Shown: in pieces, positions 1 to 51,526 of the stretch
Position numbering within the stretch: position 1 is the stretch's first letter
Layout: the number at the start of each line of letters is the position of its first letter
DNA from: Lachnospiraceae bacterium
GTDB lineage: Bacteria; Bacillota; Clostridia; Lachnospirales; Lachnospiraceae
NCBI GenBank assembly: GCA_018384375.1
Contig: JAHAYJ010000105.1
Location: forward strand, 1-51,526
DNA length: 51,526 nt
Direction of reading: 5' to 3'
The notes under the pieces: model-generated
Database searches by the model: none
What the model was told of the DNA's origin: nothing
The model's input: the letters and a program-made list of their open reading frames with translations, nothing else
Translations under genes and position numbers: made by a program

Positions 1-266
1 TCTATGGTGGTATTCAGAAGGATAAATATAATATTGAAAATTACAATAAAGAGGGAAATCCCAGTCCCGAAAAGAAGAAAAAGGATTCTCTGATCGGGAT
101 GCTCTGCGGATGTATTTTCCTGGCTGCTACTGCCATTTATCTGGTCTGGAGTTTTATGATGGACAGTTGGGCAGTTTCATGGATCGTCTTTGCTGTGGCA
201 GGACTTCTCTGTGGGATTGTTGCCTTAGTGGTTTCCGGAGGCAGGGATGAAGGGAATCAGGCGTAA
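1..266 (+). CDS. C-terminal part of a membrane protein (5' end outside window)
   Basis: The reading frame is open from the first base and stops with TAA at 264-266. The visible part is about 87 residues: a polar, lysine-rich stretch, then two hydrophobic segments (roughly LIGMLCGCIFLAATAIYLVW and WIVFAVAGLLCGIVALVV) separated by a short loop, ending in a short polar tail. In Clostridia, similar two-helix tails occur at the end of XRE-type regulators with a membrane anchor and of small permease-like proteins. The N-terminal part is not in view, so I cannot choose between these. The frame and membrane segments are seen directly; the family suggestion is inference. Confidence 0.6.
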   Translation, partial: YGGIQKDKYNIENYNKEGNPSPEKKKKDSLIGMLCGCIFLAATAIYLVWSFMMDSWAVSWIVFAVAGLLCGIVALVVSGGRDEGNQA

Positions 267-345
267 AAATATTTGCGTATATACTTTATTCATGGTAAAC
301 TGTTCGGGTAGGGTAAGCCCTGATTAATCATATGGAGGCGTTTTC

Positions 346-1341
346 ATGTTAAACAATAAAACTATTCTCATTACCGGCGGAACAGGATCCTTCGGTAAGT
401 GTTTTACAAAATATGTATTGACCCACTATGATCCGAAAAAGATCATCATTTATTCCCGAGATGAGTTCAAACAGTTTATCATGCAGGGAGAATTTAAGGA
501 ATATGAGAATAAACTGAGGTTTTTTATCGGGGATGTGCGCGATAAGGAAAGACTGAGGAGAGCCCTGGAGGGTGTTGACTATGTGATACATGCTGCGGCG
601 CTCAAGCAGGTTCCTGCTTGTGAATACAATCCCAACGAAGCAATTAAGACAAACATTCACGGCGCACAGAATGTGATTGACGCATCCTTGGATGCAGGTG
701 TCAAGAAGGTGGTTGCTCTTTCTACCGACAAGGCGGTCAACCCGGTTAACCTGTATGGCGGTACCAAGCTGGTTTCTGATAAGCTGTTCATTGCGGCAAA
801 TGCCTATGCAGGTAATAAAGATATTAATTTCTCCATCGTGCGTTACGGAAACGTGGCAGGAAGCCGTGGCTCCATTATTCCGTTTTTCCATAATATTATT
901 AAGAATGGGGGAAATGAGCTTCCTATTACCGATTATCGAATGACCCGTTTCTGGATCAGCCTGACCGAAGGGGTTGAGCTGGTGATCAAAGCACTGGAGG
1001 AGGCAACAGGCGGTGAGACCTTTATCAGCAAGATTCCCTCCTTTAAGGTAACGGATCTTGCAAAGGCAATGCTGCCGGATTGCAAAATGCCGGAAATCGG
1101 TATCCGTCCCGGCGAGAAGCTGCATGAGATCATGGTTACGGTGGAGGATTCTGCCACTACCTATGAATATGATAAGCATTTCATTGTCTATCCGCAGGTG
1201 ATCTGGAATGACAAGCAGAAGATCAATTTGAGCGGACGTAAGGTGGAGGAGGGCTTCTCCTACAGCTCCGGCAACAATACCGAATGGCTCAGCGTGGAAC
1301 AGATCAGAGAGCTGCTTAAGACGGTGGACTTGGAAAAATAG
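346..1341 (+). CDS. pseB: UDP-N-acetylglucosamine 4,6-dehydratase (inverting), PseB/FlaA1-type
   Basis: A 331-residue extended short-chain dehydrogenase/reductase. The nucleotide-binding glycine motif TGGTGSFG is at residues 10-17, STDK at 126-129 (D128 and K129 fit the family's catalytic pair) and YGGTK at 137-141 supplies the Tyr/Lys pair. The later FWIS segment and length match PseB, which converts UDP-GlcNAc to a 4-keto-6-deoxy-AltNAc sugar, the first step to pseudaminic acid or related cell-surface deoxyamino sugars. ATATGGAGG precedes the ATG. None of the later Pse enzymes (aminotransferase PseC, PseH, PseG, PseI) is in view, so it may serve another surface glycan; a CapD-like polysaccharide dehydratase is the main alternative. 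Confidence 0.85.
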   Translation: MLNNKTILITGGTGSFGKCFTKYVLTHYDPKKIIIYSRDEFKQFIMQGEFKEYENKLRFFIGDVRDKERLRRALEGVDYVIHAAALKQVPACEYNPNEAIKTNIHGAQNVIDASLDAGVKKVVALSTDKAVNPVNLYGGTKLVSDKLFIAANAYAGNKDINFSIVRYGNVAGSRGSIIPFFHNIIKNGGNELPITDYRMTRFWISLTEGVELVIKALEEATGGETFISKIPSFKVTDLAKAMLPDCKMPEIGIRPGEKLHEIMVTVEDSATTYEYDKHFIVYPQVIWNDKQKINLSGRKVEEGFSYSSGNNTEWLSVEQIRELLKTVDLEK

Positions 1342-1385
1342 CATACAGCATACAAAAATATGGAATGGCATATAGATGTTAAAAC

Positions 1386-1421
1386 AGGGTGCACAAAAGA
1401 TTTGTTGCACCCTTTGCTATT
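1386..1421 (+). terminator. Intrinsic terminator after the pseB-type gene
   Basis: AGGGTGCA (1386-1393) pairs with TGCACCCT (1406-1413), followed by a modest T-rich tail (TTTGCTATTT). It lies between the dehydratase gene and the next ribosome site, so the dipeptidase gene is probably a separate unit. Confidence 0.6.
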
Positions 1422-1466
1422 TAGCAGTTACATTTCATTTTAAATTAATTATAAGGAGGAAGAGGT

Positions 1467-2510
1467 ATGGATATCAAAGTGAGAAGGGAGTACCTGGAGC
1501 AGGCTATGGCACTTCACAAGCATCAGCCTGTGGTGGATGCCCATTTGGATCTTGCCGGGGAAATACTGATGCGACATGAGTCCGGAGAGAGGGAAGTGAT
1601 AAAAAAATATTATCTTGATAATTTCCGTAAAGCGGGGATAAAGCTTGTTTTTTCTTCTATCTTTGTAGAAAATGAAAATCTGGACAGAGCCTGGGAGAAC
1701 GCCATGGATCAGATCCGTGTACTGAGGGAAGAGGTGGAGGAGCTTCCTGAGGTCATGCTTGTGAGGAACAAAGCAGAGCTGAATACATTGCTTTCCGGAG
1801 ATCAGATTGGTATCCTGATCTATATGGAAGGACTGGAATGTATCGGAGAGGATATCGATAAGCTGGATGAACTGTATCAAATGGGAATCCGGGGAGCCTC
1901 TCTTATTTGGAGCAGGAAGGGGGCTCTGGCCACCGGATGCTGTACGGCATGGGATAAATGCGAGAAGAAGGGACCGCTGACAGAGGCAGGGATCCGGGCG
2001 ATACAGCGCCTAGAAAAGCTTTCCATGTTTCTGGATATCAGTCATCTGAATGATGAAGGATATGAACAGGTGTGCCGGCTCTCCGGAAGGCCGTTTCTTG
2101 CCACACACTCCAGTGCAAGAGCTGTTTATGACAGTTACCGGAATCTGACCGACGCTCAGATGAAAGCGCTGGCAGATGCCGGCGGCATTATGGGGGTAAA
2201 TGGATGTAAATACATTGCAGGCTCCCTTGAGGGGAATCATTTGGAAATGCTCTGCCGTCATGTGGAATATGAGGTGGAGAAGATTGGAAGCGCTCATGTA
2301 GGGTATGGCTTTGATCTATGTGATTCTTATCAACGCGCAAAAGCGGTCCTGGAGGGGAGAACCTGTCAGGATCAGGATGACTGTCTGCTGGATCACAGTC
2401 AGATCCCCCTCTTGACGGCAGCGCTTTTACAACGAGGCATGAAGGAAGAGGATGTTTGCCGGATCATCGGTGGAAATTTCATGGATTACCTGAAAAAAAC
2501 ACTGCCCTAG
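1467..2510 (+). CDS. Membrane dipeptidase family protein (peptidase M19)
   Basis: A 347-residue zinc dipeptidase of the renal dipeptidase family, which hydrolyses dipeptides, often with a D-residue at the C-terminal position. The metal motif DAHLDL is at residues 24-29 (H26, D28), the bridging glutamate fits the MEGLE segment near residue 120, and later metal or substrate histidines fit DISHLND and ATHSSAR. The usual GSDFDG segment is replaced by YGFDLCDSY, a variant that may alter the substrate pocket. No signal peptide is visible, so it should be cytosolic. AAGGAGGAAGAGGT precedes the ATG. It converges on the GH18 gene with a 4-bp overlap inside CCCTAGGG, where the two stop codons share bases. 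Confidence 0.85.
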   Translation: MDIKVRREYLEQAMALHKHQPVVDAHLDLAGEILMRHESGEREVIKKYYLDNFRKAGIKLVFSSIFVENENLDRAWENAMDQIRVLREEVEELPEVMLVRNKAELNTLLSGDQIGILIYMEGLECIGEDIDKLDELYQMGIRGASLIWSRKGALATGCCTAWDKCEKKGPLTEAGIRAIQRLEKLSMFLDISHLNDEGYEQVCRLSGRPFLATHSSARAVYDSYRNLTDAQMKALADAGGIMGVNGCKYIAGSLEGNHLEMLCRHVEYEVEKIGSAHVGYGFDLCDSYQRAKAVLEGRTCQDQDDCLLDHSQIPLLTAALLQRGMKEEDVCRIIGGNFMDYLKKTLP

Positions 2511-3673
2511 GGCAGAGAGGTGAAGCCTTCCGCCTGGCCACTTCGAATTTGAAAGGTATCCTGTAAAAGCAGCCAGTTAGCGCGGAAGAAGCGCATGATC
2601 TGCCAGTAACCGATACCTCGAAGCCCGTAGGCGGGGAGCAGAGAAAACTTTTCCTGAAGACTTCGAACGTCCTCAAACCAGACCTCATGAGTAATACCAT
2701 CCTGTTCATAGCGGAAGAAAGGGGACATGGCAGTTTCATCAAACTGGATGGGAACGCCGGCAGCTACTGCGATCTGCACGGCTTCCACGTTTCCAATCAC
2801 CCGTGCTGCCGTGACGCCCCGCTCGTAGGGCAGCGGCCAGTCATAGCCGTAATTGGGAATGCCCAGGTCAATTTTGGCAGGATCGATGCGGGTGACAGCA
2901 TACTCCACAACCTCTCGCACCTTATTGATCGGAGCAACGGCCATTGGCGGACCATAGGTATAGCCCCATTCATAGGTCATGAGAAGAACACTGTCTGCAG
3001 CCTGCCCCAGCAGTCTATAATCCTTGCCTTCATAGAGAAGTCCCTGCTGGCCATCGGAGGTCTTCGGTGCCAGTGCTACGGAAACGTGATAACCGTAAGG
3101 AGCAAGATAATTCCGGGTATCGGCAACAAAGTCTGCAAAAGGGATGCGGTCCTGAGGAAGAATATATTCAAAATCAATATCAACACCCTGAAACCCCTTT
3201 GTCTGCAGTGTAGATAAGAGATTTGCAAGCAGGGTGTTTTTGACTGCTTCATTATTGACAAGAGCGGTGATCAGATTGTTGTTGAACATGCCGTCAGGCC
3301 CGAAGGGCGTGAGGGTAAGAATGGGCAGTACTCCTGCATTTCTGGCGGCGGTGATCATGAAGGTATCGTCAAGAGCAGGAGGAACCAGGGCGCCTTCCGG
3401 GGTGAAGCCATAGGAGAATACGGACAGACTGGTCAGATAGGGAAGGGTTTCATTAAGGACACTTTGTTCAATGAAGGGATAGGCATAACCGTTGATGCTG
3501 GCAGGATAGGAAGGAGAGGATGATTCCTGTGCGGGCAATAAAAGAGCCTGACCAATGGCCAGGGCATAAGGATAGACAAGCTGATTGTAATAGATCACAG
3601 AGGACACCGGGACGTCCTTAGCGGAGGCGATGGAGTCCACGGTGTCTCCCTGCTTAACCACATATATCTCCAT
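2507..3673 (-). CDS. LysM domain plus glycoside hydrolase family 18 (SleL/YaaH-like spore hydrolase)
   Basis: A 388-residue protein with one N-terminal LysM domain (about residues 2-47) and a GH18 catalytic domain (about 60-375). The active-site signature GVDIDFEY is at 163-170, with E169 the expected acid/base and D165 and D167 the supporting acids. Proteins of this layout in Bacillus and Clostridium (YaaH, SleL) are N-acetylglucosaminidases acting on spore cortex fragments; characterised ones usually carry two LysM copies, whereas only one is seen here. There is no signal peptide, as is usual for proteins loaded onto spores from the mother cell. The start lies 42 bp after the stop of a small membrane protein gene on the same strand, which suggests co-transcription. 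The sporulation role is inferred from family. Confidence 0.85.
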   Translation of the reverse strand: MEIYVVKQGDTVDSIASAKDVPVSSVIYYNQLVYPYALAIGQALLLPAQESSSPSYPASINGYAYPFIEQSVLNETLPYLTSLSVFSYGFTPEGALVPPALDDTFMITAARNAGVLPILTLTPFGPDGMFNNNLITALVNNEAVKNTLLANLLSTLQTKGFQGVDIDFEYILPQDRIPFADFVADTRNYLAPYGYHVSVALAPKTSDGQQGLLYEGKDYRLLGQAADSVLLMTYEWGYTYGPPMAVAPINKVREVVEYAVTRIDPAKIDLGIPNYGYDWPLPYERGVTAARVIGNVEAVQIAVAAGVPIQFDETAMSPFFRYEQDGITHEVWFEDVRSLQEKFSLLPAYGLRGIGYWQIMRFFRANWLLLQDTFQIRSGQAEGFTSLP

Positions 3674-3715
3674 AAAAACTCCCCAATACGTTTTTATTAT
3701 GATATGCGGGCGGAA

Positions 3716-3859
3716 TTATTTTGTCAAAGGGATTCCCTTTGTAATCCTTCTGTAGATCTTCCAGATGATAACAGCCGGAAAAGAAAAGGTAAGATACAGG
3801 GTGGAAAGAACTCCGACAAGGCCGCCGACAATGATAATTAATAACATTCCGATATTCAT
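3716..3859 (-). CDS. Small membrane protein, 47 residues, upstream of the LysM-GH18 gene
   Basis: Reading the minus strand from ATG at 3859 gives a 47-residue protein beginning MNIGMLLIIIVGGLVGVLST and ending with a basic tail (KIYRRITKGIPLTK) before TAA at 3716-3718. The first 20 residues are hydrophobic and glycine-rich, followed by an aromatic, hydrophobic stretch to about residue 33, so one long or two short membrane segments are likely with the positive C-terminus in the cytosol. GAGAGGG lies four bases before the ATG. It precedes the LysM-GH18 gene by 42 bp on the same strand. The overlapping 72-codon frame in the same region has no such composition and I treat it as a shadow. Function is unknown; the membrane prediction and ribosome site are the support. 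Confidence 0.6.
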   Translation of the reverse strand: MNIGMLLIIIVGGLVGVLSTLYLTFSFPAVIIWKIYRRITKGIPLTK

Positions 3860-4010
3860 AGTACCCTCTCATTCTGCCGTCTGTGCGGCTTCTATTATGG
3901 AATCATTTTCTTCAGCCTTAATACTAGCAGATGAAAAAGGGGGAAGAAAGAAAAGGAGAGCTTTTTTAACGACAGTTTAACGTTCTCTTTGCGATTTCTT
4001 AACACGCTGA

Positions 4011-4042
4011 CATAAAGAAAGACCCTCCGAAACCGAAGGGCC
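4011..4042 (-). terminator. Intrinsic terminator of the liv operon
   Basis: On the minus strand an imperfect hairpin (GGCCCTTCGG, TTTC loop, GGAGGGTC; two mismatches) is followed by TTTCTTTATG. It lies about 30 bp after the livF stop codon, the expected place for the operon's end. Confidence 0.6.
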
Positions 4043-4072
4043 TTCCTGATAAGAAAGAAAGGTAGAGTGTAA

Positions 4073-4771
4073 CTATAAACCGAGATAAGCTTTTTTAACC
4101 TGTTCATCATTTAAGAGTTCGTCTGCGGCACCGCTCATGGAAATATGACCGGTCTCAAGCACGTAGGCGCGATCCGAGATGGAAAGAGCCATCTTTGCAT
4201 TCTGTTCTACCAGAAGTACGGTGATTCCCTGCTTATGAACCTCCTTGATGATACTGAATATTTCTTTTACCAGCAGAGGGGAAAGTCCCATGGAGGGTTC
4301 ATCCATCAAGAGGATGGAGGGCTTGCTCATCAGAGCGCGGCCTACTGCCAGCATCTGCTGTTCGCCGCCGGACAAGGTTCCGGCCAGCTGTCTTCTTCGT
4401 TCCTTTAATCTGGGAAAGCGCTCATACACCTCCTTCATGGAGGAGGAAAGATCATCCTTGCGGATGTAAGCGCCCATTTCCAGATTTTCCTCCACGGTCA
4501 TACCGGGGAAAATATGTCGTCCCTCCGGCACATGCGCCATGCCAAGAGTAATGATTTTGCTTGGTTCTGTTTTCAGCAAATCGTTGTCGTTGTAGGTGAC
4601 ACTCCCTGACTGTGCCTTTTTCAGTCCCGTGATCGTGTGAAGGATCGTGGTTTTTCCGGCGCCGTTTGCACCGATCAGGGAAACGATCTCACCGTCATTG
4701 ACGTCAAGACTGACATCATGGATGGCATGGATTGCACCGTAGGATACGTTTAAGTCCTTAACACTTAACAT
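4073..4771 (-). CDS. livF: Branched-chain amino acid ABC transporter, ATP-binding protein LivF
   Basis: A 232-residue ABC ATPase, the normal LivF length. Walker A is GANGAGKT (residues 34-41), the signature is LSGGEQQ, and Walker B is ILLMDEPSMGL. The last residues (EQVKKAYLGL) match the typical LivF end. It forms one half of the ATPase pair that powers uptake of leucine, isoleucine and valine, or related amino acids, through LivH and LivM. It is the last gene of the operon; its start overlaps the end of livG by 7 bp, so the two are probably translationally coupled. Confidence 0.93.
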   Translation of the reverse strand: MLSVKDLNVSYGAIHAIHDVSLDVNDGEIVSLIGANGAGKTTILHTITGLKKAQSGSVTYNDNDLLKTEPSKIITLGMAHVPEGRHIFPGMTVEENLEMGAYIRKDDLSSSMKEVYERFPRLKERRRQLAGTLSGGEQQMLAVGRALMSKPSILLMDEPSMGLSPLLVKEIFSIIKEVHKQGITVLLVEQNAKMALSISDRAYVLETGHISMSGAADELLNDEQVKKAYLGL

Positions 4772-5583
4772 GATAGAGCCACCTCCTCATCATCTTTGCC
4801 AAGGTATGCCTCGATCACTCTGGGGTTATTGGCAATTTCTTCCGGTTTCCCGCTTGCAATGGTAACACCATAGTCGATGACCTGTATCCTTTCACAGATC
4901 TTCATGACAAGACTCATATCATGCTCGATCAGGAGCACAGAAATGTGAAATTTATCACGAATAACATTGATAATGTCAAGAAGCTCTGCAGTTTCGGTAG
5001 GATTCATGCCGGCAGCGGGTTCATCTAATAAAAGAAGCTTCATGCCGGTAGCAAGCGCCCGGGCGATCTCCAGTCTTCGCTGCTGTCCGTATGGAAGGTT
5101 TTCGGCAATAAAGTCCGCCTTGTCCTTTAAATGAACAATATCAAGCAGCTCATAAGCCTTTTCTTCGATGTCAGCTTCCTCCTTCCAGAAGCGGGGGAGG
5201 CGGAGAATAGAAGAGGCAAGGGAATAATGCATATACATATTCATGGCAATCTTAACATTTTCAAGGACGGTTAATTTTTTGAAAAGACGAATATTCTGGA
5301 AGGTCCTTGCAATACCTGCAGCTACAACCTGATGCGTTTTTTTACCGTTCATTTTCTCGCCACACAGATAGTAGGAGCCTTCAGTTGGCTGGTAAACACC
5401 TGTCAGAAGATTAAAAACGGTTGTTTTTCCGGCGCCGTTTGGGCCGATCAGACCGACCAGCTCGCTTTCGCCGATTTCCAGACAAAAATCATCTACTGCC
5501 TTCAGACCTCCAAAGATAATACCAAGATGCTGCGCCTTAAGGACAGGTTCTTTTTTGGTTTCATTTGCTTTAGGCTCACTCAT
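4765..5583 (-). CDS. livG: Branched-chain amino acid ABC transporter, ATP-binding protein LivG
   Basis: A 272-residue ABC ATPase from the ATG at 5583, chosen because GGAGGT lies seven bases upstream; an in-frame ATG seven codons earlier has no ribosome site. Walker A is GPNGAGKT, the signature is the family-typical LPYGQQRRLEIARAL and Walker B is LLLLDEPAAGM. The segment between Walker A and the signature is long, as usual for LivG compared with LivF. It pairs with LivF on the cytosolic face of the LivHM channel. The start overlaps the last codons of livM (ATGAGTGA), consistent with coupled translation. Confidence 0.93.
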   Translation of the reverse strand: MSEPKANETKKEPVLKAQHLGIIFGGLKAVDDFCLEIGESELVGLIGPNGAGKTTVFNLLTGVYQPTEGSYYLCGEKMNGKKTHQVVAAGIARTFQNIRLFKKLTVLENVKIAMNMYMHYSLASSILRLPRFWKEEADIEEKAYELLDIVHLKDKADFIAENLPYGQQRRLEIARALATGMKLLLLDEPAAGMNPTETAELLDIINVIRDKFHISVLLIEHDMSLVMKICERIQVIDYGVTIASGKPEEIANNPRVIEAYLGKDDEEVALSC

Positions 5584-6616
5584 GAGCAGCACCTCCCATC
5601 TCATCCGTCAGCTTCTTTTTTCCTTTAAAAAGCTCACCGGATAGTAGTTTTTTCAAAATTCTTGTCAGAGAGAATTCATAGGTTCCGAAAATTCCGCCGG
5701 GCTTGAAGATCATGACAAGTACAAGAACGATGGAGTAAGCCAGCATACGGTAAGTGGAGAACTGTCTCATCAGCTCGGGGAGAGCGGAGAGCAGTGCAGC
5801 ACCGATAATGGAACCGGTAAGTGATCCGGTACCGCCGATGATTACCTCTGTCAGGAATTCAGCGGAGTAGTTGAAGTTAAATATAGTAGGGATCATTGCT
5901 GTCATATAATGAGCATACATAGCTCCTGCAACACCTGCAAAGAAAGCGGAAAAGGTAAAGGTCATGACCTTATAAAAGGTAACGTTTACACCGCTGGCAG
6001 AAGCAGCAATATAGTCCTCACGGATCGCTTTAACGGTACGCCCGAAACGGGAACGGACAAACATGTACATAATGGTTACGCAGATTACCGTTACCCAGAA
6101 GCACCAGTAGAAATTGGAGAGCTTTGCAATGCCGCTCATGGTACGTCCACCACCGGTAATTTCAAAGTTACAGAAGGCTACACGTATGATCTCGGCAAAA
6201 GCAACCGTAACGATTGCCAGATAATCTCCTCGAAGGCGCAGAGCGGGAATACCGACCAGCACGCCGGTAATAGCGGAGGCAACACCGCCTACCAGCAGGG
6301 CAATCACAAAAAGTAAAATTGTAGGAAGTCCGGCATCTGCAAGGGCATTGGTGACAATGGCAGATGCGTAGGCACCTACTGACATAAAACCTGCATGCCC
6401 CAGAGAAAATTCACCCATGACACCTACCAGAATATTCAGTGAAGTAACCATGACAATGGTGTAGCAGGCAGTGGTACAGATACCCATCAGATATGCGGTT
6501 CTTGCACCCAGCACATTGGATTTAAAAAGGCCCATCAGAAGGAAAAACAGCACCAGCACACCGGCCAGGTTGATGAGATACGCAATAAAATGTTTCTTTG
6601 GATTTTTAACGTTCAT
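5576..6616 (-). CDS. livM: Branched-chain amino acid ABC transporter permease LivM
   Basis: A 346-residue membrane protein from the ATG at 6616, which has GGAGGT eight bases upstream; the longer frame from 6658 begins inside livH and lacks a ribosome site. It has about eight to ten hydrophobic segments, the LivM-typical GEFSLGHAGFMSVGAYASA motif near residue 70 and the GRTVKAIREDYIAASASG coupling-helix segment that contacts the ATPases. The C-terminus is charged (KGKKKLTDEMGG). With LivH it forms the transmembrane channel. It lies between livH and livG with 8-bp overlap to livG. Confidence 0.92.
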   Translation of the reverse strand: MNVKNPKKHFIAYLINLAGVLVLFFLLMGLFKSNVLGARTAYLMGICTTACYTIVMVTSLNILVGVMGEFSLGHAGFMSVGAYASAIVTNALADAGLPTILLFVIALLVGGVASAITGVLVGIPALRLRGDYLAIVTVAFAEIIRVAFCNFEITGGGRTMSGIAKLSNFYWCFWVTVICVTIMYMFVRSRFGRTVKAIREDYIAASASGVNVTFYKVMTFTFSAFFAGVAGAMYAHYMTAMIPTIFNFNYSAEFLTEVIIGGTGSLTGSIIGAALLSALPELMRQFSTYRMLAYSIVLVLVMIFKPGGIFGTYEFSLTRILKKLLSGELFKGKKKLTDEMGGAAHE

Positions 6617-6629
6617 ACAGCTGCACCTC

Positions 6630-7523
6630 CTAAACCTTCTCGCCGACATTCTTGCCAAGAATACCGGAGGGCTTTACTAAAAGAACAATGATCAGAAGTC
6701 CGTAGGTGATTGCCTCATACCAGCCGGGGGCAATATATACCTTGACGAAAATCTCGATCAGACCAACGACCAGACCGCCCAGCATGGCACCGGGGATGGA
6801 ACCGATTCCTCCAAGAACTGCGGCAATGAATGCCTTAAGACCCATCATGGATCCCATGTCTGTGGTACATCGTGGGTAGGTGGAGCAGTACATCAGTGCT
6901 GCCACAGCCGCAAGTCCCGAGCCGATGGCAAAGGTTGTGGTAATGATTTTATTTACATGAATACCCATCAGGGTAGATGCTTCCTTATCCTGAGGAACGG
7001 CACGCATTGCCTTGCCAAGCTTTGTTTTTTTGACAAAAAGCTGAAGCAAAATCATGATTACTGCGCCGATTCCGAATGTGAGAAGATATTTAGTCTGCAG
7101 AGTAGCGCCTAAGAAATTAACGGTGGGCAATGTAAAAATTGCCGGAACGGATTTGGGATTGGCGCCAAACAGTACCATGGCCAGATTTTCAAGAAACAGA
7201 CTCATGGCAAGTGCGGTGATCAAAGCAGTCATGGAACCCTGCCCACGGACAGGTCTGTAGGCAACGACTTCCACGGTGACACCGACGATTACGCAGACCG
7301 CGATGGCAACAATGACGGCAAGCCAGGCAGGCATTCCGGCACTGATCATCAGGGGAATCGTGTAAAAAAGGGTGTAGGCGCCTACCATGATGAAATCACC
7401 ATGAGCAAAATTGATCATGCGGATGATACCATAGACCATGGTATAGCCCAAGGCAATCAATGCATAGATAGCACCCTGGTTAAGCCCATTGATTACACTC
7501 TGGATAAATAGGGCAAGTTGCAT
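6630..7523 (-). CDS. livH: Branched-chain amino acid ABC transporter permease LivH
   Basis: A 297-residue membrane protein from the ATG at 7523, preceded by AAAGGAAG at eight bases; the GTG three codons earlier has no room for a ribosome site. Family hallmarks are NGLNQGAIYALIALGYTMVYG near the N-terminus, INFAHGDFIMVGAY, and GKAMRAVPQDKEASTLMGI, the cytosolic coupling loop. About eight hydrophobic segments are visible. It is the first membrane subunit of the operon and follows the binding-protein gene after a gap of 131 bp that holds a strong stem-loop. Confidence 0.92.
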   Translation of the reverse strand: MQLALFIQSVINGLNQGAIYALIALGYTMVYGIIRMINFAHGDFIMVGAYTLFYTIPLMISAGMPAWLAVIVAIAVCVIVGVTVEVVAYRPVRGQGSMTALITALAMSLFLENLAMVLFGANPKSVPAIFTLPTVNFLGATLQTKYLLTFGIGAVIMILLQLFVKKTKLGKAMRAVPQDKEASTLMGIHVNKIITTTFAIGSGLAAVAALMYCSTYPRCTTDMGSMMGLKAFIAAVLGGIGSIPGAMLGGLVVGLIEIFVKVYIAPGWYEAITYGLLIIVLLVKPSGILGKNVGEKV

Positions 7524-7580
7524 AAGGAACACTTCCTTTCTTTCTTGTTTTCTTTCTTATTCTTATCTTTCTTATTTTTA

Positions 7581-7610
7581 ACGGCACAAGGGCTACAGCC
7601 CCTGTGCCGT
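7581..7610 (-). other. Stem-loop between livJ and livH
   Basis: ACGGCACA (7581-7588) pairs perfectly with TGTGCCGT (7603-7610) and the stem continues with AGGGCT/AGCCCC-type pairing towards the tip. On the minus strand the bases after it are TAAAAATAAG, not a T-run, so it is a poor terminator. Such hairpins after a binding-protein gene commonly protect the upstream mRNA segment from 3' exonucleases and raise binding-protein output over the membrane subunits; that role is inferred here. Confidence 0.65.
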
Positions 7611-7654
7611 ATGGTTGTTAAAATATCAGGATATTACTTCGTGTAAAAAGTTGT

Positions 7655-8893
7655 TTAGGCGTCGGGAGAAAGTGTCTTAAACCACTTAACAGTACCGTTT
7701 TCGTAAGTATTGATGACACAGCATTTCTCAGGGTCACCGTTATCATCCAGTGTAAAGGTACCGCCAACACCTGTGAAGGTCATACCTGTCATACCCTTTA
7801 CCAGAGAAGCGGTATCGGAGCCACCGCCGTTTTCAGCAGCCTGAACCAGCATATAGATTGCATCATAGTAAAGAGCTGAGCATGCACTAAGAGTTTCTGT
7901 TCCGTATTTTTCGGTGTATTTGCTTACAAATGCCTGTACCTCAGGAGCGGTATCTTCTGAAGAATAGTGGTTGGTAAAGTAGCAGTTCTCAAAGTAAGTT
8001 TCAAGACCGGTGGTATCGGAACCGTCCCAACCGTCACCACCCATGATGATACCGGTGAAGCCTGCATCTCTTACCTGCTGTACGAACAGAGGTACTGTAT
8101 CAAGGAAGCAGGGATAGAATACAAAATCTGCGCCGGAAGCAACTGCCTGAGAAGCCTGAGCGGTAAAGTCAGTATCTGTTGTAGTACATTCACCGGTATA
8201 TACAATTTCAATACCTGCAACTTCTGCGTTTTCAATGAAGGCATCCTTCAAACCGTTGGAATAGTCATCATCCTTTGCATAGATGATAGCAGCCTTGGAT
8301 ACACTCTGGTCTACAGCAAACTGAGCAGCCATCTTGCCCTGATAAGGGTCGATGAAGCAGTCACGGAATACGGTAGGCTTGTCAATGGTTACAGTGTAGT
8401 TGGTAGCACCTGTTGCCAGAAGAAGCATACCGGATTCGTTTGCAAGCTCGGTCATCGGAAGGGTTACAGATGAGAAGAAGGAGCCAACAACGGCTTCAGG
8501 AGAATAAGGAATAAGGCTGTTATAGGCATTTACTGCCTGCTTTGCATCACCGCCATCGTCTGCCGCTTTGCCGCCGTTTACAATTTCAACGGTATATTCA
8601 CCACCGGCTGCGTTGATTTCTTCAACTGCCATATCGATTGCATTCTGGGCACCCTCGCCATAAACGGCCTTACCACCTGTCATGGGTGCAACAACACCGA
8701 TTTTGATCACTTTATCTTCCTCGCCTGCAGGAGCAGCTTCTGCGGCAGGTGCTTCGGCAGTATCCGCAGCACCTTCAGCTGCTTCGGTGGTTTCAGCAGG
8801 TGCTTCAGAGGATGCGGCATCGGAACCGCAGCCTGCCAGAAGAGCTGCAATCATTGCTGTACTGAGTACAAGACTTAATAATTTTTTCTTCAT
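7655..8893 (-). CDS. livJ: Branched-chain amino acid ABC transporter, substrate-binding lipoprotein
   Basis: A 412-residue periplasmic-binding-fold type 1 protein. The ATG at 8893 is chosen because GAGGAGG lies eight bases upstream and the protein then starts with a lipoprotein signal, MKKKLLSLVLSTAMIAALLA, with the lipobox LLAGC and lipidated cysteine at residue 22. A low-complexity Ala/Glu/Pro linker (about residues 24-58) ties the ligand-binding domain to the membrane. The domain begins with IKIGVVAPMTGGKAVYGEGA, typical of LivJ/LivK. It captures the amino acid outside the cell and delivers it to LivHM. It is the first gene of the operon. The actual ligand cannot be read from sequence. Confidence 0.92.
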   Translation of the reverse strand: MKKKLLSLVLSTAMIAALLAGCGSDAASSEAPAETTEAAEGAADTAEAPAAEAAPAGEEDKVIKIGVVAPMTGGKAVYGEGAQNAIDMAVEEINAAGGEYTVEIVNGGKAADDGGDAKQAVNAYNSLIPYSPEAVVGSFFSSVTLPMTELANESGMLLLATGATNYTVTIDKPTVFRDCFIDPYQGKMAAQFAVDQSVSKAAIIYAKDDDYSNGLKDAFIENAEVAGIEIVYTGECTTTDTDFTAQASQAVASGADFVFYPCFLDTVPLFVQQVRDAGFTGIIMGGDGWDGSDTTGLETYFENCYFTNHYSSEDTAPEVQAFVSKYTEKYGTETLSACSALYYDAIYMLVQAAENGGGSDTASLVKGMTGMTFTGVGGTFTLDDNGDPEKCCVINTYENGTVKWFKTLSPDA

Positions 8894-9003
8894 AACTTTT
8901 TCCTCCTCAAATAGTGATATCTCAGATGAAATCTGGATGTATGTAAATTGCCTGAAGGAAACAGGCATATCTACCGAATGGATTCAGCTGCCTTCCCGGC
9001 AGA

Positions 9004-9630
9004 TCATTCGACATCAAATTTGGCTTTTACATAAGCTTTAATGACTGCCACGGCCTGTTCATGAGTCAGGTCACCGGTATTTAAGCATAAATCATAATTG
9101 TACGGATCCTCCCAGATGCGTCCGGTGTGATATTTGTAATACTCACGTCGGAACTTATTGTTGGAATTCACATACTTTTCAGCTGCCTTCCGCTCAATTC
9201 CCTGCCGCTTCATTTCATTTTCAATGCAGATATCGGTAGGAGCATAGACGAAAACCTTAAGGACATTAGGGAAATCCTTTAAAATGTAGTCACAGGCACG
9301 TCCTACACAGATGTAGGATTCCCGCTCGGCAAGTTCTTTCAGTACCTTAGCCTGATAATTGAAAAGATTCTGATCCGAGGTAAAATTATTACTCTCGGGA
9401 GGAATCAATTCCCCGTGATATAATTTTTTGGAAACCCGGTATAGTAGGCTGTTGCGTGTCAGCTCGTCAGCGTTTGCAAATAGTGCTTCATTAATGCCGC
9501 TGTCCTCGGAGGCAAGCCGCAGAAGCTTCCTGTCATACATATCGATTCCGTAATCATCGGCAAGCATCTTACTGATAGTGGTGCCGCCGCTTCCACAGGT
9601 TCTGGTGAGGGCAATTACAAATCTTTCCAT
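9004..9630 (-). CDS. Cytidylate kinase-like family protein
   Basis: A 208-residue P-loop protein starting MERFVIALTRTCGSGGTTIS, where the usual Walker A GxxGxGK(S/T) is the divergent TCGSGGTTI. This pattern, with YDRKLL and the later RRxYY segment, marks the cytidylate-kinase-like family of Clostridia rather than canonical Cmk. True Cmk phosphorylates CMP and dCMP; the substrate of this family is not settled and the missing Walker lysine makes a housekeeping Cmk role doubtful. CAGGAGGTAACTATT precedes the ATG. It is transcribed alone, divergent from the GGDEF gene, from a consensus promoter at 9705-9733, and its short leader contains a palindromic hairpin. Confidence 0.75.
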   Translation of the reverse strand: MERFVIALTRTCGSGGTTISKMLADDYGIDMYDRKLLRLASEDSGINEALFANADELTRNSLLYRVSKKLYHGELIPPESNNFTSDQNLFNYQAKVLKELAERESYICVGRACDYILKDFPNVLKVFVYAPTDICIENEMKRQGIERKAAEKYVNSNNKFRREYYKYHTGRIWEDPYNYDLCLNTGDLTHEQAVAVIKAYVKAKFDVE

Positions 9631-9657
9631 AATAGTTACCTCCTGAATAGAAAGAAA

Positions 9658-9689
9658 GGCGCCTTTGTATACTCGTATACAAAAACGCC
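9658..9689 (-). promoter_or_regulatory. Palindromic hairpin in the leader of the cytidylate-kinase-like gene
   Basis: TTTGTATACtcGTATACAAA (9664-9683) is a perfect 9-bp dyad, extended by GGCG (9658-9661) and CGCC (9686-9689) outside two unpaired bases per side. On the minus strand it lies about ten bases after the predicted start of transcription and is followed by TTTCTTTCTATT and then the ribosome site. It can therefore act as a protein operator, a leader terminator or a 5' stabilising hairpin. The dyad is seen; its role is inference. Confidence 0.6.
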
Positions 9690-9704
9690 TTTGTTATGAA
9701 AGTG

Positions 9705-9733
9705 ATTATAAGCATGTAAAACGGAAATTGCAA
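9705..9733 (-). promoter_or_regulatory. Sigma-A promoter for the cytidylate-kinase-like gene
   Basis: Minus strand: TTGCAA (9728-9733), 17-bp spacer, TATAAT (9705-9710). Transcription should start near 9698, giving a leader of about 70 bases. Confidence 0.65.
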
Positions 9734-9843
9734 GAGAAATTTGAAAAAATATTAATTTTTTTAGCAAATAAGTATATCAAACCAACAAAACGCACAATAA
9801 ATATGAGGATGACGCACAAATATGAGCAAAGGGGAAGATGCGG

Positions 9844-9872
9844 TTGCACAAAAAGGAAAATAAATTTATAAT
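9844..9872 (+). promoter_or_regulatory. Sigma-A promoter for the PAS-GGDEF gene
   Basis: TTGCAC (9844-9849), 17-bp spacer, TATAAT (9867-9872), 45 bp before the GGDEF start codon. Confidence 0.65.
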
Positions 9873-9917
9873 AAAATTAAGACAATTAGAAATGATACAT
9901 CGCATGGGGAAATACAT

Positions 9918-10844
9918 ATGAATAAAAATGAATACGAGGAAAAAATCAGGGAACTGGAAAATCAGGTGAAGATCATGCGGGAGCGCTATCAAATTCTGGT
10001 GGAAACGACTTCAGCGCTGCTTTTTGAGTACAGGCCGGCAGAGGATATGATGATTTTTAACTATAATTTTCCGGAGAATAAGAGCAGGAATGTTATTGAG
10101 AATTATCATCAATATATGAAGATATCACCACTGGTGCATCCGTCTCATTTGAAAATGTTTCTCGGCGTTTTACAGACAGCTTCCGAAACACCTACACGTG
10201 GAGAACTGGAATACTTAAGTAAGGTTTCCAACGGAGAATTTGAATGGCACAAAACCTACTATTCCAGCATAGCGGACAAGAACGGAAAAGTGATCAGTGT
10301 ACTGGGAAGAATCCAGAATATTCATGAAATGGCAACACAGCGTCAGGAGATGATCCACAGAGTGGAAACGGATTTTCTGACCGGCCTTTACAACAAAGGT
10401 GCGGCCACAGAGAAAATAACCAAATGGATGAGTGAGAATTCTACCAAGGAAGCGCATCTGATCATGGTGGATCTTGATAATTTTAAGGAAATCAATGACG
10501 TAAAGGGACATTCCTTTGGGGACGATGTATTAAAGGAAACGGCCAGAGTCATCAATGAGTGCTTTGGGGAAATCAGCATCTGCTCAAGATTTGGTGGCGA
10601 TGAGTTCATTATTTTTGTCATGGATGAGCCGATCAGGAATGTGGAATGCCGTATTGACGAACTGATGCAGAGGCTGGAAAAGGATATCACAAGTATTGAA
10701 CCTCCTGTCAGCTGTAGCGCCGGTATTGCGGCCAGAGTTTCCAAACAGGATGATTTCGAGGAATTGTTTAACAGAGCGGATAATGCCATGTATATGGCAA
10801 AGAAATCCGGTAAGAACCGTTACTTTATTGATAGAATAGGCTGA
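9918..10844 (+). CDS. PAS domain-containing diguanylate cyclase (GGDEF)
   Basis: A 308-residue cytosolic protein: a short N-terminal coiled coil (residues 1-25), a PAS fold (about 25-130, ending in the PAC-like segment GKVISVLGRIQNIHE) and a GGDEF domain (about 145-305). The catalytic motif reads RFGGDEFIIFV, complete for synthesis of cyclic di-GMP from two GTP. The usual RxxD product-inhibition site five residues before GGDEF is absent (FGEISICSRF), so feedback inhibition at that site is not expected. No membrane segment is seen. A consensus promoter precedes it and the UDP-sugar pyrophosphorylase gene follows after 47 bp on the same strand, so they may share a transcript. The ligand of the PAS domain is unknown. 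Confidence 0.88.
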   Translation: MNKNEYEEKIRELENQVKIMRERYQILVETTSALLFEYRPAEDMMIFNYNFPENKSRNVIENYHQYMKISPLVHPSHLKMFLGVLQTASETPTRGELEYLSKVSNGEFEWHKTYYSSIADKNGKVISVLGRIQNIHEMATQRQEMIHRVETDFLTGLYNKGAATEKITKWMSENSTKEAHLIMVDLDNFKEINDVKGHSFGDDVLKETARVINECFGEISICSRFGGDEFIIFVMDEPIRNVECRIDELMQRLEKDITSIEPPVSCSAGIAARVSKQDDFEELFNRADNAMYMAKKSGKNRYFIDRIG

Positions 10845-10891
10845 TTGGTAAACGGCATGCAGGGAATGACAAACCGGAAAGGATATGAAGT

Positions 10892-12130
10892 ATGACAAAT
10901 AATTTGGATTATCAAAAGGCAGTTGAAAAGCTTGGGCAGTACGGGCAGGAGCATGTCCTGAAATATTATGAGGAGCTGTCAAAGGAGCAAAAGGAGCAGC
11001 TGCTTGCACAGATTTCAGATATCGATCTTTCTGTGCTTGCATCTGTAAAGGAAAAAAACGGCGGCGCCGTAAAAGGAAAGATAACACCTCTTGCAGCAAT
11101 GCAGCTTTCGGAAATTCGTGCAAAGGAGACTGAATTCAGAAAGCTCGGACTGGACGCCATTCGCCGGGGAAAGGTGGGGGCAGTTCTCCTTGCCGGTGGG
11201 ATGGGAACCAGACTTGGCTCGGAGGATCCCAAGGGAATGTACAATATCGGAGTGACGAAGGACGTATATATTTTTCAGAGACTGATTGAAAATCTGCTTG
11301 AAGTAGTGAAGGAAGCAGGCGTGTGGATTCCACTTTATGTTATGACCAGTGATAAAAATCACCAAGCGACTACAAGCTTTTTGAGGGAGCATGACTATTT
11401 CGGGTATCAGAGCGAATCTATTACCTTCTTTATGCAGGAGATGGCTCCCGCATGTGATTATCAGGGAAAGGTTTACCTGGAGGAGAAGTGGAAGCTTTCC
11501 ACATCACCCAACGGAAACGGTGGATGGTATTCCTCCATGTACAAGTGGGGGATTGCACAGAAGGCAATCGCTGATGGTGTGGAATGGCTCAATGTTTTTT
11601 CAGTGGATAATGTGCTGCAGAGAATAGCAGATCCCTGTTTTGTGGGTGCTGTTTTGGCAAGCGGCTGTGTGGCAGGCTCCAAGGTGGTTCGCAAGTGTGC
11701 ACCTGATGAGAAGGTAGGCGTGATGTGCCTGGAGGATGGAAAGCCCTCTATCGTGGAGTACTATGAGCTTACGGAGGACCTGATGAACGCCAAGGATGCA
11801 AACGGCGATCCGGCATATTATTTTGGAGTGATCCTGAATTATCTGTTCCGAGTGGCAGATCTTGAAAAGATTCGGGAAAAGAATCTGCCCCTTCATATAG
11901 TGGAAAAAAAGATCCCTTATCTGGATGAAGAAGGGAAGAAAATAAAACCTGAGGCTCCGAATGGTTACAAATTTGAACAGCTGGTGCTGGATATGATTCA
12001 CGAGCTGGACAGCTGCCTTCCCTTTGAGGTGGAGAGGAATAAGGAGTTTGCACCGATCAAAAATGCAACAGGCGTGGATTCTGTGGAGAGTGCAAGGGCA
12101 CTATGCAGGGAAAATGGGATAGAACTTTGA
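10892..12130 (+). CDS. UDPGP-type uridylyltransferase (UDP-sugar pyrophosphorylase)
   Basis: A 412-residue enzyme of the eukaryote-like UDPGP family. The nucleotide loop LLAGGMGTRLGSEDPKG spans about residues 99-115, with R107 and K114 as the expected triphosphate-binding residues. It then has the uridine and sugar segments NGNGGWYSSM and FSVDNVLQRIADP. Members make UDP-GlcNAc or UDP-GalNAc (UAP1/AGX-like) or UDP-glucose from the sugar 1-phosphate and UTP. The C-terminal EVERNKEFAPIKNATGVDS segment is typical of UAP1-like enzymes, which favours N-acetylhexosamine. galE follows, so together they could supply UDP-Glc(NAc) and UDP-Gal(NAc). The exact substrate is inference. Confidence 0.82.
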   Translation: MTNNLDYQKAVEKLGQYGQEHVLKYYEELSKEQKEQLLAQISDIDLSVLASVKEKNGGAVKGKITPLAAMQLSEIRAKETEFRKLGLDAIRRGKVGAVLLAGGMGTRLGSEDPKGMYNIGVTKDVYIFQRLIENLLEVVKEAGVWIPLYVMTSDKNHQATTSFLREHDYFGYQSESITFFMQEMAPACDYQGKVYLEEKWKLSTSPNGNGGWYSSMYKWGIAQKAIADGVEWLNVFSVDNVLQRIADPCFVGAVLASGCVAGSKVVRKCAPDEKVGVMCLEDGKPSIVEYYELTEDLMNAKDANGDPAYYFGVILNYLFRVADLEKIREKNLPLHIVEKKIPYLDEEGKKIKPEAPNGYKFEQLVLDMIHELDSCLPFEVERNKEFAPIKNATGVDSVESARALCRENGIEL

Positions 12131-12267
12131 TTTCAAGGTTGAGTTACCCTTGTTAACATTTTGACAGGTTTCAATAACATTCAAACCTTGTAGATGATAA
12201 ACAAAGGTGTTTACAATGGTGACAGAAACAAGAAAATCAAATTGGAATTTAGATTGGAGGTAACAAA

Positions 12268-13284
12268 ATGACAATATTGGTCACAGGTGGTGCCGGCTAT
12301 ATCGGCAGTCACACGGTAATTGAACTTCAGAATGCAGGATATGATGTGGTTGTTGTAGACAATTTAAGTAATTCCAGTGAAAAAAGTCTTCAGAGAGTGG
12401 AAAAGATTACCGGCAAGCCGGTTACCTTTTATAAGGCGGACATTTTGGACAGAAAAGCTCTTGAGGAGGTTTTCGACAAGGAGAACATTGATTGCTGTAT
12501 TCACTTTGCAGGCTTAAAAGCAGTGGGCGAGTCCGTGCAGAAGCCTTGGGAATATTATGAGAACAATATTGCTGGTACGCTGACTCTGATCGACGTGATG
12601 AGAAAGCATGGTGTAAAGAACATCATTTTCTCTTCCTCTGCAACAGTCTACGGCGATCCCGCTATCATCCCGATTACGGAGGAGTGTCCGAAGGGACAGT
12701 GCACAAATCCTTATGGCTGGACCAAGTCCATGCTGGAGCAGATCCTGACGGATATTCAGAAGGCAGATCCCGAATGGAATGTCATACTGCTTCGCTACTT
12801 TAATCCCATCGGTGCACATAAGAGCGGAATGATCGGGGAAAATCCCAACGGCATCCCGAACAATCTGATGCCCTATATTACGCAGGTGGCAGTTGGCAAG
12901 CTAAAGGAGCTGGGTGTATTCGGCAATGATTATGATACCCATGACGGAACCGGTGTGCGTGACTATATTCATGTAGTTGACCTGGCAACAGGACACGTAA
13001 AGGCACTGAAAAAAATTAAAGAAAAAGCGGGACTTTGCATCTACAATCTGGGAACCGGTGTAGGATACAGTGTTCTTGATATTGTAAAGAACTTCGAGGA
13101 AGCAACAGGCGTGAAGATCCCTTATGTGATTAAGGCAAGGCGTCCCGGCGATATTGCAACCTGCTACTCGGATGCTTCCAAAGCAAAGGCAGAGCTTGGC
13201 TGGGAAGCACAGTATGGCATTAAGGAAATGTGTGAAGATTCCTGGAGATGGCAGAGCAATAATCCTAACGGATATGAAGCATAA
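12268..13284 (+). CDS. galE: UDP-glucose 4-epimerase GalE
   Basis: A 338-residue short-chain dehydrogenase fold enzyme that interconverts UDP-glucose and UDP-galactose using bound NAD. The dinucleotide motif [10 protein letters not shown] is at residues 6-15, the SSSATVYG segment supplies the catalytic serine/threonine, and Y149 with K153 (NPYGWTK) are the catalytic pair. The length and C-terminal [15 protein letters not shown] segment fit GalE. TTGGAGGT precedes the ATG. The 137 bp upstream contain an imperfect inverted repeat but no clear consensus promoter. A terminator follows. Confidence 0.93.
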
Positions 13285-13310
13285 ATAACAAGCTTTTTTA
13301 TAAAAATAAG

Positions 13311-13370
13311 ACCCTCAGACTTTATTTGCTTGAAGTGAAGCAGATGGAAAGCCTGAGGGTTGCTTTTATT
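13311..13370. terminator. Bidirectional terminator between galE and the hemolysin III gene
   Basis: ACCCTCAG (13311-13318) pairs with CTGAGGGT (13353-13360); flanking bases extend the stem (CTTT/AAAG). T-rich tracts lie on both outer sides in the right orientation (TGCTTTTATT on plus; CTTATTTTTAT on minus), so it can end both converging transcripts. Confidence 0.7.
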
Positions 13371-13391
13371 CCTTATAAACTTACGTGACAG

Positions 13392-14045
13392 TTAGGCAAC
13401 ATACAGATACATAAAGATAAAATGGCAGATGCTTCCGCCCATGACAAACAGATGGAAAATTTCATGGGAACCGAAAAATTTGTGTTTTCCATTAAAAATG
13501 GGAAGCTTTAAGGCATAGATCACACCGCCGATGGTATAAATAATGCCGCCTGCAAGAAGCCAGCCAAAGGCAGCGTGGGGAAGGACATTCCAAAGCGGAC
13601 CAAAAACACCGACGCATACCCAGCCCATTGCAATGTAGATGACGGAAGAAAACCATTTGGGACAGGTAATCCAGCAGGCTTTCAGAAGCATTCCAAATAA
13701 GGCAATGCCCCAAACAACAGAAAGCAGTGTGTAGCCCAGCTTTCCACCCAGAATGATCAGGCAGACAGGAGTGTAGGAGCCTGCAATCAGGACAAAGATC
13801 ATCATGTGATCCAGCTTGCGGAATATGCGGAGCGCTCTTCCACCGATATTCAGTGAATGATAGGTGGCACTTGCACCGTACAGCAGGATCATGCTGATAC
13901 AAAAAACGCCAAGTGCAAACAAGGAATTTCGTCCGCCGGATGAAAGAGCGGCTTTTATCAAAAGAGGAGTTGCCGCAAAAACAGCCATCATCATTCCGAT
14001 GAAATGAGTAATGGCACTTCCGGGCTCACGTATAGTAATCTGCAT
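13392..14045 (-). CDS. Hemolysin III family membrane protein (YqfA/PAQR-like)
   Basis: A 217-residue protein with seven hydrophobic segments. Hallmarks of the hemolysin III/PAQR family are present: EPGSAITHFIG near the N-terminus, SATYHSLN (a metal-ligand histidine), LDHMMIFVLIAGSYTPVCL, and the C-terminal FGSHEIFHLFVMGGSICHF with two conserved histidines. These ligands bind a metal in the PAQR hydrolase fold. Bacillus cereus hemolysin III was reported to be haemolytic, but the natural role of most members is in membrane lipid homeostasis or is unknown. TTAGGAGGTTATAAAT precedes the ATG. Confidence 0.9.
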   Translation of the reverse strand: MQITIREPGSAITHFIGMMMAVFAATPLLIKAALSSGGRNSLFALGVFCISMILLYGASATYHSLNIGGRALRIFRKLDHMMIFVLIAGSYTPVCLIILGGKLGYTLLSVVWGIALFGMLLKACWITCPKWFSSVIYIAMGWVCVGVFGPLWNVLPHAAFGWLLAGGIIYTIGGVIYALKLPIFNGKHKFFGSHEIFHLFVMGGSICHFIFMYLYVA

Positions 14046-14110
14046 ATTTATAACCTCCTAACATATAAAACGCAACACGTAGTATTTAAAACTACATCAA
14101 ATATATTATG

Positions 14111-14139
14111 ATACTACTACTTATTGTTTCGGATGTCAA
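14111..14139 (-). promoter_or_regulatory. Probable promoter of the hemolysin III gene
   Basis: Minus strand TTGACA (14134-14139), 17-bp spacer, TAGTAT (14111-14116). A small dyad GTAGTtttaaatACTAC lies between it and the ribosome site and could be an operator. Confidence 0.5.
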
Positions 14140-14161
14140 ACAAAAATATGCATATATTTCT

Positions 14162-14428
14162 TTAATCTTCTTCAATTACCTGGATCTCCAGATAATCAAA
14201 CTCAATATGCTCTATGAAATTGTCCTGATAAAAACGGGTTTTGGAATGACGCTTGAATTCCTGAATCGTGGATTCCAGCCAGATTGGTTTTCCCAGATCA
14301 AACTGATAGCAGACTTCATCAAGGGCGTGAAAGATTTTGTGTGTGCGTGTGTCATTGCTTTCATCGCAGATGACAGTATCCCTTAGCAGATGGTTATCCT
14401 GAAAAACCTTTGCCCATAATCGAAACAT
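14162..14428 (-). CDS. Conserved hypothetical protein, 88 residues
   Basis: An 88-residue acidic, aromatic-rich protein without membrane segments (starts MFRLWAKVFQDNHLLRDTVI, ends LEIQVIEED). AAAGGAGGCTTCTT precedes the ATG and a TTGAGA-17-TATAAT promoter lies upstream, so it is very likely a real gene transcribed alone. Proteins with this RTHKIFHALDEVCYQFDL pattern are common in Lachnospiraceae as conserved proteins without assigned function; that is from memory of the family and not from a search. No catalytic motif is apparent. Confidence 0.75.
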   Translation of the reverse strand: MFRLWAKVFQDNHLLRDTVICDESNDTRTHKIFHALDEVCYQFDLGKPIWLESTIQEFKRHSKTRFYQDNFIEHIEFDYLEIQVIEED

Positions 14429-14454
14429 AAGAAGCCTCCTTTCTGTTGCCTGTA

Positions 14455-14483
14455 ATTATAGCAGAGAGGTTATGATTTCTCAA
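14455..14483 (-). promoter_or_regulatory. Sigma-A promoter for the 88-residue protein gene
   Basis: Minus strand TTGAGA (14478-14483), 17-bp spacer, TATAAT (14455-14460). Confidence 0.65.
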
Positions 14484-14536
14484 TCATTAAAAATCAATAA
14501 AATATGATAAGAACGGTACATGAATAGGAAAAAGTA

Positions 14537-14545
14537 TGATATAAT
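14537..14545 (+). promoter_or_regulatory. Extended -10 promoter of the RelQ-type gene
   Basis: TGaTATAAT (TG at 14537-14538, TATAAT at 14540-14545) with no good -35 box, the usual pattern of an extended -10 promoter. Transcription should start near 14552, a few bases before the shared leader cassette. Confidence 0.55.
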
Positions 14546-14562
14546 AAGCGCATAAGGAAAAC

Positions 14563-14613
14563 AAGCGACGCCGGAGGCGGCATTTGAAGTAGGCAGGAAA
14601 GCACCGAAGGTGC
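14563..14613 (+). repeat. Shared leader cassette and triloop hairpins upstream of the RelQ-type gene
   Basis: A 24-base cassette (14563-14586) matches one in the murA leader (20708-20731) at 23 of 24 bases; it holds CGCC-GGA-GGCG, a mini-hairpin with a three-base loop. A second mini-hairpin GCACC-GAA-GGTGC follows at 14601-14613. Both lie at the 5' end of the predicted transcript, 40-90 bases before the start codon. Confidence 0.7.
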
Positions 14614-14650
14614 GGGGTATTTAAGAATAAAGTAGTAAGGCGGGAAACGG

Positions 14651-15298
14651 ATGGAATTAAGGATAGAACGCGACAGCGATGTCGATAGCTGGAAGGAAGT
14701 TATACTTATTTACAATTCTGCGTTGAAGCAGATATCGACCAAACTGGAAATATTAAACGATGAATTCCAGCATGTGCACCGATATAATCCGATCGAGCAT
14801 ATTAAGTCCAGAATTAAAACTTCAGAAAGCATTGTTAAGAAACTAAAGAGACATGGTTATGAGTCAACAATTCAGAACATGGTCCAATATGTAAATGATA
14901 TTGCGGGCATTCGTGTAATCTGCTCCTTTACCTCTGATATTTACCGAATTGCTGAGATGATCAGTAATCAGAGTGATATTAAAGTGATTTCTGTGAAAGA
15001 TTACATAGTAAATCCCAAGCCCAGCGGTTATAAAAGCTATCATATGCTTGTGACGGTTCCGGTATATCTTTCGGACAGAATTGTGGATACCAAGGTAGAA
15101 ATTCAGATTCGCACTGTTGCCATGGATTTTTGGGCAAGCTTAGAGCACAAAATTCATTACAAGTTTGAGGGAAATGCACCTGCTCACATTAAAAACGAGT
15201 TGATTGAATGTGCAAGGATGGTTTCAGAGCTTGATGCAAAGATGTTATCTCTGAATGAAGAGGTACTGAATCTCAGTGAGCGGGAAGAAAATACATAG
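14651..15298 (+). CDS. Small alarmone synthetase, RelQ/YjbM-type (RelA/SpoT domain)
   Basis: A 215-residue single-domain (p)ppGpp synthetase that transfers pyrophosphate from ATP to GDP or GTP. The family segments are HIKSRIKTSESIVKKLKRHG, NDIAGIRVICSF (the G-loop region), NPKPSGYKSYHMLV and VEIQIRTVAMDFWASLEHKIHYK, which hold the ATP- and GTP-binding residues. There is no HD hydrolase and no TGS/ACT regulatory domain, and the length fits RelQ (about 210). The C-terminal 30 residues are helical, as in tetrameric RelQ. Transcription probably starts from the extended -10 promoter with a structured leader, and a strong terminator follows, so it is a single-gene unit. Confidence 0.88.
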   Translation: MELRIERDSDVDSWKEVILIYNSALKQISTKLEILNDEFQHVHRYNPIEHIKSRIKTSESIVKKLKRHGYESTIQNMVQYVNDIAGIRVICSFTSDIYRIAEMISNQSDIKVISVKDYIVNPKPSGYKSYHMLVTVPVYLSDRIVDTKVEIQIRTVAMDFWASLEHKIHYKFEGNAPAHIKNELIECARMVSELDAKMLSLNEEVLNLSEREENT

Positions 15299-15315
15299 AA
15301 TAATAGCAAATCTGC

Positions 15316-15344
15316 AAAGCGTCCGGTAATGCCGGACGCTTTTT
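15316..15344 (+). terminator. Intrinsic terminator after the RelQ-type gene
   Basis: AAAGCGTCCGG (15316-15326), TAATG loop, CCGGACGCTTTTT (15332-15344): a perfect stem ending in a T-run. Confidence 0.85.
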
Positions 15345-15620
15345 GCATGTAATGTAATAGGAAATTTGCTTATAGCTATTTGGCGCTAAAATGAGGAGTG
15401 CCCAGACACATTTCTGCGCCTGGGCTATTATGAAAAAATTATCTATATGTGTAATGAAAAACATTACGTAGTCTCTTGTTTGTTGATAAATATAATATAG
15501 CGCATAAATATGAACAAATTATGAACACAGTATGAAAATATCGTTAATATTTACAATGATGTAAAAAAATGAACCAAAAAATTATGCATAATGCACAAAA
15601 TTGGAAGCCGAGGATGTTTA
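15345..15620. other. Non-coding stretch before the coiled-coil protein gene
   Basis: AT-rich, with no frame of coding character. It holds an inverted repeat GCCCAG/CTGGGC (15404-15426) without a following T-run, a TATAAT-like box near 15493 with no -35, and runs of TATGAA-like repeats (15510-15540). No RNA gene is recognised. Confidence 0.4.
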
Positions 15621-15649
15621 TTGTAAAAAGATGCTAAAGGTGGTAAAAT
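15621..15649 (+). promoter_or_regulatory. Probable promoter for the coiled-coil membrane protein gene
   Basis: TTGTAA (15621-15626), 17-bp spacer, TAAAAT (15644-15649), about 65 bp before the start codon. Confidence 0.5.
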
Positions 15650-15713
15650 ACTAACAGGTTTTGTAGCCATGATACGGTTGCAAAGGAATTGTGATATACC
15701 CGGAGGAATGAGA

Positions 15714-16364
15714 ATGGACAACTTTATGGATAAGATTGCACAGAAATTGAATTCACAGGAGCTGATCAGAGCAAATGCGGCAGCAGATGCGGCAGAGCTT
15801 GAAAGCCTTGAAAAGCAGCTTGCAATTTTTAAGGAACAGATGGATAAATATGATGACTGCATTCAGGAAATGAGAAAGCTGAACCTGAAGAATATAGAAA
15901 GTGCGCAGGGTGTACAGAATCTGGCAGATACCGCAAATGAAAAGCTTGGCCAGACGGTAGGTGAGGTAGAGGCGGAATCTGTATCAAGGATTAAGCAGAC
16001 CTCTGAGGTTTCCATAGCGGGAATCAATCAGGCTTTAAGTGAAAGCCTTGCCAAGATTGCTGAAATTAAGGAGAATTCGGATAATCTTGAACAGATTACA
16101 GAGAATATGTCGGGACTCCAGACAAAGCTTGAGGAGCTGTTCAGAAATCTGGAGGATTTTCTCCATACAGACAATGTAAAGGTGTACCGCAATGTACAGG
16201 CATCCGTAGTGGAGGAACTTGAAAAACAGACCACAGAGCTGAAGGGGGCGGTGGAACAGACTGCCAGCCGCAATAAGGTTCTTTTGCCGTTTGTGATCAT
16301 TACCATGGTTATCAGCATTGCCAATGTGGCTATCACAGTTGCCAGAATCTTAAATTTATTTTAG
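15714..16364 (+). CDS. Coiled-coil protein with C-terminal membrane anchor, function unknown
   Basis: A 216-residue protein from the ATG at 15714, which has GGAGG seven bases upstream; ATGs at 15669 and 15708 lack correct spacing. Almost all of residues 1-185 is polar and helical with heptad-like spacing (Ala/Glu/Lys/Gln/Leu rich), followed by a single C-terminal hydrophobic helix (LLPFVIITMVISIANVAITV) and a short end. It is thus a tail-anchored coiled coil facing the cytosol, reminiscent in layout of chemoreceptor signalling or cell-division scaffolds, but no methyl-accepting hairpin motif is present. It is followed after 14 bp by the flavin reductase-like gene. Function is not recognised. 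Confidence 0.7.
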   Translation: MDNFMDKIAQKLNSQELIRANAAADAAELESLEKQLAIFKEQMDKYDDCIQEMRKLNLKNIESAQGVQNLADTANEKLGQTVGEVEAESVSRIKQTSEVSIAGINQALSESLAKIAEIKENSDNLEQITENMSGLQTKLEELFRNLEDFLHTDNVKVYRNVQASVVEELEKQTTELKGAVEQTASRNKVLLPFVIITMVISIANVAITVARILNLF

Positions 16365-16378
16365 AAACGGAGAAAAAT

Positions 16379-16948
16379 ATGGGAAAACAGAGCTGGAAGC
16401 CCGGAAATATGCTTTACCCGGTGCCTGCAGTATTGGTTACGGTTGCAGATAAACAGGGAAGAGTCAATGCTTTTACGGTGGCATGGACAGGAACTGTATG
16501 CAGCGACCCTCCAATGGTATCTATTTCGGTAAGACCGGAAAGGTACTCACATCATATCATAGAAGAAACACAGGAATTTGTCATCAATCTGACTACGAGC
16601 AGTCTTGCTTATGCAACAGACTACTGCGGAGTGAAAAGCGGAAGGGATACCGATAAAATTAAGGATATGAAGCTTCGATTGCTTCCGGGAGAAAAGGTTG
16701 GTGCGCCGCTGATCGAGCAGAGTCCCGTGAACATTGAATGTAAAGTAATGCAGACGTTAAGGCTGGGTACGCATGATATGTATCTGGCGCAGGTGGTTGC
16801 AGTGCATGCCGATGAGGCATATATGGATGAAAAGGGGAGGTTCTCGCTGGATAAGGCAGATCCGATCGCTTACTCTCATGGAAGTTACTATACCCTTGGA
16901 AGGAAGCTTGGAACGTTCGGTTATAGTGTAAAAAAACGGACATCATAG
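16379..16948 (+). CDS. Flavin reductase-like FMN-binding split-barrel protein
   Basis: A 189-residue protein of the flavin reductase/DIM6-NTAB family. The FMN-fold signature is visible as NAFTVAWTGTVCSDPPMVSISVRPERYSH (about residues 22-50) and EFVINLTTSSLAYATDYCG, with later HDMYLAQVVAVHAD and the C-terminal YYTLGRKLGTFGYSVKK. Such proteins bind FMN and transfer electrons or reduce flavin, with NAD(P)H where known; the actual substrate is unknown. ACGGAGAAAAAT precedes the ATG and it lies 14 bp after the coiled-coil gene, probably on the same transcript. Confidence 0.85.
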   Translation: MGKQSWKPGNMLYPVPAVLVTVADKQGRVNAFTVAWTGTVCSDPPMVSISVRPERYSHHIIEETQEFVINLTTSSLAYATDYCGVKSGRDTDKIKDMKLRLLPGEKVGAPLIEQSPVNIECKVMQTLRLGTHDMYLAQVVAVHADEAYMDEKGRFSLDKADPIAYSHGSYYTLGRKLGTFGYSVKKRTS

Positions 16949-16969
16949 TGTTTTTCGTGAAAGTTTTAC

Positions 16970-16998
16970 TTGACGAATAACAGAATAATCAGTAAGAT
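16970..16998 (+). promoter_or_regulatory. Promoter upstream of a short terminated transcript
   Basis: TTGACG (16970-16975), 17-bp spacer, TAAGAT (16993-16998). Predicted start near 17005, only about 30 bases before the terminator hairpin at 17035. Confidence 0.55.
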
Positions 16999-17004
16999 AA
17001 AGTC

Positions 17005-17064
17005 AATTAATAGGAAACCCAGTTACGAAGAAGTAGCATCAGGCATAGCCTGGTGCTTTTTTTT
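17005..17064 (+). ncRNA. Possible small RNA or attenuated leader (about 60 nt)
   Basis: Between the predicted start near 17005 and the terminator end at 17064 lies a non-coding stretch with an AGGAAACCCAG segment and then the hairpin. It could be an independent small RNA or the prematurely ended leader of the XRE-cupin gene that begins at 17127. No known riboswitch consensus is recognised. Confidence 0.35.
17035..17064 (+). terminator. Strong intrinsic terminator
   Basis: AGCATCAGGC (17035-17044), ATA loop, GCCTGGTGCT (17048-17057), then seven T. One G-T wobble in a 10-bp stem. It may end read-through from the flavin reductase gene as well as the short transcript. Confidence 0.85.
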
Positions 17065-17126
17065 ACCGGCGTTGTACGTGAAGAATTTGCAAGCTGCTTT
17101 ACAGCTTGTGATAAGGAGAAAACAGA

Positions 17127-17690
17127 ATGAGTCAGATAGATAGAAACATTGCTTACAATTTGAAACGCATCAGAAAATCACGAAATATGAGTCTCGATAT
17201 GCTGGCAGAAAAGACCGGGGTAAGCAAGAGCATGTTGGGGCAGATTGAACGTGGAGAGTCAAACCCTACAGTGGCAACTGTCAGTAAGATTATGGAAGGA
17301 ATCAAGATTTCCTTTGAGGATCTAATCTATAAGCAGGAAGAGGAAGTTGTTTTGGTGGAAAAGAAGAATCTTTCCACTTACAAGGAAAAGGATGGAGAAT
17401 TTAAAATACGTACGGTTTTCCCGTACAGTAAAGAGCGTTCCTTTGAATTCTTTTATCTGGAGATAGAATCCGGATGCAGTTTTCAGGGAAATAATTATGG
17501 AGATAACAGCTGGCTGTATGCAACAGCGTTTCGGGGAAATATCACAGTGCTGGTAGAAAATACCCGATATCAGATACTGGAGGGAAACTCTTTGAGATTT
17601 CCGGCTTTTAAGGAGTATATGTTAGCAAATGAAGGGGCCGTAAAAGCGGAGGGATATCTCATTTTATCTCACGGAGAAGGAGATGCTTAA
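17127..17690 (+). CDS. XRE-family transcriptional regulator with C-terminal cupin domain
   Basis: A 187-residue regulator: N-terminal helix-turn-helix (about residues 5-62, core MSLDMLAEKTGVSKSMLGQIERGESNPTV) and a C-terminal cupin beta-barrel (about 100-180). Proteins with this layout (PuuR, SutR type) bind DNA as dimers and sense small metabolites through the cupin domain. The ligand is not predictable here. ATAAGGAG lies nine bases before the ATG. It converges with the Y-family polymerase gene with a 3-base overlap of stop codons, so the natural target is not obvious from neighbours; the promoter-terminator pair directly upstream may be its controlled leader. Confidence 0.87.
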   Translation: MSQIDRNIAYNLKRIRKSRNMSLDMLAEKTGVSKSMLGQIERGESNPTVATVSKIMEGIKISFEDLIYKQEEEVVLVEKKNLSTYKEKDGEFKIRTVFPYSKERSFEFFYLEIESGCSFQGNNYGDNSWLYATAFRGNITVLVENTRYQILEGNSLRFPAFKEYMLANEGAVKAEGYLILSHGEGDA

Positions 17691-18943
17691 TGATGCGGAG
17701 GCTTATCCGGTAGCATGCTTCCTCGGATAATGGCGTCCTTCCCATATTTTTGACGGATAGAATCCAGTGTCCTGTCAAGTGCATCCAGCTTTTCCCTGGA
17801 AGGGGTCGCAGCTTGGCATCCTGAAGTCAAAACCGGATTTTCTGCCGCCTGGGGCACAAGATCAAAAAGAGAAAGCTGAGTAGGTTCGGATTGATCAACG
17901 AGCTTAGAGCTTCGGATGCCAAGGAGGCGGATGGGTGCGCCGTTCCATAGTTCATCGAACAAGCGACAGGCAGACTCATAGATAATCCTTGAGGTGCAGG
18001 AGGGAGAAGGAAGCATCATCTGGTGAGAAGCACACTGAAAATCATTGTATTTGATTTCCACGCTGATCATTCCCGCAAGCTGCCCGGCATCTCGAAGACG
18101 TGCAGAGACGCTGTCAGCAAGGGAAAGCAGGCAGCGGAAGGCATCCTCACGATGAATCAGATCCGATGGAAGCGTAGTGGAATTCCCGATTCCCTTTGCT
18201 TCTGCCGGGGTGGAGAGAACAGAAGAGTCATCAATGCCATTGGCGTATTCCCAGAGGAGAATGCCGTGGCTTTTTAAATGTGAGGCAATAATGCTTTTAT
18301 CTGTCTTTGCCAGATCACCGATCGTGCGGATTTCCAGCTTGCCAAGTGCCTGAGAACTGGATCTGCCACACATATAGAGACTGGATACGGGAAGAGGCCA
18401 CATTTTCTTTTCAATTTCGCCGGTAAAGAGGGTATGAACCTGATTGGGTTTGCGAAAATCAGAGGCCATCTTAGCAAGCACTTTCTTGTTTGAAATACCG
18501 ATATTGACGGTAAAGCCAAAGCGCTCTTTGATTTCATCTTTTATTAGCGTGGCGGCTGCCACAGGCGAGGAATATCGGTTCTGGATGGGAGTAAAATCCA
18601 TAAAGCATTCATCAACACTGAGCTGCTCAATTTCCGGACAGATTCCGGACAAAAACTGCATGAGCTCCTGACTTCTTCTGTGATATAGAGCATGATCCGG
18701 AGATTCAATAAATAAGGAAGGACATTTGCGCATGGCATTTACGATGGGTTCACCGGTCGTAATGCCATATTTTTTGGCCGGAATTGACTTGGCAAGAACA
18801 ACGCCGTGGCGCTTTTGCATATCTCCGCCGACAATGGAAGGAATTTCACGCAGATCTACAGTATCACCTGCTTCAAGCCGCTTTAGCGCACTCCAGCTAA
18901 GGTAGGCAGAATTGACATCAATATGAAAAAAAGTGTTCTGCAT
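17687..18943 (-). CDS. dinB: Y-family DNA polymerase (DinB/Pol IV-like)
   Basis: A 418-residue translesion polymerase from the ATG at 18943 (TAGGAGG nine bases upstream); an earlier ATG at 18970 lacks a ribosome site. The first catalytic carboxylate is in FFHIDVNSAYLSW and the second pair in LSVDECFMDFT. KKYGITTGEPIVNA, IGISNKKVLAKMASDFRKPN and the helix-hairpin-helix region fit the family. The N-terminal block reads NSAYLSW where E. coli DinB has a Phe-Tyr pair, so it belongs to a Firmicutes branch of the Y-family. It copies damaged templates with low fidelity. A classic LexA box was not identified in front of it. Confidence 0.88.
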   Translation of the reverse strand: MQNTFFHIDVNSAYLSWSALKRLEAGDTVDLREIPSIVGGDMQKRHGVVLAKSIPAKKYGITTGEPIVNAMRKCPSLFIESPDHALYHRRSQELMQFLSGICPEIEQLSVDECFMDFTPIQNRYSSPVAAATLIKDEIKERFGFTVNIGISNKKVLAKMASDFRKPNQVHTLFTGEIEKKMWPLPVSSLYMCGRSSSQALGKLEIRTIGDLAKTDKSIIASHLKSHGILLWEYANGIDDSSVLSTPAEAKGIGNSTTLPSDLIHREDAFRCLLSLADSVSARLRDAGQLAGMISVEIKYNDFQCASHQMMLPSPSCTSRIIYESACRLFDELWNGAPIRLLGIRSSKLVDQSEPTQLSLFDLVPQAAENPVLTSGCQAATPSREKLDALDRTLDSIRQKYGKDAIIRGSMLPDKPPHH

Positions 18944-18991
18944 TTGTTCATTCCTCCTATTATATAACATTTTATCCCAAGAGTTTAGCTC

Positions 18992-19020
18992 TTTACAAGT
19001 AAAATGATAACTGTTAGAAT
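18992..19020 (+). promoter_or_regulatory. Promoter of the LysM-G5-M23 gene
   Basis: TTTACA (18992-18997), 17-bp spacer, TAGAAT (19015-19020). The predicted start near 19027 supports translation from ATG 19069 rather than 19036. Confidence 0.6.
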
Positions 19021-19068
19021 AAAACTGTTACAAAAATGTTACAAAAATCTGGAGACAGTCTATATAGC

Positions 19069-20649
19069 ATGAAACGCATTACCGGTTATTATAAAAGATT
19101 AAGATTAAGAAAAATTGAAATAGCAGTACTGGCAGTTTTTGTCAGTATCTTTTTTCTGCCTTCTTTTGTACCCTTTGAAAAAACGGGTAATAATATGTTT
19201 ACAGTCCTTTTAAATGATGTGCAGGTCGGTGTGGTTGCAGATCCGAAGGAGGCACAGAATTGTGCTCTGGAAGCCAGAAGACATGTTGCCGGCGAAAGTG
19301 AGGAACTGATCCTTGTGGAGAGCAATGTGGTTACAGAAGGCAGTGAGGTGCTTTGGGGTAAAGTAGATGACCCGGAGCAGATCACGGAGAAAATGATCGA
19401 GGTCCTTTCGGGAGATGTGAAGGAAACGCTGCACAGATCCTATGTGGTAAAGATCAATGAGTACATGGTAAATCTTTCTGATAAGGAGGAAGTAAGACAA
19501 CTCCTCCAGGCAGCTCTTAACAAGTACGATGAAGAGGGACAATATCAGGTAGACCTGATGCTTGACCCGACAAGGGAATTGAATGTATTGACAACGCAGA
19601 TCATTTCCCACGAGGAAGCTGCGAGCATAGAGGAGGTTGAGGCAGTCAGTCTGGAGGCAGGAATTGAAGCTGAACTGACGGCAGCGTTTGAAGAGGTTGA
19701 ACCTACGGGTGAAATGGATTTTGAGGACTATGATCTCGGGCTGATCTCCATGGAGTATGGGGATGAGATCGAGGTAGTTGAAACCTATCTTGGTGAGGAT
19801 GAGCTGACCAGCGTGGAGGACGCAATCAGAGAGGTCACGCAGGATGAGGAAAAGAGCGATGTGTATGAGGTGGTTTCCGGAGACACGTTATCGGAGATCG
19901 CCATTAAGACCAATATCCCTATGGACAAGCTGATTGAGATGAACGATTCTCTCGAGGATGAAAATTCGATGATCAGACCCGGGGATGAGCTGGTGATCAC
20001 CGTACCCCGCCCGAAGCTGGCAGTAGTGCATCAGGAGCAGATGTACTATGAGGAAGACTACGAGGCGGAGGTTATCTATATTGACAACGATGATTGGTAT
20101 ACGACAGAGACAAAGACCTTGCAGGAGCCTTCTGCAGGACACAGAAAGGTCGTAGCAGTAGTGACCTTTGAAAATGATAAGAAGGTTTCGGAAGAGATCA
20201 TTAAGGAAGAGGTTACTTACGAAGCAGTTCCTAAGATTGTGGAGAGGGGAACCAAGATTCCGCCTACCTATATTAAGCCTATCTCCGGCGGACGGCTGTC
20301 TTCAGGCTTTGGTAAGAGAACCGCACCCAAGCGTGGTGCCAGCACCTATCACAAGGGTGTGGACTGGGCTACACCTACAGGAACACCGGTTTATGCATCC
20401 TGTGGCGGTACCGTAACGAAAGCGGGCTGGGGAAGCGGCTACGGCTATGTAGTCTACATCACGCATCCGGATGGCAGACAGACCAGATATGCACATCTCA
20501 GCAAGGTGCTCGTATCCGCAGGACAGACGGTTTCTCAGGGACAGAAGATAGCTCTGAGCGGAAATACCGGCGTCAGCACAGGGCCGCATCTTCACTTTGA
20601 AATACTGATTAACGGTTCCCAGGTGAACCCCCTGAACTATCTGAACTGA
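19069..20649 (+). CDS. Murein DD-endopeptidase with LysM, G5 and M23 domains
   Basis: A 526-residue cell-wall protein if started at ATG 19069; an in-frame ATG at 19036 would leave almost no leader. After a basic N-terminus a single membrane helix (about residues 17-33) anchors or exports it. A long acidic region follows, then LysM (about 266-313, with SGDTLSEIAIKTNIPMDKLI), a G5 domain (about 320-400) and a C-terminal M23 zinc peptidase (about 414-515). The zinc ligands are H428 and D432 in HKGVD and H509 in HLHFE, with H507 as expected catalytic histidine; all are present. It should bind peptidoglycan and cut its cross-bridges. The promoter for murA lies directly downstream. Confidence 0.9.
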   Translation: MKRITGYYKRLRLRKIEIAVLAVFVSIFFLPSFVPFEKTGNNMFTVLLNDVQVGVVADPKEAQNCALEARRHVAGESEELILVESNVVTEGSEVLWGKVDDPEQITEKMIEVLSGDVKETLHRSYVVKINEYMVNLSDKEEVRQLLQAALNKYDEEGQYQVDLMLDPTRELNVLTTQIISHEEAASIEEVEAVSLEAGIEAELTAAFEEVEPTGEMDFEDYDLGLISMEYGDEIEVVETYLGEDELTSVEDAIREVTQDEEKSDVYEVVSGDTLSEIAIKTNIPMDKLIEMNDSLEDENSMIRPGDELVITVPRPKLAVVHQEQMYYEEDYEAEVIYIDNDDWYTTETKTLQEPSAGHRKVVAVVTFENDKKVSEEIIKEEVTYEAVPKIVERGTKIPPTYIKPISGGRLSSGFGKRTAPKRGASTYHKGVDWATPTGTPVYASCGGTVTKAGWGSGYGYVVYITHPDGRQTRYAHLSKVLVSAGQTVSQGQKIALSGNTGVSTGPHLHFEILINGSQVNPLNYLN

Positions 20650-20658
20650 TGTTCATTG

Positions 20659-20686
20659 TTTACAAATGATTGTAATATGGTATAAT
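20659..20686 (+). promoter_or_regulatory. Promoter of murA (extended -10)
   Basis: TTTACA (20659-20664), 16-bp spacer, TATAAT (20681-20686) preceded by TGg. Expected start near 20693, at the base of the large hairpin. Confidence 0.7.
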
Positions 20687-20690
20687 GTAA

Positions 20691-20745
20691 TAGCGCCAGA
20701 GAAAACCAAGCGACGCCGAAGGCGGCATTTGGTTTTCAGGCGCTA
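20691..20745 (+). repeat. Long leader hairpin containing the shared 24-base cassette
   Basis: TAGCGCC (20691-20697) pairs with GGCGCTA (20739-20745), GAAAACCAA (20701-20709) with TTGGTTTTC (20729-20737), and the tip is CGCC-GAA-GGCG. The cassette 20708-20731 matches 14563-14586 at 23 of 24 bases. The hairpin starts at about the first base of the murA transcript. Confidence 0.75.
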
Positions 20746-20760
20746 TTAACGAGCAAACGG

Positions 20761-20773
20761 TCTGCGAAGCAGA
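20761..20773 (+). repeat. GAA-triloop mini-hairpin
   Basis: TCTGC-GAA-GCAGA, a 5-bp stem with a three-base loop; its core GCGAAGC is the sequence known for an exceptionally stable DNA mini-hairpin. Confidence 0.7.
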
Positions 20774-20777
20774 CGAG

Positions 20778-20962
20778 AAGCGCTGAAAGCGCGGGTTTGC
20801 GAGTGAAAAGGAAAGCGCTGAAAGCGCGGGTTTGCGAGTGAAAAGGAAGCGCTGAAAGCGCGGGTTTGCGAGTGGAAGGAAAGCGCTGAAAGCGCGGGTT
20901 TGCGAGTGAAAAGGAAGCGCTGAAAGCGCGGGTTTGCGAGTGAAAAGGAAGCGCTGAAAGCT
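20778..20962 (+). repeat. 34-bp tandem repeat array in the murA leader
   Basis: Five full copies start at 20778, 20813, 20847, 20881 and 20915 and a partial sixth at 20949 (period 34-35). Each begins AAGCGCTGAAAGCGC, a 5-bp stem with GAA loop, and continues GGGTTTGCGAGTGAAAAGG; the fourth repeat junction has a small change (GTGGAAGG). The array ends about 40 bp before the murA start codon. The copies are almost identical, so the array is recent or kept uniform. Confidence 0.9.
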
Positions 20963-21004
20963 TAATGGAAATCTAACATGATTATGATGATATAGAGGTA
21001 TACG

Positions 21005-22297
21005 ATGGAACAGTATGCGATCAAAGGTGGAAATCCGTTGGTTGGAGAGGTAGAGATTGGCGGTGCTAAGAATGCAGCACTGGCAATCCTTGCTGCTGCA
21101 ATCATGACGGATGAGACCGTGCTGATAGAGAATGTACCGGATGTCCGGGACACAAATGTGATGATGCAGGCTATGGAAAGCATAGGAGCTATCATTGAGA
21201 GAATTGACAGACACACCGTTAAGATAAGCGGTAAGGCAATTAAGGATCTGGTCATCGAGGATGACTTTATCAAAAAGATACGTGCATCCTATTATCTTTT
21301 AGGAGCACTTCTTGGAAAATACAATAAGGCCCAGGTGACATTACCGGGCGGTTGCAATATCGGACTGCGGCCTATCGATCAGCACATCAAAGGTTTTCGT
21401 GCTCTTGGAGCAGACGTGAGGATTGAACATGGCTTGATCATTGCAGAAGCTGAGCGCCTTAAGGGCGGTCATATTTATATGGACGTGGTTTCTGTCGGAG
21501 CTACAATTGATGTGATGCTGGCAGCAGCAATGGCAGAAGGACAGACGATCATTGAGAATGCGGCAAAGGAGCCTCATGTGGTTGACGTTGCCAATTTCCT
21601 CAACAGTATGGGGGCTTCGATCAAGGGAGCCGGTACAGATGTGATCAGAATCAAGGGTGTTTCCAAGCTTCACGGGACAGAATATACAATTATTCCGGAT
21701 CAGATCGAGGCAGGAACCTTTATGTTTGCGGCAGCAGTGACTAAGGGAGATGTTACGGTTAAGAATGTAATTCCGAAGCATTTGGAATCTATCAGTGCAA
21801 AGCTCACAGAGATTGGATGTGAGGTGGAGGAATCGGATGACGCCGTGAGGGTGGTGGCAGCAAAACCTCTCACACACACGCATGTAAAGACTCTTCCGTA
21901 TCCGGGATTCCCTACGGATATGCAACCACAGATTACGGTAGCATTGGGGTTATCTAAGGGTACCAGCATCGTCACGGAAAGTATTTTTGAAAATCGTTTT
22001 AAATATGTGGATGAGCTTACGCGTATGGGCGCGAGCATCAAGGTGGAAGGAAATACCGCAATCATTGACGGTGTATGCAAATATACAGGTGCAAGTATCA
22101 GCGCACCGGATCTGCGGGCAGGAGCGGCACTTGTGATTGCCGGACTGGCAGCAGAGGGAACTACTGTTATTGATGATATTAAGTTTATTGAGCGCGGTTA
22201 TGAGGATTTTGATCTCAAGCTCCAGAGCCTTGGCGCGCAGATAGAAAAGATCAGCTCGGAGAGAGAACTTCGGAAGTTTCGCTTGAAGACAGGTTGA
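21005..22297 (+). CDS. murA: UDP-N-acetylglucosamine 1-carboxyvinyltransferase MurA
   Basis: A 430-residue enzyme that adds enolpyruvate from PEP to UDP-GlcNAc, the first committed step of peptidoglycan synthesis, in the cytosol. The N-terminus has GGNPLVGEVEIGGAKNAAL with the lysine and asparagine of the active site. C117 in LPGGCNIGLRPIDQHIKG is the nucleophile that fosfomycin alkylates, so sensitivity at target level is expected. Firmicutes often have two MurA copies; whether this is the main one cannot be decided here. AGAGGTATACG precedes the ATG. The 310-base leader is highly structured (long hairpin, mini-hairpin and 34-bp array). Confidence 0.94.
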   Translation: MEQYAIKGGNPLVGEVEIGGAKNAALAILAAAIMTDETVLIENVPDVRDTNVMMQAMESIGAIIERIDRHTVKISGKAIKDLVIEDDFIKKIRASYYLLGALLGKYNKAQVTLPGGCNIGLRPIDQHIKGFRALGADVRIEHGLIIAEAERLKGGHIYMDVVSVGATIDVMLAAAMAEGQTIIENAAKEPHVVDVANFLNSMGASIKGAGTDVIRIKGVSKLHGTEYTIIPDQIEAGTFMFAAAVTKGDVTVKNVIPKHLESISAKLTEIGCEVEESDDAVRVVAAKPLTHTHVKTLPYPGFPTDMQPQITVALGLSKGTSIVTESIFENRFKYVDELTRMGASIKVEGNTAIIDGVCKYTGASISAPDLRAGAALVIAGLAAEGTTVIDDIKFIERGYEDFDLKLQSLGAQIEKISSERELRKFRLKTG

Positions 22298-22321
22298 AAA
22301 AGAGAATAGGTTAAAATAATG

Positions 22322-22348
22322 GAAGCTCTGATTTTAAATCAGAGCTTC
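22322..22348. terminator. Hairpin terminator between murA and the HD-GYP gene
   Basis: GAAGCTCTGATTT (22322-22334) pairs perfectly with AAATCAGAGCTTC (22336-22348). Its right arm encodes the last codons of the HD-GYP gene, so the stop codon sits in the loop region. T-richness on either side is moderate (CATTATTTT on minus). Confidence 0.6.
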
Positions 22349-23410
22349 TATTGATATATCTGTATGTTTGCTTAAGTCAAGATAACCGAAAGAGGTTTTA
22401 ATGGTGGGTGCTGAAAGCTTGTCCTTATTGATAAAAACGATCGTTCCGGTAACCCCGTTACTCAGACGTACGTCGTTGAGCAGGTAAGTGTTTACCACAT
22501 TTTCAAGGAAAGTCATGATAAAGCCCGGATCATATTTGTTAAGTCCCTCACTTTCAAATAAGGAAATTGCTTTGAAGGGACATAAAGGACCTCGATAAAT
22601 ACGGGCACTGGTCATTGCATCATAGACATCTGCGATAGCAACCATTTTGGCATAGACACCAATCTTGTTTCCTGTCGTTCCCATAGGATAACCGGAACCG
22701 TCACAGCGCTCGTGATGCATCAATACTGCATCCAGAACCGCTATGGGCAGGTGCGAGTTCCTCAGGAGACGATAGCCCTCCTGTGGGTGTGTTTTGATGA
22801 GATCAAATTCTTCCTCAGTGAGCTTGCCGGGTTTTTTGATGATTGCATCGGGAAGCATTGTCTTGCCTACGTCGTGCAGAAGACCGCTGATTGTGGCAAG
22901 CCGGATCTGCTCTTCACTCATACGAAGCCATCTTGCAAAAATGTTACAGATCAGAGCTACATTTATACAATGAACATAGGTGGCATCATCATATTCGCGC
23001 ATGTTGTGAAGCATATCAAATACACATGGTGTGGTAGCACTGATATCCAGGATATTGAGTGTGTGATTCATCAATTTATCTACGTCAAGCGGTGCGCCCT
23101 TTTCCACCACATCATTGATGACCTGCTTGAAGGCATCCACATCCTTTTCAAATTCAGCGCGGAACCTAATAAATTCGGAGCTTTTCTGGATTTTTTCAGA
23201 GTAGGATATTTCGTATGGAGAAATATCTGTGACTTGTTCTGCAGGCTCTTCGTCTATTTTAATGGTGAAGATAGAGTAGTATGCAAGCTTTGTAATGGTC
23301 TTATCATTCAGAATAAGCCCTTTGGGTAAGATAAGCTGATTATTATAGTTGTAAACATCCTCGGCAACGATCATGCCGGGAACCAATTCGGAAACATTTA
23401 TCCTTCGCAT
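22334..23410 (-). CDS. HD-GYP domain protein (cyclic di-GMP phosphodiesterase family)
   Basis: A 358-residue cytosolic protein from the ATG at 23410 (GGGGGAA upstream); the longer frame from 23509 runs through the promoter. A beta-rich N-terminal part (about residues 1-110, opening RRINVSELVPGMIVAEDVYN) precedes the HD-GYP domain (about 130-330). The metal site HDVGK, the second block HHERCDGSGYP with the GYP triplet, and AIADVYDAMTSARIY are intact, so it should hydrolyse cyclic di-GMP (or a related dinucleotide). A GGDEF synthase lies elsewhere in the window (9.9 kb). Expression starts from a perfect TTGACA-17-TATAAT promoter divergent from the metK leader. Confidence 0.9.
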   Translation of the reverse strand: MRRINVSELVPGMIVAEDVYNYNNQLILPKGLILNDKTITKLAYYSIFTIKIDEEPAEQVTDISPYEISYSEKIQKSSEFIRFRAEFEKDVDAFKQVINDVVEKGAPLDVDKLMNHTLNILDISATTPCVFDMLHNMREYDDATYVHCINVALICNIFARWLRMSEEQIRLATISGLLHDVGKTMLPDAIIKKPGKLTEEEFDLIKTHPQEGYRLLRNSHLPIAVLDAVLMHHERCDGSGYPMGTTGNKIGVYAKMVAIADVYDAMTSARIYRGPLCPFKAISLFESEGLNKYDPGFIMTFLENVVNTYLLNDVRLSNGVTGTIVFINKDKLSAPTIKTSFGYLDLSKHTDISIEALI

Positions 23411-23456
23411 GCGATTCCCCCATTGAATACATGTTAAAAAATACCAATCTATGTTA

Positions 23457-23485
23457 ATTATAGGGGGTAAAGAATTTATTGTCAA
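23457..23485 (-). promoter_or_regulatory. Consensus promoter of the HD-GYP gene
   Basis: Minus strand TTGACA (23480-23485), 17-bp spacer, TATAAT (23457-23462): a full match to the sigma-A consensus. Confidence 0.8.
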
Positions 23486-23502
23486 TAAATGCAGAATTCT
23501 CA

Positions 23503-23531
23503 TTGACAAAAGATTCTCTATGGTGTACCCT
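23503..23531 (+). promoter_or_regulatory. Probable promoter of the metK leader
   Basis: TTGACA (23503-23508), 17-bp spacer, weak -10 TACCCT (23526-23531). It starts about 45 bases before the SAM riboswitch. Its -35 box and that of the divergent HD-GYP promoter form an apparent inverted repeat. Confidence 0.45.
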
Positions 23532-23575
23532 ATCAGCAGATAGATATGATATGAAAATTCAATATTGTGATGAAT

Positions 23576-23689
23576 CTCTTATTCAGAGTGGTGGAGGTAC
23601 ATAGGACCTGTGAAGCCACGGCAACCCCGATGAAGGAAGGTGCCTACCTGAGCGAGTAAGCAGCCATATGGCGAATCGAACAATAAGAG
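23576..23689 (+). promoter_or_regulatory. SAM-I riboswitch (S-box) controlling metK
   Basis: The aptamer is bounded by P1 CTCTTATT (23576-23583) and AATAAGAG (23682-23689) and has the S-box core: CAGAGTGGTGGAGG, ACCTGTGAAGCC, CGGCAACC, and AAGGTGCC in order. In the family, bound S-adenosylmethionine stabilises P1 and lets the downstream terminator form, shutting off methionine and SAM genes. Here AATAAG of P1 is complementary to CTTATT in the tail region of the terminator, giving the expected exclusive alternative pairing. The next gene is SAM synthetase. Confidence 0.93.
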
Positions 23690-23709
23690 GATTTGATTAT
23701 CGATTATCG

Positions 23710-23741
23710 GGTCCGCTTTTTGTAAGCGGATCTTATTTTTT
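23710..23741 (+). terminator. Riboswitch expression-platform terminator
   Basis: GGTCCGCTT (23710-23718) pairs with AAGCGGATC (23724-23732; one G-T wobble) and is followed by TTATTTTTT. It lies 20 bases after the aptamer and more than 200 bases before metK. Confidence 0.88.
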
Positions 23742-23906
23742 GCGTATATGCAGAGTCAGGCAGGTGAGAACAGGATATTTTGTGCTTGCAGAAAATAGAC
23801 TGTTCTCACCTGTATGACGAGCAACGCGAATGAGAAATGCGAAGCATTTCGAATCTGCATATACGCAGGGCATGAAATGCGAAGCATTTCGAATCTGCAT
23901 ATACGC
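23742..23906 (+). repeat. Nested palindromes and twin 33-bp units in the metK leader
   Basis: GCGTATATGCAGA (23742-23754) is the inverted match of TCTGCATATACGC at 23854-23866 and again at 23894-23906. Inside lies a perfect 13-bp inverted repeat CAGGTGAGAACAG (23761-23773) / CTGTTCTCACCTG (23800-23812). Two identical 33-base units (23834-23866 and 23874-23906) each start with GAAATGC-GAA-GCATTTC, a 7-bp stem with GAA loop. All of this lies between the riboswitch terminator and the metK ribosome site. Confidence 0.85.
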
Positions 23907-23945
23907 GATTGGATACTTATTAACACAGCAAAAAAGGAGAAAAAA

Positions 23946-25133
23946 ATGGAAAAAAGATTATTTACTTCAGAATCCGTAACAGAAGGACACCCTGACAAAG
24001 TCTGCGATGCCATCTCTGATGCCATCCTTGACGCATGCATGGAAAAAGATCCTATGAGCCGTGTTGCCTGTGAAACAGCAACCTGTACAGGTTTTGTTCT
24101 GGTAACCGGTGAGATTACAACGAATGCTTATGTAGACATTCAGAAGGTTGTCCGTGACACAGTTAAGGAAATCGGATATACCAAGTCCGAGTACGGTTTT
24201 GACGGAAATACCTGCGCAGTGCTTGTTGCCATTGATGAGCAGTCCGCAGATATTGCAATGGGCGTTGACAAAGCTTTGGAAGCAAAGGAAAACAAGATGT
24301 CTGATGCTGAGATTGAGGCGATCGGTGCCGGTGACCAGGGAATGATGTTTGGTTATGCAACCAATGAGACCGAGGAGTATATGCCTTACTCCATTTCTCT
24401 GGCACATAAGCTTGCACGTCAGCTTACCAAGGTTCGTAAGGACGGAACCCTTCCTTACTTAAGACCCGATGGAAAGAGCCAGGTTTCCGTAGAGTATGAT
24501 GAAAACGGAAAGCCCATCCGCCTGGAAGCAGTCGTACTTTCCACACAGCATGATGAGGATGTATCACAGGAACAGATTCACAAAGACATTAAAAAGTATG
24601 TATTTGATCCCATCCTTCCGAAGGAGCTTTTGGATGAGAATACCAAATACTTTATCAATCCTACCGGACGTTTCGTGATCGGTGGACCTCACGGAGATGC
24701 CGGTCTTACCGGACGTAAGATCATCGTAGACACCTATGGCGGATATGCGCGTCACGGCGGCGGTGCTTTCTCCGGAAAGGACTGCACAAAGGTTGACCGT
24801 TCCGCAGCTTATGCAGCCCGCTATGTTGCAAAGAATATTGTGGCAGCAGGACTTGCCGATAAGTGCGAGATCCAGCTGTCCTATGCAATCGGTGTAGCAC
24901 AGCCGACCTCCATTATGGTTGATACCTTTGGTACAGGTAAGCTTTCCGATGAAAAGCTGGTTGAGATCGTAAGAGAAAACTTTGATCTTCGTCCTGCAGG
25001 AATCATTAAGATGCTTGATCTTCGTCGTCCGATCTACAAGCAGACAGCTGCTTACGGACATTTCGGACGTAACGATCTTGATCTTCCCTGGGAGAAGCTT
25101 GACAAGATCGATGATTTGAAGAAGTATTTATAG
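23946..25133 (+). CDS. metK: S-adenosylmethionine synthetase MetK
   Basis: A 395-residue enzyme making SAM from methionine and ATP. The ATG at 23946 is chosen because AAGGAG lies upstream and the protein then starts [21 protein letters not shown], the family N-terminus; the longer open frame runs through leader repeats. The motifs GHPDKVCD (ATP and metal), [12 protein letters not shown] (the mobile active-site segment) and GGGAFSGKD (P-loop-like) are intact. The SAM-I riboswitch upstream implies feedback by the product. A terminator follows. Confidence 0.96.
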
Positions 25134-25165
25134 GATTAATAGTCAGACACCGAATATTATGCTTC

Positions 25166-25195
25166 AAAAGGCCGTCCGTAAGGGCGGCTTTTTGT
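25166..25195 (+). terminator. Intrinsic terminator after metK
   Basis: AAAAGGCCGTCC, GTAA loop, GGGCGGCTTTTT: stem GCCGtCC/GGgCGGC plus A-T pairs and a T-run. Confidence 0.85.
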
Positions 25196-25225
25196 GTGGA
25201 TGACAGAGTCCCACAGAACAAGAAC

Positions 25226-25254
25226 TTGACAGGGGCTCCCTTCTCCATTATAAT
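25226..25254 (+). promoter_or_regulatory. Consensus promoter of the TetR-family gene
   Basis: TTGACA (25226-25231), 17-bp spacer, TATAAT (25249-25254), a full consensus match. The last T of the -10 box is the first base of the operator-like dyad. Confidence 0.85.
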
Positions 25255-25277
25255 GACTATATCAACAATTTTAGTCA
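25254..25277 (+). promoter_or_regulatory. Predicted TetR-family operator O1
   Basis: TGACTA (25254-25259), 12 bases, TAGTCA (25272-25277). It overlaps the predicted transcription start of the tetR-type gene. The same half-sites with identical spacing occur at 25923-25946. Confidence 0.7.
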
Positions 25278-25293
25278 AAAAGAGGTGAACCCT

Positions 25294-25884
25294 TTGCCGA
25301 AATGCTATTCGGAGCAGGAACGTGAATATATTAAGAAGAGACTGAAAGAAGAAGCTGCCGATTGTATGGCAAGGTATGGTATTCGGCGGACAACGGTTGA
25401 TGAAATCGTAAGGAGGGTGAAAATCCCCAAGGGAACCTTTTACCTCTTTTATCAATCCAAGGAACTCCTTCTGTTTGAGGTTATTCTGGAGCAGCATGAT
25501 CTGATCGAAAAAAGACTTTATGAGTCCGTCAGTCAGATGGATCCAGCGACTCTTACGGCAGAGCAGCTGACAGATATCATTTTCGGCTTCTTTCGTATGG
25601 CAGGGCAGATGCCTATATTGAAGATACTGAATTCCGATGAGGTTGAACTGTTGGCGCGCAAGCTTCCGCCGGAGGTCATGGCGGAGCATCTGGGGCATGA
25701 TGACGGTATGGTGGAGAGGATTTTCAGTCAGCTGCCGATTAGGGAGGATGTGGATTCGGCGACGGTAAGTGCCGCTTTTCGTGCATTATATTTTTCCACA
25801 TTGCACAGAGAGGAAATCGGAGAAGAACAGTTTGATGAAGCACTACGAACATTGATTTACGGTCTGGTAACACAGTTCTTATAA
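25294..25884 (+). CDS. TetR/AcrR-family transcriptional regulator
   Basis: A 196-residue regulator if translation starts at TTG 25294, which has AGAGGTG five bases upstream; a GTG at 25285 lies inside that ribosome site. The N-terminal helix-turn-helix is at about residues 25-65 (TTVDEIVRRVKIPKGTFYLFYQSKE), followed by an all-helical ligand-binding domain without a recognisable ligand signature. It probably represses its own strong promoter and the ABC exporter operon 84 bp downstream, because the same dyad lies at both. Loss of binding on exposure to an exported compound is the usual scheme for this family. Confidence 0.88.
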   Translation: MPKCYSEQEREYIKKRLKEEAADCMARYGIRRTTVDEIVRRVKIPKGTFYLFYQSKELLLFEVILEQHDLIEKRLYESVSQMDPATLTAEQLTDIIFGFFRMAGQMPILKILNSDEVELLARKLPPEVMAEHLGHDDGMVERIFSQLPIREDVDSATVSAAFRALYFSTLHREEIGEEQFDEALRTLIYGLVTQFL

Positions 25885-25885
25885 G

Positions 25886-25908
25886 AGTCCGGCGAAAGCC
25901 GGACTTTC
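25886..25908 (+). terminator. Hairpin after the TetR-family gene
   Basis: AGTCCGGC, GAAA tetraloop, GCCGGACT, then TTTC only. The stem is perfect but the T-run is short, so partial read-through into the exporter operon is likely. Confidence 0.6.
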
Positions 25909-25921
25909 AAAAACAAACAAA

Positions 25922-25950
25922 TTGACTATTTAATTAATAATGGTCAAATA
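25922..25950 (+). promoter_or_regulatory. Exporter operon promoter with TetR operator O2
   Basis: Operator-like dyad TGACTA (25923-25928), 12 bases, TGGTCA (25941-25946). It covers a possible promoter TTGACT (25922-25927), 17-bp spacer, CAAATA (25945-25950). A bound repressor would block RNA polymerase. Confidence 0.6.
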
Positions 25951-25967
25951 TTTGAAAGGAGAATCAG

Positions 25968-26813
25968 ATGATTCAGGTAAACGATCTGTATTTCAGCTAC
26001 ACAACAAAGCCTTTTATTGAAGCAATGAATTTTACGGTTGAAAAAGGGGAAATCTTTGGTTTTTTAGGACCATCGGGTGCAGGCAAAAGCACTTTACAGA
26101 AAATTCTCCTCGGCATGCTTCCGGGATACCGGGGCTCTGCCATAGTGAATGGAACGGAATGCAGGCATCGCACCAACCGTTTCTATGAGAATATTGGTGT
26201 GGATTTTGAATTTTCCACAATGTATGAAAAGCTGTCAGCCAGAGAGAATTTACAGTTTTTCTCTTCCCTCTATGAAAAGAGCGGACGCCCGATAGAAGAA
26301 CTGCTGGAAATGGTAGGACTTCAAAATGATGCCGACAAGCGCGTTGCGGATTTCTCAAAGGGAATGAAATCGAGACTTAACTTTATCAAGGCATTGTTGC
26401 ATGATCCGGCATTGCTTTTTCTGGATGAACCGACCAGCGGGCTTGATCCTGCCAATAACCGGATGATGAAGGATTTGATTTTGGAGGAGAAAAAAAGGGA
26501 AAAGACAATTCTTTTAACTACCCACAATATGCAGGATGCCACAGAACTATGTGATCGGGTTGCCTTTATCGCGAATGGGAAAATTTATGCCCTTGACAGT
26601 CCGCATAACCTGATCATGTCAAAGGGTGCGACCAGGGTCACCTATACCTGGATGGACCATGGAGAACATACGGCCAGCTGTCCCATTGACAGGCTCTCCG
26701 GTGATGAGGTGCTGCAAAAGCTGATCGCACAGAACCGCCTTAAGTCGATTCACAGCAGTGAACCTACATTAAATGATATTTTTATGGAAATCACCGGGAG
26801 GACATTGCTATGA
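25968..26813 (+). CDS. ABC exporter ATP-binding protein (fluoroquinolone-export type)
   Basis: A 281-residue ABC ATPase. Walker A is GPSGAGKST (about residues 33-41), the signature is the relaxed FSKGMKSRL rather than LSGGQ, and Walker B is LLFLDEPTSGLD. The relaxed signature and C-terminal extension resemble the ATPases of small-molecule exporters such as the Rv2688c type. AAAGGAG precedes the ATG. It overlaps the next permease gene by 4 bp (ATGA). With two permeases and the TetR-type regulator it forms an exporter unit of unknown substrate. Confidence 0.88.
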   Translation: MIQVNDLYFSYTTKPFIEAMNFTVEKGEIFGFLGPSGAGKSTLQKILLGMLPGYRGSAIVNGTECRHRTNRFYENIGVDFEFSTMYEKLSARENLQFFSSLYEKSGRPIEELLEMVGLQNDADKRVADFSKGMKSRLNFIKALLHDPALLFLDEPTSGLDPANNRMMKDLILEEKKREKTILLTTHNMQDATELCDRVAFIANGKIYALDSPHNLIMSKGATRVTYTWMDHGEHTASCPIDRLSGDEVLQKLIAQNRLKSIHSSEPTLNDIFMEITGRTLL

Positions 26814-27490
26814 GACTGAGACATCTGTTTTTATGGGATATGAGATTTCAGGCAAAATACGGATTTTATCTTTTGTATGGTCTTTTGACGGTTCTTTACA
26901 TAGTGATACTGTTTGCATTACCCCAGGCATGGCGCGGAAGCGCAGCGGCGCTTTTGATCTTTTCCGATCCGGCAGCAATGGGTTTGTTTTTCATGGGCGC
27001 GATCGTTCTGCTTGAAAAAAGTCAGAGAGTGCCCTGTGCCTTTGCGGCAGCTCCCCTTCATGCAATGGAATATGTTATCTCCAAAACAGCTTCCCTGTGC
27101 TTGATTTCTTTGATCGTGGCGGCAATACTTGCTCTTGCGGCAGGACTTCCCCATTTGCCACAGGTGCTGCTTGGCACTGCGCTGTCAGGTATCCTGTTTA
27201 CCCTGCTGGGAATGATTCTTGCAACGAAAATTACGAGCCTGAACCAGTTTATTTTATTTACGGTGCCGGTGGAAATCGCCTGTTTTGTTCCGGCAGTTTT
27301 GCATCTGTTTCAGCTTTTGCCGACAGAACTTCGGAATTATCCGGCAAATGTGTGTATGGATATGATTGCCGGAAGGAGCTTTACGGCAGCAGGAATTTTG
27401 CTGCTTGGAGCTGTGATCATCCTTTTGTTTTATCTGGCTGAAAAATGTGTTTCAAAAATGTGGGAAAGTGCAGGAGGTGTAAAACTATGA
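26810..27490 (+). CDS. ABC exporter permease subunit 1
   Basis: A 226-residue membrane protein with six hydrophobic segments (about residues 18-38, 45-68, 93-113, 120-142, 148-170, 196-217). It resembles ABC permeases of the fluoroquinolone-export type by size and arrangement with the preceding ATPase. Start and stop overlap both neighbours by ATGA, so the three exporter genes are translationally coupled. The substrate cannot be inferred. Confidence 0.78.
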   Translation: MRLRHLFLWDMRFQAKYGFYLLYGLLTVLYIVILFALPQAWRGSAAALLIFSDPAAMGLFFMGAIVLLEKSQRVPCAFAAAPLHAMEYVISKTASLCLISLIVAAILALAAGLPHLPQVLLGTALSGILFTLLGMILATKITSLNQFILFTVPVEIACFVPAVLHLFQLLPTELRNYPANVCMDMIAGRSFTAAGILLLGAVIILLFYLAEKCVSKMWESAGGVKL

Positions 27491-28206
27491 AAGCGATCTG
27501 CAAAAGCTTTTGGCAAATGCTGTCCTTTGTGAAACGGGATATGATGCTGTTTGCCGCCTGCGCAGCTCCTGTTTTGGCGGGAATAATAATCAGGCTGGGG
27601 GTGCCGCTCCTGGAGGATAAGCTTGCTAAGTGGTTGGAGCTGCCGAGAATCCTCACGCCTTTTTACGGATTATTTGATCTGTTTTACGCTATGATTGCGC
27701 CCACTATGTTTTGCTTTGTCACGGCCATGGTAATGCTGGAGGAGCATGATGATCGCATAGATGAGTATCTGATTGTTACGGGACTGGGAAAAAGCGGATA
27801 TCTGGCTTCGCGCGTTTTCCTGCCTGCGGCAATCGCATTTGTCGTAACACTGGTCCTGCTTCCTCTTTTTCATCTTACGGAACTGACAGTTTTGGAAACC
27901 TTGTTTCTTTCTCTTACCGGAACTCTGCAGGGAAGTATCATTGAGCTGCTGATCGTGACACTGTCTTCCAACAAACTGGAGGGGATGGCAATCACCAAGA
28001 TGGCAACGATGATGATTCTGGGTGCCTTTTTACCATATTTTATGTCTCATCCCATACAGTATGTTGCATCTATTCTGCCCTCCTTTTGGGCAGCGAAAGC
28101 CATTTATGAGCAGAACGTTCTTTTTATGCTTCCGGCAGTGGGGACGGCGGGGGTGTGGATCGGGTGTCTTTTGATGATTCATGCAACTCACCCTCATCAA
28201 AAGTAA
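27487..28206 (+). CDS. ABC exporter permease subunit 2
   Basis: A 239-residue membrane protein from the ATG at 27487 with AGGAGGTG nine bases upstream; the longer frame at 27445 lacks a site. It has six hydrophobic segments and a conserved-looking cytosolic stretch EEHDDRIDEYLIVTGLGKSGYLASR, as seen in ABC-2-type export permeases, where it contacts the ATPase. It probably forms a heterodimeric channel with the preceding permease. A terminator follows within 60 bp. Confidence 0.8.
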   Translation: MKAICKSFWQMLSFVKRDMMLFAACAAPVLAGIIIRLGVPLLEDKLAKWLELPRILTPFYGLFDLFYAMIAPTMFCFVTAMVMLEEHDDRIDEYLIVTGLGKSGYLASRVFLPAAIAFVVTLVLLPLFHLTELTVLETLFLSLTGTLQGSIIELLIVTLSSNKLEGMAITKMATMMILGAFLPYFMSHPIQYVASILPSFWAAKAIYEQNVLFMLPAVGTAGVWIGCLLMIHATHPHQK

Positions 28207-28220
28207 CTTGCAAGGTACAT

Positions 28221-28266
28221 AAGCAGCTTACCGCAGGCAATATTGCGGCTGGCTGCTTTTTTGTGC
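28221..28266 (+). terminator. Intrinsic terminator after the TetR-controlled exporter
   Basis: AAGCAGC ... CCGCA, short loop, TGCGG ... GCTGCTT followed by TTTT: a long interrupted stem with T-run. Confidence 0.75.
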
Positions 28267-28345
28267 TATAAAAGGCACAAAGCAGAGCAAGGCAAAAGGA
28301 GCGTTTACCTGACGAATACAGCTGGGACGGGGGAAACGCTTCGGA

Positions 28346-29278
28346 ATGGAGGCAAATGTGGAACCGATTATTCAGGTAGAAGGATTAAAAAAGTATTTTG
28401 GTGCGGTGAAAGCAGTGGATGATATCAGCTTTCAGGTGGAAAGAGGGGAACTGTTCGGTTTCCTTGGCATAAACGGCGCAGGAAAGTCGACCACCATCAA
28501 CATGCTGTGCACAGTGTTAAAGCCAACGTCAGGGCAGGCGGAAATCTGCGGCTTCAAGGTTGGAAAGGAAAACGAAAAGATCAGGAGACGGATCGGCGTA
28601 GTATATCAGAACAACTGCCTGGATGAAAGGCTTACCGTAAAGGAAAACCTGTTTATCCGGGGCGCACTGTATGAGAAAAACAGTAGAAAGCTTTCTGAAA
28701 ATATTTCCAGGATTTGTGAGATCCTGGAGCTTGAGAATGTATATGGAAGAAAATTTAAAATGCTGTCGGGAGGACAGAAGAGACGCTGCGAAATTGCAAG
28801 GGCACTGGTGAATACACCGGAGATTATGTTTCTGGATGAGCCTACCACAGGACTTGACCCTGCAACCAGAAAAGCAGTCTGGGAAAGTCTTGCAAGGCTT
28901 CGCAAGGAAGAAAAAATGACGATTTTCCTGACCACTCATTACATGGAGGAGGCGGCAAGAGCCTCTCATATTGCGGTGATTGATGGTGGAAGGCTGAAGG
29001 AGTACGGGACACCGTTTGCCTTGAAGGAGACTTATGCCAAGGATAAGCTGAAGCTCCTGCCAAAGGAAGGAAAGACTGAAGAGCTTGGAAGGAAGCTTCA
29101 GGAGCTTCAGGTGACTTTCCGGGAAAAGGAGGAATGCCTGGTGACGGTGGTACCGGAAAGCCTGTCAGCACTGCCTGTTCTTTATAAGGTGAGAGACCTG
29201 ATCGGTGGTTTTGAAATGATACAGGGTACGATGGATGATGTGTTCCTAAATGTGACAGGAAAAAAGCTGGAGGCATAA
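28346..29278 (+). CDS. ABC-2 type exporter ATP-binding protein (DrrA/Ccm-like)
   Basis: A 310-residue ABC ATPase. Walker A is GINGAGKST (about residues 40-48), the signature LSGGQKRRCEIARAL and Walker B IMFLDEPTTGLDP, all intact, with a C-terminal extension of about 80 residues as in drug or lantibiotic exporters of the DrrA type. There is only a weak ribosome site (GACGGGGGAAACG) before the ATG. It precedes the ABC-2 permease by 14 bp. The substrate is unknown; the following LytTR and DUF3021 genes probably control this exporter. Confidence 0.88.
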   Translation: MEANVEPIIQVEGLKKYFGAVKAVDDISFQVERGELFGFLGINGAGKSTTINMLCTVLKPTSGQAEICGFKVGKENEKIRRRIGVVYQNNCLDERLTVKENLFIRGALYEKNSRKLSENISRICEILELENVYGRKFKMLSGGQKRRCEIARALVNTPEIMFLDEPTTGLDPATRKAVWESLARLRKEEKMTIFLTTHYMEEAARASHIAVIDGGRLKEYGTPFALKETYAKDKLKLLPKEGKTEELGRKLQELQVTFREKEECLVTVVPESLSALPVLYKVRDLIGGFEMIQGTMDDVFLNVTGKKLEA

Positions 29279-29292
29279 AGGAGAAAAAAGAG

Positions 29293-30207
29293 ATGAAGGA
29301 AATTTTTTATTTGGTGAAAAGGAATGTGCTGGTTTTTGTCAGGGATCGTTCAGCTGTATTTTTTTCAGTATTGTCCATGATGATCGTGCTGGGGCTGATG
29401 GTAATCTTTCTGGGGAGCCTGAACAGTAAAAATGTGGTAGAGATGCTGAAAAGTATGGGTGGAGACAGGGATGCCCTGCAGGATCAGAAGAATGCGGAAT
29501 ATCTGATCCAGATGTGGACGCTTGCGGGGATTCTGGTAGTCAATACGGTGACCGTTACCCTGACGGTGCTGGGGGGAATGGTGCAGGATGAGACCAGAGG
29601 ACGGCTTGCCAGTTTTTATGCGGCACCGGTTAAGAGAAGTAAGCTGGCACTTGGCTATGTGTTTGCCGCCTGGCTTGTTGCGGTGGGAATGTGTGTGCTG
29701 ACGCTTGCGGTGGGGGAAGGATACATGGTACTGCAGGGGCATGGGCTCCTTCCGGCAGCGGATCTGCTTAAGATAGTCGGAATGATTATGTTAAATGCCT
29801 TTGTATATGCGGCGCTGGGTTATCTCCTTGCAATGGCAATCCACTCTGACAGCGCGTGGTCGGGAATGCTGACAATTGTCGGAACACTGGTAGGCTTTGT
29901 CGGCGGAATCTATCTGCCTATGTCACAGCTTCCGGAAAGTGTCTGCAATGTCATGAAATGCTTCCCGGTTTTACATGGAGCTGCCATGATGCGGGTGGTT
30001 CTGACGAAGGATGCGATCGAGAAAACCTTTGCGGGCCTGCCCGAAATGGCAGGGGATATCTTCCGGGAGGAGATGGGCGTTGAGATCATGGCGGGCAGCA
30101 GCGAAATAACACTGGGATACCAGATCATTTTTCTGCTGGCTTATGGTATAATAGCAATTGTAGCAGCAACCTGGATCAGTAAAAGGAGAAAGGTCCGTGA
30201 CAGATAA
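29293..30207 (+). CDS. ABC-2 family exporter permease
   Basis: A 304-residue membrane protein with the ABC-2 layout: an N-terminal helix (LVFVRDRSAVFFSVLSMMIV), a large extracytoplasmic loop (about residues 38-75), then five clustered membrane segments in the C-terminal half, including TIVGTLVGFVGGIYLPMSQLPESV, the typical ABC-2 segment before the last loop. AAGGAGAAAAAAGAG precedes the ATG. It works with the preceding ATPase as an exporter of unknown substrate. Confidence 0.87.
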   Translation: MKEIFYLVKRNVLVFVRDRSAVFFSVLSMMIVLGLMVIFLGSLNSKNVVEMLKSMGGDRDALQDQKNAEYLIQMWTLAGILVVNTVTVTLTVLGGMVQDETRGRLASFYAAPVKRSKLALGYVFAAWLVAVGMCVLTLAVGEGYMVLQGHGLLPAADLLKIVGMIMLNAFVYAALGYLLAMAIHSDSAWSGMLTIVGTLVGFVGGIYLPMSQLPESVCNVMKCFPVLHGAAMMRVVLTKDAIEKTFAGLPEMAGDIFREEMGVEIMAGSSEITLGYQIIFLLAYGIIAIVAATWISKRRKVRDR

Positions 30208-30243
30208 GCACATCCGATAAGAAAGGACAGATAAGGGAAAAGC

Positions 30244-30681
30244 ATGAAAATAACAATTTTGGATCGGGCAGATGGGGAAGAGGATGAGATCATAATCCGC
30301 TGCAGGCAGCTGGATGAACATATTCTGAAGCTGGTTTATGCGCTGAAAGCCGGGCAGGAAAAAATAACCGCCGTCAGAGACGGAAATATTATGCAGATTG
30401 CGCCGAAGGAGATTTACTACTTTGAAGCGGTGGACAATCGGGTTTTCCTTTACCTTGAAAAAGAGGTTTATGAGACAAAGTATAGACTTTACGAATTGGA
30501 AGAACGATTCCGGGGAACAGACTTTTTCAGAATATCCAAATCCTACATTATTAATCTGGCAAAGGTCAGTCATTTAAGCCCTGCATTCAACGGAAGGTTT
30601 GAGGCAACGATGAAGAACGGCGAGCGGCTGGTCATATCCAGACAATATGTTCCGACTCTGAAAGAAAAGCTTGGATTGTAA
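30244..30681 (+). CDS. LytTR-family DNA-binding regulator
   Basis: A 145-residue protein with a LytTR DNA-binding domain at about residues 45-142 (IYYFEAVDNRVFLYLEKEVYETKY, FFRISKSYIINLAKVSHL, RLVISRQYVPTLKEKL) and no receiver domain. Stand-alone LytTR proteins are frequently encoded next to DUF3021 membrane proteins that hold them inactive at the membrane, and that partner follows after 14 bp. It likely controls the preceding exporter operon, or its own. The arrangement is seen; the regulatory target is inferred. Confidence 0.88.
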   Translation: MKITILDRADGEEDEIIIRCRQLDEHILKLVYALKAGQEKITAVRDGNIMQIAPKEIYYFEAVDNRVFLYLEKEVYETKYRLYELEERFRGTDFFRISKSYIINLAKVSHLSPAFNGRFEATMKNGERLVISRQYVPTLKEKLGL

Positions 30682-30695
30682 AGGAGGAAAGACGG

Positions 30696-31124
30696 ATGAA
30701 AAAGTTAAAAAATTTTTGGTATGTTTATACCAGTGTCGTGACCTGTGTTTCGTTTAGTGCTGCGTCTTTTATCAGGATATTCTTTGCAGATGCTCTTTTA
30801 GATACAAGTATTATATGGCAGATTCTGTTTGTTTCTTTTCTGTGTAGTATATGGTGTCTGCTGTATCCGGACAGAGAACTGAGCAAAAAGGAGCTGGTGC
30901 TTGCCTATACCGGTCACTATCTGCTGGTGAATCTGATCGTGCTTGGCTGTGGGCTTTGGTTTGGGTGGTTCTATGCAGACAATCTGCTGCAGATCATCGG
31001 TATGCTGATTGTGATAGCATTCGTTTTTGTGGTAGTATGTATCACTACATGGAAGCGGGAAGCGCATGAGGCAATGCTGATGAACGAGCGGCTGAAGGCA
31101 TATCAGGAGAAAAAGGAATCCTAA
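30696..31124 (+). CDS. DUF3021 family membrane protein
   Basis: A 142-residue protein with four hydrophobic segments (about residues 12-32, 40-57, 68-90, 97-117) and a charged cytosolic tail (RLKAYQEKKES). Length, topology and position right after a LytTR gene match DUF3021. In characterised LytTR regulatory systems the membrane partner inhibits the LytTR activator. AAAGGAGGAAAGACGG precedes the ATG. A strong terminator closes the operon. Confidence 0.85.
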   Translation: MKKLKNFWYVYTSVVTCVSFSAASFIRIFFADALLDTSIIWQILFVSFLCSIWCLLYPDRELSKKELVLAYTGHYLLVNLIVLGCGLWFGWFYADNLLQIIGMLIVIAFVFVVVCITTWKREAHEAMLMNERLKAYQEKKES

Positions 31125-31139
31125 AAAGACAGAAATTTG

Positions 31140-31170
31140 AAGGATATGCCGAAAGGCATATCCTTTTTTT
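31140..31170 (+). terminator. Intrinsic terminator of the exporter-LytTR operon
   Basis: AAGGATATGCC, GAAA tetraloop, GGCATATCC, then seven T. Confidence 0.9.
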
Positions 31171-31224
31171 ACAAAATAAGCTATAATAAACAATAATATG
31201 TATTGAGTAAGAAAGAGGTTCCAC

Positions 31225-34200
31225 ATGGCATTTGCACATCTTCATGTCCACACAGAATACAGTCTGTTAGACGGTTCCAACAAGATAAAAGAATATGTGA
31301 AGCGGGTGAAGGAGCTCGGCATGGACAGTGCTGCTATCACAGATCACGGCGTCATGTATGGCGTGATCGATTTTTATAAAGCATGCAAGGCAGAGGGGAT
31401 TAGACCGATCCTGGGCTGTGAGGTTTATGTGGCACCAAACTCCAGGTTTGACAAGGAACTGACCGGCGGGGAGGACAGATATTACCATCTGGTTCTGCTT
31501 GCGGAAAATGATACCGGTTATGCAAACCTGATGAAGATCGTCAGCAGAGGCTTTACGGAGGGGTACTATTACAAGCCCCGTGTGGATATGGAGATCCTTC
31601 GGGAATTTCATGAGGGGATTATTGCACTGTCTGCCTGCCTCGCCGGAGAGGTGGCAAGGTATATCCAGAAGGGTCTGCCGGAGGAAGCAAAAAAGGCAGC
31701 GATCAAATACAGAGACTGCTTTGGAGAGGGCAATTATTTTCTGGAGCTGCAGGATCACGGTCTGCCGGAACAGAGGATGGTGAATACCGAACTGCTGAAG
31801 ATCAGCAGAGAACTGAACATTCCGCTGGTTGCCACCAATGATGTTCATTATACCTATGCAGATGACGTGAAGCCTCACGATATCCTTCTGTGCCTTCAGA
31901 CCGGAAAGAAGCTGTCCGATGAGGACAGAATGCGCTATGAGGGCGGGCAGTACTACGTTAAGAGCGAGGAGGAGATGAAGGGGCTGTTTTCCTATGCCTG
32001 GGAGGCAGTGGAGAATACCCAGCGGATTGCACAGCGGTGCAATGTGGAAATAGAATTCGGCGTGACAAAGCTGCCGAAATTTGAGGTGCCTGAAGGGTAT
32101 GATTCCTGGACATACCTGAACAAGCTCTGCTTTGATGGCTTGAAGGAGCGGTACGGTGAGGATGAAAATGCACCTGCAGGAGACACCGGACAGACACTGA
32201 AGGAGCGTCTTACCTATGAACTGAATGTCATTCGAACGATGGGCTATGTAGATTATTTCCTGATCGTCTGGGACTTTATCAATTATGCCAAGTCAAACGG
32301 GATCATGGTGGGACCGGGACGTGGCTCTGCGGCGGGAAGTATCGTGGCATATGCCCTGAAGATTACCAATATTGATCCCATCAAGTATAATCTGCTGTTT
32401 GAGCGTTTCTTAAATCCGGAGCGTGTATCCATGCCGGATATTGATATTGATTTCTGCTTTGAGAGAAGGCAGGAGGTCATCGATTATGTGAGCCGCAAAT
32501 ACGGCTCGGAGAAGGTGGTGCAGATCGTCACCTTCGGTACGCTTGCCGCGAAGGGCGTGATCCGGGATGTGGGAAGAGTGATGGATCTGCCGTATGCCTA
32601 TGTAGATTCTCTTGCCAAAATGATCCCCAATGAGCTTAATATCACGATTGACAGGGCGTTGCAGATCAATCCGGAGCTGAGAAAGCTCTATGAGACGGAT
32701 GAGCAGGTAAAGAATCTGATCGACATGAGCAGGCGCCTGGAGGGTCTTCCGAGACACACCTCCATGCATGCGGCGGGTGTGGTGATCTGCTCCCGGCCTG
32801 CGGAGGAGCTGGTGCCTTTATCAAGAGGAGCGGACGGCTCCATCACCACGCAGTTTACCATGACCACCATCGAGGAACTGGGACTTCTGAAAATGGATTT
32901 TCTGGGGCTTCGCACCCTGACCGTGCTTCGAGACGCGGTGGCGCTGATCGAAAAGGGCAAGGGTGTCCATATTGATATTGATCATATTGATTTTGACGAT
33001 AAAAAGGTACTTGCCTCCATCGGAACCGGAAAGACCGACGGTGTGTTCCAGCTGGAAAGTGGCGGCATGAAGAATTTCATGAAGGAGCTGAAGCCGGAAA
33101 ACCTGGAGGATATCATTGCAGGAATTTCCCTGTACCGTCCGGGACCAATGGATTTTATTCCCAAATATATTAAGGGAAAGAGCAGCTCCGGTGCCATCAC
33201 CTACTCCTGTCCACAGCTGGAGCCGATTCTGGCCCCCACCTACGGCTGTATCGTTTATCAGGAGCAGGTTATGCAGATCGTCCGTGATCTGGGTGGCTAT
33301 ACGCTGGGGCGAAGCGATCTGGTGCGCCGTGCCATGAGTAAGAAAAAGCAGGCAGTGATGGAAAAGGAACGGGCCAACTTTATCTATGGAAATAAAGAGG
33401 AGGGCGTTCCCGGATGCGTGGCAAACGGCATTCCTGAGGAAGTGGCATCTCAGATTTATGATGATATGATGGACTTTGCAAAGTATGCCTTTAACAAGTC
33501 ACATGCGGCATGCTATGCGGTGGTTTCTTACCAGACCGCTTATTTGAAATATTACTATCCGGTGGAATTCATGGCGGCATTAATGACATCCGTGATTGAT
33601 AATTCCGGAAAGGTGGCAGAATATATTATGGTGTGCCGCAGTATGGGCATTGACATTCTGCCTCCCGATATCAATCAGGGAGAAAGCGGTTTCTCGGTGG
33701 ACGGCAAGGCCATCCGCTATGCGCTTACCGCCATTAAGAGCGTGGGCAGACCGGTCATTGATGCGGTGGTACAGGAGCGGAAGGCAAGAGGTCCTTATAC
33801 GAACCTGAAGGATTTTATTACCAGAATGGCAGACAAGGATGTCAACAAGAAGGCGGTTGAGAACTTTATCAAGGCCGGTGCCTTTGACAGCCTTCCCGGG
33901 ACACGCAAGCAGTTCATGAGCGCTTACGTTCAGATCATGGAGCATATTGTCAAGGATAAAAAGAACAATATGGCAGGGCAGCTCAGCCTGTTTGATATTG
34001 CGGATGAGAGCCAGAAGGAGGACTTTGACGTAAAGCTCCCGGATGTGGGCGAGTATTCCAAGGAGATGCTGCTTGCCTTTGAAAAGGAAGTGCTTGGCGT
34101 TTATATCAGCGGACATCCCTTAGAGGAGCAGGAGGAGCTCTGGAGAAAGGGGATCACCAACACCACAGCGGACTTTGTGATCAATGAGGAGATCGGTGAA

Positions 34201-34716
34201 CCTGCCGTGCGGGACAACATGCCGGCCATCATCGGCGGAATCATTGTGGACAAGAAGATCAAATATACAAAAAATGATAAGATCATGGCATTTTTGCAGA
34301 TCGAGGATCTGGTTGGCAGCGTTGAGGTCATTGTTTTTCCCAGAGACTATGAGAAGAACAGCGACAAGCTTCTGGAGGACAATAAGGTATTTGTCCGGGG
34401 CAGAGTGTCCCTGGAGGAGGAGAGGGACGGAAAGCTGATCTGCGAAAAGATCACGGCATTTGATGAGATTCCCAAAAAGCTTTGGATCAAGTTTCCCTCC
34501 AAGGAGGCGTATGAGAGCAAAAGCAAGGAACTTCTCGATCTTCTTGCCGACTCCGACGGAAAGGACAGCGTCATCATTTATATAGAAGAAATCAAAGCGA
34601 TGAAAAAGCTTCCGCCCAATTGGAATGTCAATGCAGATGAGCAGCTTGCAAAGGTACTTTCAGAAAAATTCGGCAAAGAAAATGTAAAAATCGTATGGGA
34701 CGTGAAAAAGGATTGA
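31225..34716 (+). CDS. dnaE: DNA polymerase III alpha subunit DnaE
   Basis: A 1163-residue replicative polymerase, the normal DnaE length. The PHP domain opens the protein (HLHVHTEYSLLDGSNKI, ITDHGVMYG), the catalytic aspartates are in MPDIDIDFCFERR (about residues 403-415), and the C-terminal part has helix-hairpin-helix and OB-fold regions (IIGGIIVDKKIKYTKNDKIMAFLQIEDL near residue 1010). No exonuclease domain is fused, which separates it from PolC. In Firmicutes DnaE works with PolC, extending RNA primers. AAAGAGGTTCCAC precedes the ATG; a TATAAT box at 31182-31187 may be its -10, but no matching -35 is seen. Confidence 0.96.
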   Translation: MAFAHLHVHTEYSLLDGSNKIKEYVKRVKELGMDSAAITDHGVMYGVIDFYKACKAEGIRPILGCEVYVAPNSRFDKELTGGEDRYYHLVLLAENDTGYANLMKIVSRGFTEGYYYKPRVDMEILREFHEGIIALSACLAGEVARYIQKGLPEEAKKAAIKYRDCFGEGNYFLELQDHGLPEQRMVNTELLKISRELNIPLVATNDVHYTYADDVKPHDILLCLQTGKKLSDEDRMRYEGGQYYVKSEEEMKGLFSYAWEAVENTQRIAQRCNVEIEFGVTKLPKFEVPEGYDSWTYLNKLCFDGLKERYGEDENAPAGDTGQTLKERLTYELNVIRTMGYVDYFLIVWDFINYAKSNGIMVGPGRGSAAGSIVAYALKITNIDPIKYNLLFERFLNPERVSMPDIDIDFCFERRQEVIDYVSRKYGSEKVVQIVTFGTLAAKGVIRDVGRVMDLPYAYVDSLAKMIPNELNITIDRALQINPELRKLYETDEQVKNLIDMSRRLEGLPRHTSMHAAGVVICSRPAEELVPLSRGADGSITTQFTMTTIEELGLLKMDFLGLRTLTVLRDAVALIEKGKGVHIDIDHIDFDDKKVLASIGTGKTDGVFQLESGGMKNFMKELKPENLEDIIAGISLYRPGPMDFIPKYIKGKSSSGAITYSCPQLEPILAPTYGCIVYQEQVMQIVRDLGGYTLGRSDLVRRAMSKKKQAVMEKERANFIYGNKEEGVPGCVANGIPEEVASQIYDDMMDFAKYAFNKSHAACYAVVSYQTAYLKYYYPVEFMAALMTSVIDNSGKVAEYIMVCRSMGIDILPPDINQGESGFSVDGKAIRYALTAIKSVGRPVIDAVVQERKARGPYTNLKDFITRMADKDVNKKAVENFIKAGAFDSLPGTRKQFMSAYVQIMEHIVKDKKNNMAGQLSLFDIADESQKEDFDVKLPDVGEYSKEMLLAFEKEVLGVYISGHPLEEQEELWRKGITNTTADFVINEEIGEPAVRDNMPAIIGGIIVDKKIKYTKNDKIMAFLQIEDLVGSVEVIVFPRDYEKNSDKLLEDNKVFVRGRVSLEEERDGKLICEKITAFDEIPKKLWIKFPSKEAYESKSKELLDLLADSDGKDSVIIYIEEIKAMKKLPPNWNVNADEQLAKVLSEKFGKENVKIVWDVKKD

Positions 34717-34774
34717 AAACACGATAAAAAGAGGTTAAAATAAACATAACATTCTGGAAAGGACAGGACGAGCT

Positions 34775-35749
34775 ATGGCAAAAGAGATTAAGACCATTGG
34801 CGTACTCACAAGCGGAGGCGATGCACCGGGAATGAACGCAGCGATTCGCGCGGTCGTGCGTAAGGCGATCGGGAACGGTGTGAAGGTCAAGGGAATCAAA
34901 AAAGGCTATCAGGGACTTTTAAATGAAGAGATTATAGAGATGCAGAAGAAGGATGTTTCCGACACCATCCAGAAGGGCGGTACGATCCTGGGAACAGCCC
35001 GCTGTCCGGAATTCAAGCAGCCGGAGGTGCAGGAGAAGGCAGCTGAAATCTGCAAAAAGCATGGCATTGACGGTCTGGTTGTCATCGGTGGTGACGGCTC
35101 ATACCGGGGTGCGCAGGCACTTGCAAGACACGGGATTAATACGGTGGGACTTCCGGGAACCATCGATCTTGATATTGCCTGTACTGATTACACCATCGGA
35201 TTTGACACGGCAATCAATACTGCCATGGAGGCAATCGATAAGGTAAGAGATACCTCTTCCTCCCATGAACGCTGCAGTATCATTGAGGTTATGGGCAGAA
35301 ATGCCGGTTATATTGCGCTGTGGTGTGGTGTGGCAAACGGAGCAGAGGATATTCTGCTTCCCGAAAAATATGATTTTAATGAACAGAGCATTATCAATAA
35401 TATTATCAACAACCGTAAGAGAGGAAAGACCCATCACATCATTGTGAATGCGGAAGGTATTGGGCATTCCACCTCTATGGCACGACGGATCGAAGCAGCT
35501 ACGGGAATTGAAACCAGAGCAACCATTTTAGGTTACATGCAGCGCGGCGGTTCTCCTACCTGTAAGGACCGGTTCTATGCCTCCATTATGGGCGCCTATG
35601 CGGCAGATATTCTCTGCCAGGGAAAGAGTAACCGGGTCGTGGGCTACAAGCATGGAGAGTTCGTCGATTTTGATATCGAGGAAGCATTGAATATGCAGAA
35701 GGAGATTCCGGAATATCAGTATCAGGTGAGCAGACTGCTGTCCCAGTAG
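34775..35749 (+). CDS. pfkA: 6-phosphofructokinase PfkA
   Basis: A 324-residue glycolytic kinase that phosphorylates fructose 6-phosphate. GVLTSGGDAPGMNAAIRA opens the protein and GGDGSYRGAQ binds the nucleotide; the glycine in GGDGS fits ATP rather than pyrophosphate as donor. The catalytic loop reads GTIDLDIACTDYTIGFDTA instead of the usual GTIDNDI, with Leu in place of Asn between the two aspartates; both aspartates remain. VMGRNAGYIALW and QRGGSPTCKDR complete the substrate site. GGAAAGGAC precedes the ATG. It follows dnaE by 58 bp, an arrangement common in Clostridia. Confidence 0.95.
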   Translation: MAKEIKTIGVLTSGGDAPGMNAAIRAVVRKAIGNGVKVKGIKKGYQGLLNEEIIEMQKKDVSDTIQKGGTILGTARCPEFKQPEVQEKAAEICKKHGIDGLVVIGGDGSYRGAQALARHGINTVGLPGTIDLDIACTDYTIGFDTAINTAMEAIDKVRDTSSSHERCSIIEVMGRNAGYIALWCGVANGAEDILLPEKYDFNEQSIINNIINNRKRGKTHHIIVNAEGIGHSTSMARRIEAATGIETRATILGYMQRGGSPTCKDRFYASIMGAYAADILCQGKSNRVVGYKHGEFVDFDIEEALNMQKEIPEYQYQVSRLLSQ

Positions 35750-35790
35750 AGGAAGACAAAGAAAGAAGGATAACCATTGCGGTTTTGGAT

Positions 35791-35830
35791 AAGGCAGAGA
35801 AGCTTCCGGGTCTCTGCCTTGTTTTACTTT
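35791..35830 (+). terminator. Intrinsic terminator after pfkA
   Basis: AAGGCAGAG (35791-35799) pairs with CTCTGCCTT (35812-35820), followed by GTTTTACTTT. Confidence 0.75.
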
Positions 35831-35843
35831 ATGGAGAATAAAA

Positions 35844-36680
35844 ATGATTACCAGTATGGCAAACGGACATATCAAGCAACTGAGACTGCTTTTGGAAAAG
35901 AGCCGTGCAAGGAACAGGGAGGATCTGTTTGTTGCAGAGGGAATAAAAATGTTTGCGGAGGCTCCCGTTTCAAAGATCAGAGAGGTTTATTATGCGGAAA
36001 GCTTTACGCCCAAGGCATTACCCGAAGTACAGGAAAAACTGAGAAAATGCCGGGAAAAGGGCGTTTTGGTAGAGCCGGTGAGCGATGAGGTCTTTCAAAA
36101 GACAGCAGATACGAAGACTCCCCAGGGAATTCTTTTCGTGATGGAGCAGATGCAATATTCCATGGAAATATTGGTGGAAAAAGCAGTGAAGCGATACACA
36201 GAAGGTGGCAGGGAACCGCTTTTTCTGCTCCTCGAGGATATTCAGGATCCGGGAAATCTGGGAACCATGCTGCGCACCGGCGAGGGCGCAGGGGTGGATG
36301 GCGTGATCATGAGCAGGGGGACCGTGGATATCTATAACCCGAAGACGATCCGCTCTACCATGGGATCCCTATACCGGGTGCCCTTTGCCTATGTGGAGGA
36401 GCTTGCGGACGCGATCAGGCTTCTGCAGAAGAATGACATTCCGGTTTATGCGGCACACCTTAGGGGAGAGCGCTTTTTTGATGAGCTGTCTTATGAAGGT
36501 GGAAGCGCTTTTCTGATTGGAAATGAAGGGAATGGACTGAAAAAGGAGACTGCGGACCTGGCAGATCTGTATCTGAAAATCCCCATGGAGGGAAAGCTGG
36601 AGTCCTTAAACGCGGCAGTGGCTTCGGCACTGTTGCTTTATCAGGCATCCGGCAACAGCCGGAGAAGACGGCCGGAATAA
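35844..36680 (+). CDS. TrmH/SpoU-family RNA 2'-O-methyltransferase
   Basis: A 278-residue SPOUT methyltransferase with the usual N-terminal substrate-binding domain (about residues 1-95) and knotted catalytic domain. The three SpoU motifs are visible: LEDIQDPGNLGTMLRTGEGAGV, FLIGNEGNGL, and IPMEGKLESLNAAVASALLLY. It uses SAM to methylate a ribose in rRNA or tRNA; the exact site is not predictable. TTATGGAG lies eight bases before the ATG. proC follows after 49 bp. Confidence 0.9.
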   Translation: MITSMANGHIKQLRLLLEKSRARNREDLFVAEGIKMFAEAPVSKIREVYYAESFTPKALPEVQEKLRKCREKGVLVEPVSDEVFQKTADTKTPQGILFVMEQMQYSMEILVEKAVKRYTEGGREPLFLLLEDIQDPGNLGTMLRTGEGAGVDGVIMSRGTVDIYNPKTIRSTMGSLYRVPFAYVEELADAIRLLQKNDIPVYAAHLRGERFFDELSYEGGSAFLIGNEGNGLKKETADLADLYLKIPMEGKLESLNAAVASALLLYQASGNSRRRRPE

Positions 36681-36729
36681 AACTGTAGACAGATTTATTG
36701 TTATCAGCTTGAAAGGAGAATAAATAAGG

Positions 36730-37524
36730 ATGAAAATCGGATTTATCGGACTAGGGAACATGGCAAGAGCAATGATCGGAGGAATGCTCTCCAAAAAGAT
36801 TGCCGGACCGGAGGATATCATCGGTTCTGCAAGGACGGAAGAGACCAGAAACACAGTGGCAGAAAAGTTTGGAATTACAGTCTATGCGGATAACCGGACG
36901 GTGGCGCAGGAGGCAGATATCCTGATCCTGGCAGTGAAGCCCCAGATGTTTGCTACGGTGATCCCGGAAATCAAGGATGAGGTCAATGCAGATGCACTTG
37001 TCATCAGCATTGCGGCAGGAAAAACCATGAGTCAGATCGAGGGAGCATTCGGGAGAAAGCTGAAGCTGGTGCGCTGTATGCCAAACACACCGGCTATGGT
37101 AGGGGAAGGCTGCAGCGGCGTGTGTCGGAACGAGCTGGTCTCCGATGAAGAAATGGCAATCTGCATGAATCTGTTAACCAGCTTCGGCATTGCAGAGGAA
37201 ATACCCGAAAAACTGATCGATGCAGTGGGGGCTGTCAGCGGAAGCTCACCGGCATTTGTGTTTATGTTCATAGAGGCACTTGCAGACGGCGGTGTGAAGG
37301 CAGGCATGACCAGAAAACAGGCATACCGCTTTGCAGCGCAGGCCGTAATGGGAAGTGCCAGACTGATGCTGGAGACCGGAAAACACCCCGGAGAACTGAA
37401 GGATATGGTGTGTTCCCCCGGCGGAACGACCATTGAAGGCGTACAGATACTGGAGGAACTGGGCCTTCGAAGCGGCGTGATGAATGCGGTTGAGGCCTGC
37501 GTGGACAAGTCCCGGAGTATGTAA
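36730..37524 (+). CDS. proC: Pyrroline-5-carboxylate reductase ProC
   Basis: A 264-residue NAD(P)H-dependent enzyme that makes proline from pyrroline-5-carboxylate. The N-terminal dinucleotide motif is GFIGLGNMARAMIGG, followed by LAVKPQM and VRCMPNTPAMVGEG; the C-terminal dimerisation domain has AVSGSSPAFVF and the signature MVCSPGGTTIEGV. The length fits the family. It follows the methyltransferase gene on the same strand. The sleB-type gene downstream has its own promoter. Confidence 0.94.
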   Translation: MKIGFIGLGNMARAMIGGMLSKKIAGPEDIIGSARTEETRNTVAEKFGITVYADNRTVAQEADILILAVKPQMFATVIPEIKDEVNADALVISIAAGKTMSQIEGAFGRKLKLVRCMPNTPAMVGEGCSGVCRNELVSDEEMAICMNLLTSFGIAEEIPEKLIDAVGAVSGSSPAFVFMFIEALADGGVKAGMTRKQAYRFAAQAVMGSARLMLETGKHPGELKDMVCSPGGTTIEGVQILEELGLRSGVMNAVEACVDKSRSM

Positions 37525-37594
37525 AAAAGACGTAACAATATTGGGAAAAATTGGAAGAAAAACCGTGAATATATCCGACTGAAATCTCCAAAAC

Positions 37595-37623
37595 TTGACA
37601 AAAAAGGGGCAATTTGCTAAGAT
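37595..37623 (+). promoter_or_regulatory. Promoter of the SleB-type hydrolase gene
   Basis: TTGACA (37595-37600), 17-bp spacer, TAAGAT (37618-37623), about 95 bp before the start codon. Confidence 0.65.
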
Positions 37624-37647
37624 AGTTGCCGTACCTGTTGTAATAAA

Positions 37648-37699
37648 TCCGTAATAATTTGCATATACTGCTTTTTAGACCTTGAAAAAGGATTACGGA
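37648..37699 (+). promoter_or_regulatory. Inverted repeat in the leader of the SleB-type gene
   Basis: TCCGTAAT (37648-37655) and ATTACGGA (37692-37699) are exact inverted copies 36 bases apart, between the promoter and the ribosome site. The right arm ends 11 bases before GGAGG. It could form a leader hairpin or be two operator half-sites. Confidence 0.45.
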
Positions 37700-37718
37700 A
37701 TATTTTGGAGGTAGTAAA

Positions 37719-38798
37719 ATGAACCGGAGAAATAGGCTGCTGATTGCGGCAACAGGGCTTTTTGTGGGCCTGCTGTCTGCTTCAGCAGAGGAAATAACCG
37801 TTCATGCCGGTGATAAGGAAGGGTACGACTTCCTGTGCTCCGGTGTGGCTGAGGTGCTGAATCCCGGCGCCTTCAGCTCTGATACGCCTGTGGAAGAACA
37901 GGAAGCTCTCAATATTAATGAGAAGTTTGAAGCGGAAAAGGAGCGGATGGAGCAGGAGCTGACTATGGCAAATGTTCAGAATGCGCTGAATGTCCGCGCG
38001 GAAGCAAATGAAAAATCCGAAAAGGTGGGACTGCTTTATAGGGATTGCGGCGGAACCATTTTGGAACAAAAGGATGGTTGGACAAAACTAAAATCCGGCA
38101 ATGTCATTGGCTGGGCAAAGGATGAGTACCTTCTGTTCGGTGAGGAGGCCAAAGCTCTGGCAGAGGATGTGGGAAACTGGATCGTAACGCTGGATGCGGA
38201 GGTCGTCCGGGTGAGAAAAGAACCGGACCCAGACGCGGAGGTCTGTGGCCTGCTTGCCTATGAGGATTCCGTAGAATTTATAGAAACCGTGGATGACCAA
38301 TGGATCAGTGTGGATTTCGGTGATGATATCGGCTATGTCAATTCGGACTATATTAATGTGGCTTTCCACATTGACGAGGGGGAAACCATGGATGTCATCA
38401 GAATCCGTGAGCGCGAGGAGGCAGAACGTAAGCGGAAAGCAAACCGCGGTGCGGTTGCAGCAGATGCCGATGAATTGCGGCTTTTGGGAGCCTTGATCTA
38501 CTGTGAGGCAGGAAACCAGTCCTATGAGGGTATGGTGGGAGTCGGCGCAGTCGTTATGAACCGTGTGAAGAGCGGAGCTTATCCGAATACCATTCATTCT
38601 GTTATTTATGCATCCGGTCAGTTTACACCGGCGATGACAGGAAAGGTCGCCAGAGTTTATGAAGGCAATGTGCCGGAGCTTTGTATGCAGGCTGCCCAGG
38701 CGGCAATTAACGGTGAGACTACCGTCGGTGATGCGACACACTTCAGACGTGCCGGTAAGAGAGAAGGATATATTTTGGGAGACCATGTATTCTGGTAA
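37719..38798 (+). CDS. Secreted SH3-domain cell wall hydrolase, SleB/Hydrolase_2 family
   Basis: A 359-residue exported protein. The N-terminus (MNRRNRLLIAATGLFVGLLS) is a signal peptide with likely cleavage near SASAEE. Two bacterial SH3 domains follow (about residues 85-140 and 148-205, each with a LNVRAE- or VRVRKEPD-type opening), then a charged linker and the SleB-type catalytic domain (about 250-359; LLGALIYCEAGNQSYEGMVGVG, where the glutamate of YCEA is the family's catalytic residue, and DATHFRR). The family cleaves peptidoglycan as lytic transglycosylases in spore germination or wall remodelling. TTGGAGGTAGTAAA precedes the ATG. Confidence 0.9.
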   Translation: MNRRNRLLIAATGLFVGLLSASAEEITVHAGDKEGYDFLCSGVAEVLNPGAFSSDTPVEEQEALNINEKFEAEKERMEQELTMANVQNALNVRAEANEKSEKVGLLYRDCGGTILEQKDGWTKLKSGNVIGWAKDEYLLFGEEAKALAEDVGNWIVTLDAEVVRVRKEPDPDAEVCGLLAYEDSVEFIETVDDQWISVDFGDDIGYVNSDYINVAFHIDEGETMDVIRIREREEAERKRKANRGAVAADADELRLLGALIYCEAGNQSYEGMVGVGAVVMNRVKSGAYPNTIHSVIYASGQFTPAMTGKVARVYEGNVPELCMQAAQAAINGETTVGDATHFRRAGKREGYILGDHVFW

Positions 38799-38819
38799 AT
38801 ACTTAATTAATGACATTTT

Positions 38820-38876
38820 ATCCCGGTGGCGGAATCGCAGAAATTTCCTCTGCGGCTCATGTCACCGGGATTTTTG
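38820..38876 (+). terminator. Intrinsic terminator after the SleB-type gene
   Basis: ATCCCGGTG pairs with CACCGGGAT, with an inner CGCAGA/TCTGCG stem, and TTTTT follows. Confidence 0.85.
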
Positions 38877-39003
38877 ATCTGCATTTACGGGAATTACTCG
38901 CAGTTGCTTCCTTTCGGTTTGTGTAGTAAAATATTTTGTAAAAGGCGGTGTGAAAATGCCGTAATCGTCATAATAATATTAGGGAATGATAAAGGAGGGC
39001 AAT

Positions 39004-39450
39004 ATGAATTTAACAACAATTTGGTTAATTATCTTTGTTGCCTGCATTGTCGTTGAGATCATCACTATGGGGCTTACCACGATCTGGTTTGCCGGCGGAT
39101 CTCTGATTGCCTCAGTGGCAGCCGCCATCGGTGCACCGCTTTGGCTTCAGATCGTACTGTTTGTTGCGGTATCGCTGGTGCTTTTATACTTTACACGCCC
39201 TATTGCGGTAAAATATTTCAACAAAGACAGAGTGAAAACGAATGCAGAGAGCCTGGTGGGGAAGCAGGCAATTGTGATCAGTGAGATCGATAACCTGCAG
39301 GGAATCGGACAGGTGACGGTTGGCGGTCAGGAGTGGAGTGCCAGGACCACCAGAGACGGTATCACCCTGCCGGTAGGAAGCGTGGTCATCATCAGAGCGA
39401 TCAGCGGTGTGAAGCTTCTGGTAGAGGAAAAGCCGGAGCAGACGGCATAG
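39004..39450 (+). CDS. NfeD-family membrane protein
   Basis: A 148-residue protein from the ATG at 39004, preceded by AAAGGAGGGCAAT. Two or three hydrophobic segments occupy residues 1-65 and a C-terminal OB-like beta-barrel domain follows (LVGKQAIVISEIDNLQGIGQVTVGGQEWSART). This is the short NfeD1b-type protein. NfeD and SPFH proteins are commonly encoded together, as here (45-bp gap), and act as partners in membrane microdomain organisation. The molecular activity remains unclear. Confidence 0.88.
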   Translation: MNLTTIWLIIFVACIVVEIITMGLTTIWFAGGSLIASVAAAIGAPLWLQIVLFVAVSLVLLYFTRPIAVKYFNKDRVKTNAESLVGKQAIVISEIDNLQGIGQVTVGGQEWSARTTRDGITLPVGSVVIIRAISGVKLLVEEKPEQTA

Positions 39451-39495
39451 CAAGACAAAAGAAAACAAAACAGAGGAAGCAGAAAGGAAAAGAAT

Positions 39496-40416
39496 ATGGG
39501 ATTTGTAGTTTTGGTTTTATTTGTAATTTTATTGATTTTACTGGCATCCTGCGTAAAGATCGTACCGCAGGCATATGCCTATGTTGTTGAGAGACTGGGT
39601 GCTTATCAGGGAACCTGGTCGGTAGGCCTTCACATCAAACTGCCGATCATTGACAAGGTAGCAAAAAAGATCAATTTGAAGGAACAGGTTGTGGATTTTG
39701 CACCTCAGCCGGTGATCACAAAGGATAACGTTACCATGAGGATCGATACGGTCGTGTTCTTTCAGATTACAGACCCTAAGATGTTTGCTTACGGCGTGGA
39801 AAACCCGATCATGGCAATTGAGAATCTGACAGCTACCACCCTCAGAAATATTATCGGTGACCTGGAACTGGATCAGACGCTGACCTCCAGAGAGACCATC
39901 AATACCAAGATGCGTGCTTCCCTTGATGAAGCTACCGATCCCTGGGGAATCAAGGTAAACCGTGTAGAGCTTAAGAATATCATTCCGCCTGCAGAAATTC
40001 AGAATGCCATGGAAAGACAGATGAAGGCAGAGCGTGAGAGAAGAGAAGCAGTTACCCGTGCAGAAGGGGAAAAGAAGGCAAGCGTTACCGTTGCAGAAGG
40101 TAAGAAGGCGGCTGCTATTCTGGAAGCAGAGGCAGAAAAGCAATCCGCAATTCTTCGCGCAGAGGCTCAGAAGGAAAAGATGATCCGCGAGGCTGAAGGT
40201 GAAGCGGAGGCAATCCTGAAGGTGCAACAGGCAACCGCTGACGGTATCCGTATGATCCGTGAAGCCGGTGCAGATGAAGCAGTGCTTCGCATCAAGAGCC
40301 TGGAGGCCTTCGAGAAGGCAGCAGACGGCAAGGCAACCAAGATCATCATTCCCTCCGAAATTCAGGGGATAGCAGGACTGGCTTCTTCCGTAAAGGAACT
40401 GGTAAGCGATAAATAA
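39496..40416 (+). CDS. SPFH/Band 7 (prohibitin-homology) membrane protein
   Basis: A 306-residue protein with one N-terminal membrane helix (residues 2-20), an SPFH domain (about 20-200; YAYVVERLGAYQGTW, PPAEIQNAMERQMKAERERREAV) and a long Ala/Glu/Lys-rich coiled coil (about 170-250). This is the QmcA/stomatin layout. Such proteins form ring-like oligomers at the membrane and influence membrane proteases or microdomains. AGGAAAAGAAT precedes the ATG. The NfeD gene before it supports the pairing. Confidence 0.92.
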   Translation: MGFVVLVLFVILLILLASCVKIVPQAYAYVVERLGAYQGTWSVGLHIKLPIIDKVAKKINLKEQVVDFAPQPVITKDNVTMRIDTVVFFQITDPKMFAYGVENPIMAIENLTATTLRNIIGDLELDQTLTSRETINTKMRASLDEATDPWGIKVNRVELKNIIPPAEIQNAMERQMKAERERREAVTRAEGEKKASVTVAEGKKAAAILEAEAEKQSAILRAEAQKEKMIREAEGEAEAILKVQQATADGIRMIREAGADEAVLRIKSLEAFEKAADGKATKIIIPSEIQGIAGLASSVKELVSDK

Positions 40417-40418
40417 GC

Positions 40419-40438
40419 TCTGCGGCGTTTGCCGCAGA
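40419..40438 (+). other. Intercistronic stem-loop between the SPFH gene and argF
   Basis: TCTGCGGC, GTTT loop, GCCGCAGA: a perfect 8-bp stem three bases after the SPFH stop codon, followed by AATACATAAATAC and not a T-run. It is likely an RNA-stability or processing hairpin rather than a terminator. Confidence 0.55.
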
Positions 40439-40470
40439 AATACATAAATACGGCGTGAGAGGATAAGACC

Positions 40471-41457
40471 ATGAACTTAAAAGGCAGAAACTTCTTAAAG
40501 CTGCTGGATTTTACCCCGGAGGAGATACTCTATCTGGTGGATCTGGCTGCAGAACTAAAGGACAAAAAGAAAAAAGGGATCTTAACACAGGATATGCACC
40601 GGGGCAAAAATGTGGCGCTGATTTTTGAAAAGACCAGTACCAGAACCCGCTGCTCCTTCGAGGTTGCCGCCCATGACCTGGGGATGAGCACCACCTATCT
40701 GGATCCGAGCGGTTCCCAGATCGGAAAGAAAGAGAGTATTGCAGACACGGCGAGAGTCCTCGGAAGTATGTATGAAGGTATTGAGTATCGTGGTTACGGC
40801 CAGGAAATCGTGGAGGAGCTTGCAAAATATGCAGGCGTTCCGGTGTGGAACGGTCTTACCAATGAGTTCCATCCTACGCAGATGCTGGCGGATGTTCTTA
40901 CGATCAAGGAGAAGCTGGGAAGGATCAAAGGCGTTAAGCTTACTTATATGGGAGATGCCCGCTACAACATGGGAAATTCCCTGATGGTAGTCAGTGCAAA
41001 GCTGGGCATGCATTTCACAGCCTGCACATCGAAGAAGTATTTTCCTGATGAAGCGCTTGTGAAGGAGTGCCTGGAAATTGCGAAGACGACCGGCGCTACC
41101 ATTACATTGACAGAGGATGTTATGGAAGGAACCAAGGATGCGGATGTGATCTACACCGATGTATGGGTATCCATGGGTGAGCCTGCAGAGGTTTGGGAGG
41201 AGAGAATCCATGATCTGTCCCCTTATCAGGTAAATGCAAAGGTGATGAAGAAAGCCGGTGAAAAAGCGATCTTTATGCATTGTCTGCCGGCCTTCCATGA
41301 TCTGAAGACCAAGATTGGTAAGGAAATGGGAGAGAAATTTGGCATTACCGAGATGGAAGTGACGGATGAAGTGTTTGAGTCTGCGCAGTCTGTGGTCTTT
41401 GATGAAGCGGAAAACCGTATGCATACCATTAAGGCTGTCATGGCAGCAACACTGTAA
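40471..41457 (+). CDS. argF: Ornithine carbamoyltransferase ArgF
   Basis: A 328-residue enzyme that makes citrulline from ornithine and carbamoyl phosphate. The carbamoyl-phosphate loop is [16 protein letters not shown], with [12 protein letters not shown] and the ornithine-site segment HCLPAFHD (the cysteine and histidine are conserved). [11 protein letters not shown] (here [11 protein letters not shown]) is the moving loop. No other arginine gene is near, so a catabolic role as well as a biosynthetic one remains possible. GTGAGAGGATAAGACC precedes the ATG. Confidence 0.95.
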
Positions 41458-41479
41458 GGTTTGACGGAGGTCTTTGCGC

Positions 41480-41848
41480 ATGGATAAGGACACTGTGGAA
41501 GAAAAGGTGGTGCTCTGTGGAGCCAACGCTTATGAAAAAAAGTATTATTTCAACGAAAAGTTTGCAGGGATACCGGAATCCATCAAGGAAGAGCTTCACA
41601 TCATCTGTGTGCTTTTTACGGAGGAAGTCGGCGGGATTTTTACCATTGAATTTGAAAAAGACGGAAGTGTTTCCATGCGTACGGAATATGCGGAAGACGA
41701 TTTCCTGTATGACGATATCGGGAGCGGTCTTCTGGTAAATGAGGTGCGGCGCAAGAGACAGGAGATGTTTGAGTCCTTGAGTCTGTATTACCGTGTGTTC
41801 ATCCTCCATGAGGATGTGGCAGAACTTTTAAAGGATGAAGAGGAATAA
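41480..41848 (+). CDS. Conserved hypothetical protein (DUF6145-like)
   Basis: A 122-residue acidic cytosolic protein from the ATG at 41480, with GGAGGT nine bases upstream; a TTG two codons before is less well placed. It begins [20 protein letters not shown] and has no membrane segment or catalytic motif. It sits 22 bp after argF and its stop is 2 bp before the coaX start, so it is in the same operon. I associate it with DUF6145, found in Lachnospiraceae, from memory. Function is unknown. Confidence 0.7.
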
Positions 41849-41850
41849 GT

Positions 41851-42624
41851 ATGATACTTGTTGTAGATGTAGGAAATACGAATATTACTTATGGGGTTTA
41901 CGAAGGGAAAAAGCTGAAAACCACCTTCCGAATGATGAGCAAGCTGCCGAGAACCTCAGACGAATACGGAATCAGTCTGCGGGAACTCCTTCGGATCAAT
42001 GATGTGGAGCACACAGATATTGAAGGAACCATTATTGCCAGTGTCGTTCCGAATGTGATGCATTCCCTTGTGGGCGGCATTACCAGATATATCGGGAAGA
42101 CTCCCATGATCGTAGGACCCGGGATCAAAACCGGCATTAAGATCGTTACGGAAAATCCCAGGGAAATCGGACCGGATCGTATCGTGGATGCGGTGGCAGC
42201 GTATGAGATCTACGGAGGGCCGGTTCTGGTGCTTGATTTCGGAACGGCAACGACCTATGATCTGGTGACGGAGGACGGCTGCTTTGCTGCCGGAATCACT
42301 GCACCCGGAATCCGGATTTCTGCTAAGGCTTTATGGGAGGATACCGCTAAGCTTCCCGAGATAGAAATCAAAAAACCCAAATCCATTCTTGCCCAGGAGA
42401 CCATTTCCAGTATGCAGGCAGGGCTTGTGTACGGGCAGATCGGACAGACAGAATATATTATCAACCGGGTTCGGAAGGAAAGCGGTTATGATGATCTGAA
42501 GGTGGTGGCAACGGGAGGACTCGGAAGCATCATCGCGGACGAGACCGATGCCATTCAGGTCTATGACAGAGGACTTACCCTGGAAGGGCTCCGGATCATT
42601 TACGAAAAGAATGTGAAAGGCTGA
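41851..42624 (+). CDS. coaX: Type III pantothenate kinase CoaX
   Basis: A 257-residue enzyme of the ASKHA fold that phosphorylates pantothenate, the first step of coenzyme A synthesis. The N-terminal phosphate motif is [19 protein letters not shown], with [16 protein letters not shown] and [12 protein letters not shown] (the second phosphate motif) and a GGLGSII segment near the end. The type III enzyme is not inhibited by CoA. It lies between the DUF6145-like gene and dusB with very short gaps, consistent with an operon. Confidence 0.94.
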
Positions 42625-42631
42625 TAGAAGG

Positions 42632-43609
42632 ATGAAGAGTGCAGCAAAACTGCAAATCGGAGATGTGACTTTAGATAACAATCTGATATTGGCTCCTATG
42701 GCAGGTGTGACAGACCTGCCATTTCGTTTGCTTTGCCGCGAACAGGGAGCAGGACTTGTGTGCATGGAGATGGTTAGCGCCAAGGCGATTTACTATAACA
42801 ACAAGAATACGGAAGAACTGATGGAAATTCATCCGAAGGAAGGACCGGTTTCCTTACAGCTATTTGGCTCTGACCCTGATATCATCAGTGAAATGGCCAG
42901 ACGGATTGAGGAAAAGCCCTTTTCCATTCTGGATATCAATATGGGCTGTCCTGTGCCCAAGGTGGTCAATAACGGGGAAGGCTCAGCGCTCATGAAGGAT
43001 CCGAAGCTGGTGGAAAAAATCATCAGCAAGACCGTGAAGGCAGTGAGAAAGCCGGTGACAGTGAAGATCCGAAAGGGCTTTAATGAGGAGTCGGTCAATG
43101 CGGTGGAAATTGCTAAAATTGCCGAGGGCTGCGGTGCGGCAGCGGTGGCCGTTCACGGAAGGACCAGGGAGCAGTATTATGCCGGAAAGGCAGACTGGGA
43201 TATTATTGCAAGGGTGAAGGAAGCCGTGTCCATTCCGGTCATCGGAAACGGTGATGTCGTTGACGGTGCTTCCGCAAAGAAAATGCTGGAACAGACCGGC
43301 TGTGACGGCATTATGATCGGAAGAGCGGTAAGAGGAAATCCCTGGATTTTCCGGGAAATTTCCCATTACCTGGAAACAGGCGAGCAACACCCTGCTCCTT
43401 CGCCAGGTGAGGTGCGGGAAGTGATCCTGCGCCATGCCGAAATGGAGCTTGCGGTGAAAGGCGAGTATACAGCTGTCCGTGAAATGCGTAAGCATATTTC
43501 CTGGTATACGGCAGGCTATCCCAATTCTGCAGCGCTTCGAAGAGACATTAACTCGATGGAATCCTTCAAACAGCTACAGGAAGCAGTATCCCATATTTTC
43601 CCCGAATAG
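42632..43609 (+). CDS. dusB: tRNA-dihydrouridine synthase DusB
   Basis: A 325-residue FMN enzyme that reduces uridine in tRNA to dihydrouridine. LAPMAGVTDLPFRLLCREQGAGL starts the TIM barrel, NMGCPVPKVVNNGEGSAL holds the catalytic cysteine, and VHGRTREQYYAGKADW and GNGDV with MIGRAVRGNPWIF bind FMN. The C-terminal helical tRNA-binding domain (EMRKHISWYTAGYPN) is present. It follows coaX by 7 bp, in the common coaX-dusB order of Clostridia. Confidence 0.94.
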   Translation: MKSAAKLQIGDVTLDNNLILAPMAGVTDLPFRLLCREQGAGLVCMEMVSAKAIYYNNKNTEELMEIHPKEGPVSLQLFGSDPDIISEMARRIEEKPFSILDINMGCPVPKVVNNGEGSALMKDPKLVEKIISKTVKAVRKPVTVKIRKGFNEESVNAVEIAKIAEGCGAAAVAVHGRTREQYYAGKADWDIIARVKEAVSIPVIGNGDVVDGASAKKMLEQTGCDGIMIGRAVRGNPWIFREISHYLETGEQHPAPSPGEVREVILRHAEMELAVKGEYTAVREMRKHISWYTAGYPNSAALRRDINSMESFKQLQEAVSHIFPE

Positions 43610-43675
43610 GAAGGAGACTCTCTGCATATGCTTTGTTAAAGTATGAGATAAGGCCGCCAGGCGGGATTTTATTTT

Positions 43676-44407
43676 ATGGAGATTAGATGCAGCGGGATTT
43701 TTTATATGGGAATTGCAGAGGGAGAGCGTGCAAGAAGAAAACAGCTTGAAAGGGACGGGCTTTTCATCCGGCAGGTAGAACGCAGATTCCCTTATCCCTT
43801 GTGGGAGGGACGAAATCTGACGGCCTATGTACAGATTTATTTTACCCTGCTTCCCCAATATGAAAAGCGGCTGTTCTTAAAAGATCGGATCTGGGATTCA
43901 CAGGAGGCGGGAAGGCTTCTGGAACGGGCAGGGGAGACGATAGCAGACCTTAGGGAGTGCCGGGAACGGGTCTTTGCCAGAGAGCTTGGGGGTGTTGGGG
44001 ATGATATCCCGAAGGAACTTCTGGCGGTATGCCTGCATCAGAAGCGGCCCTTTGAACAGATCAGCATCCGGCTTCCGCAGACAGGGGGAGAGGAAGGAGA
44101 ATGGGCAGCCTGGCTGCTGCGCCCATATCTTACAAGACTTAGGCAGGTTTTCCTCTGCGGGGAAGTAGGAGAGCAGACCGCCAAGCTGGAGGAGCGGCTG
44201 TTTCGGGAATTCGGGATCATGGCGCAGGAATGCCTGCGGCCGCCAAAGGACACTCTTCTGCTGGATCTTCGCAGCGGGGAGGACCTTGTAAAGGATGATG
44301 AGCATAAGGGGCCGGGATGCCCGGAGCATATCTGTGTAAATCGAGCCAAAGCGCTGAAATTCCTTGACACTACGGCGAAAAATGGGTATAATACGGGAGT
44401 TAATTAG
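43676..44407 (+). CDS. Hypothetical protein, 243 residues
   Basis: A 243-residue protein without a recognised family. It is rich in Arg, Glu and Leu, has no signal peptide or clear membrane helix, and has short repeated patterns such as LLERAGETIADLRECRERV suggesting helical bundles. ATG at 43676 follows AGGCGGG at about ten bases; a second ATG at 43706 is possible. It lies 66 bp after dusB and ends 53 bp before greA. The perfect promoter of greA is inside its last 15 codons. The position between dusB and greA may be conserved in relatives, which would help to name it. Confidence 0.6.
   Translation: MEIRCSGIFYMGIAEGERARRKQLERDGLFIRQVERRFPYPLWEGRNLTAYVQIYFTLLPQYEKRLFLKDRIWDSQEAGRLLERAGETIADLRECRERVFARELGGVGDDIPKELLAVCLHQKRPFEQISIRLPQTGGEEGEWAAWLLRPYLTRLRQVFLCGEVGEQTAKLEERLFREFGIMAQECLRPPKDTLLLDLRSGEDLVKDDEHKGPGCPEHICVNRAKALKFLDTTAKNGYNTGVN
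44364..44392 (+). promoter_or_regulatory. Consensus promoter of greA-lysS
   Basis: TTGACA (44364-44369), 17-bp spacer, TATAAT (44387-44392): a full match, within the 3' end of the preceding hypothetical gene. Confidence 0.85.
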
Positions 44408-44460
44408 AATTTATTATAAAAAACAGAATATAAATTTTAAAAATGGAAGGGCGATTAGCG

Positions 44461-44943
44461 ATGGAAGAAAAGAAGAACATACTTACCTACGAGGGACTTC
44501 GTAAATATGAAGACGAGCTTCATGACCTTAAGGTAGTAAAGAGAAAAGAGGTTGCACAGAAGATCAAAGAGGCAAGAGAGCAGGGTGATCTTTCTGAAAA
44601 TGCGGAGTATGATGCAGCCAAGGATGAACAGCGTGATATTGAAGCCAGAATTGAAGAACTTGAGAAGATTCTGAAGAACGCAGAGGTTGTAGTGGAGGAT
44701 GAGGTTGACCTTGACAAGATCAATATCGGCTGCTGCGTGAAGATCCGTGATCTTGAATACAATGAGGATCTGGAGTACAAGATCGTAGGTTCCACAGAGG
44801 CAAACAGCTTGAAGGGAAAGATCTCCAACGAATCACCGGTAGGTAAGGCACTGATCGGACACAAGACAGGTGATGTTGTGGAAGTGGAAACCCAGGCAGG
44901 AACCTTGAAATATCAGGTTCTTGAAATTCAGAGATCCAACTAG
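44461..44943 (+). CDS. greA: Transcription elongation factor GreA
   Basis: A 160-residue protein, the usual GreA length. The ATG at 44461 has GAAGGG nine bases upstream and gives [20 protein letters not shown]. The N-terminal coiled coil carries the acidic tip (the [15 protein letters not shown] segment) that reaches into the RNA polymerase channel to stimulate cleavage of backtracked RNA. The C-terminal FKBP-like domain ([23 protein letters not shown]) is intact. lysS follows after 52 bp, a common Clostridia pair. Confidence 0.95.
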
Positions 44944-44995
44944 AAATAGCATAGAATTTGCAAAGGTGAAAACCTTGATAAGGAGAGTAGAGAAA

Positions 44996-46501
44996 GTGGC
45001 AGAACAGCAGAACAACCAACCACAGAACGGAAAGCAGGAGCAGGACATCAACCAGCTTTTGAAGGTAAGAAGAGAAAAGCTTGCAGCGCTTCAGGAGGCG
45101 GGCAAGGATCCTTTTCAGCTTACCAAATATGATGTGACAGCACACAGCAGAGACATTAAGGAAAACTATGATCAGATGGAAGGGCAGACCGTTTCCATAG
45201 CAGGACGTATCATGCAGAAGCGTGTTATGGGTAAGGCTTCCTTCTGTAATGTGCAGGATCTCAAAGGAAATATTCAGTGCTATGTGGCAAGAGACGACAT
45301 CGGCGAGGAATCCTACGCAGATTTTAAGAAGTATGATGTGGGCGACATCGTAGGAGTTGTGGGCAAGGTATTTACCACCAAGACCGGAGAGATCTCGGTT
45401 CATGCATCCGAGGTAACACTGCTGTCCAAGAGCCTTCAGATTCTTCCTGAAAAGTATCATGGTTTGACCAATACCGATATTCGCTATCGACAGAGATATA
45501 CAGATCTGATCATGAATGAGGAGGTAAGGGAAACTTTTGTTAAGAGATCCAAGATCATTTCCTCTATCAGAAGATTCCTGGATGATCAGGGCTTTATGGA
45601 GGTGGAAACTCCTATGCTCGTTTCCAATGCGGGCGGGGCTGCGGCAAGACCCTTTGAAACCCATTATAATGCACTGGACGAGGATGTGAAGCTTCGTATT
45701 TCCCTGGAGCTCTACCTAAAGAGACTGATTGTAGGCGGTCTTGAGAGAGTCTATGAGATCGGTCGTGTATTCAGAAACGAAGGTCTGGATACCAGACACA
45801 ATCCGGAGTTCACGCTGATGGAGCTCTATCAGGCGTACACGGATTACAACGGTATGATGGATCTTACCGAGAACATGTTCCGGCACGTGGCACAGGAGGT
45901 GTGCGGAACCACTACCGTTCCTTACGGCGAGTATATGATTGATCTGGGCAAGCCCTTCGAGAGACTTACCATGATCGATGCAGTGAAGAAATATACAGGC
46001 ATTGATTTTGATGAGGTACAAGGTACCGCAGCAGCTAAGAAGCTGGCGGATGAGAAGGATGTTCACTATGAAGAAAGACACACCAAGGGTGATATCCTGA
46101 ATCTGTTCTTCGAGGAGTTTGTGGAGGAACATCTGGTTCAGCCCACCTTTATCATGGATCATCCGGTTGAGATCTCTCCGCTGACCAAACGTAAGCCGGA
46201 CAAGCCGGATTATGTAGAGCGTTTCGAGCTGTTTATCACCGGACGTGAGATGTGCAATGCTTACTCTGAGCTGAATGATCCCATTGATCAGAGAGAGCGC
46301 TTCAAGGCACAGGAGGCTGCCCTGGCAGCAGGCGATGAGGAAGCAAACACTACAGACGAGGACTTCATGAATGCGCTGGAAATCGGTATGCCGCCTACAG
46401 GAGGCATCGGCTACGGCATCGACAGACTGGTCATGCTGCTCACCAATTCACCGGCGATCAGGGATGTGCTGTTGTTCCCGACGATGAAGAGTTTGTCTTG
46501 A
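44996..46501 (+). CDS. lysS: Lysyl-tRNA synthetase, class II
   Basis: A 501-residue class II synthetase. The start is GTG 44996 (AAGGAG nine to ten bases upstream), giving VAEQQNNQP; the longer frame overlaps greA and has no ribosome site. An OB-fold anticodon domain (about residues 60-155) precedes the catalytic core with motif 2 ([22 protein letters not shown]) and motif 3 ([26 protein letters not shown]). The protein ends shortly after, at PTMKSLS. In some relatives a C-terminal extension follows, so the end here may have been trimmed by integration of the element downstream; that is inference. Confidence 0.95.
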
Positions 46502-46734
46502 TGGAGAAGGACGTAGCTTGACGTGGTAATCCGTAGTCAGACGGAGAAAGACGAATCAGGACGTGTTGACCCTGATCGATACGATTTCTGACAAACGTGT
46601 CGGAACCTGTCGGAAGCTTATGTAAAGGCAATAAAACGGCTCATGCAACGCGACGGAACACGTCGTACAGCAGGAATCAATCCAAATAAATATCAGCAGA
46701 GTATCGAAGGAACAGCTTTCGAGAACGCTTAATC
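46502..46734 (+). pseudogene. Possible decayed coding remnant after lysS
   Basis: In the same frame as lysS, after two nearby stops, about 75 codons have protein-like character broken by one TGA near 46601 and ending with TAA at 46730-46732 (last residues ... NPNKYQQSIEGTAFENA). No start codon with a ribosome site is visible. It may be the rest of an ancestral gene or of a lost element gene. Two similar 23-base segments starting GGAGAA occur at 46504 and 46543. The identity is unknown and confidence low. Confidence 0.3.
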
Positions 46735-46774
46735 AGGCACTTACTTTAGGAAACTAAGGTAGGTGCCTTTTTTG
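46735..46774 (+). terminator. Strong intrinsic terminator before the element genes
   Basis: AGGCACTTACTTTAG, GAAA tetraloop, CTAAGGTAGGTGCCT, then TTTTT. A 15-bp stem with two G-T wobbles. It closes the greA-lysS transcript or isolates the element. Confidence 0.88.
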
Positions 46775-46831
46775 CGTTAATGGGATTGGGAAAAGCAGTT
46801 ATTTCAAGCGCAGAAAGGAAAAAGAAAGTCT

Positions 46832-47116
46832 ATGGGAAAGAAGAAAGAAGAGATCGAAGCCGAAAAGAAGAGAGAAATTGTCAGACAACTTCGGAAGGGT
46901 CCGGATCTCGAACAGTATGTTGAGGGTAAAAAGCGGAAATTCACCACTTATGCTCGTGGCGCAAGCCTCTATTCCATGAACTATTATTCGTTTGTGAATC
47001 TGGCTAAAGAAGCCGGGGCAAATATCCAGATTAAGAAAAAGGTAATTGTTGATCTCGATATTCTTGAGAAATATATCGAGGAACAGTGCAGAGAGGAAGG
47101 TATTGAAAATGTATAA
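46832..47116 (+). CDS. Small element protein, DUF6462-like (first copy)
   Basis: A 94-residue basic protein with a charged N-terminal helix and a C-terminal core reading YARGASLYSMNYYSFVNLAKEAG then a short beta and helix segment ending YIEEQC. This core looks like a winged-helix or excisionase-type DNA-binding fold and resembles DUF6462, found in mobile elements of Lachnospiraceae. AGAAAGGAAAAAG precedes the ATG. The next gene encodes a related protein and overlaps its end by 8 bp. A DNA-binding role in excision or partition control is inference. Confidence 0.7.
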   Translation: MGKKKEEIEAEKKREIVRQLRKGPDLEQYVEGKKRKFTTYARGASLYSMNYYSFVNLAKEAGANIQIKKKVIVDLDILEKYIEEQCREEGIENV

Positions 47117-47366
47117 CAGGAAAAAAATAGATGATCAGGATAACAGCAAAATCGAGAATATCGCAAAACTGGTTCCGAATGGCAAGAAAAAGTGGGTTCG
47201 GTACGATGAGGGTGCTGTTCTATATTCTATGGGAATCAATTCGTTCAGACAGCTAGCAAAAGACGCGAAAGCTATATATCGCGTGAACCGTATTGTTCTT
47301 GTAAACACAGAAAAAGTAGATGAATATTTGGAACTCATGTGTGCGGATGATCCGTCAGATTTTTAA
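47109..47366 (+). CDS. Small element protein, DUF6462-like (second copy)
   Basis: An 85-residue protein from the ATG at 47109 (AGGAAGG eight bases upstream, inside the preceding gene). Its core, VRYDEGAVLYSMGINSFRQL with a following AKDAKAIYRVNRIVLVN and YLELM end, aligns along its length with the first copy, so the two are paralogues. Overlap with the first gene suggests coupled translation and perhaps a heterodimer. It lies 14 bp before parA. Confidence 0.72.
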   Translation: MYNRKKIDDQDNSKIENIAKLVPNGKKKWVRYDEGAVLYSMGINSFRQLAKDAKAIYRVNRIVLVNTEKVDEYLELMCADDPSDF

Positions 47367-47380
47367 GGAGGTAGATGGTT

Positions 47381-48163
47381 ATGTGTAAGGTGATTGCTAT
47401 TGCAAATCAAAAAGGTGGGGTCGGAAAAACAACTACAACTGTAAATCTTGGAATTGGTCTTGCGAGTGAAGGTAAAAGGGTTCTCTTGATTGATGGAGAT
47501 CCGCAGGGATCACTTACGATCAGTCTCGGTTACAGAGAGCCGGATAGGTTGGAGTTTACTTTGGCCTCTCTTTTATCAGAGATTATAGAAGAACAGAAAC
47601 CATCGGTTAGTAAAACCCTAATCCATCATGAGGAAGGCGTAGATCTTATTCCGGCCAATATTGAATTATCTGCTTTGGAGATCAATCTTGTAAACGTTAT
47701 GAGCAGAGAAGTGATGCTTAGAAGCCTCTTAGAATCCATTAAGTCGGAATATGACTATATCATAATCGACTGTATGCCCTCACTTGGAATGCTTACGATA
47801 AACGCCCTGGCCTGCGCAGATAGCGTGCTGATACCAGTCCAGGCTGCCTATTTACCAGTAAAAGGTTTGGAACAGTTGATAAAGACGATAGGCCGTGTAC
47901 AGCGTCGATTGAATAAGAAATTATCCATAGAAGGAATTCTTCTTACTATGGTAGATTCCAGAACAAATTATGCCAGGGATATTTCTCATTTGGTGGTTGA
48001 TACTTATTCAGATCAGCTTGGCGTTTTTGATACATCGATCCCTCTTTCTGTAAGAGCTGCTGAGATCAGCGCAGAGGGTTCCAGCATTTATCAATATGAT
48101 CCAAAGGGAAAAGCAGCTACTGCATATAGAACATTGACGGAGGAGGTGATCAGCCATGGCTAA
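47381..48163 (+). CDS. parA: ParA-family partition ATPase
   Basis: A 260-residue deviant Walker ATPase. The ATG at 47381 is chosen because AAGGAGGTAG is then well spaced. The P-loop is KGGVGKTTT (about residues 11-19), with the signature lysine, DGDPQGSLT (Walker A') and [15 protein letters not shown] (Walker B). It binds DNA as an ATP dimer and moves ParB-bound DNA so that the element is inherited. No N-terminal DNA-binding extension is present, as in Soj-type ParA. The stop overlaps parB by 8 bp. Confidence 0.93.
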
Positions 48164-49079
48164 AAGAGTAGGTCAGAAAATTAAAATGACATCCATCGAT
48201 GAATTGCTGGGAGTTCCAACAATCACAGGATGTGATGAAATAGAAGTGGCTCGGATCCATCCGTTTAAGGATCATCCATTCAAAGTTTTGGATGATGATA
48301 AGATGCATGATCTTGTAGAAAGTATTATGATGAATGGTGTACTAGTTCCTGTCACAGTACGTCCTTTAGAAGATGGTGATTATGAGATGATCTCCGGTCA
48401 CCGACGGTTATTCGCAGTAAATCAGATCGGTTTAGAGAAGATCCCGGCTATCGTAAAAGAATACGATGACGATGAAGCTGTTTTGGCCATGGTGGATTCC
48501 AATCTGCAGAGAGAAGAGATTCTTCCAAGCGAGAAAGCATTTGCATATAAGATGAAGTATGATGCGATGCGAAGAAAAGCAGGCCGACCTTCCAAAAATA
48601 ATTCCTCCCAATTCGGGAGAAATTTTCAGACTGATATTGTTCTTGCCGAACAGGTTGGTGAAAGCCGAGGACAGTTGCATCGATATCTTCGCCTGGTGGA
48701 GCTTATTCCGCCAATACTTGATCTGGTAGATAAGAAGGCTTTGGCTCTGGCCACAGCTGTTGAGGTATCTTTTCTGGATCATAAGATACAGGCAATGCTC
48801 TATGATTATATGCTGGAAAATGATATCTGCAAGACGTTTCAGATTTTTGCAGTCAGGGACTATCTGAAGGAACACGATACAATAAGTAAAATGGAGCTGA
48901 TCAGGATCCTGAATGAGAATGCTCCTTTAAATGAGAATAACAGATTTCAAAAGATAACCCTTACAAAGGATAAGTTAAGGGAGTTCTTTCCGGTCTTCTA
49001 TACAAAGTCTCAGATGGAGAATGTACTGTTCAAATTACTTGAGGACTGGAAGAAGGAGAATGCAGATACGGAGGGATGA
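48156..49079 (+). CDS. parB: ParB/Spo0J-family partition protein
   Basis: A 307-residue protein with the ParB N-terminal domain (about residues 25-115; [17 protein letters not shown] is represented by [13 protein letters not shown], and the CTP-binding motif region SGHRRLFA and MVDSNLQRE) and a helix-turn-helix core (about 130-210; [19 protein letters not shown]). The C-terminal part is charged and probably dimerises. It should bind a parS-like site, which I could not identify in the window. It overlaps parA at its start and the small membrane protein at its end, so all are in one operon. Confidence 0.92.
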
Positions 49080-49081
49080 TC

Positions 49082-49366
49082 ATGTTCGTACTTCGAAAAT
49101 TATTGAAGTTTATATTGTTACCGGTTTCGATAGTGCTCTTTTTGATGAAGTGGGGTGTAGAGCTAGCCCTTCATGTGACCGGAGCTGTGATCGGGCTTCT
49201 CATTCTTTTAGTAGTGGGCTTCTTTGTATATGCTCTGTTTACCCAGAGATGGACGGATCTGCTCATATTAGGAATCATCTTTGCTGGAATAGTGGCGGTT
49301 CTCTTTCTATGCGTATTGCTGCAGGAAACCTGCGATTCCTTAAGGGAGAAGATTCGAGAATTGTGA
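49082..49366 (+). CDS. Small element membrane protein, 94 residues
   Basis: A 94-residue protein from the ATG at 49082 (GGAGG seven bases upstream, inside the parB end; ATG 49076 overlaps the parB stop as ATGA). Three hydrophobic segments are visible (about residues 6-24, 28-53, 58-80) with a charged C-terminus (CDSLREKIREL). Such proteins occur behind ParA/ParB genes in Clostridia integrative elements with unknown roles. It is the last gene of the par operon. Confidence 0.7.
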   Translation: MFVLRKLLKFILLPVSIVLFLMKWGVELALHVTGAVIGLLILLVVGFFVYALFTQRWTDLLILGIIFAGIVAVLFLCVLLQETCDSLREKIREL

Positions 49367-49668
49367 TGCGTGTAGCAGGATATTTTGCACAGGGGGCAAT
49401 GCTCTCTGTGTAAAAATATCTTGTGCTTTGATTGGGGCTGTGATAATCTCTAATTGCAAGAGGCATGATAGGTTAAACTCAAAACATTGTTTGTGTGGGT
49501 TTATCATTGTTTATGAAAGTGAATGATGATAAACAGAGGAAAACAAAGAATTTAGTTTAATTTATATTGTCTGGTATCATATGTGCCCTAATACGTGGGG
49601 GTATTGTATCTTGCCAGGCTATTTTTGTGCCTCTTAGTAGATTAATACATCACTAGGAGGATTTTTTT
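49367..49668. other. Non-coding region before the RNase III-like gene
   Basis: About 300 AT-rich bases without coding character. It contains an inverted repeat GTTTATCAT (49499-49507) / ATGATAAAC (49526-49534), a TTGTCT-16-TAATAC promoter-like pair near 49570, and the ribosome site TAGGAGG before 49669. No parS consensus, tRNA or known RNA is seen. It probably carries the promoter of the RNase III-like gene. Confidence 0.45.
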
Positions 49669-50793
49669 ATGAACACAAACGATCTTAATTACGTCCAGAA
49701 TCACATCGATTACAGATTCAAGAATCTGGATCTGCTGCAACAGGCATTTATTCGGAGGTCGTATTCCGAAGAACATGGCGGCGGGGACAACGAAGTATTA
49801 GAGTTTATCGGAGATAAGGCATTAGACCTTATGGTTGTAAAGTTCCTGTCCGATAAATATGGCTATTTTGACCATGAGGATGAAGAGGATAACAATGGCT
49901 TCTACACTTTAATTCCTGGAGCTGAAGCGAGCTGTGACGATGATTCCGAAGATTATCCTAACTATTATTATAATGAGTACGATGAAGGTGAACTGACTGA
50001 ATTTAAGGCACAGCTGGTTCAGAAGAAAACTCTTGCTGATCGCATAGATTATCTAGGGTTTGCAGAGTTTCTTACAATGAATAAAAGCGATGAAGAAGCA
50101 GAGGTATATAATAGAGCTTCCGTTAAAGAAGATCTTTTTGAAGCCATAATTGGTGCCGTAGTATTAGATTGCAACTGGGACATGAAAGTGGTTGAACATG
50201 TTGTAGAGTATATGCTGGAGCCGGAGGTTGAACTCGACAATGACGATGACGGGGCTTTCAACTATATAGGTGCACTGCAAGACTGGGCACTTTCGAAAGA
50301 AGGGGAATTACCTTTATATCATGTAGAACCATATAACACTGCCTGGATGTATATGGGAAACTACATAAGAGGTAACTCGAGACCGTTAAATGTTCCGACA
50401 CCGAAGTATCAGTGCAAGATTAAGTTGCCGGGAATAGATGAGGTTTTCCTGGACTTTGGAGATTCACAAGGCGAGGCTAGAATGCTGACGGCCAAGACTG
50501 CATTGGATTATATTGAAAAACATGGATTAGAGTTTTCTATCAGGGATGAGATCGAAGATCCCAATTATGATGACTCTATAAACCAGCTGGAAACACTTGC
50601 CAGAAGAGGATATTTTTCAATTCCAAAGTATCAGTTTGAAGAGACTCATGATGAAAACGGCAATCCAATTTGGGATTGTGAATGCAGCATAGAAGAGATA
50701 GGAGTAGTTACTCACGGTGAATCTTCGTCTAAGAAAAATGCGAAGAAGCAAGCGGCATTTGATATGCTGACTCACGTTTTGGAGGAGGAATAA
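49669..50793 (+). CDS. RNase III-domain protein with two C-terminal dsRNA-binding domains
   Basis: A 374-residue protein. Residues 8-185 form an RNase III domain: RFKNLDLLQQAFIRRSYSEE, the signature NEVLEFIGDKALDL (E45 and D49 match the metal-binding acids), EGELTEFKAQLVQKKTLAD, and EDLFEAIIGAVVLD (D155 and E158 match the other two catalytic acids), so double-strand cleavage is possible. An acidic insert (about 67-106, many Asp/Glu) separates these blocks. Two dsRNA-binding domains follow: about 198-285 (divergent) and about 302-372 (ending SSSKKNAKKQAAFDML, a canonical dsRBD end). Housekeeping bacterial RNase III has one such domain and about 230 residues. The element context (ParA, ParB) and absence of smc or ftsY neighbours argue that this is an accessory enzyme. 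TAGGAGG precedes the ATG. Confidence 0.85.
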   Translation: MNTNDLNYVQNHIDYRFKNLDLLQQAFIRRSYSEEHGGGDNEVLEFIGDKALDLMVVKFLSDKYGYFDHEDEEDNNGFYTLIPGAEASCDDDSEDYPNYYYNEYDEGELTEFKAQLVQKKTLADRIDYLGFAEFLTMNKSDEEAEVYNRASVKEDLFEAIIGAVVLDCNWDMKVVEHVVEYMLEPEVELDNDDDGAFNYIGALQDWALSKEGELPLYHVEPYNTAWMYMGNYIRGNSRPLNVPTPKYQCKIKLPGIDEVFLDFGDSQGEARMLTAKTALDYIEKHGLEFSIRDEIEDPNYDDSINQLETLARRGYFSIPKYQFEETHDENGNPIWDCECSIEEIGVVTHGESSSKKNAKKQAAFDMLTHVLEEE

Positions 50794-50796
50794 GCC

Positions 50797-50973
50797 ATGG
50801 CGAAATATGCATTCAATTATGATTCCGGTGAGTATGAGTATATAGAAAGAGACGGCTTTAGTATTGATCGTGGTGAATACGTCTATAACTGGGACGACAG
50901 CGAGTATCGTCGCGAGGAAGAAGAGGAAGAGGAACGTCGGCGAGAAGAACGAAGAATGTGGGAGGATGATTGA
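50797..50973 (+). CDS. Small charged protein, 58 residues
   Basis: A 58-residue protein beginning MAKYAFNYDSGEYEYIERDG and ending in a Glu/Arg block (REEEEEEERRREERRMWEDD). The first half is rich in Tyr, Asp and Gly with a repeated (S/R)GEY pattern; the second half should be a charged helix. GGAGGAGG lies nine bases before the ATG, within the end of the RNase III-like gene, and its stop overlaps the next start as TGATG. The tight coupling suggests that it is made with the RNase III-like protein. No family is recognised. Confidence 0.65.
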   Translation: MAKYAFNYDSGEYEYIERDGFSIDRGEYVYNWDDSEYRREEEEEEERRREERRMWEDD

Positions 50974-51526
50974 TGGAGAGCAAAGACATAGAAACAATTG
51001 ATGAACTGTTTCGATGGAGACTCAGCGCAAACGAATGCCAAGCGTTAAAAGTAAATCCCATCAGTGAACTTTCTGTGGAAAAGAAAAACAAAAAGGCTAC
51101 GGATAAATTGGGCTGGAACGTAGAAACAGATGTACTGTACTCCTTTTTGCTCACATATAAACTTGGATTAGAAATAATTAATGAAACCAGGGTTGCTGAA
51201 ATAAAGAAAGATATATTACGAGAGAAGGGAATTCCCCGTTTGAACAATAATAGCCCGATGTTTTTATATCGATGCAGCAAGGATCCAGCGTTTACGAAAT
51301 TAAACGAATCTGATGAATACAAGGAGTTTATTAGTCTGTATTTTTCATTGGGTAATGTAATTCCTATCTGGCCCGGAGGAAATGAAGCAAGAGGGAAAAA
51401 GGGAATATATGATATACCAGAAATTTTCTTTCAAACATACAGATATTGGACGGAAGCTTTGATAACGAAATATCCCAACTCTTGTATGGATAATATCTTA
51501 AATGATAGTTTTTTTGTGTGTAGGAA
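50973..51526 (+). CDS. Unknown protein, N-terminal 184 residues (cut by window end)
   Basis: The ATG at 50973 overlaps the stop of the 58-residue protein (TGATG), with GGAGG eight bases upstream. The open frame runs to the window end: MESKDIETIDELFRWRLSAN, a mixed helical region, LYSFLLTYKLGLEIINE, and a segment NVIPIWPGGNEARGKKG followed by DIPEIFFQTYRYWTEAL. No membrane helix or catalytic motif is recognised. The NVIPIWPGGN pattern recalls uncharacterised proteins of accessory regions, but I cannot name a family. The three genes from 49669 probably form one operon. Confidence 0.65.
   Translation, partial: MESKDIETIDELFRWRLSANECQALKVNPISELSVEKKNKKATDKLGWNVETDVLYSFLLTYKLGLEIINETRVAEIKKDILREKGIPRLNNNSPMFLYRCSKDPAFTKLNESDEYKEFISLYFSLGNVIPIWPGGNEARGKKGIYDIPEIFFQTYRYWTEALITKYPNSCMDNILNDSFFVCR

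Follow-up and report, generated by a model that had tools for sequence, protein, structure and literature searches.

A sporadically distributed RNase III with two dsRNA-binding domains and a conserved structured leader RNA that may serve in its autoregulation

An RNase III gene with the distribution pattern of horizontally moved DNA, and encoding two successive dsRNA-binding domains (dsRBDs) after the catalytic domain, lies directly behind a conserved structured leader RNA which, within the genomes searched, is found only in front of close homologues of that gene and is followed by a hairpin predicted to pair the Shine-Dalgarno (SD) sequence. The gene is near the end of a stretch of 51,526 nt (here the window; Lachnospiraceae bacterium, assembly GCA_018384375.1, contig JAHAYJ010000105.1). 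The reading put forward here is that this horizontally moved RNase III is autoregulated via its own leader, in the manner of rncO, and our confidence in it is evenly divided.

The gene (49669..50793, + strand) is an ORF of 374 aa in which the RNase III domain takes up residues ~1-190, a first dsRBD ~199-295 (with an insert at ~224-245) and a second dsRBD ~303-372. The original prediction of an RNase III with four catalytic acids is confirmed by Pfam and by an alignment of 20 homologues. The protein matches Ribonucleas_3_3 (E=2.8e-17, 63.5 bits, cut-off 35) and Ribonuclease_3 (6.1e-15, 56.3 bits, cut-off 27), both scores exceeding the Pfam gathering scores for the RNase III family (PF14622/PF00636), and E45, D155 and E158 are each present in 20/20 aligned homologues and D49 in 19/20, the exception being an N in the plasmid protein of R. 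albus. The 374-aa enzyme would presumably cleave dsRNA. The R. albus protein (L019:11569-13089, on pRUMAL01) is 506 aa long and has an extended N-terminus, also seen in the G421 and G139 homologues. Pfam recognises the second dsRBD (dsrm, 1.7e-8 at residues 304-368) and makes no call on the first dsRBD alone, for which the evidence is profile comparison and a predicted model. Against a profile of the 20 homologues, bacterial RNase III chains including their single dsRBD align to profile position 264-268 and the dsRBD of TARBP2 aligns separately at 287-353, while the tandem-dsRBD protein R2D2 aligns across both domains to a second profile, built on residues 191-374 (E=7e-6). AlphaFold2 predicts the order helix-strand-strand-strand-helix twice, with moderate confidence at 199-295 and high confidence at 303-372. 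As modelled, the catalytic domain is followed by two successive dsRBDs, and the two dsRBD-like regions first proposed, including a dsRBD fold in residues 195-290, are borne out by the profiles, the R2D2 alignment and the AlphaFold2 model together. The acidic insert that had also been noted is seen at residues ~62-108, a variable segment of low AlphaFold2 confidence.

That the enzyme is something other than the housekeeping RNase III, as had been supposed, is upheld at several levels. Its match to NCBIfam TIGR02191 (8.2e-41, 139.9 bits) stays under the equivalog cut-off of 166.25, and a second, normal rnc of 230 aa is carried by contig C101 of the same assembly, behind an ORF which we take to be plsX by its motif. 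In a tree of RNase III proteins a branch supported at 100/100 parts 24 accessory rows from nine housekeeping ones. The tree was built without the incomplete G1066 homologue at a contig end and without the near-copy BRZ; the housekeeping rows came from 9 of the 14 loci tried, in + frames only, and any of them above 260 aa was to be trimmed to its C-terminal 260. For the second G758 copy the start was shifted by 50 codons to the homologous ATG. A long branch in this tree is a warning on its rooting and on the placement of the G661 homologue. In that homologue (L079:2270-3475), which sits on a very long branch, several catalytic acids are apparently lost in an alignment read by eye, and it is likely an inactive relative. 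The possibility that the gene of the window is the housekeeping rnc, or a duplicate of it, is ruled out by the separate 230-aa rnc and the tree: it is neither the sole rnc of its assembly nor grouped with housekeeping enzymes.

Homologues are sporadic. Matches were found in 2/37 genomes of the genus, in 10/397 of the family (the own genome, six others with close homologues, two with distant ones and one with an 81-aa fragment), in 12/392 of the order, 6/391 of the class and 1/269 of the phylum, this last being the own genome; the genus, family, order and class samples overlap and match limits applied to each sample. Among plasmids the query is covered to 80% or more by a single record, pRUMAL01 of R. 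albus 7, and among phages no match reaches that coverage, the phage matches being 25-29% identical. Four IMG/VR contigs carry a homologue, namely L029 and three with identical matches (L088/L089/L090) which are probably one phage; two viral scans gave no further relatives and another returned L029 again. On the viral contigs (L089:5302-11047 and L029:6796-11026) the RNase III gene immediately follows genes resembling large serine recombinases, where a run of tail- and holin-like genes ends; these genes were named by eye, with Resolvase and Recombinase matched in a pooled scan. The end of the tail and holin genes is the usual site of lysogenic cargo. Horizontal movement is further suggested by the enzymes themselves, because those of the window and of the rumen genome RUG091 are 97% identical, the G033 homologue (52%), from the same genus as the window, groups with another genus in the tree, and two copies in G758 occupy different tree positions. 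Taken together, a sporadic gene in varied surroundings, on a plasmid and on viral contigs, has the pattern of one that has moved horizontally. The G758 copies belong to two diverged RNase III units ~14 kb apart on contig C20 (L065 and L066), with genes for a reverse transcriptase and for a type IV restriction enzyme between or near them.

What moves seems to be a compact unit. Between window and RUG091 the DNA is 98.0% identical from -294 nt of the start codon to +1150 nt and divergent outside, and the break lies early in a downstream ORF (50797..50973, + strand). This ORF encodes a 58-aa acidic protein with the motif YNWDDSEYRREEEE and no Pfam match; a similar ORF is directly downstream in 7/25 loci, so that it is best described as an optional companion. 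All-against-all clustering of the neighbours at 25 homologue loci gave no cluster common to most, and a conserved gene partner was accordingly rejected as a candidate. Upstream, the window holds genes for ParA (47375-48163, + strand) and ParB (48156-49079, + strand), both identified by Pfam/NCBIfam and both outside the conserved unit. Two tandem DUF6462 genes (46832-47366) behind lysS, unlike NCBIfam models, mark the start of an element-like region.

With ParA and ParB in the region, the original prediction had proposed an RNA of this element as a possible substrate of the enzyme, in control of copy number or transfer. The par and two DUF6462 genes do lie directly upstream in the window, the whole set of two DUF6462 genes, ParA, ParB and a membrane protein recurs in the near-copy BRZ (L017), and a homologue is carried by the plasmid pRUMAL01. 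The tie between element and enzyme is weakly supported: of the loci surveyed, none but the window and L017 have an adjacent ParA-ParB pair. In G033 a ParB-family protein is encoded ~2 kb upstream, in G1090 par and DUF6462 genes lie at a greater distance, and the stretches examined of the remaining loci hold no par genes. Moreover a terminator-like stem (49383..49415, + strand) separates the parAB operon from the RNase III unit, which has its own leader. Processing of an element RNA is on this evidence very improbable.

The original prediction also allowed for action on foreign or host dsRNA in defence or counter-defence. Of this, a defence role in which the enzyme acts alone against phages or mobile elements, destroying the dsRNA of invaders, is a better candidate although still a doubtful one. 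It draws on the sporadic distribution and on the neighbours, of which 124 were listed and 117 scanned: PADLOC matches at E<=1e-10 occur near 8/19 close loci (among the 30 of 117 neighbours that were scanned singly) and include BrxC, type IV restriction, a Hachiman-like helicase, AbiD, an AbiO/Nhi-like protein, GajB weakly and two candidate systems, and there are matches to Cas3/Cas8c models in a pooled scan and a DpnII beside the G1107 homologue. An enrichment of defence genes near the homologues is nevertheless not established, because ordinary chromosomal genes also yield PADLOC matches, a set of 40 ordinary genes of the window giving matches to five PADLOC families at this threshold. Generic AAA/DUF4143 proteins account for the PDC candidates, and no PADLOC model matches the enzyme itself (three RNase III homologues were scanned, to E=0.1). 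Probable type I-C cas genes, placed by gene size from the Cas3/Cas8c matches, are beside the second G758 copy; since they accompany just one of the two copies there is no general CRISPR link, and a CRISPR accessory role was set aside. Among the 117 pooled neighbours three match a Macro domain and two an ADP-ribosylglycohydrolase; motif searches and a further Pfam search did not locate the loci of the Macro-domain proteins. In E. coli the macrodomain protein YmdB is reported to regulate RNase III. There is also a report that RNase III can be required to silence prophage toxin messages (PMC3531473).

In contrast to the shifting neighbours, the ~175 nt directly upstream of the gene are conserved, with DNA similarity reaching to about -215 in all close homologues while the surroundings differ. 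Neither this leader RNA nor the SD hairpin figured in the original prediction. The core of the leader (49459..49633, + strand) is defined by alignment and covariation, and scores 155 bits with the covariance model built for it (R1), of which it is itself a training sequence. Its fold is closed by helix P1 (5' strand 49460..49468 with 49625-49633), in which 94.8% of cells are paired and three pairs show double changes. Inside P1 stand P2 (49473..49481 with 49552-49560; 6/9 pairs changed on both sides) and the third consensus helix P3 (49487..49490 with 49543-49546), leading to the P4/P5 hairpin (49499..49534; helix 4) with its GNAA tetraloop cap, here GAAA at 49515-49518, and beside them the P6 hairpin (49571..49617; 49571-49576 with 49612-49617), in which 4/6 pairs are changed on both sides; all are on the + strand.

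The support for this fold comes from 17 leaders aligned by sequence alone, a set without the divergent L029 and without RUG091 and BRZ, which are near-copies. Twenty-one of the 42 consensus pairs are changed on both sides, as against 6-9 when the partners are slid, and 95.1% of cells are paired as against 85.3% for shuffled and 36-48% for slid alignments; the covariation score is 0.430, against 0.241 shuffled and 0.071-0.127 slid. The window leader as such (49452-49668) folds with -67.8 kcal/mol (z -6.24, 200 shuffles). A GNAA loop is present in 17/17 aligned leaders (13 GCAA, 3 GAAA, 1 GUAA), and the P6 loop is variable and less conserved than any other part. Outside its training set R1 finds leaders at the expected place in the viral contigs, at 42.9 bits (E=3.1e-6) in L088/L089/L090 and weakly, at 26.8 bits, in L029. 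Throughout 397 genomes of the family it finds seven copies, all of them immediately in front of a close homologue and none away from the gene, in a search with stricter filters and at most seven candidates scored per genome in which all seven matches are training sequences; in the own genome there is no copy away from the gene, the second match being that hairpin read on the opposite strand. Upstream of four distant accessory homologues (L019, L036, L051, L079) R1 has no match, and so the leader RNA seems dispensable for some such enzymes. No known Rfam family reaches threshold over 49367-49720 of the window, the sole match to E=5 being DdR11 at 17.1 bits against 65. By its position the leader presumably belongs to the rnc message. 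A scan for a sigma-70 promoter before the window leader gave no good one, the best having 8/12 matches, no better than shuffles; in relatives the average is 9.5/12 against 8.0 shuffled.

Between core and start codon a further hairpin, P7 (49630..49660, + strand), is predicted to pair the SD sequence AGGAGG (49655-49660), and its 5' strand overlaps the 3' strand of P1 at 49630-49633. P7 is predicted to pair most of the SD in 19/19 leaders (z -2.2 to -6.3 against mononucleotide shuffles; the near-copies RUG091 and window both counted), through pairings that vary in sequence, GGAGG with CCUUC or CCUCC in some and GAAAGG with CCUUUC in others. When the leader up to the P5 loop is deleted in silico, predicted SD accessibility goes down in 14/18 cases, slightly up in two and stays at zero in two. 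In 10/19 full-length leaders P1 barely forms in silico (<1.5 expected pairs), and the SD is largely paired even before any truncation (unpaired fraction <=0.23 in 18/19). The leader may thus be OFF by default, which leaves it uncertain in which direction it would switch.

The upstream RNA could also be a stable non-coding partner which, as a ribonucleoprotein, directs or activates the enzyme in an arrangement like that of RNA-guided mobile nucleases. A compact closed fold with a conserved GNAA-capped helix, found only beside the RNase III gene, would suit such a partner, and two dsRBDs would provide extra RNA-binding capacity; set against this, the RNA ends at an SD-covering hairpin, as cis-regulators do, no conserved unpaired guide-like segment was recognised, and the P6 variable loop is where conservation is lowest. 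We think this improbable, and cis-regulation is favoured because of the position of the leader, its linkage to the gene and the SD hairpin. A leader acting in cis need not answer to the accessory enzyme, and might respond to host RNase III only, a ligand, temperature or an element protein, since SD hairpins and mutually exclusive helices such as the overlapping P1 and P7 are general regulatory devices. But self-regulation better accommodates a leader that is strictly linked to one enzyme family in many otherwise unrelated surroundings and that contains a long duplex such as RNase III takes as substrate; another signal appears unlikely.

Autoregulation through the leader would then work as follows. 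The mobile unit would consist of the 5' leader RNA (~175 nt and SD hairpin) and the RNase III gene, and the leader would fold into a long imperfect GNAA-capped hairpin, P2-P5, held by the closing helix P1. The accessory enzyme, or host RNase III, would bind and cleave the P2-P5 hairpin, whereupon the 5' strand of P1 would be lost, the bases freed would become available to P7, the ribosome site would be covered and translation would drop. With the enzyme occupied by dsRNA elsewhere, the leader would stay intact and more enzyme would be made. The components have precedents in part: E. coli RNase III is reported to bind and cleave a structure in the rnc 5' UTR, with abundant targets titrating the enzyme away (PMC5371410), and S. 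aureus RNase III is reported to cut its own coding region (PMC3386247). Cleavage of the leader, the direction given to the switch, and a role for the enzyme as cargo directed at dsRNA of foreign or antisense origin are what this reading would add to the computed structures. An extension of it, in which the module is a dsRNA sensor whose leader releases the tandem-dsRBD RNase III when foreign or antisense dsRNA titrates the enzyme, and so amounts to an inducible defence, is unlikely.

Bacteria are usually described with one host-serving RNase III having one dsRBD. If the present reading is true, mobile elements, in carrying a two-dsRBD RNase III with a covarying leader, would also have dsRNA processing among their cargo. 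The leader would then give a direct handle on two questions, whether the dsRNA load is sensed by a bacterial RNase III via its own message, and whether bacterial dsRBDs recognise a conserved GNAA-capped stem. This last touches on the substrates themselves, as the loops of bacterial RNase III substrates are held, in a published account, to be little conserved (PMC8708148).

Compared with known systems, the enzyme shares with bacterial RNase III (rnc; TIGR02191) the catalytic domain, the signature motif, the four acids and the position of the first dsRBD, and differs in the second dsRBD and the acidic insert (close homologues have 344-379 aa), in scoring under the equivalog cut-off, in its non-housekeeping locus and in its separate clade. 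A single RNase III domain in an enzyme outside Dicer is likewise found in budding yeast, and Dcr1 there has two dsRBDs. Both Dcr1 (PDB 3rv0) and Rnt1p (5t16) are eukaryotic, have other N-terminal parts and go with an AGNN loop, whereas the window leader has GNAA; the dsRBD of Rnt1p is reported to read a tetraloop-capped stem (PMC8708148). The order and fold of the two dsRBDs are those of R2D2, TRBP and Loquacious of RNAi, although these lack an RNase III domain and the similarity is weak, E=7e-6 being the best value. Similar in setting is phrog_28637 (plasmid/phage rnc), a mobile-element RNase III family which the window enzyme matches at 9.6e-25, but whose profile of 233 positions is without the second dsRBD. 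As for control, in E. coli rncO too the RNase III gene is reported to be preceded by a structured 5' UTR containing duplexes such as the enzyme cuts (PMC5371410); the window leader departs from it in its three-way fold, the P1/P7 overlap and the SD-covering hairpin. The literature titles and abstracts surveyed gave no description of the enzyme-leader pair. The kind of enzyme and the kind of control are thus both known, and it is their combination that, judged from the literature surveyed, appears new.
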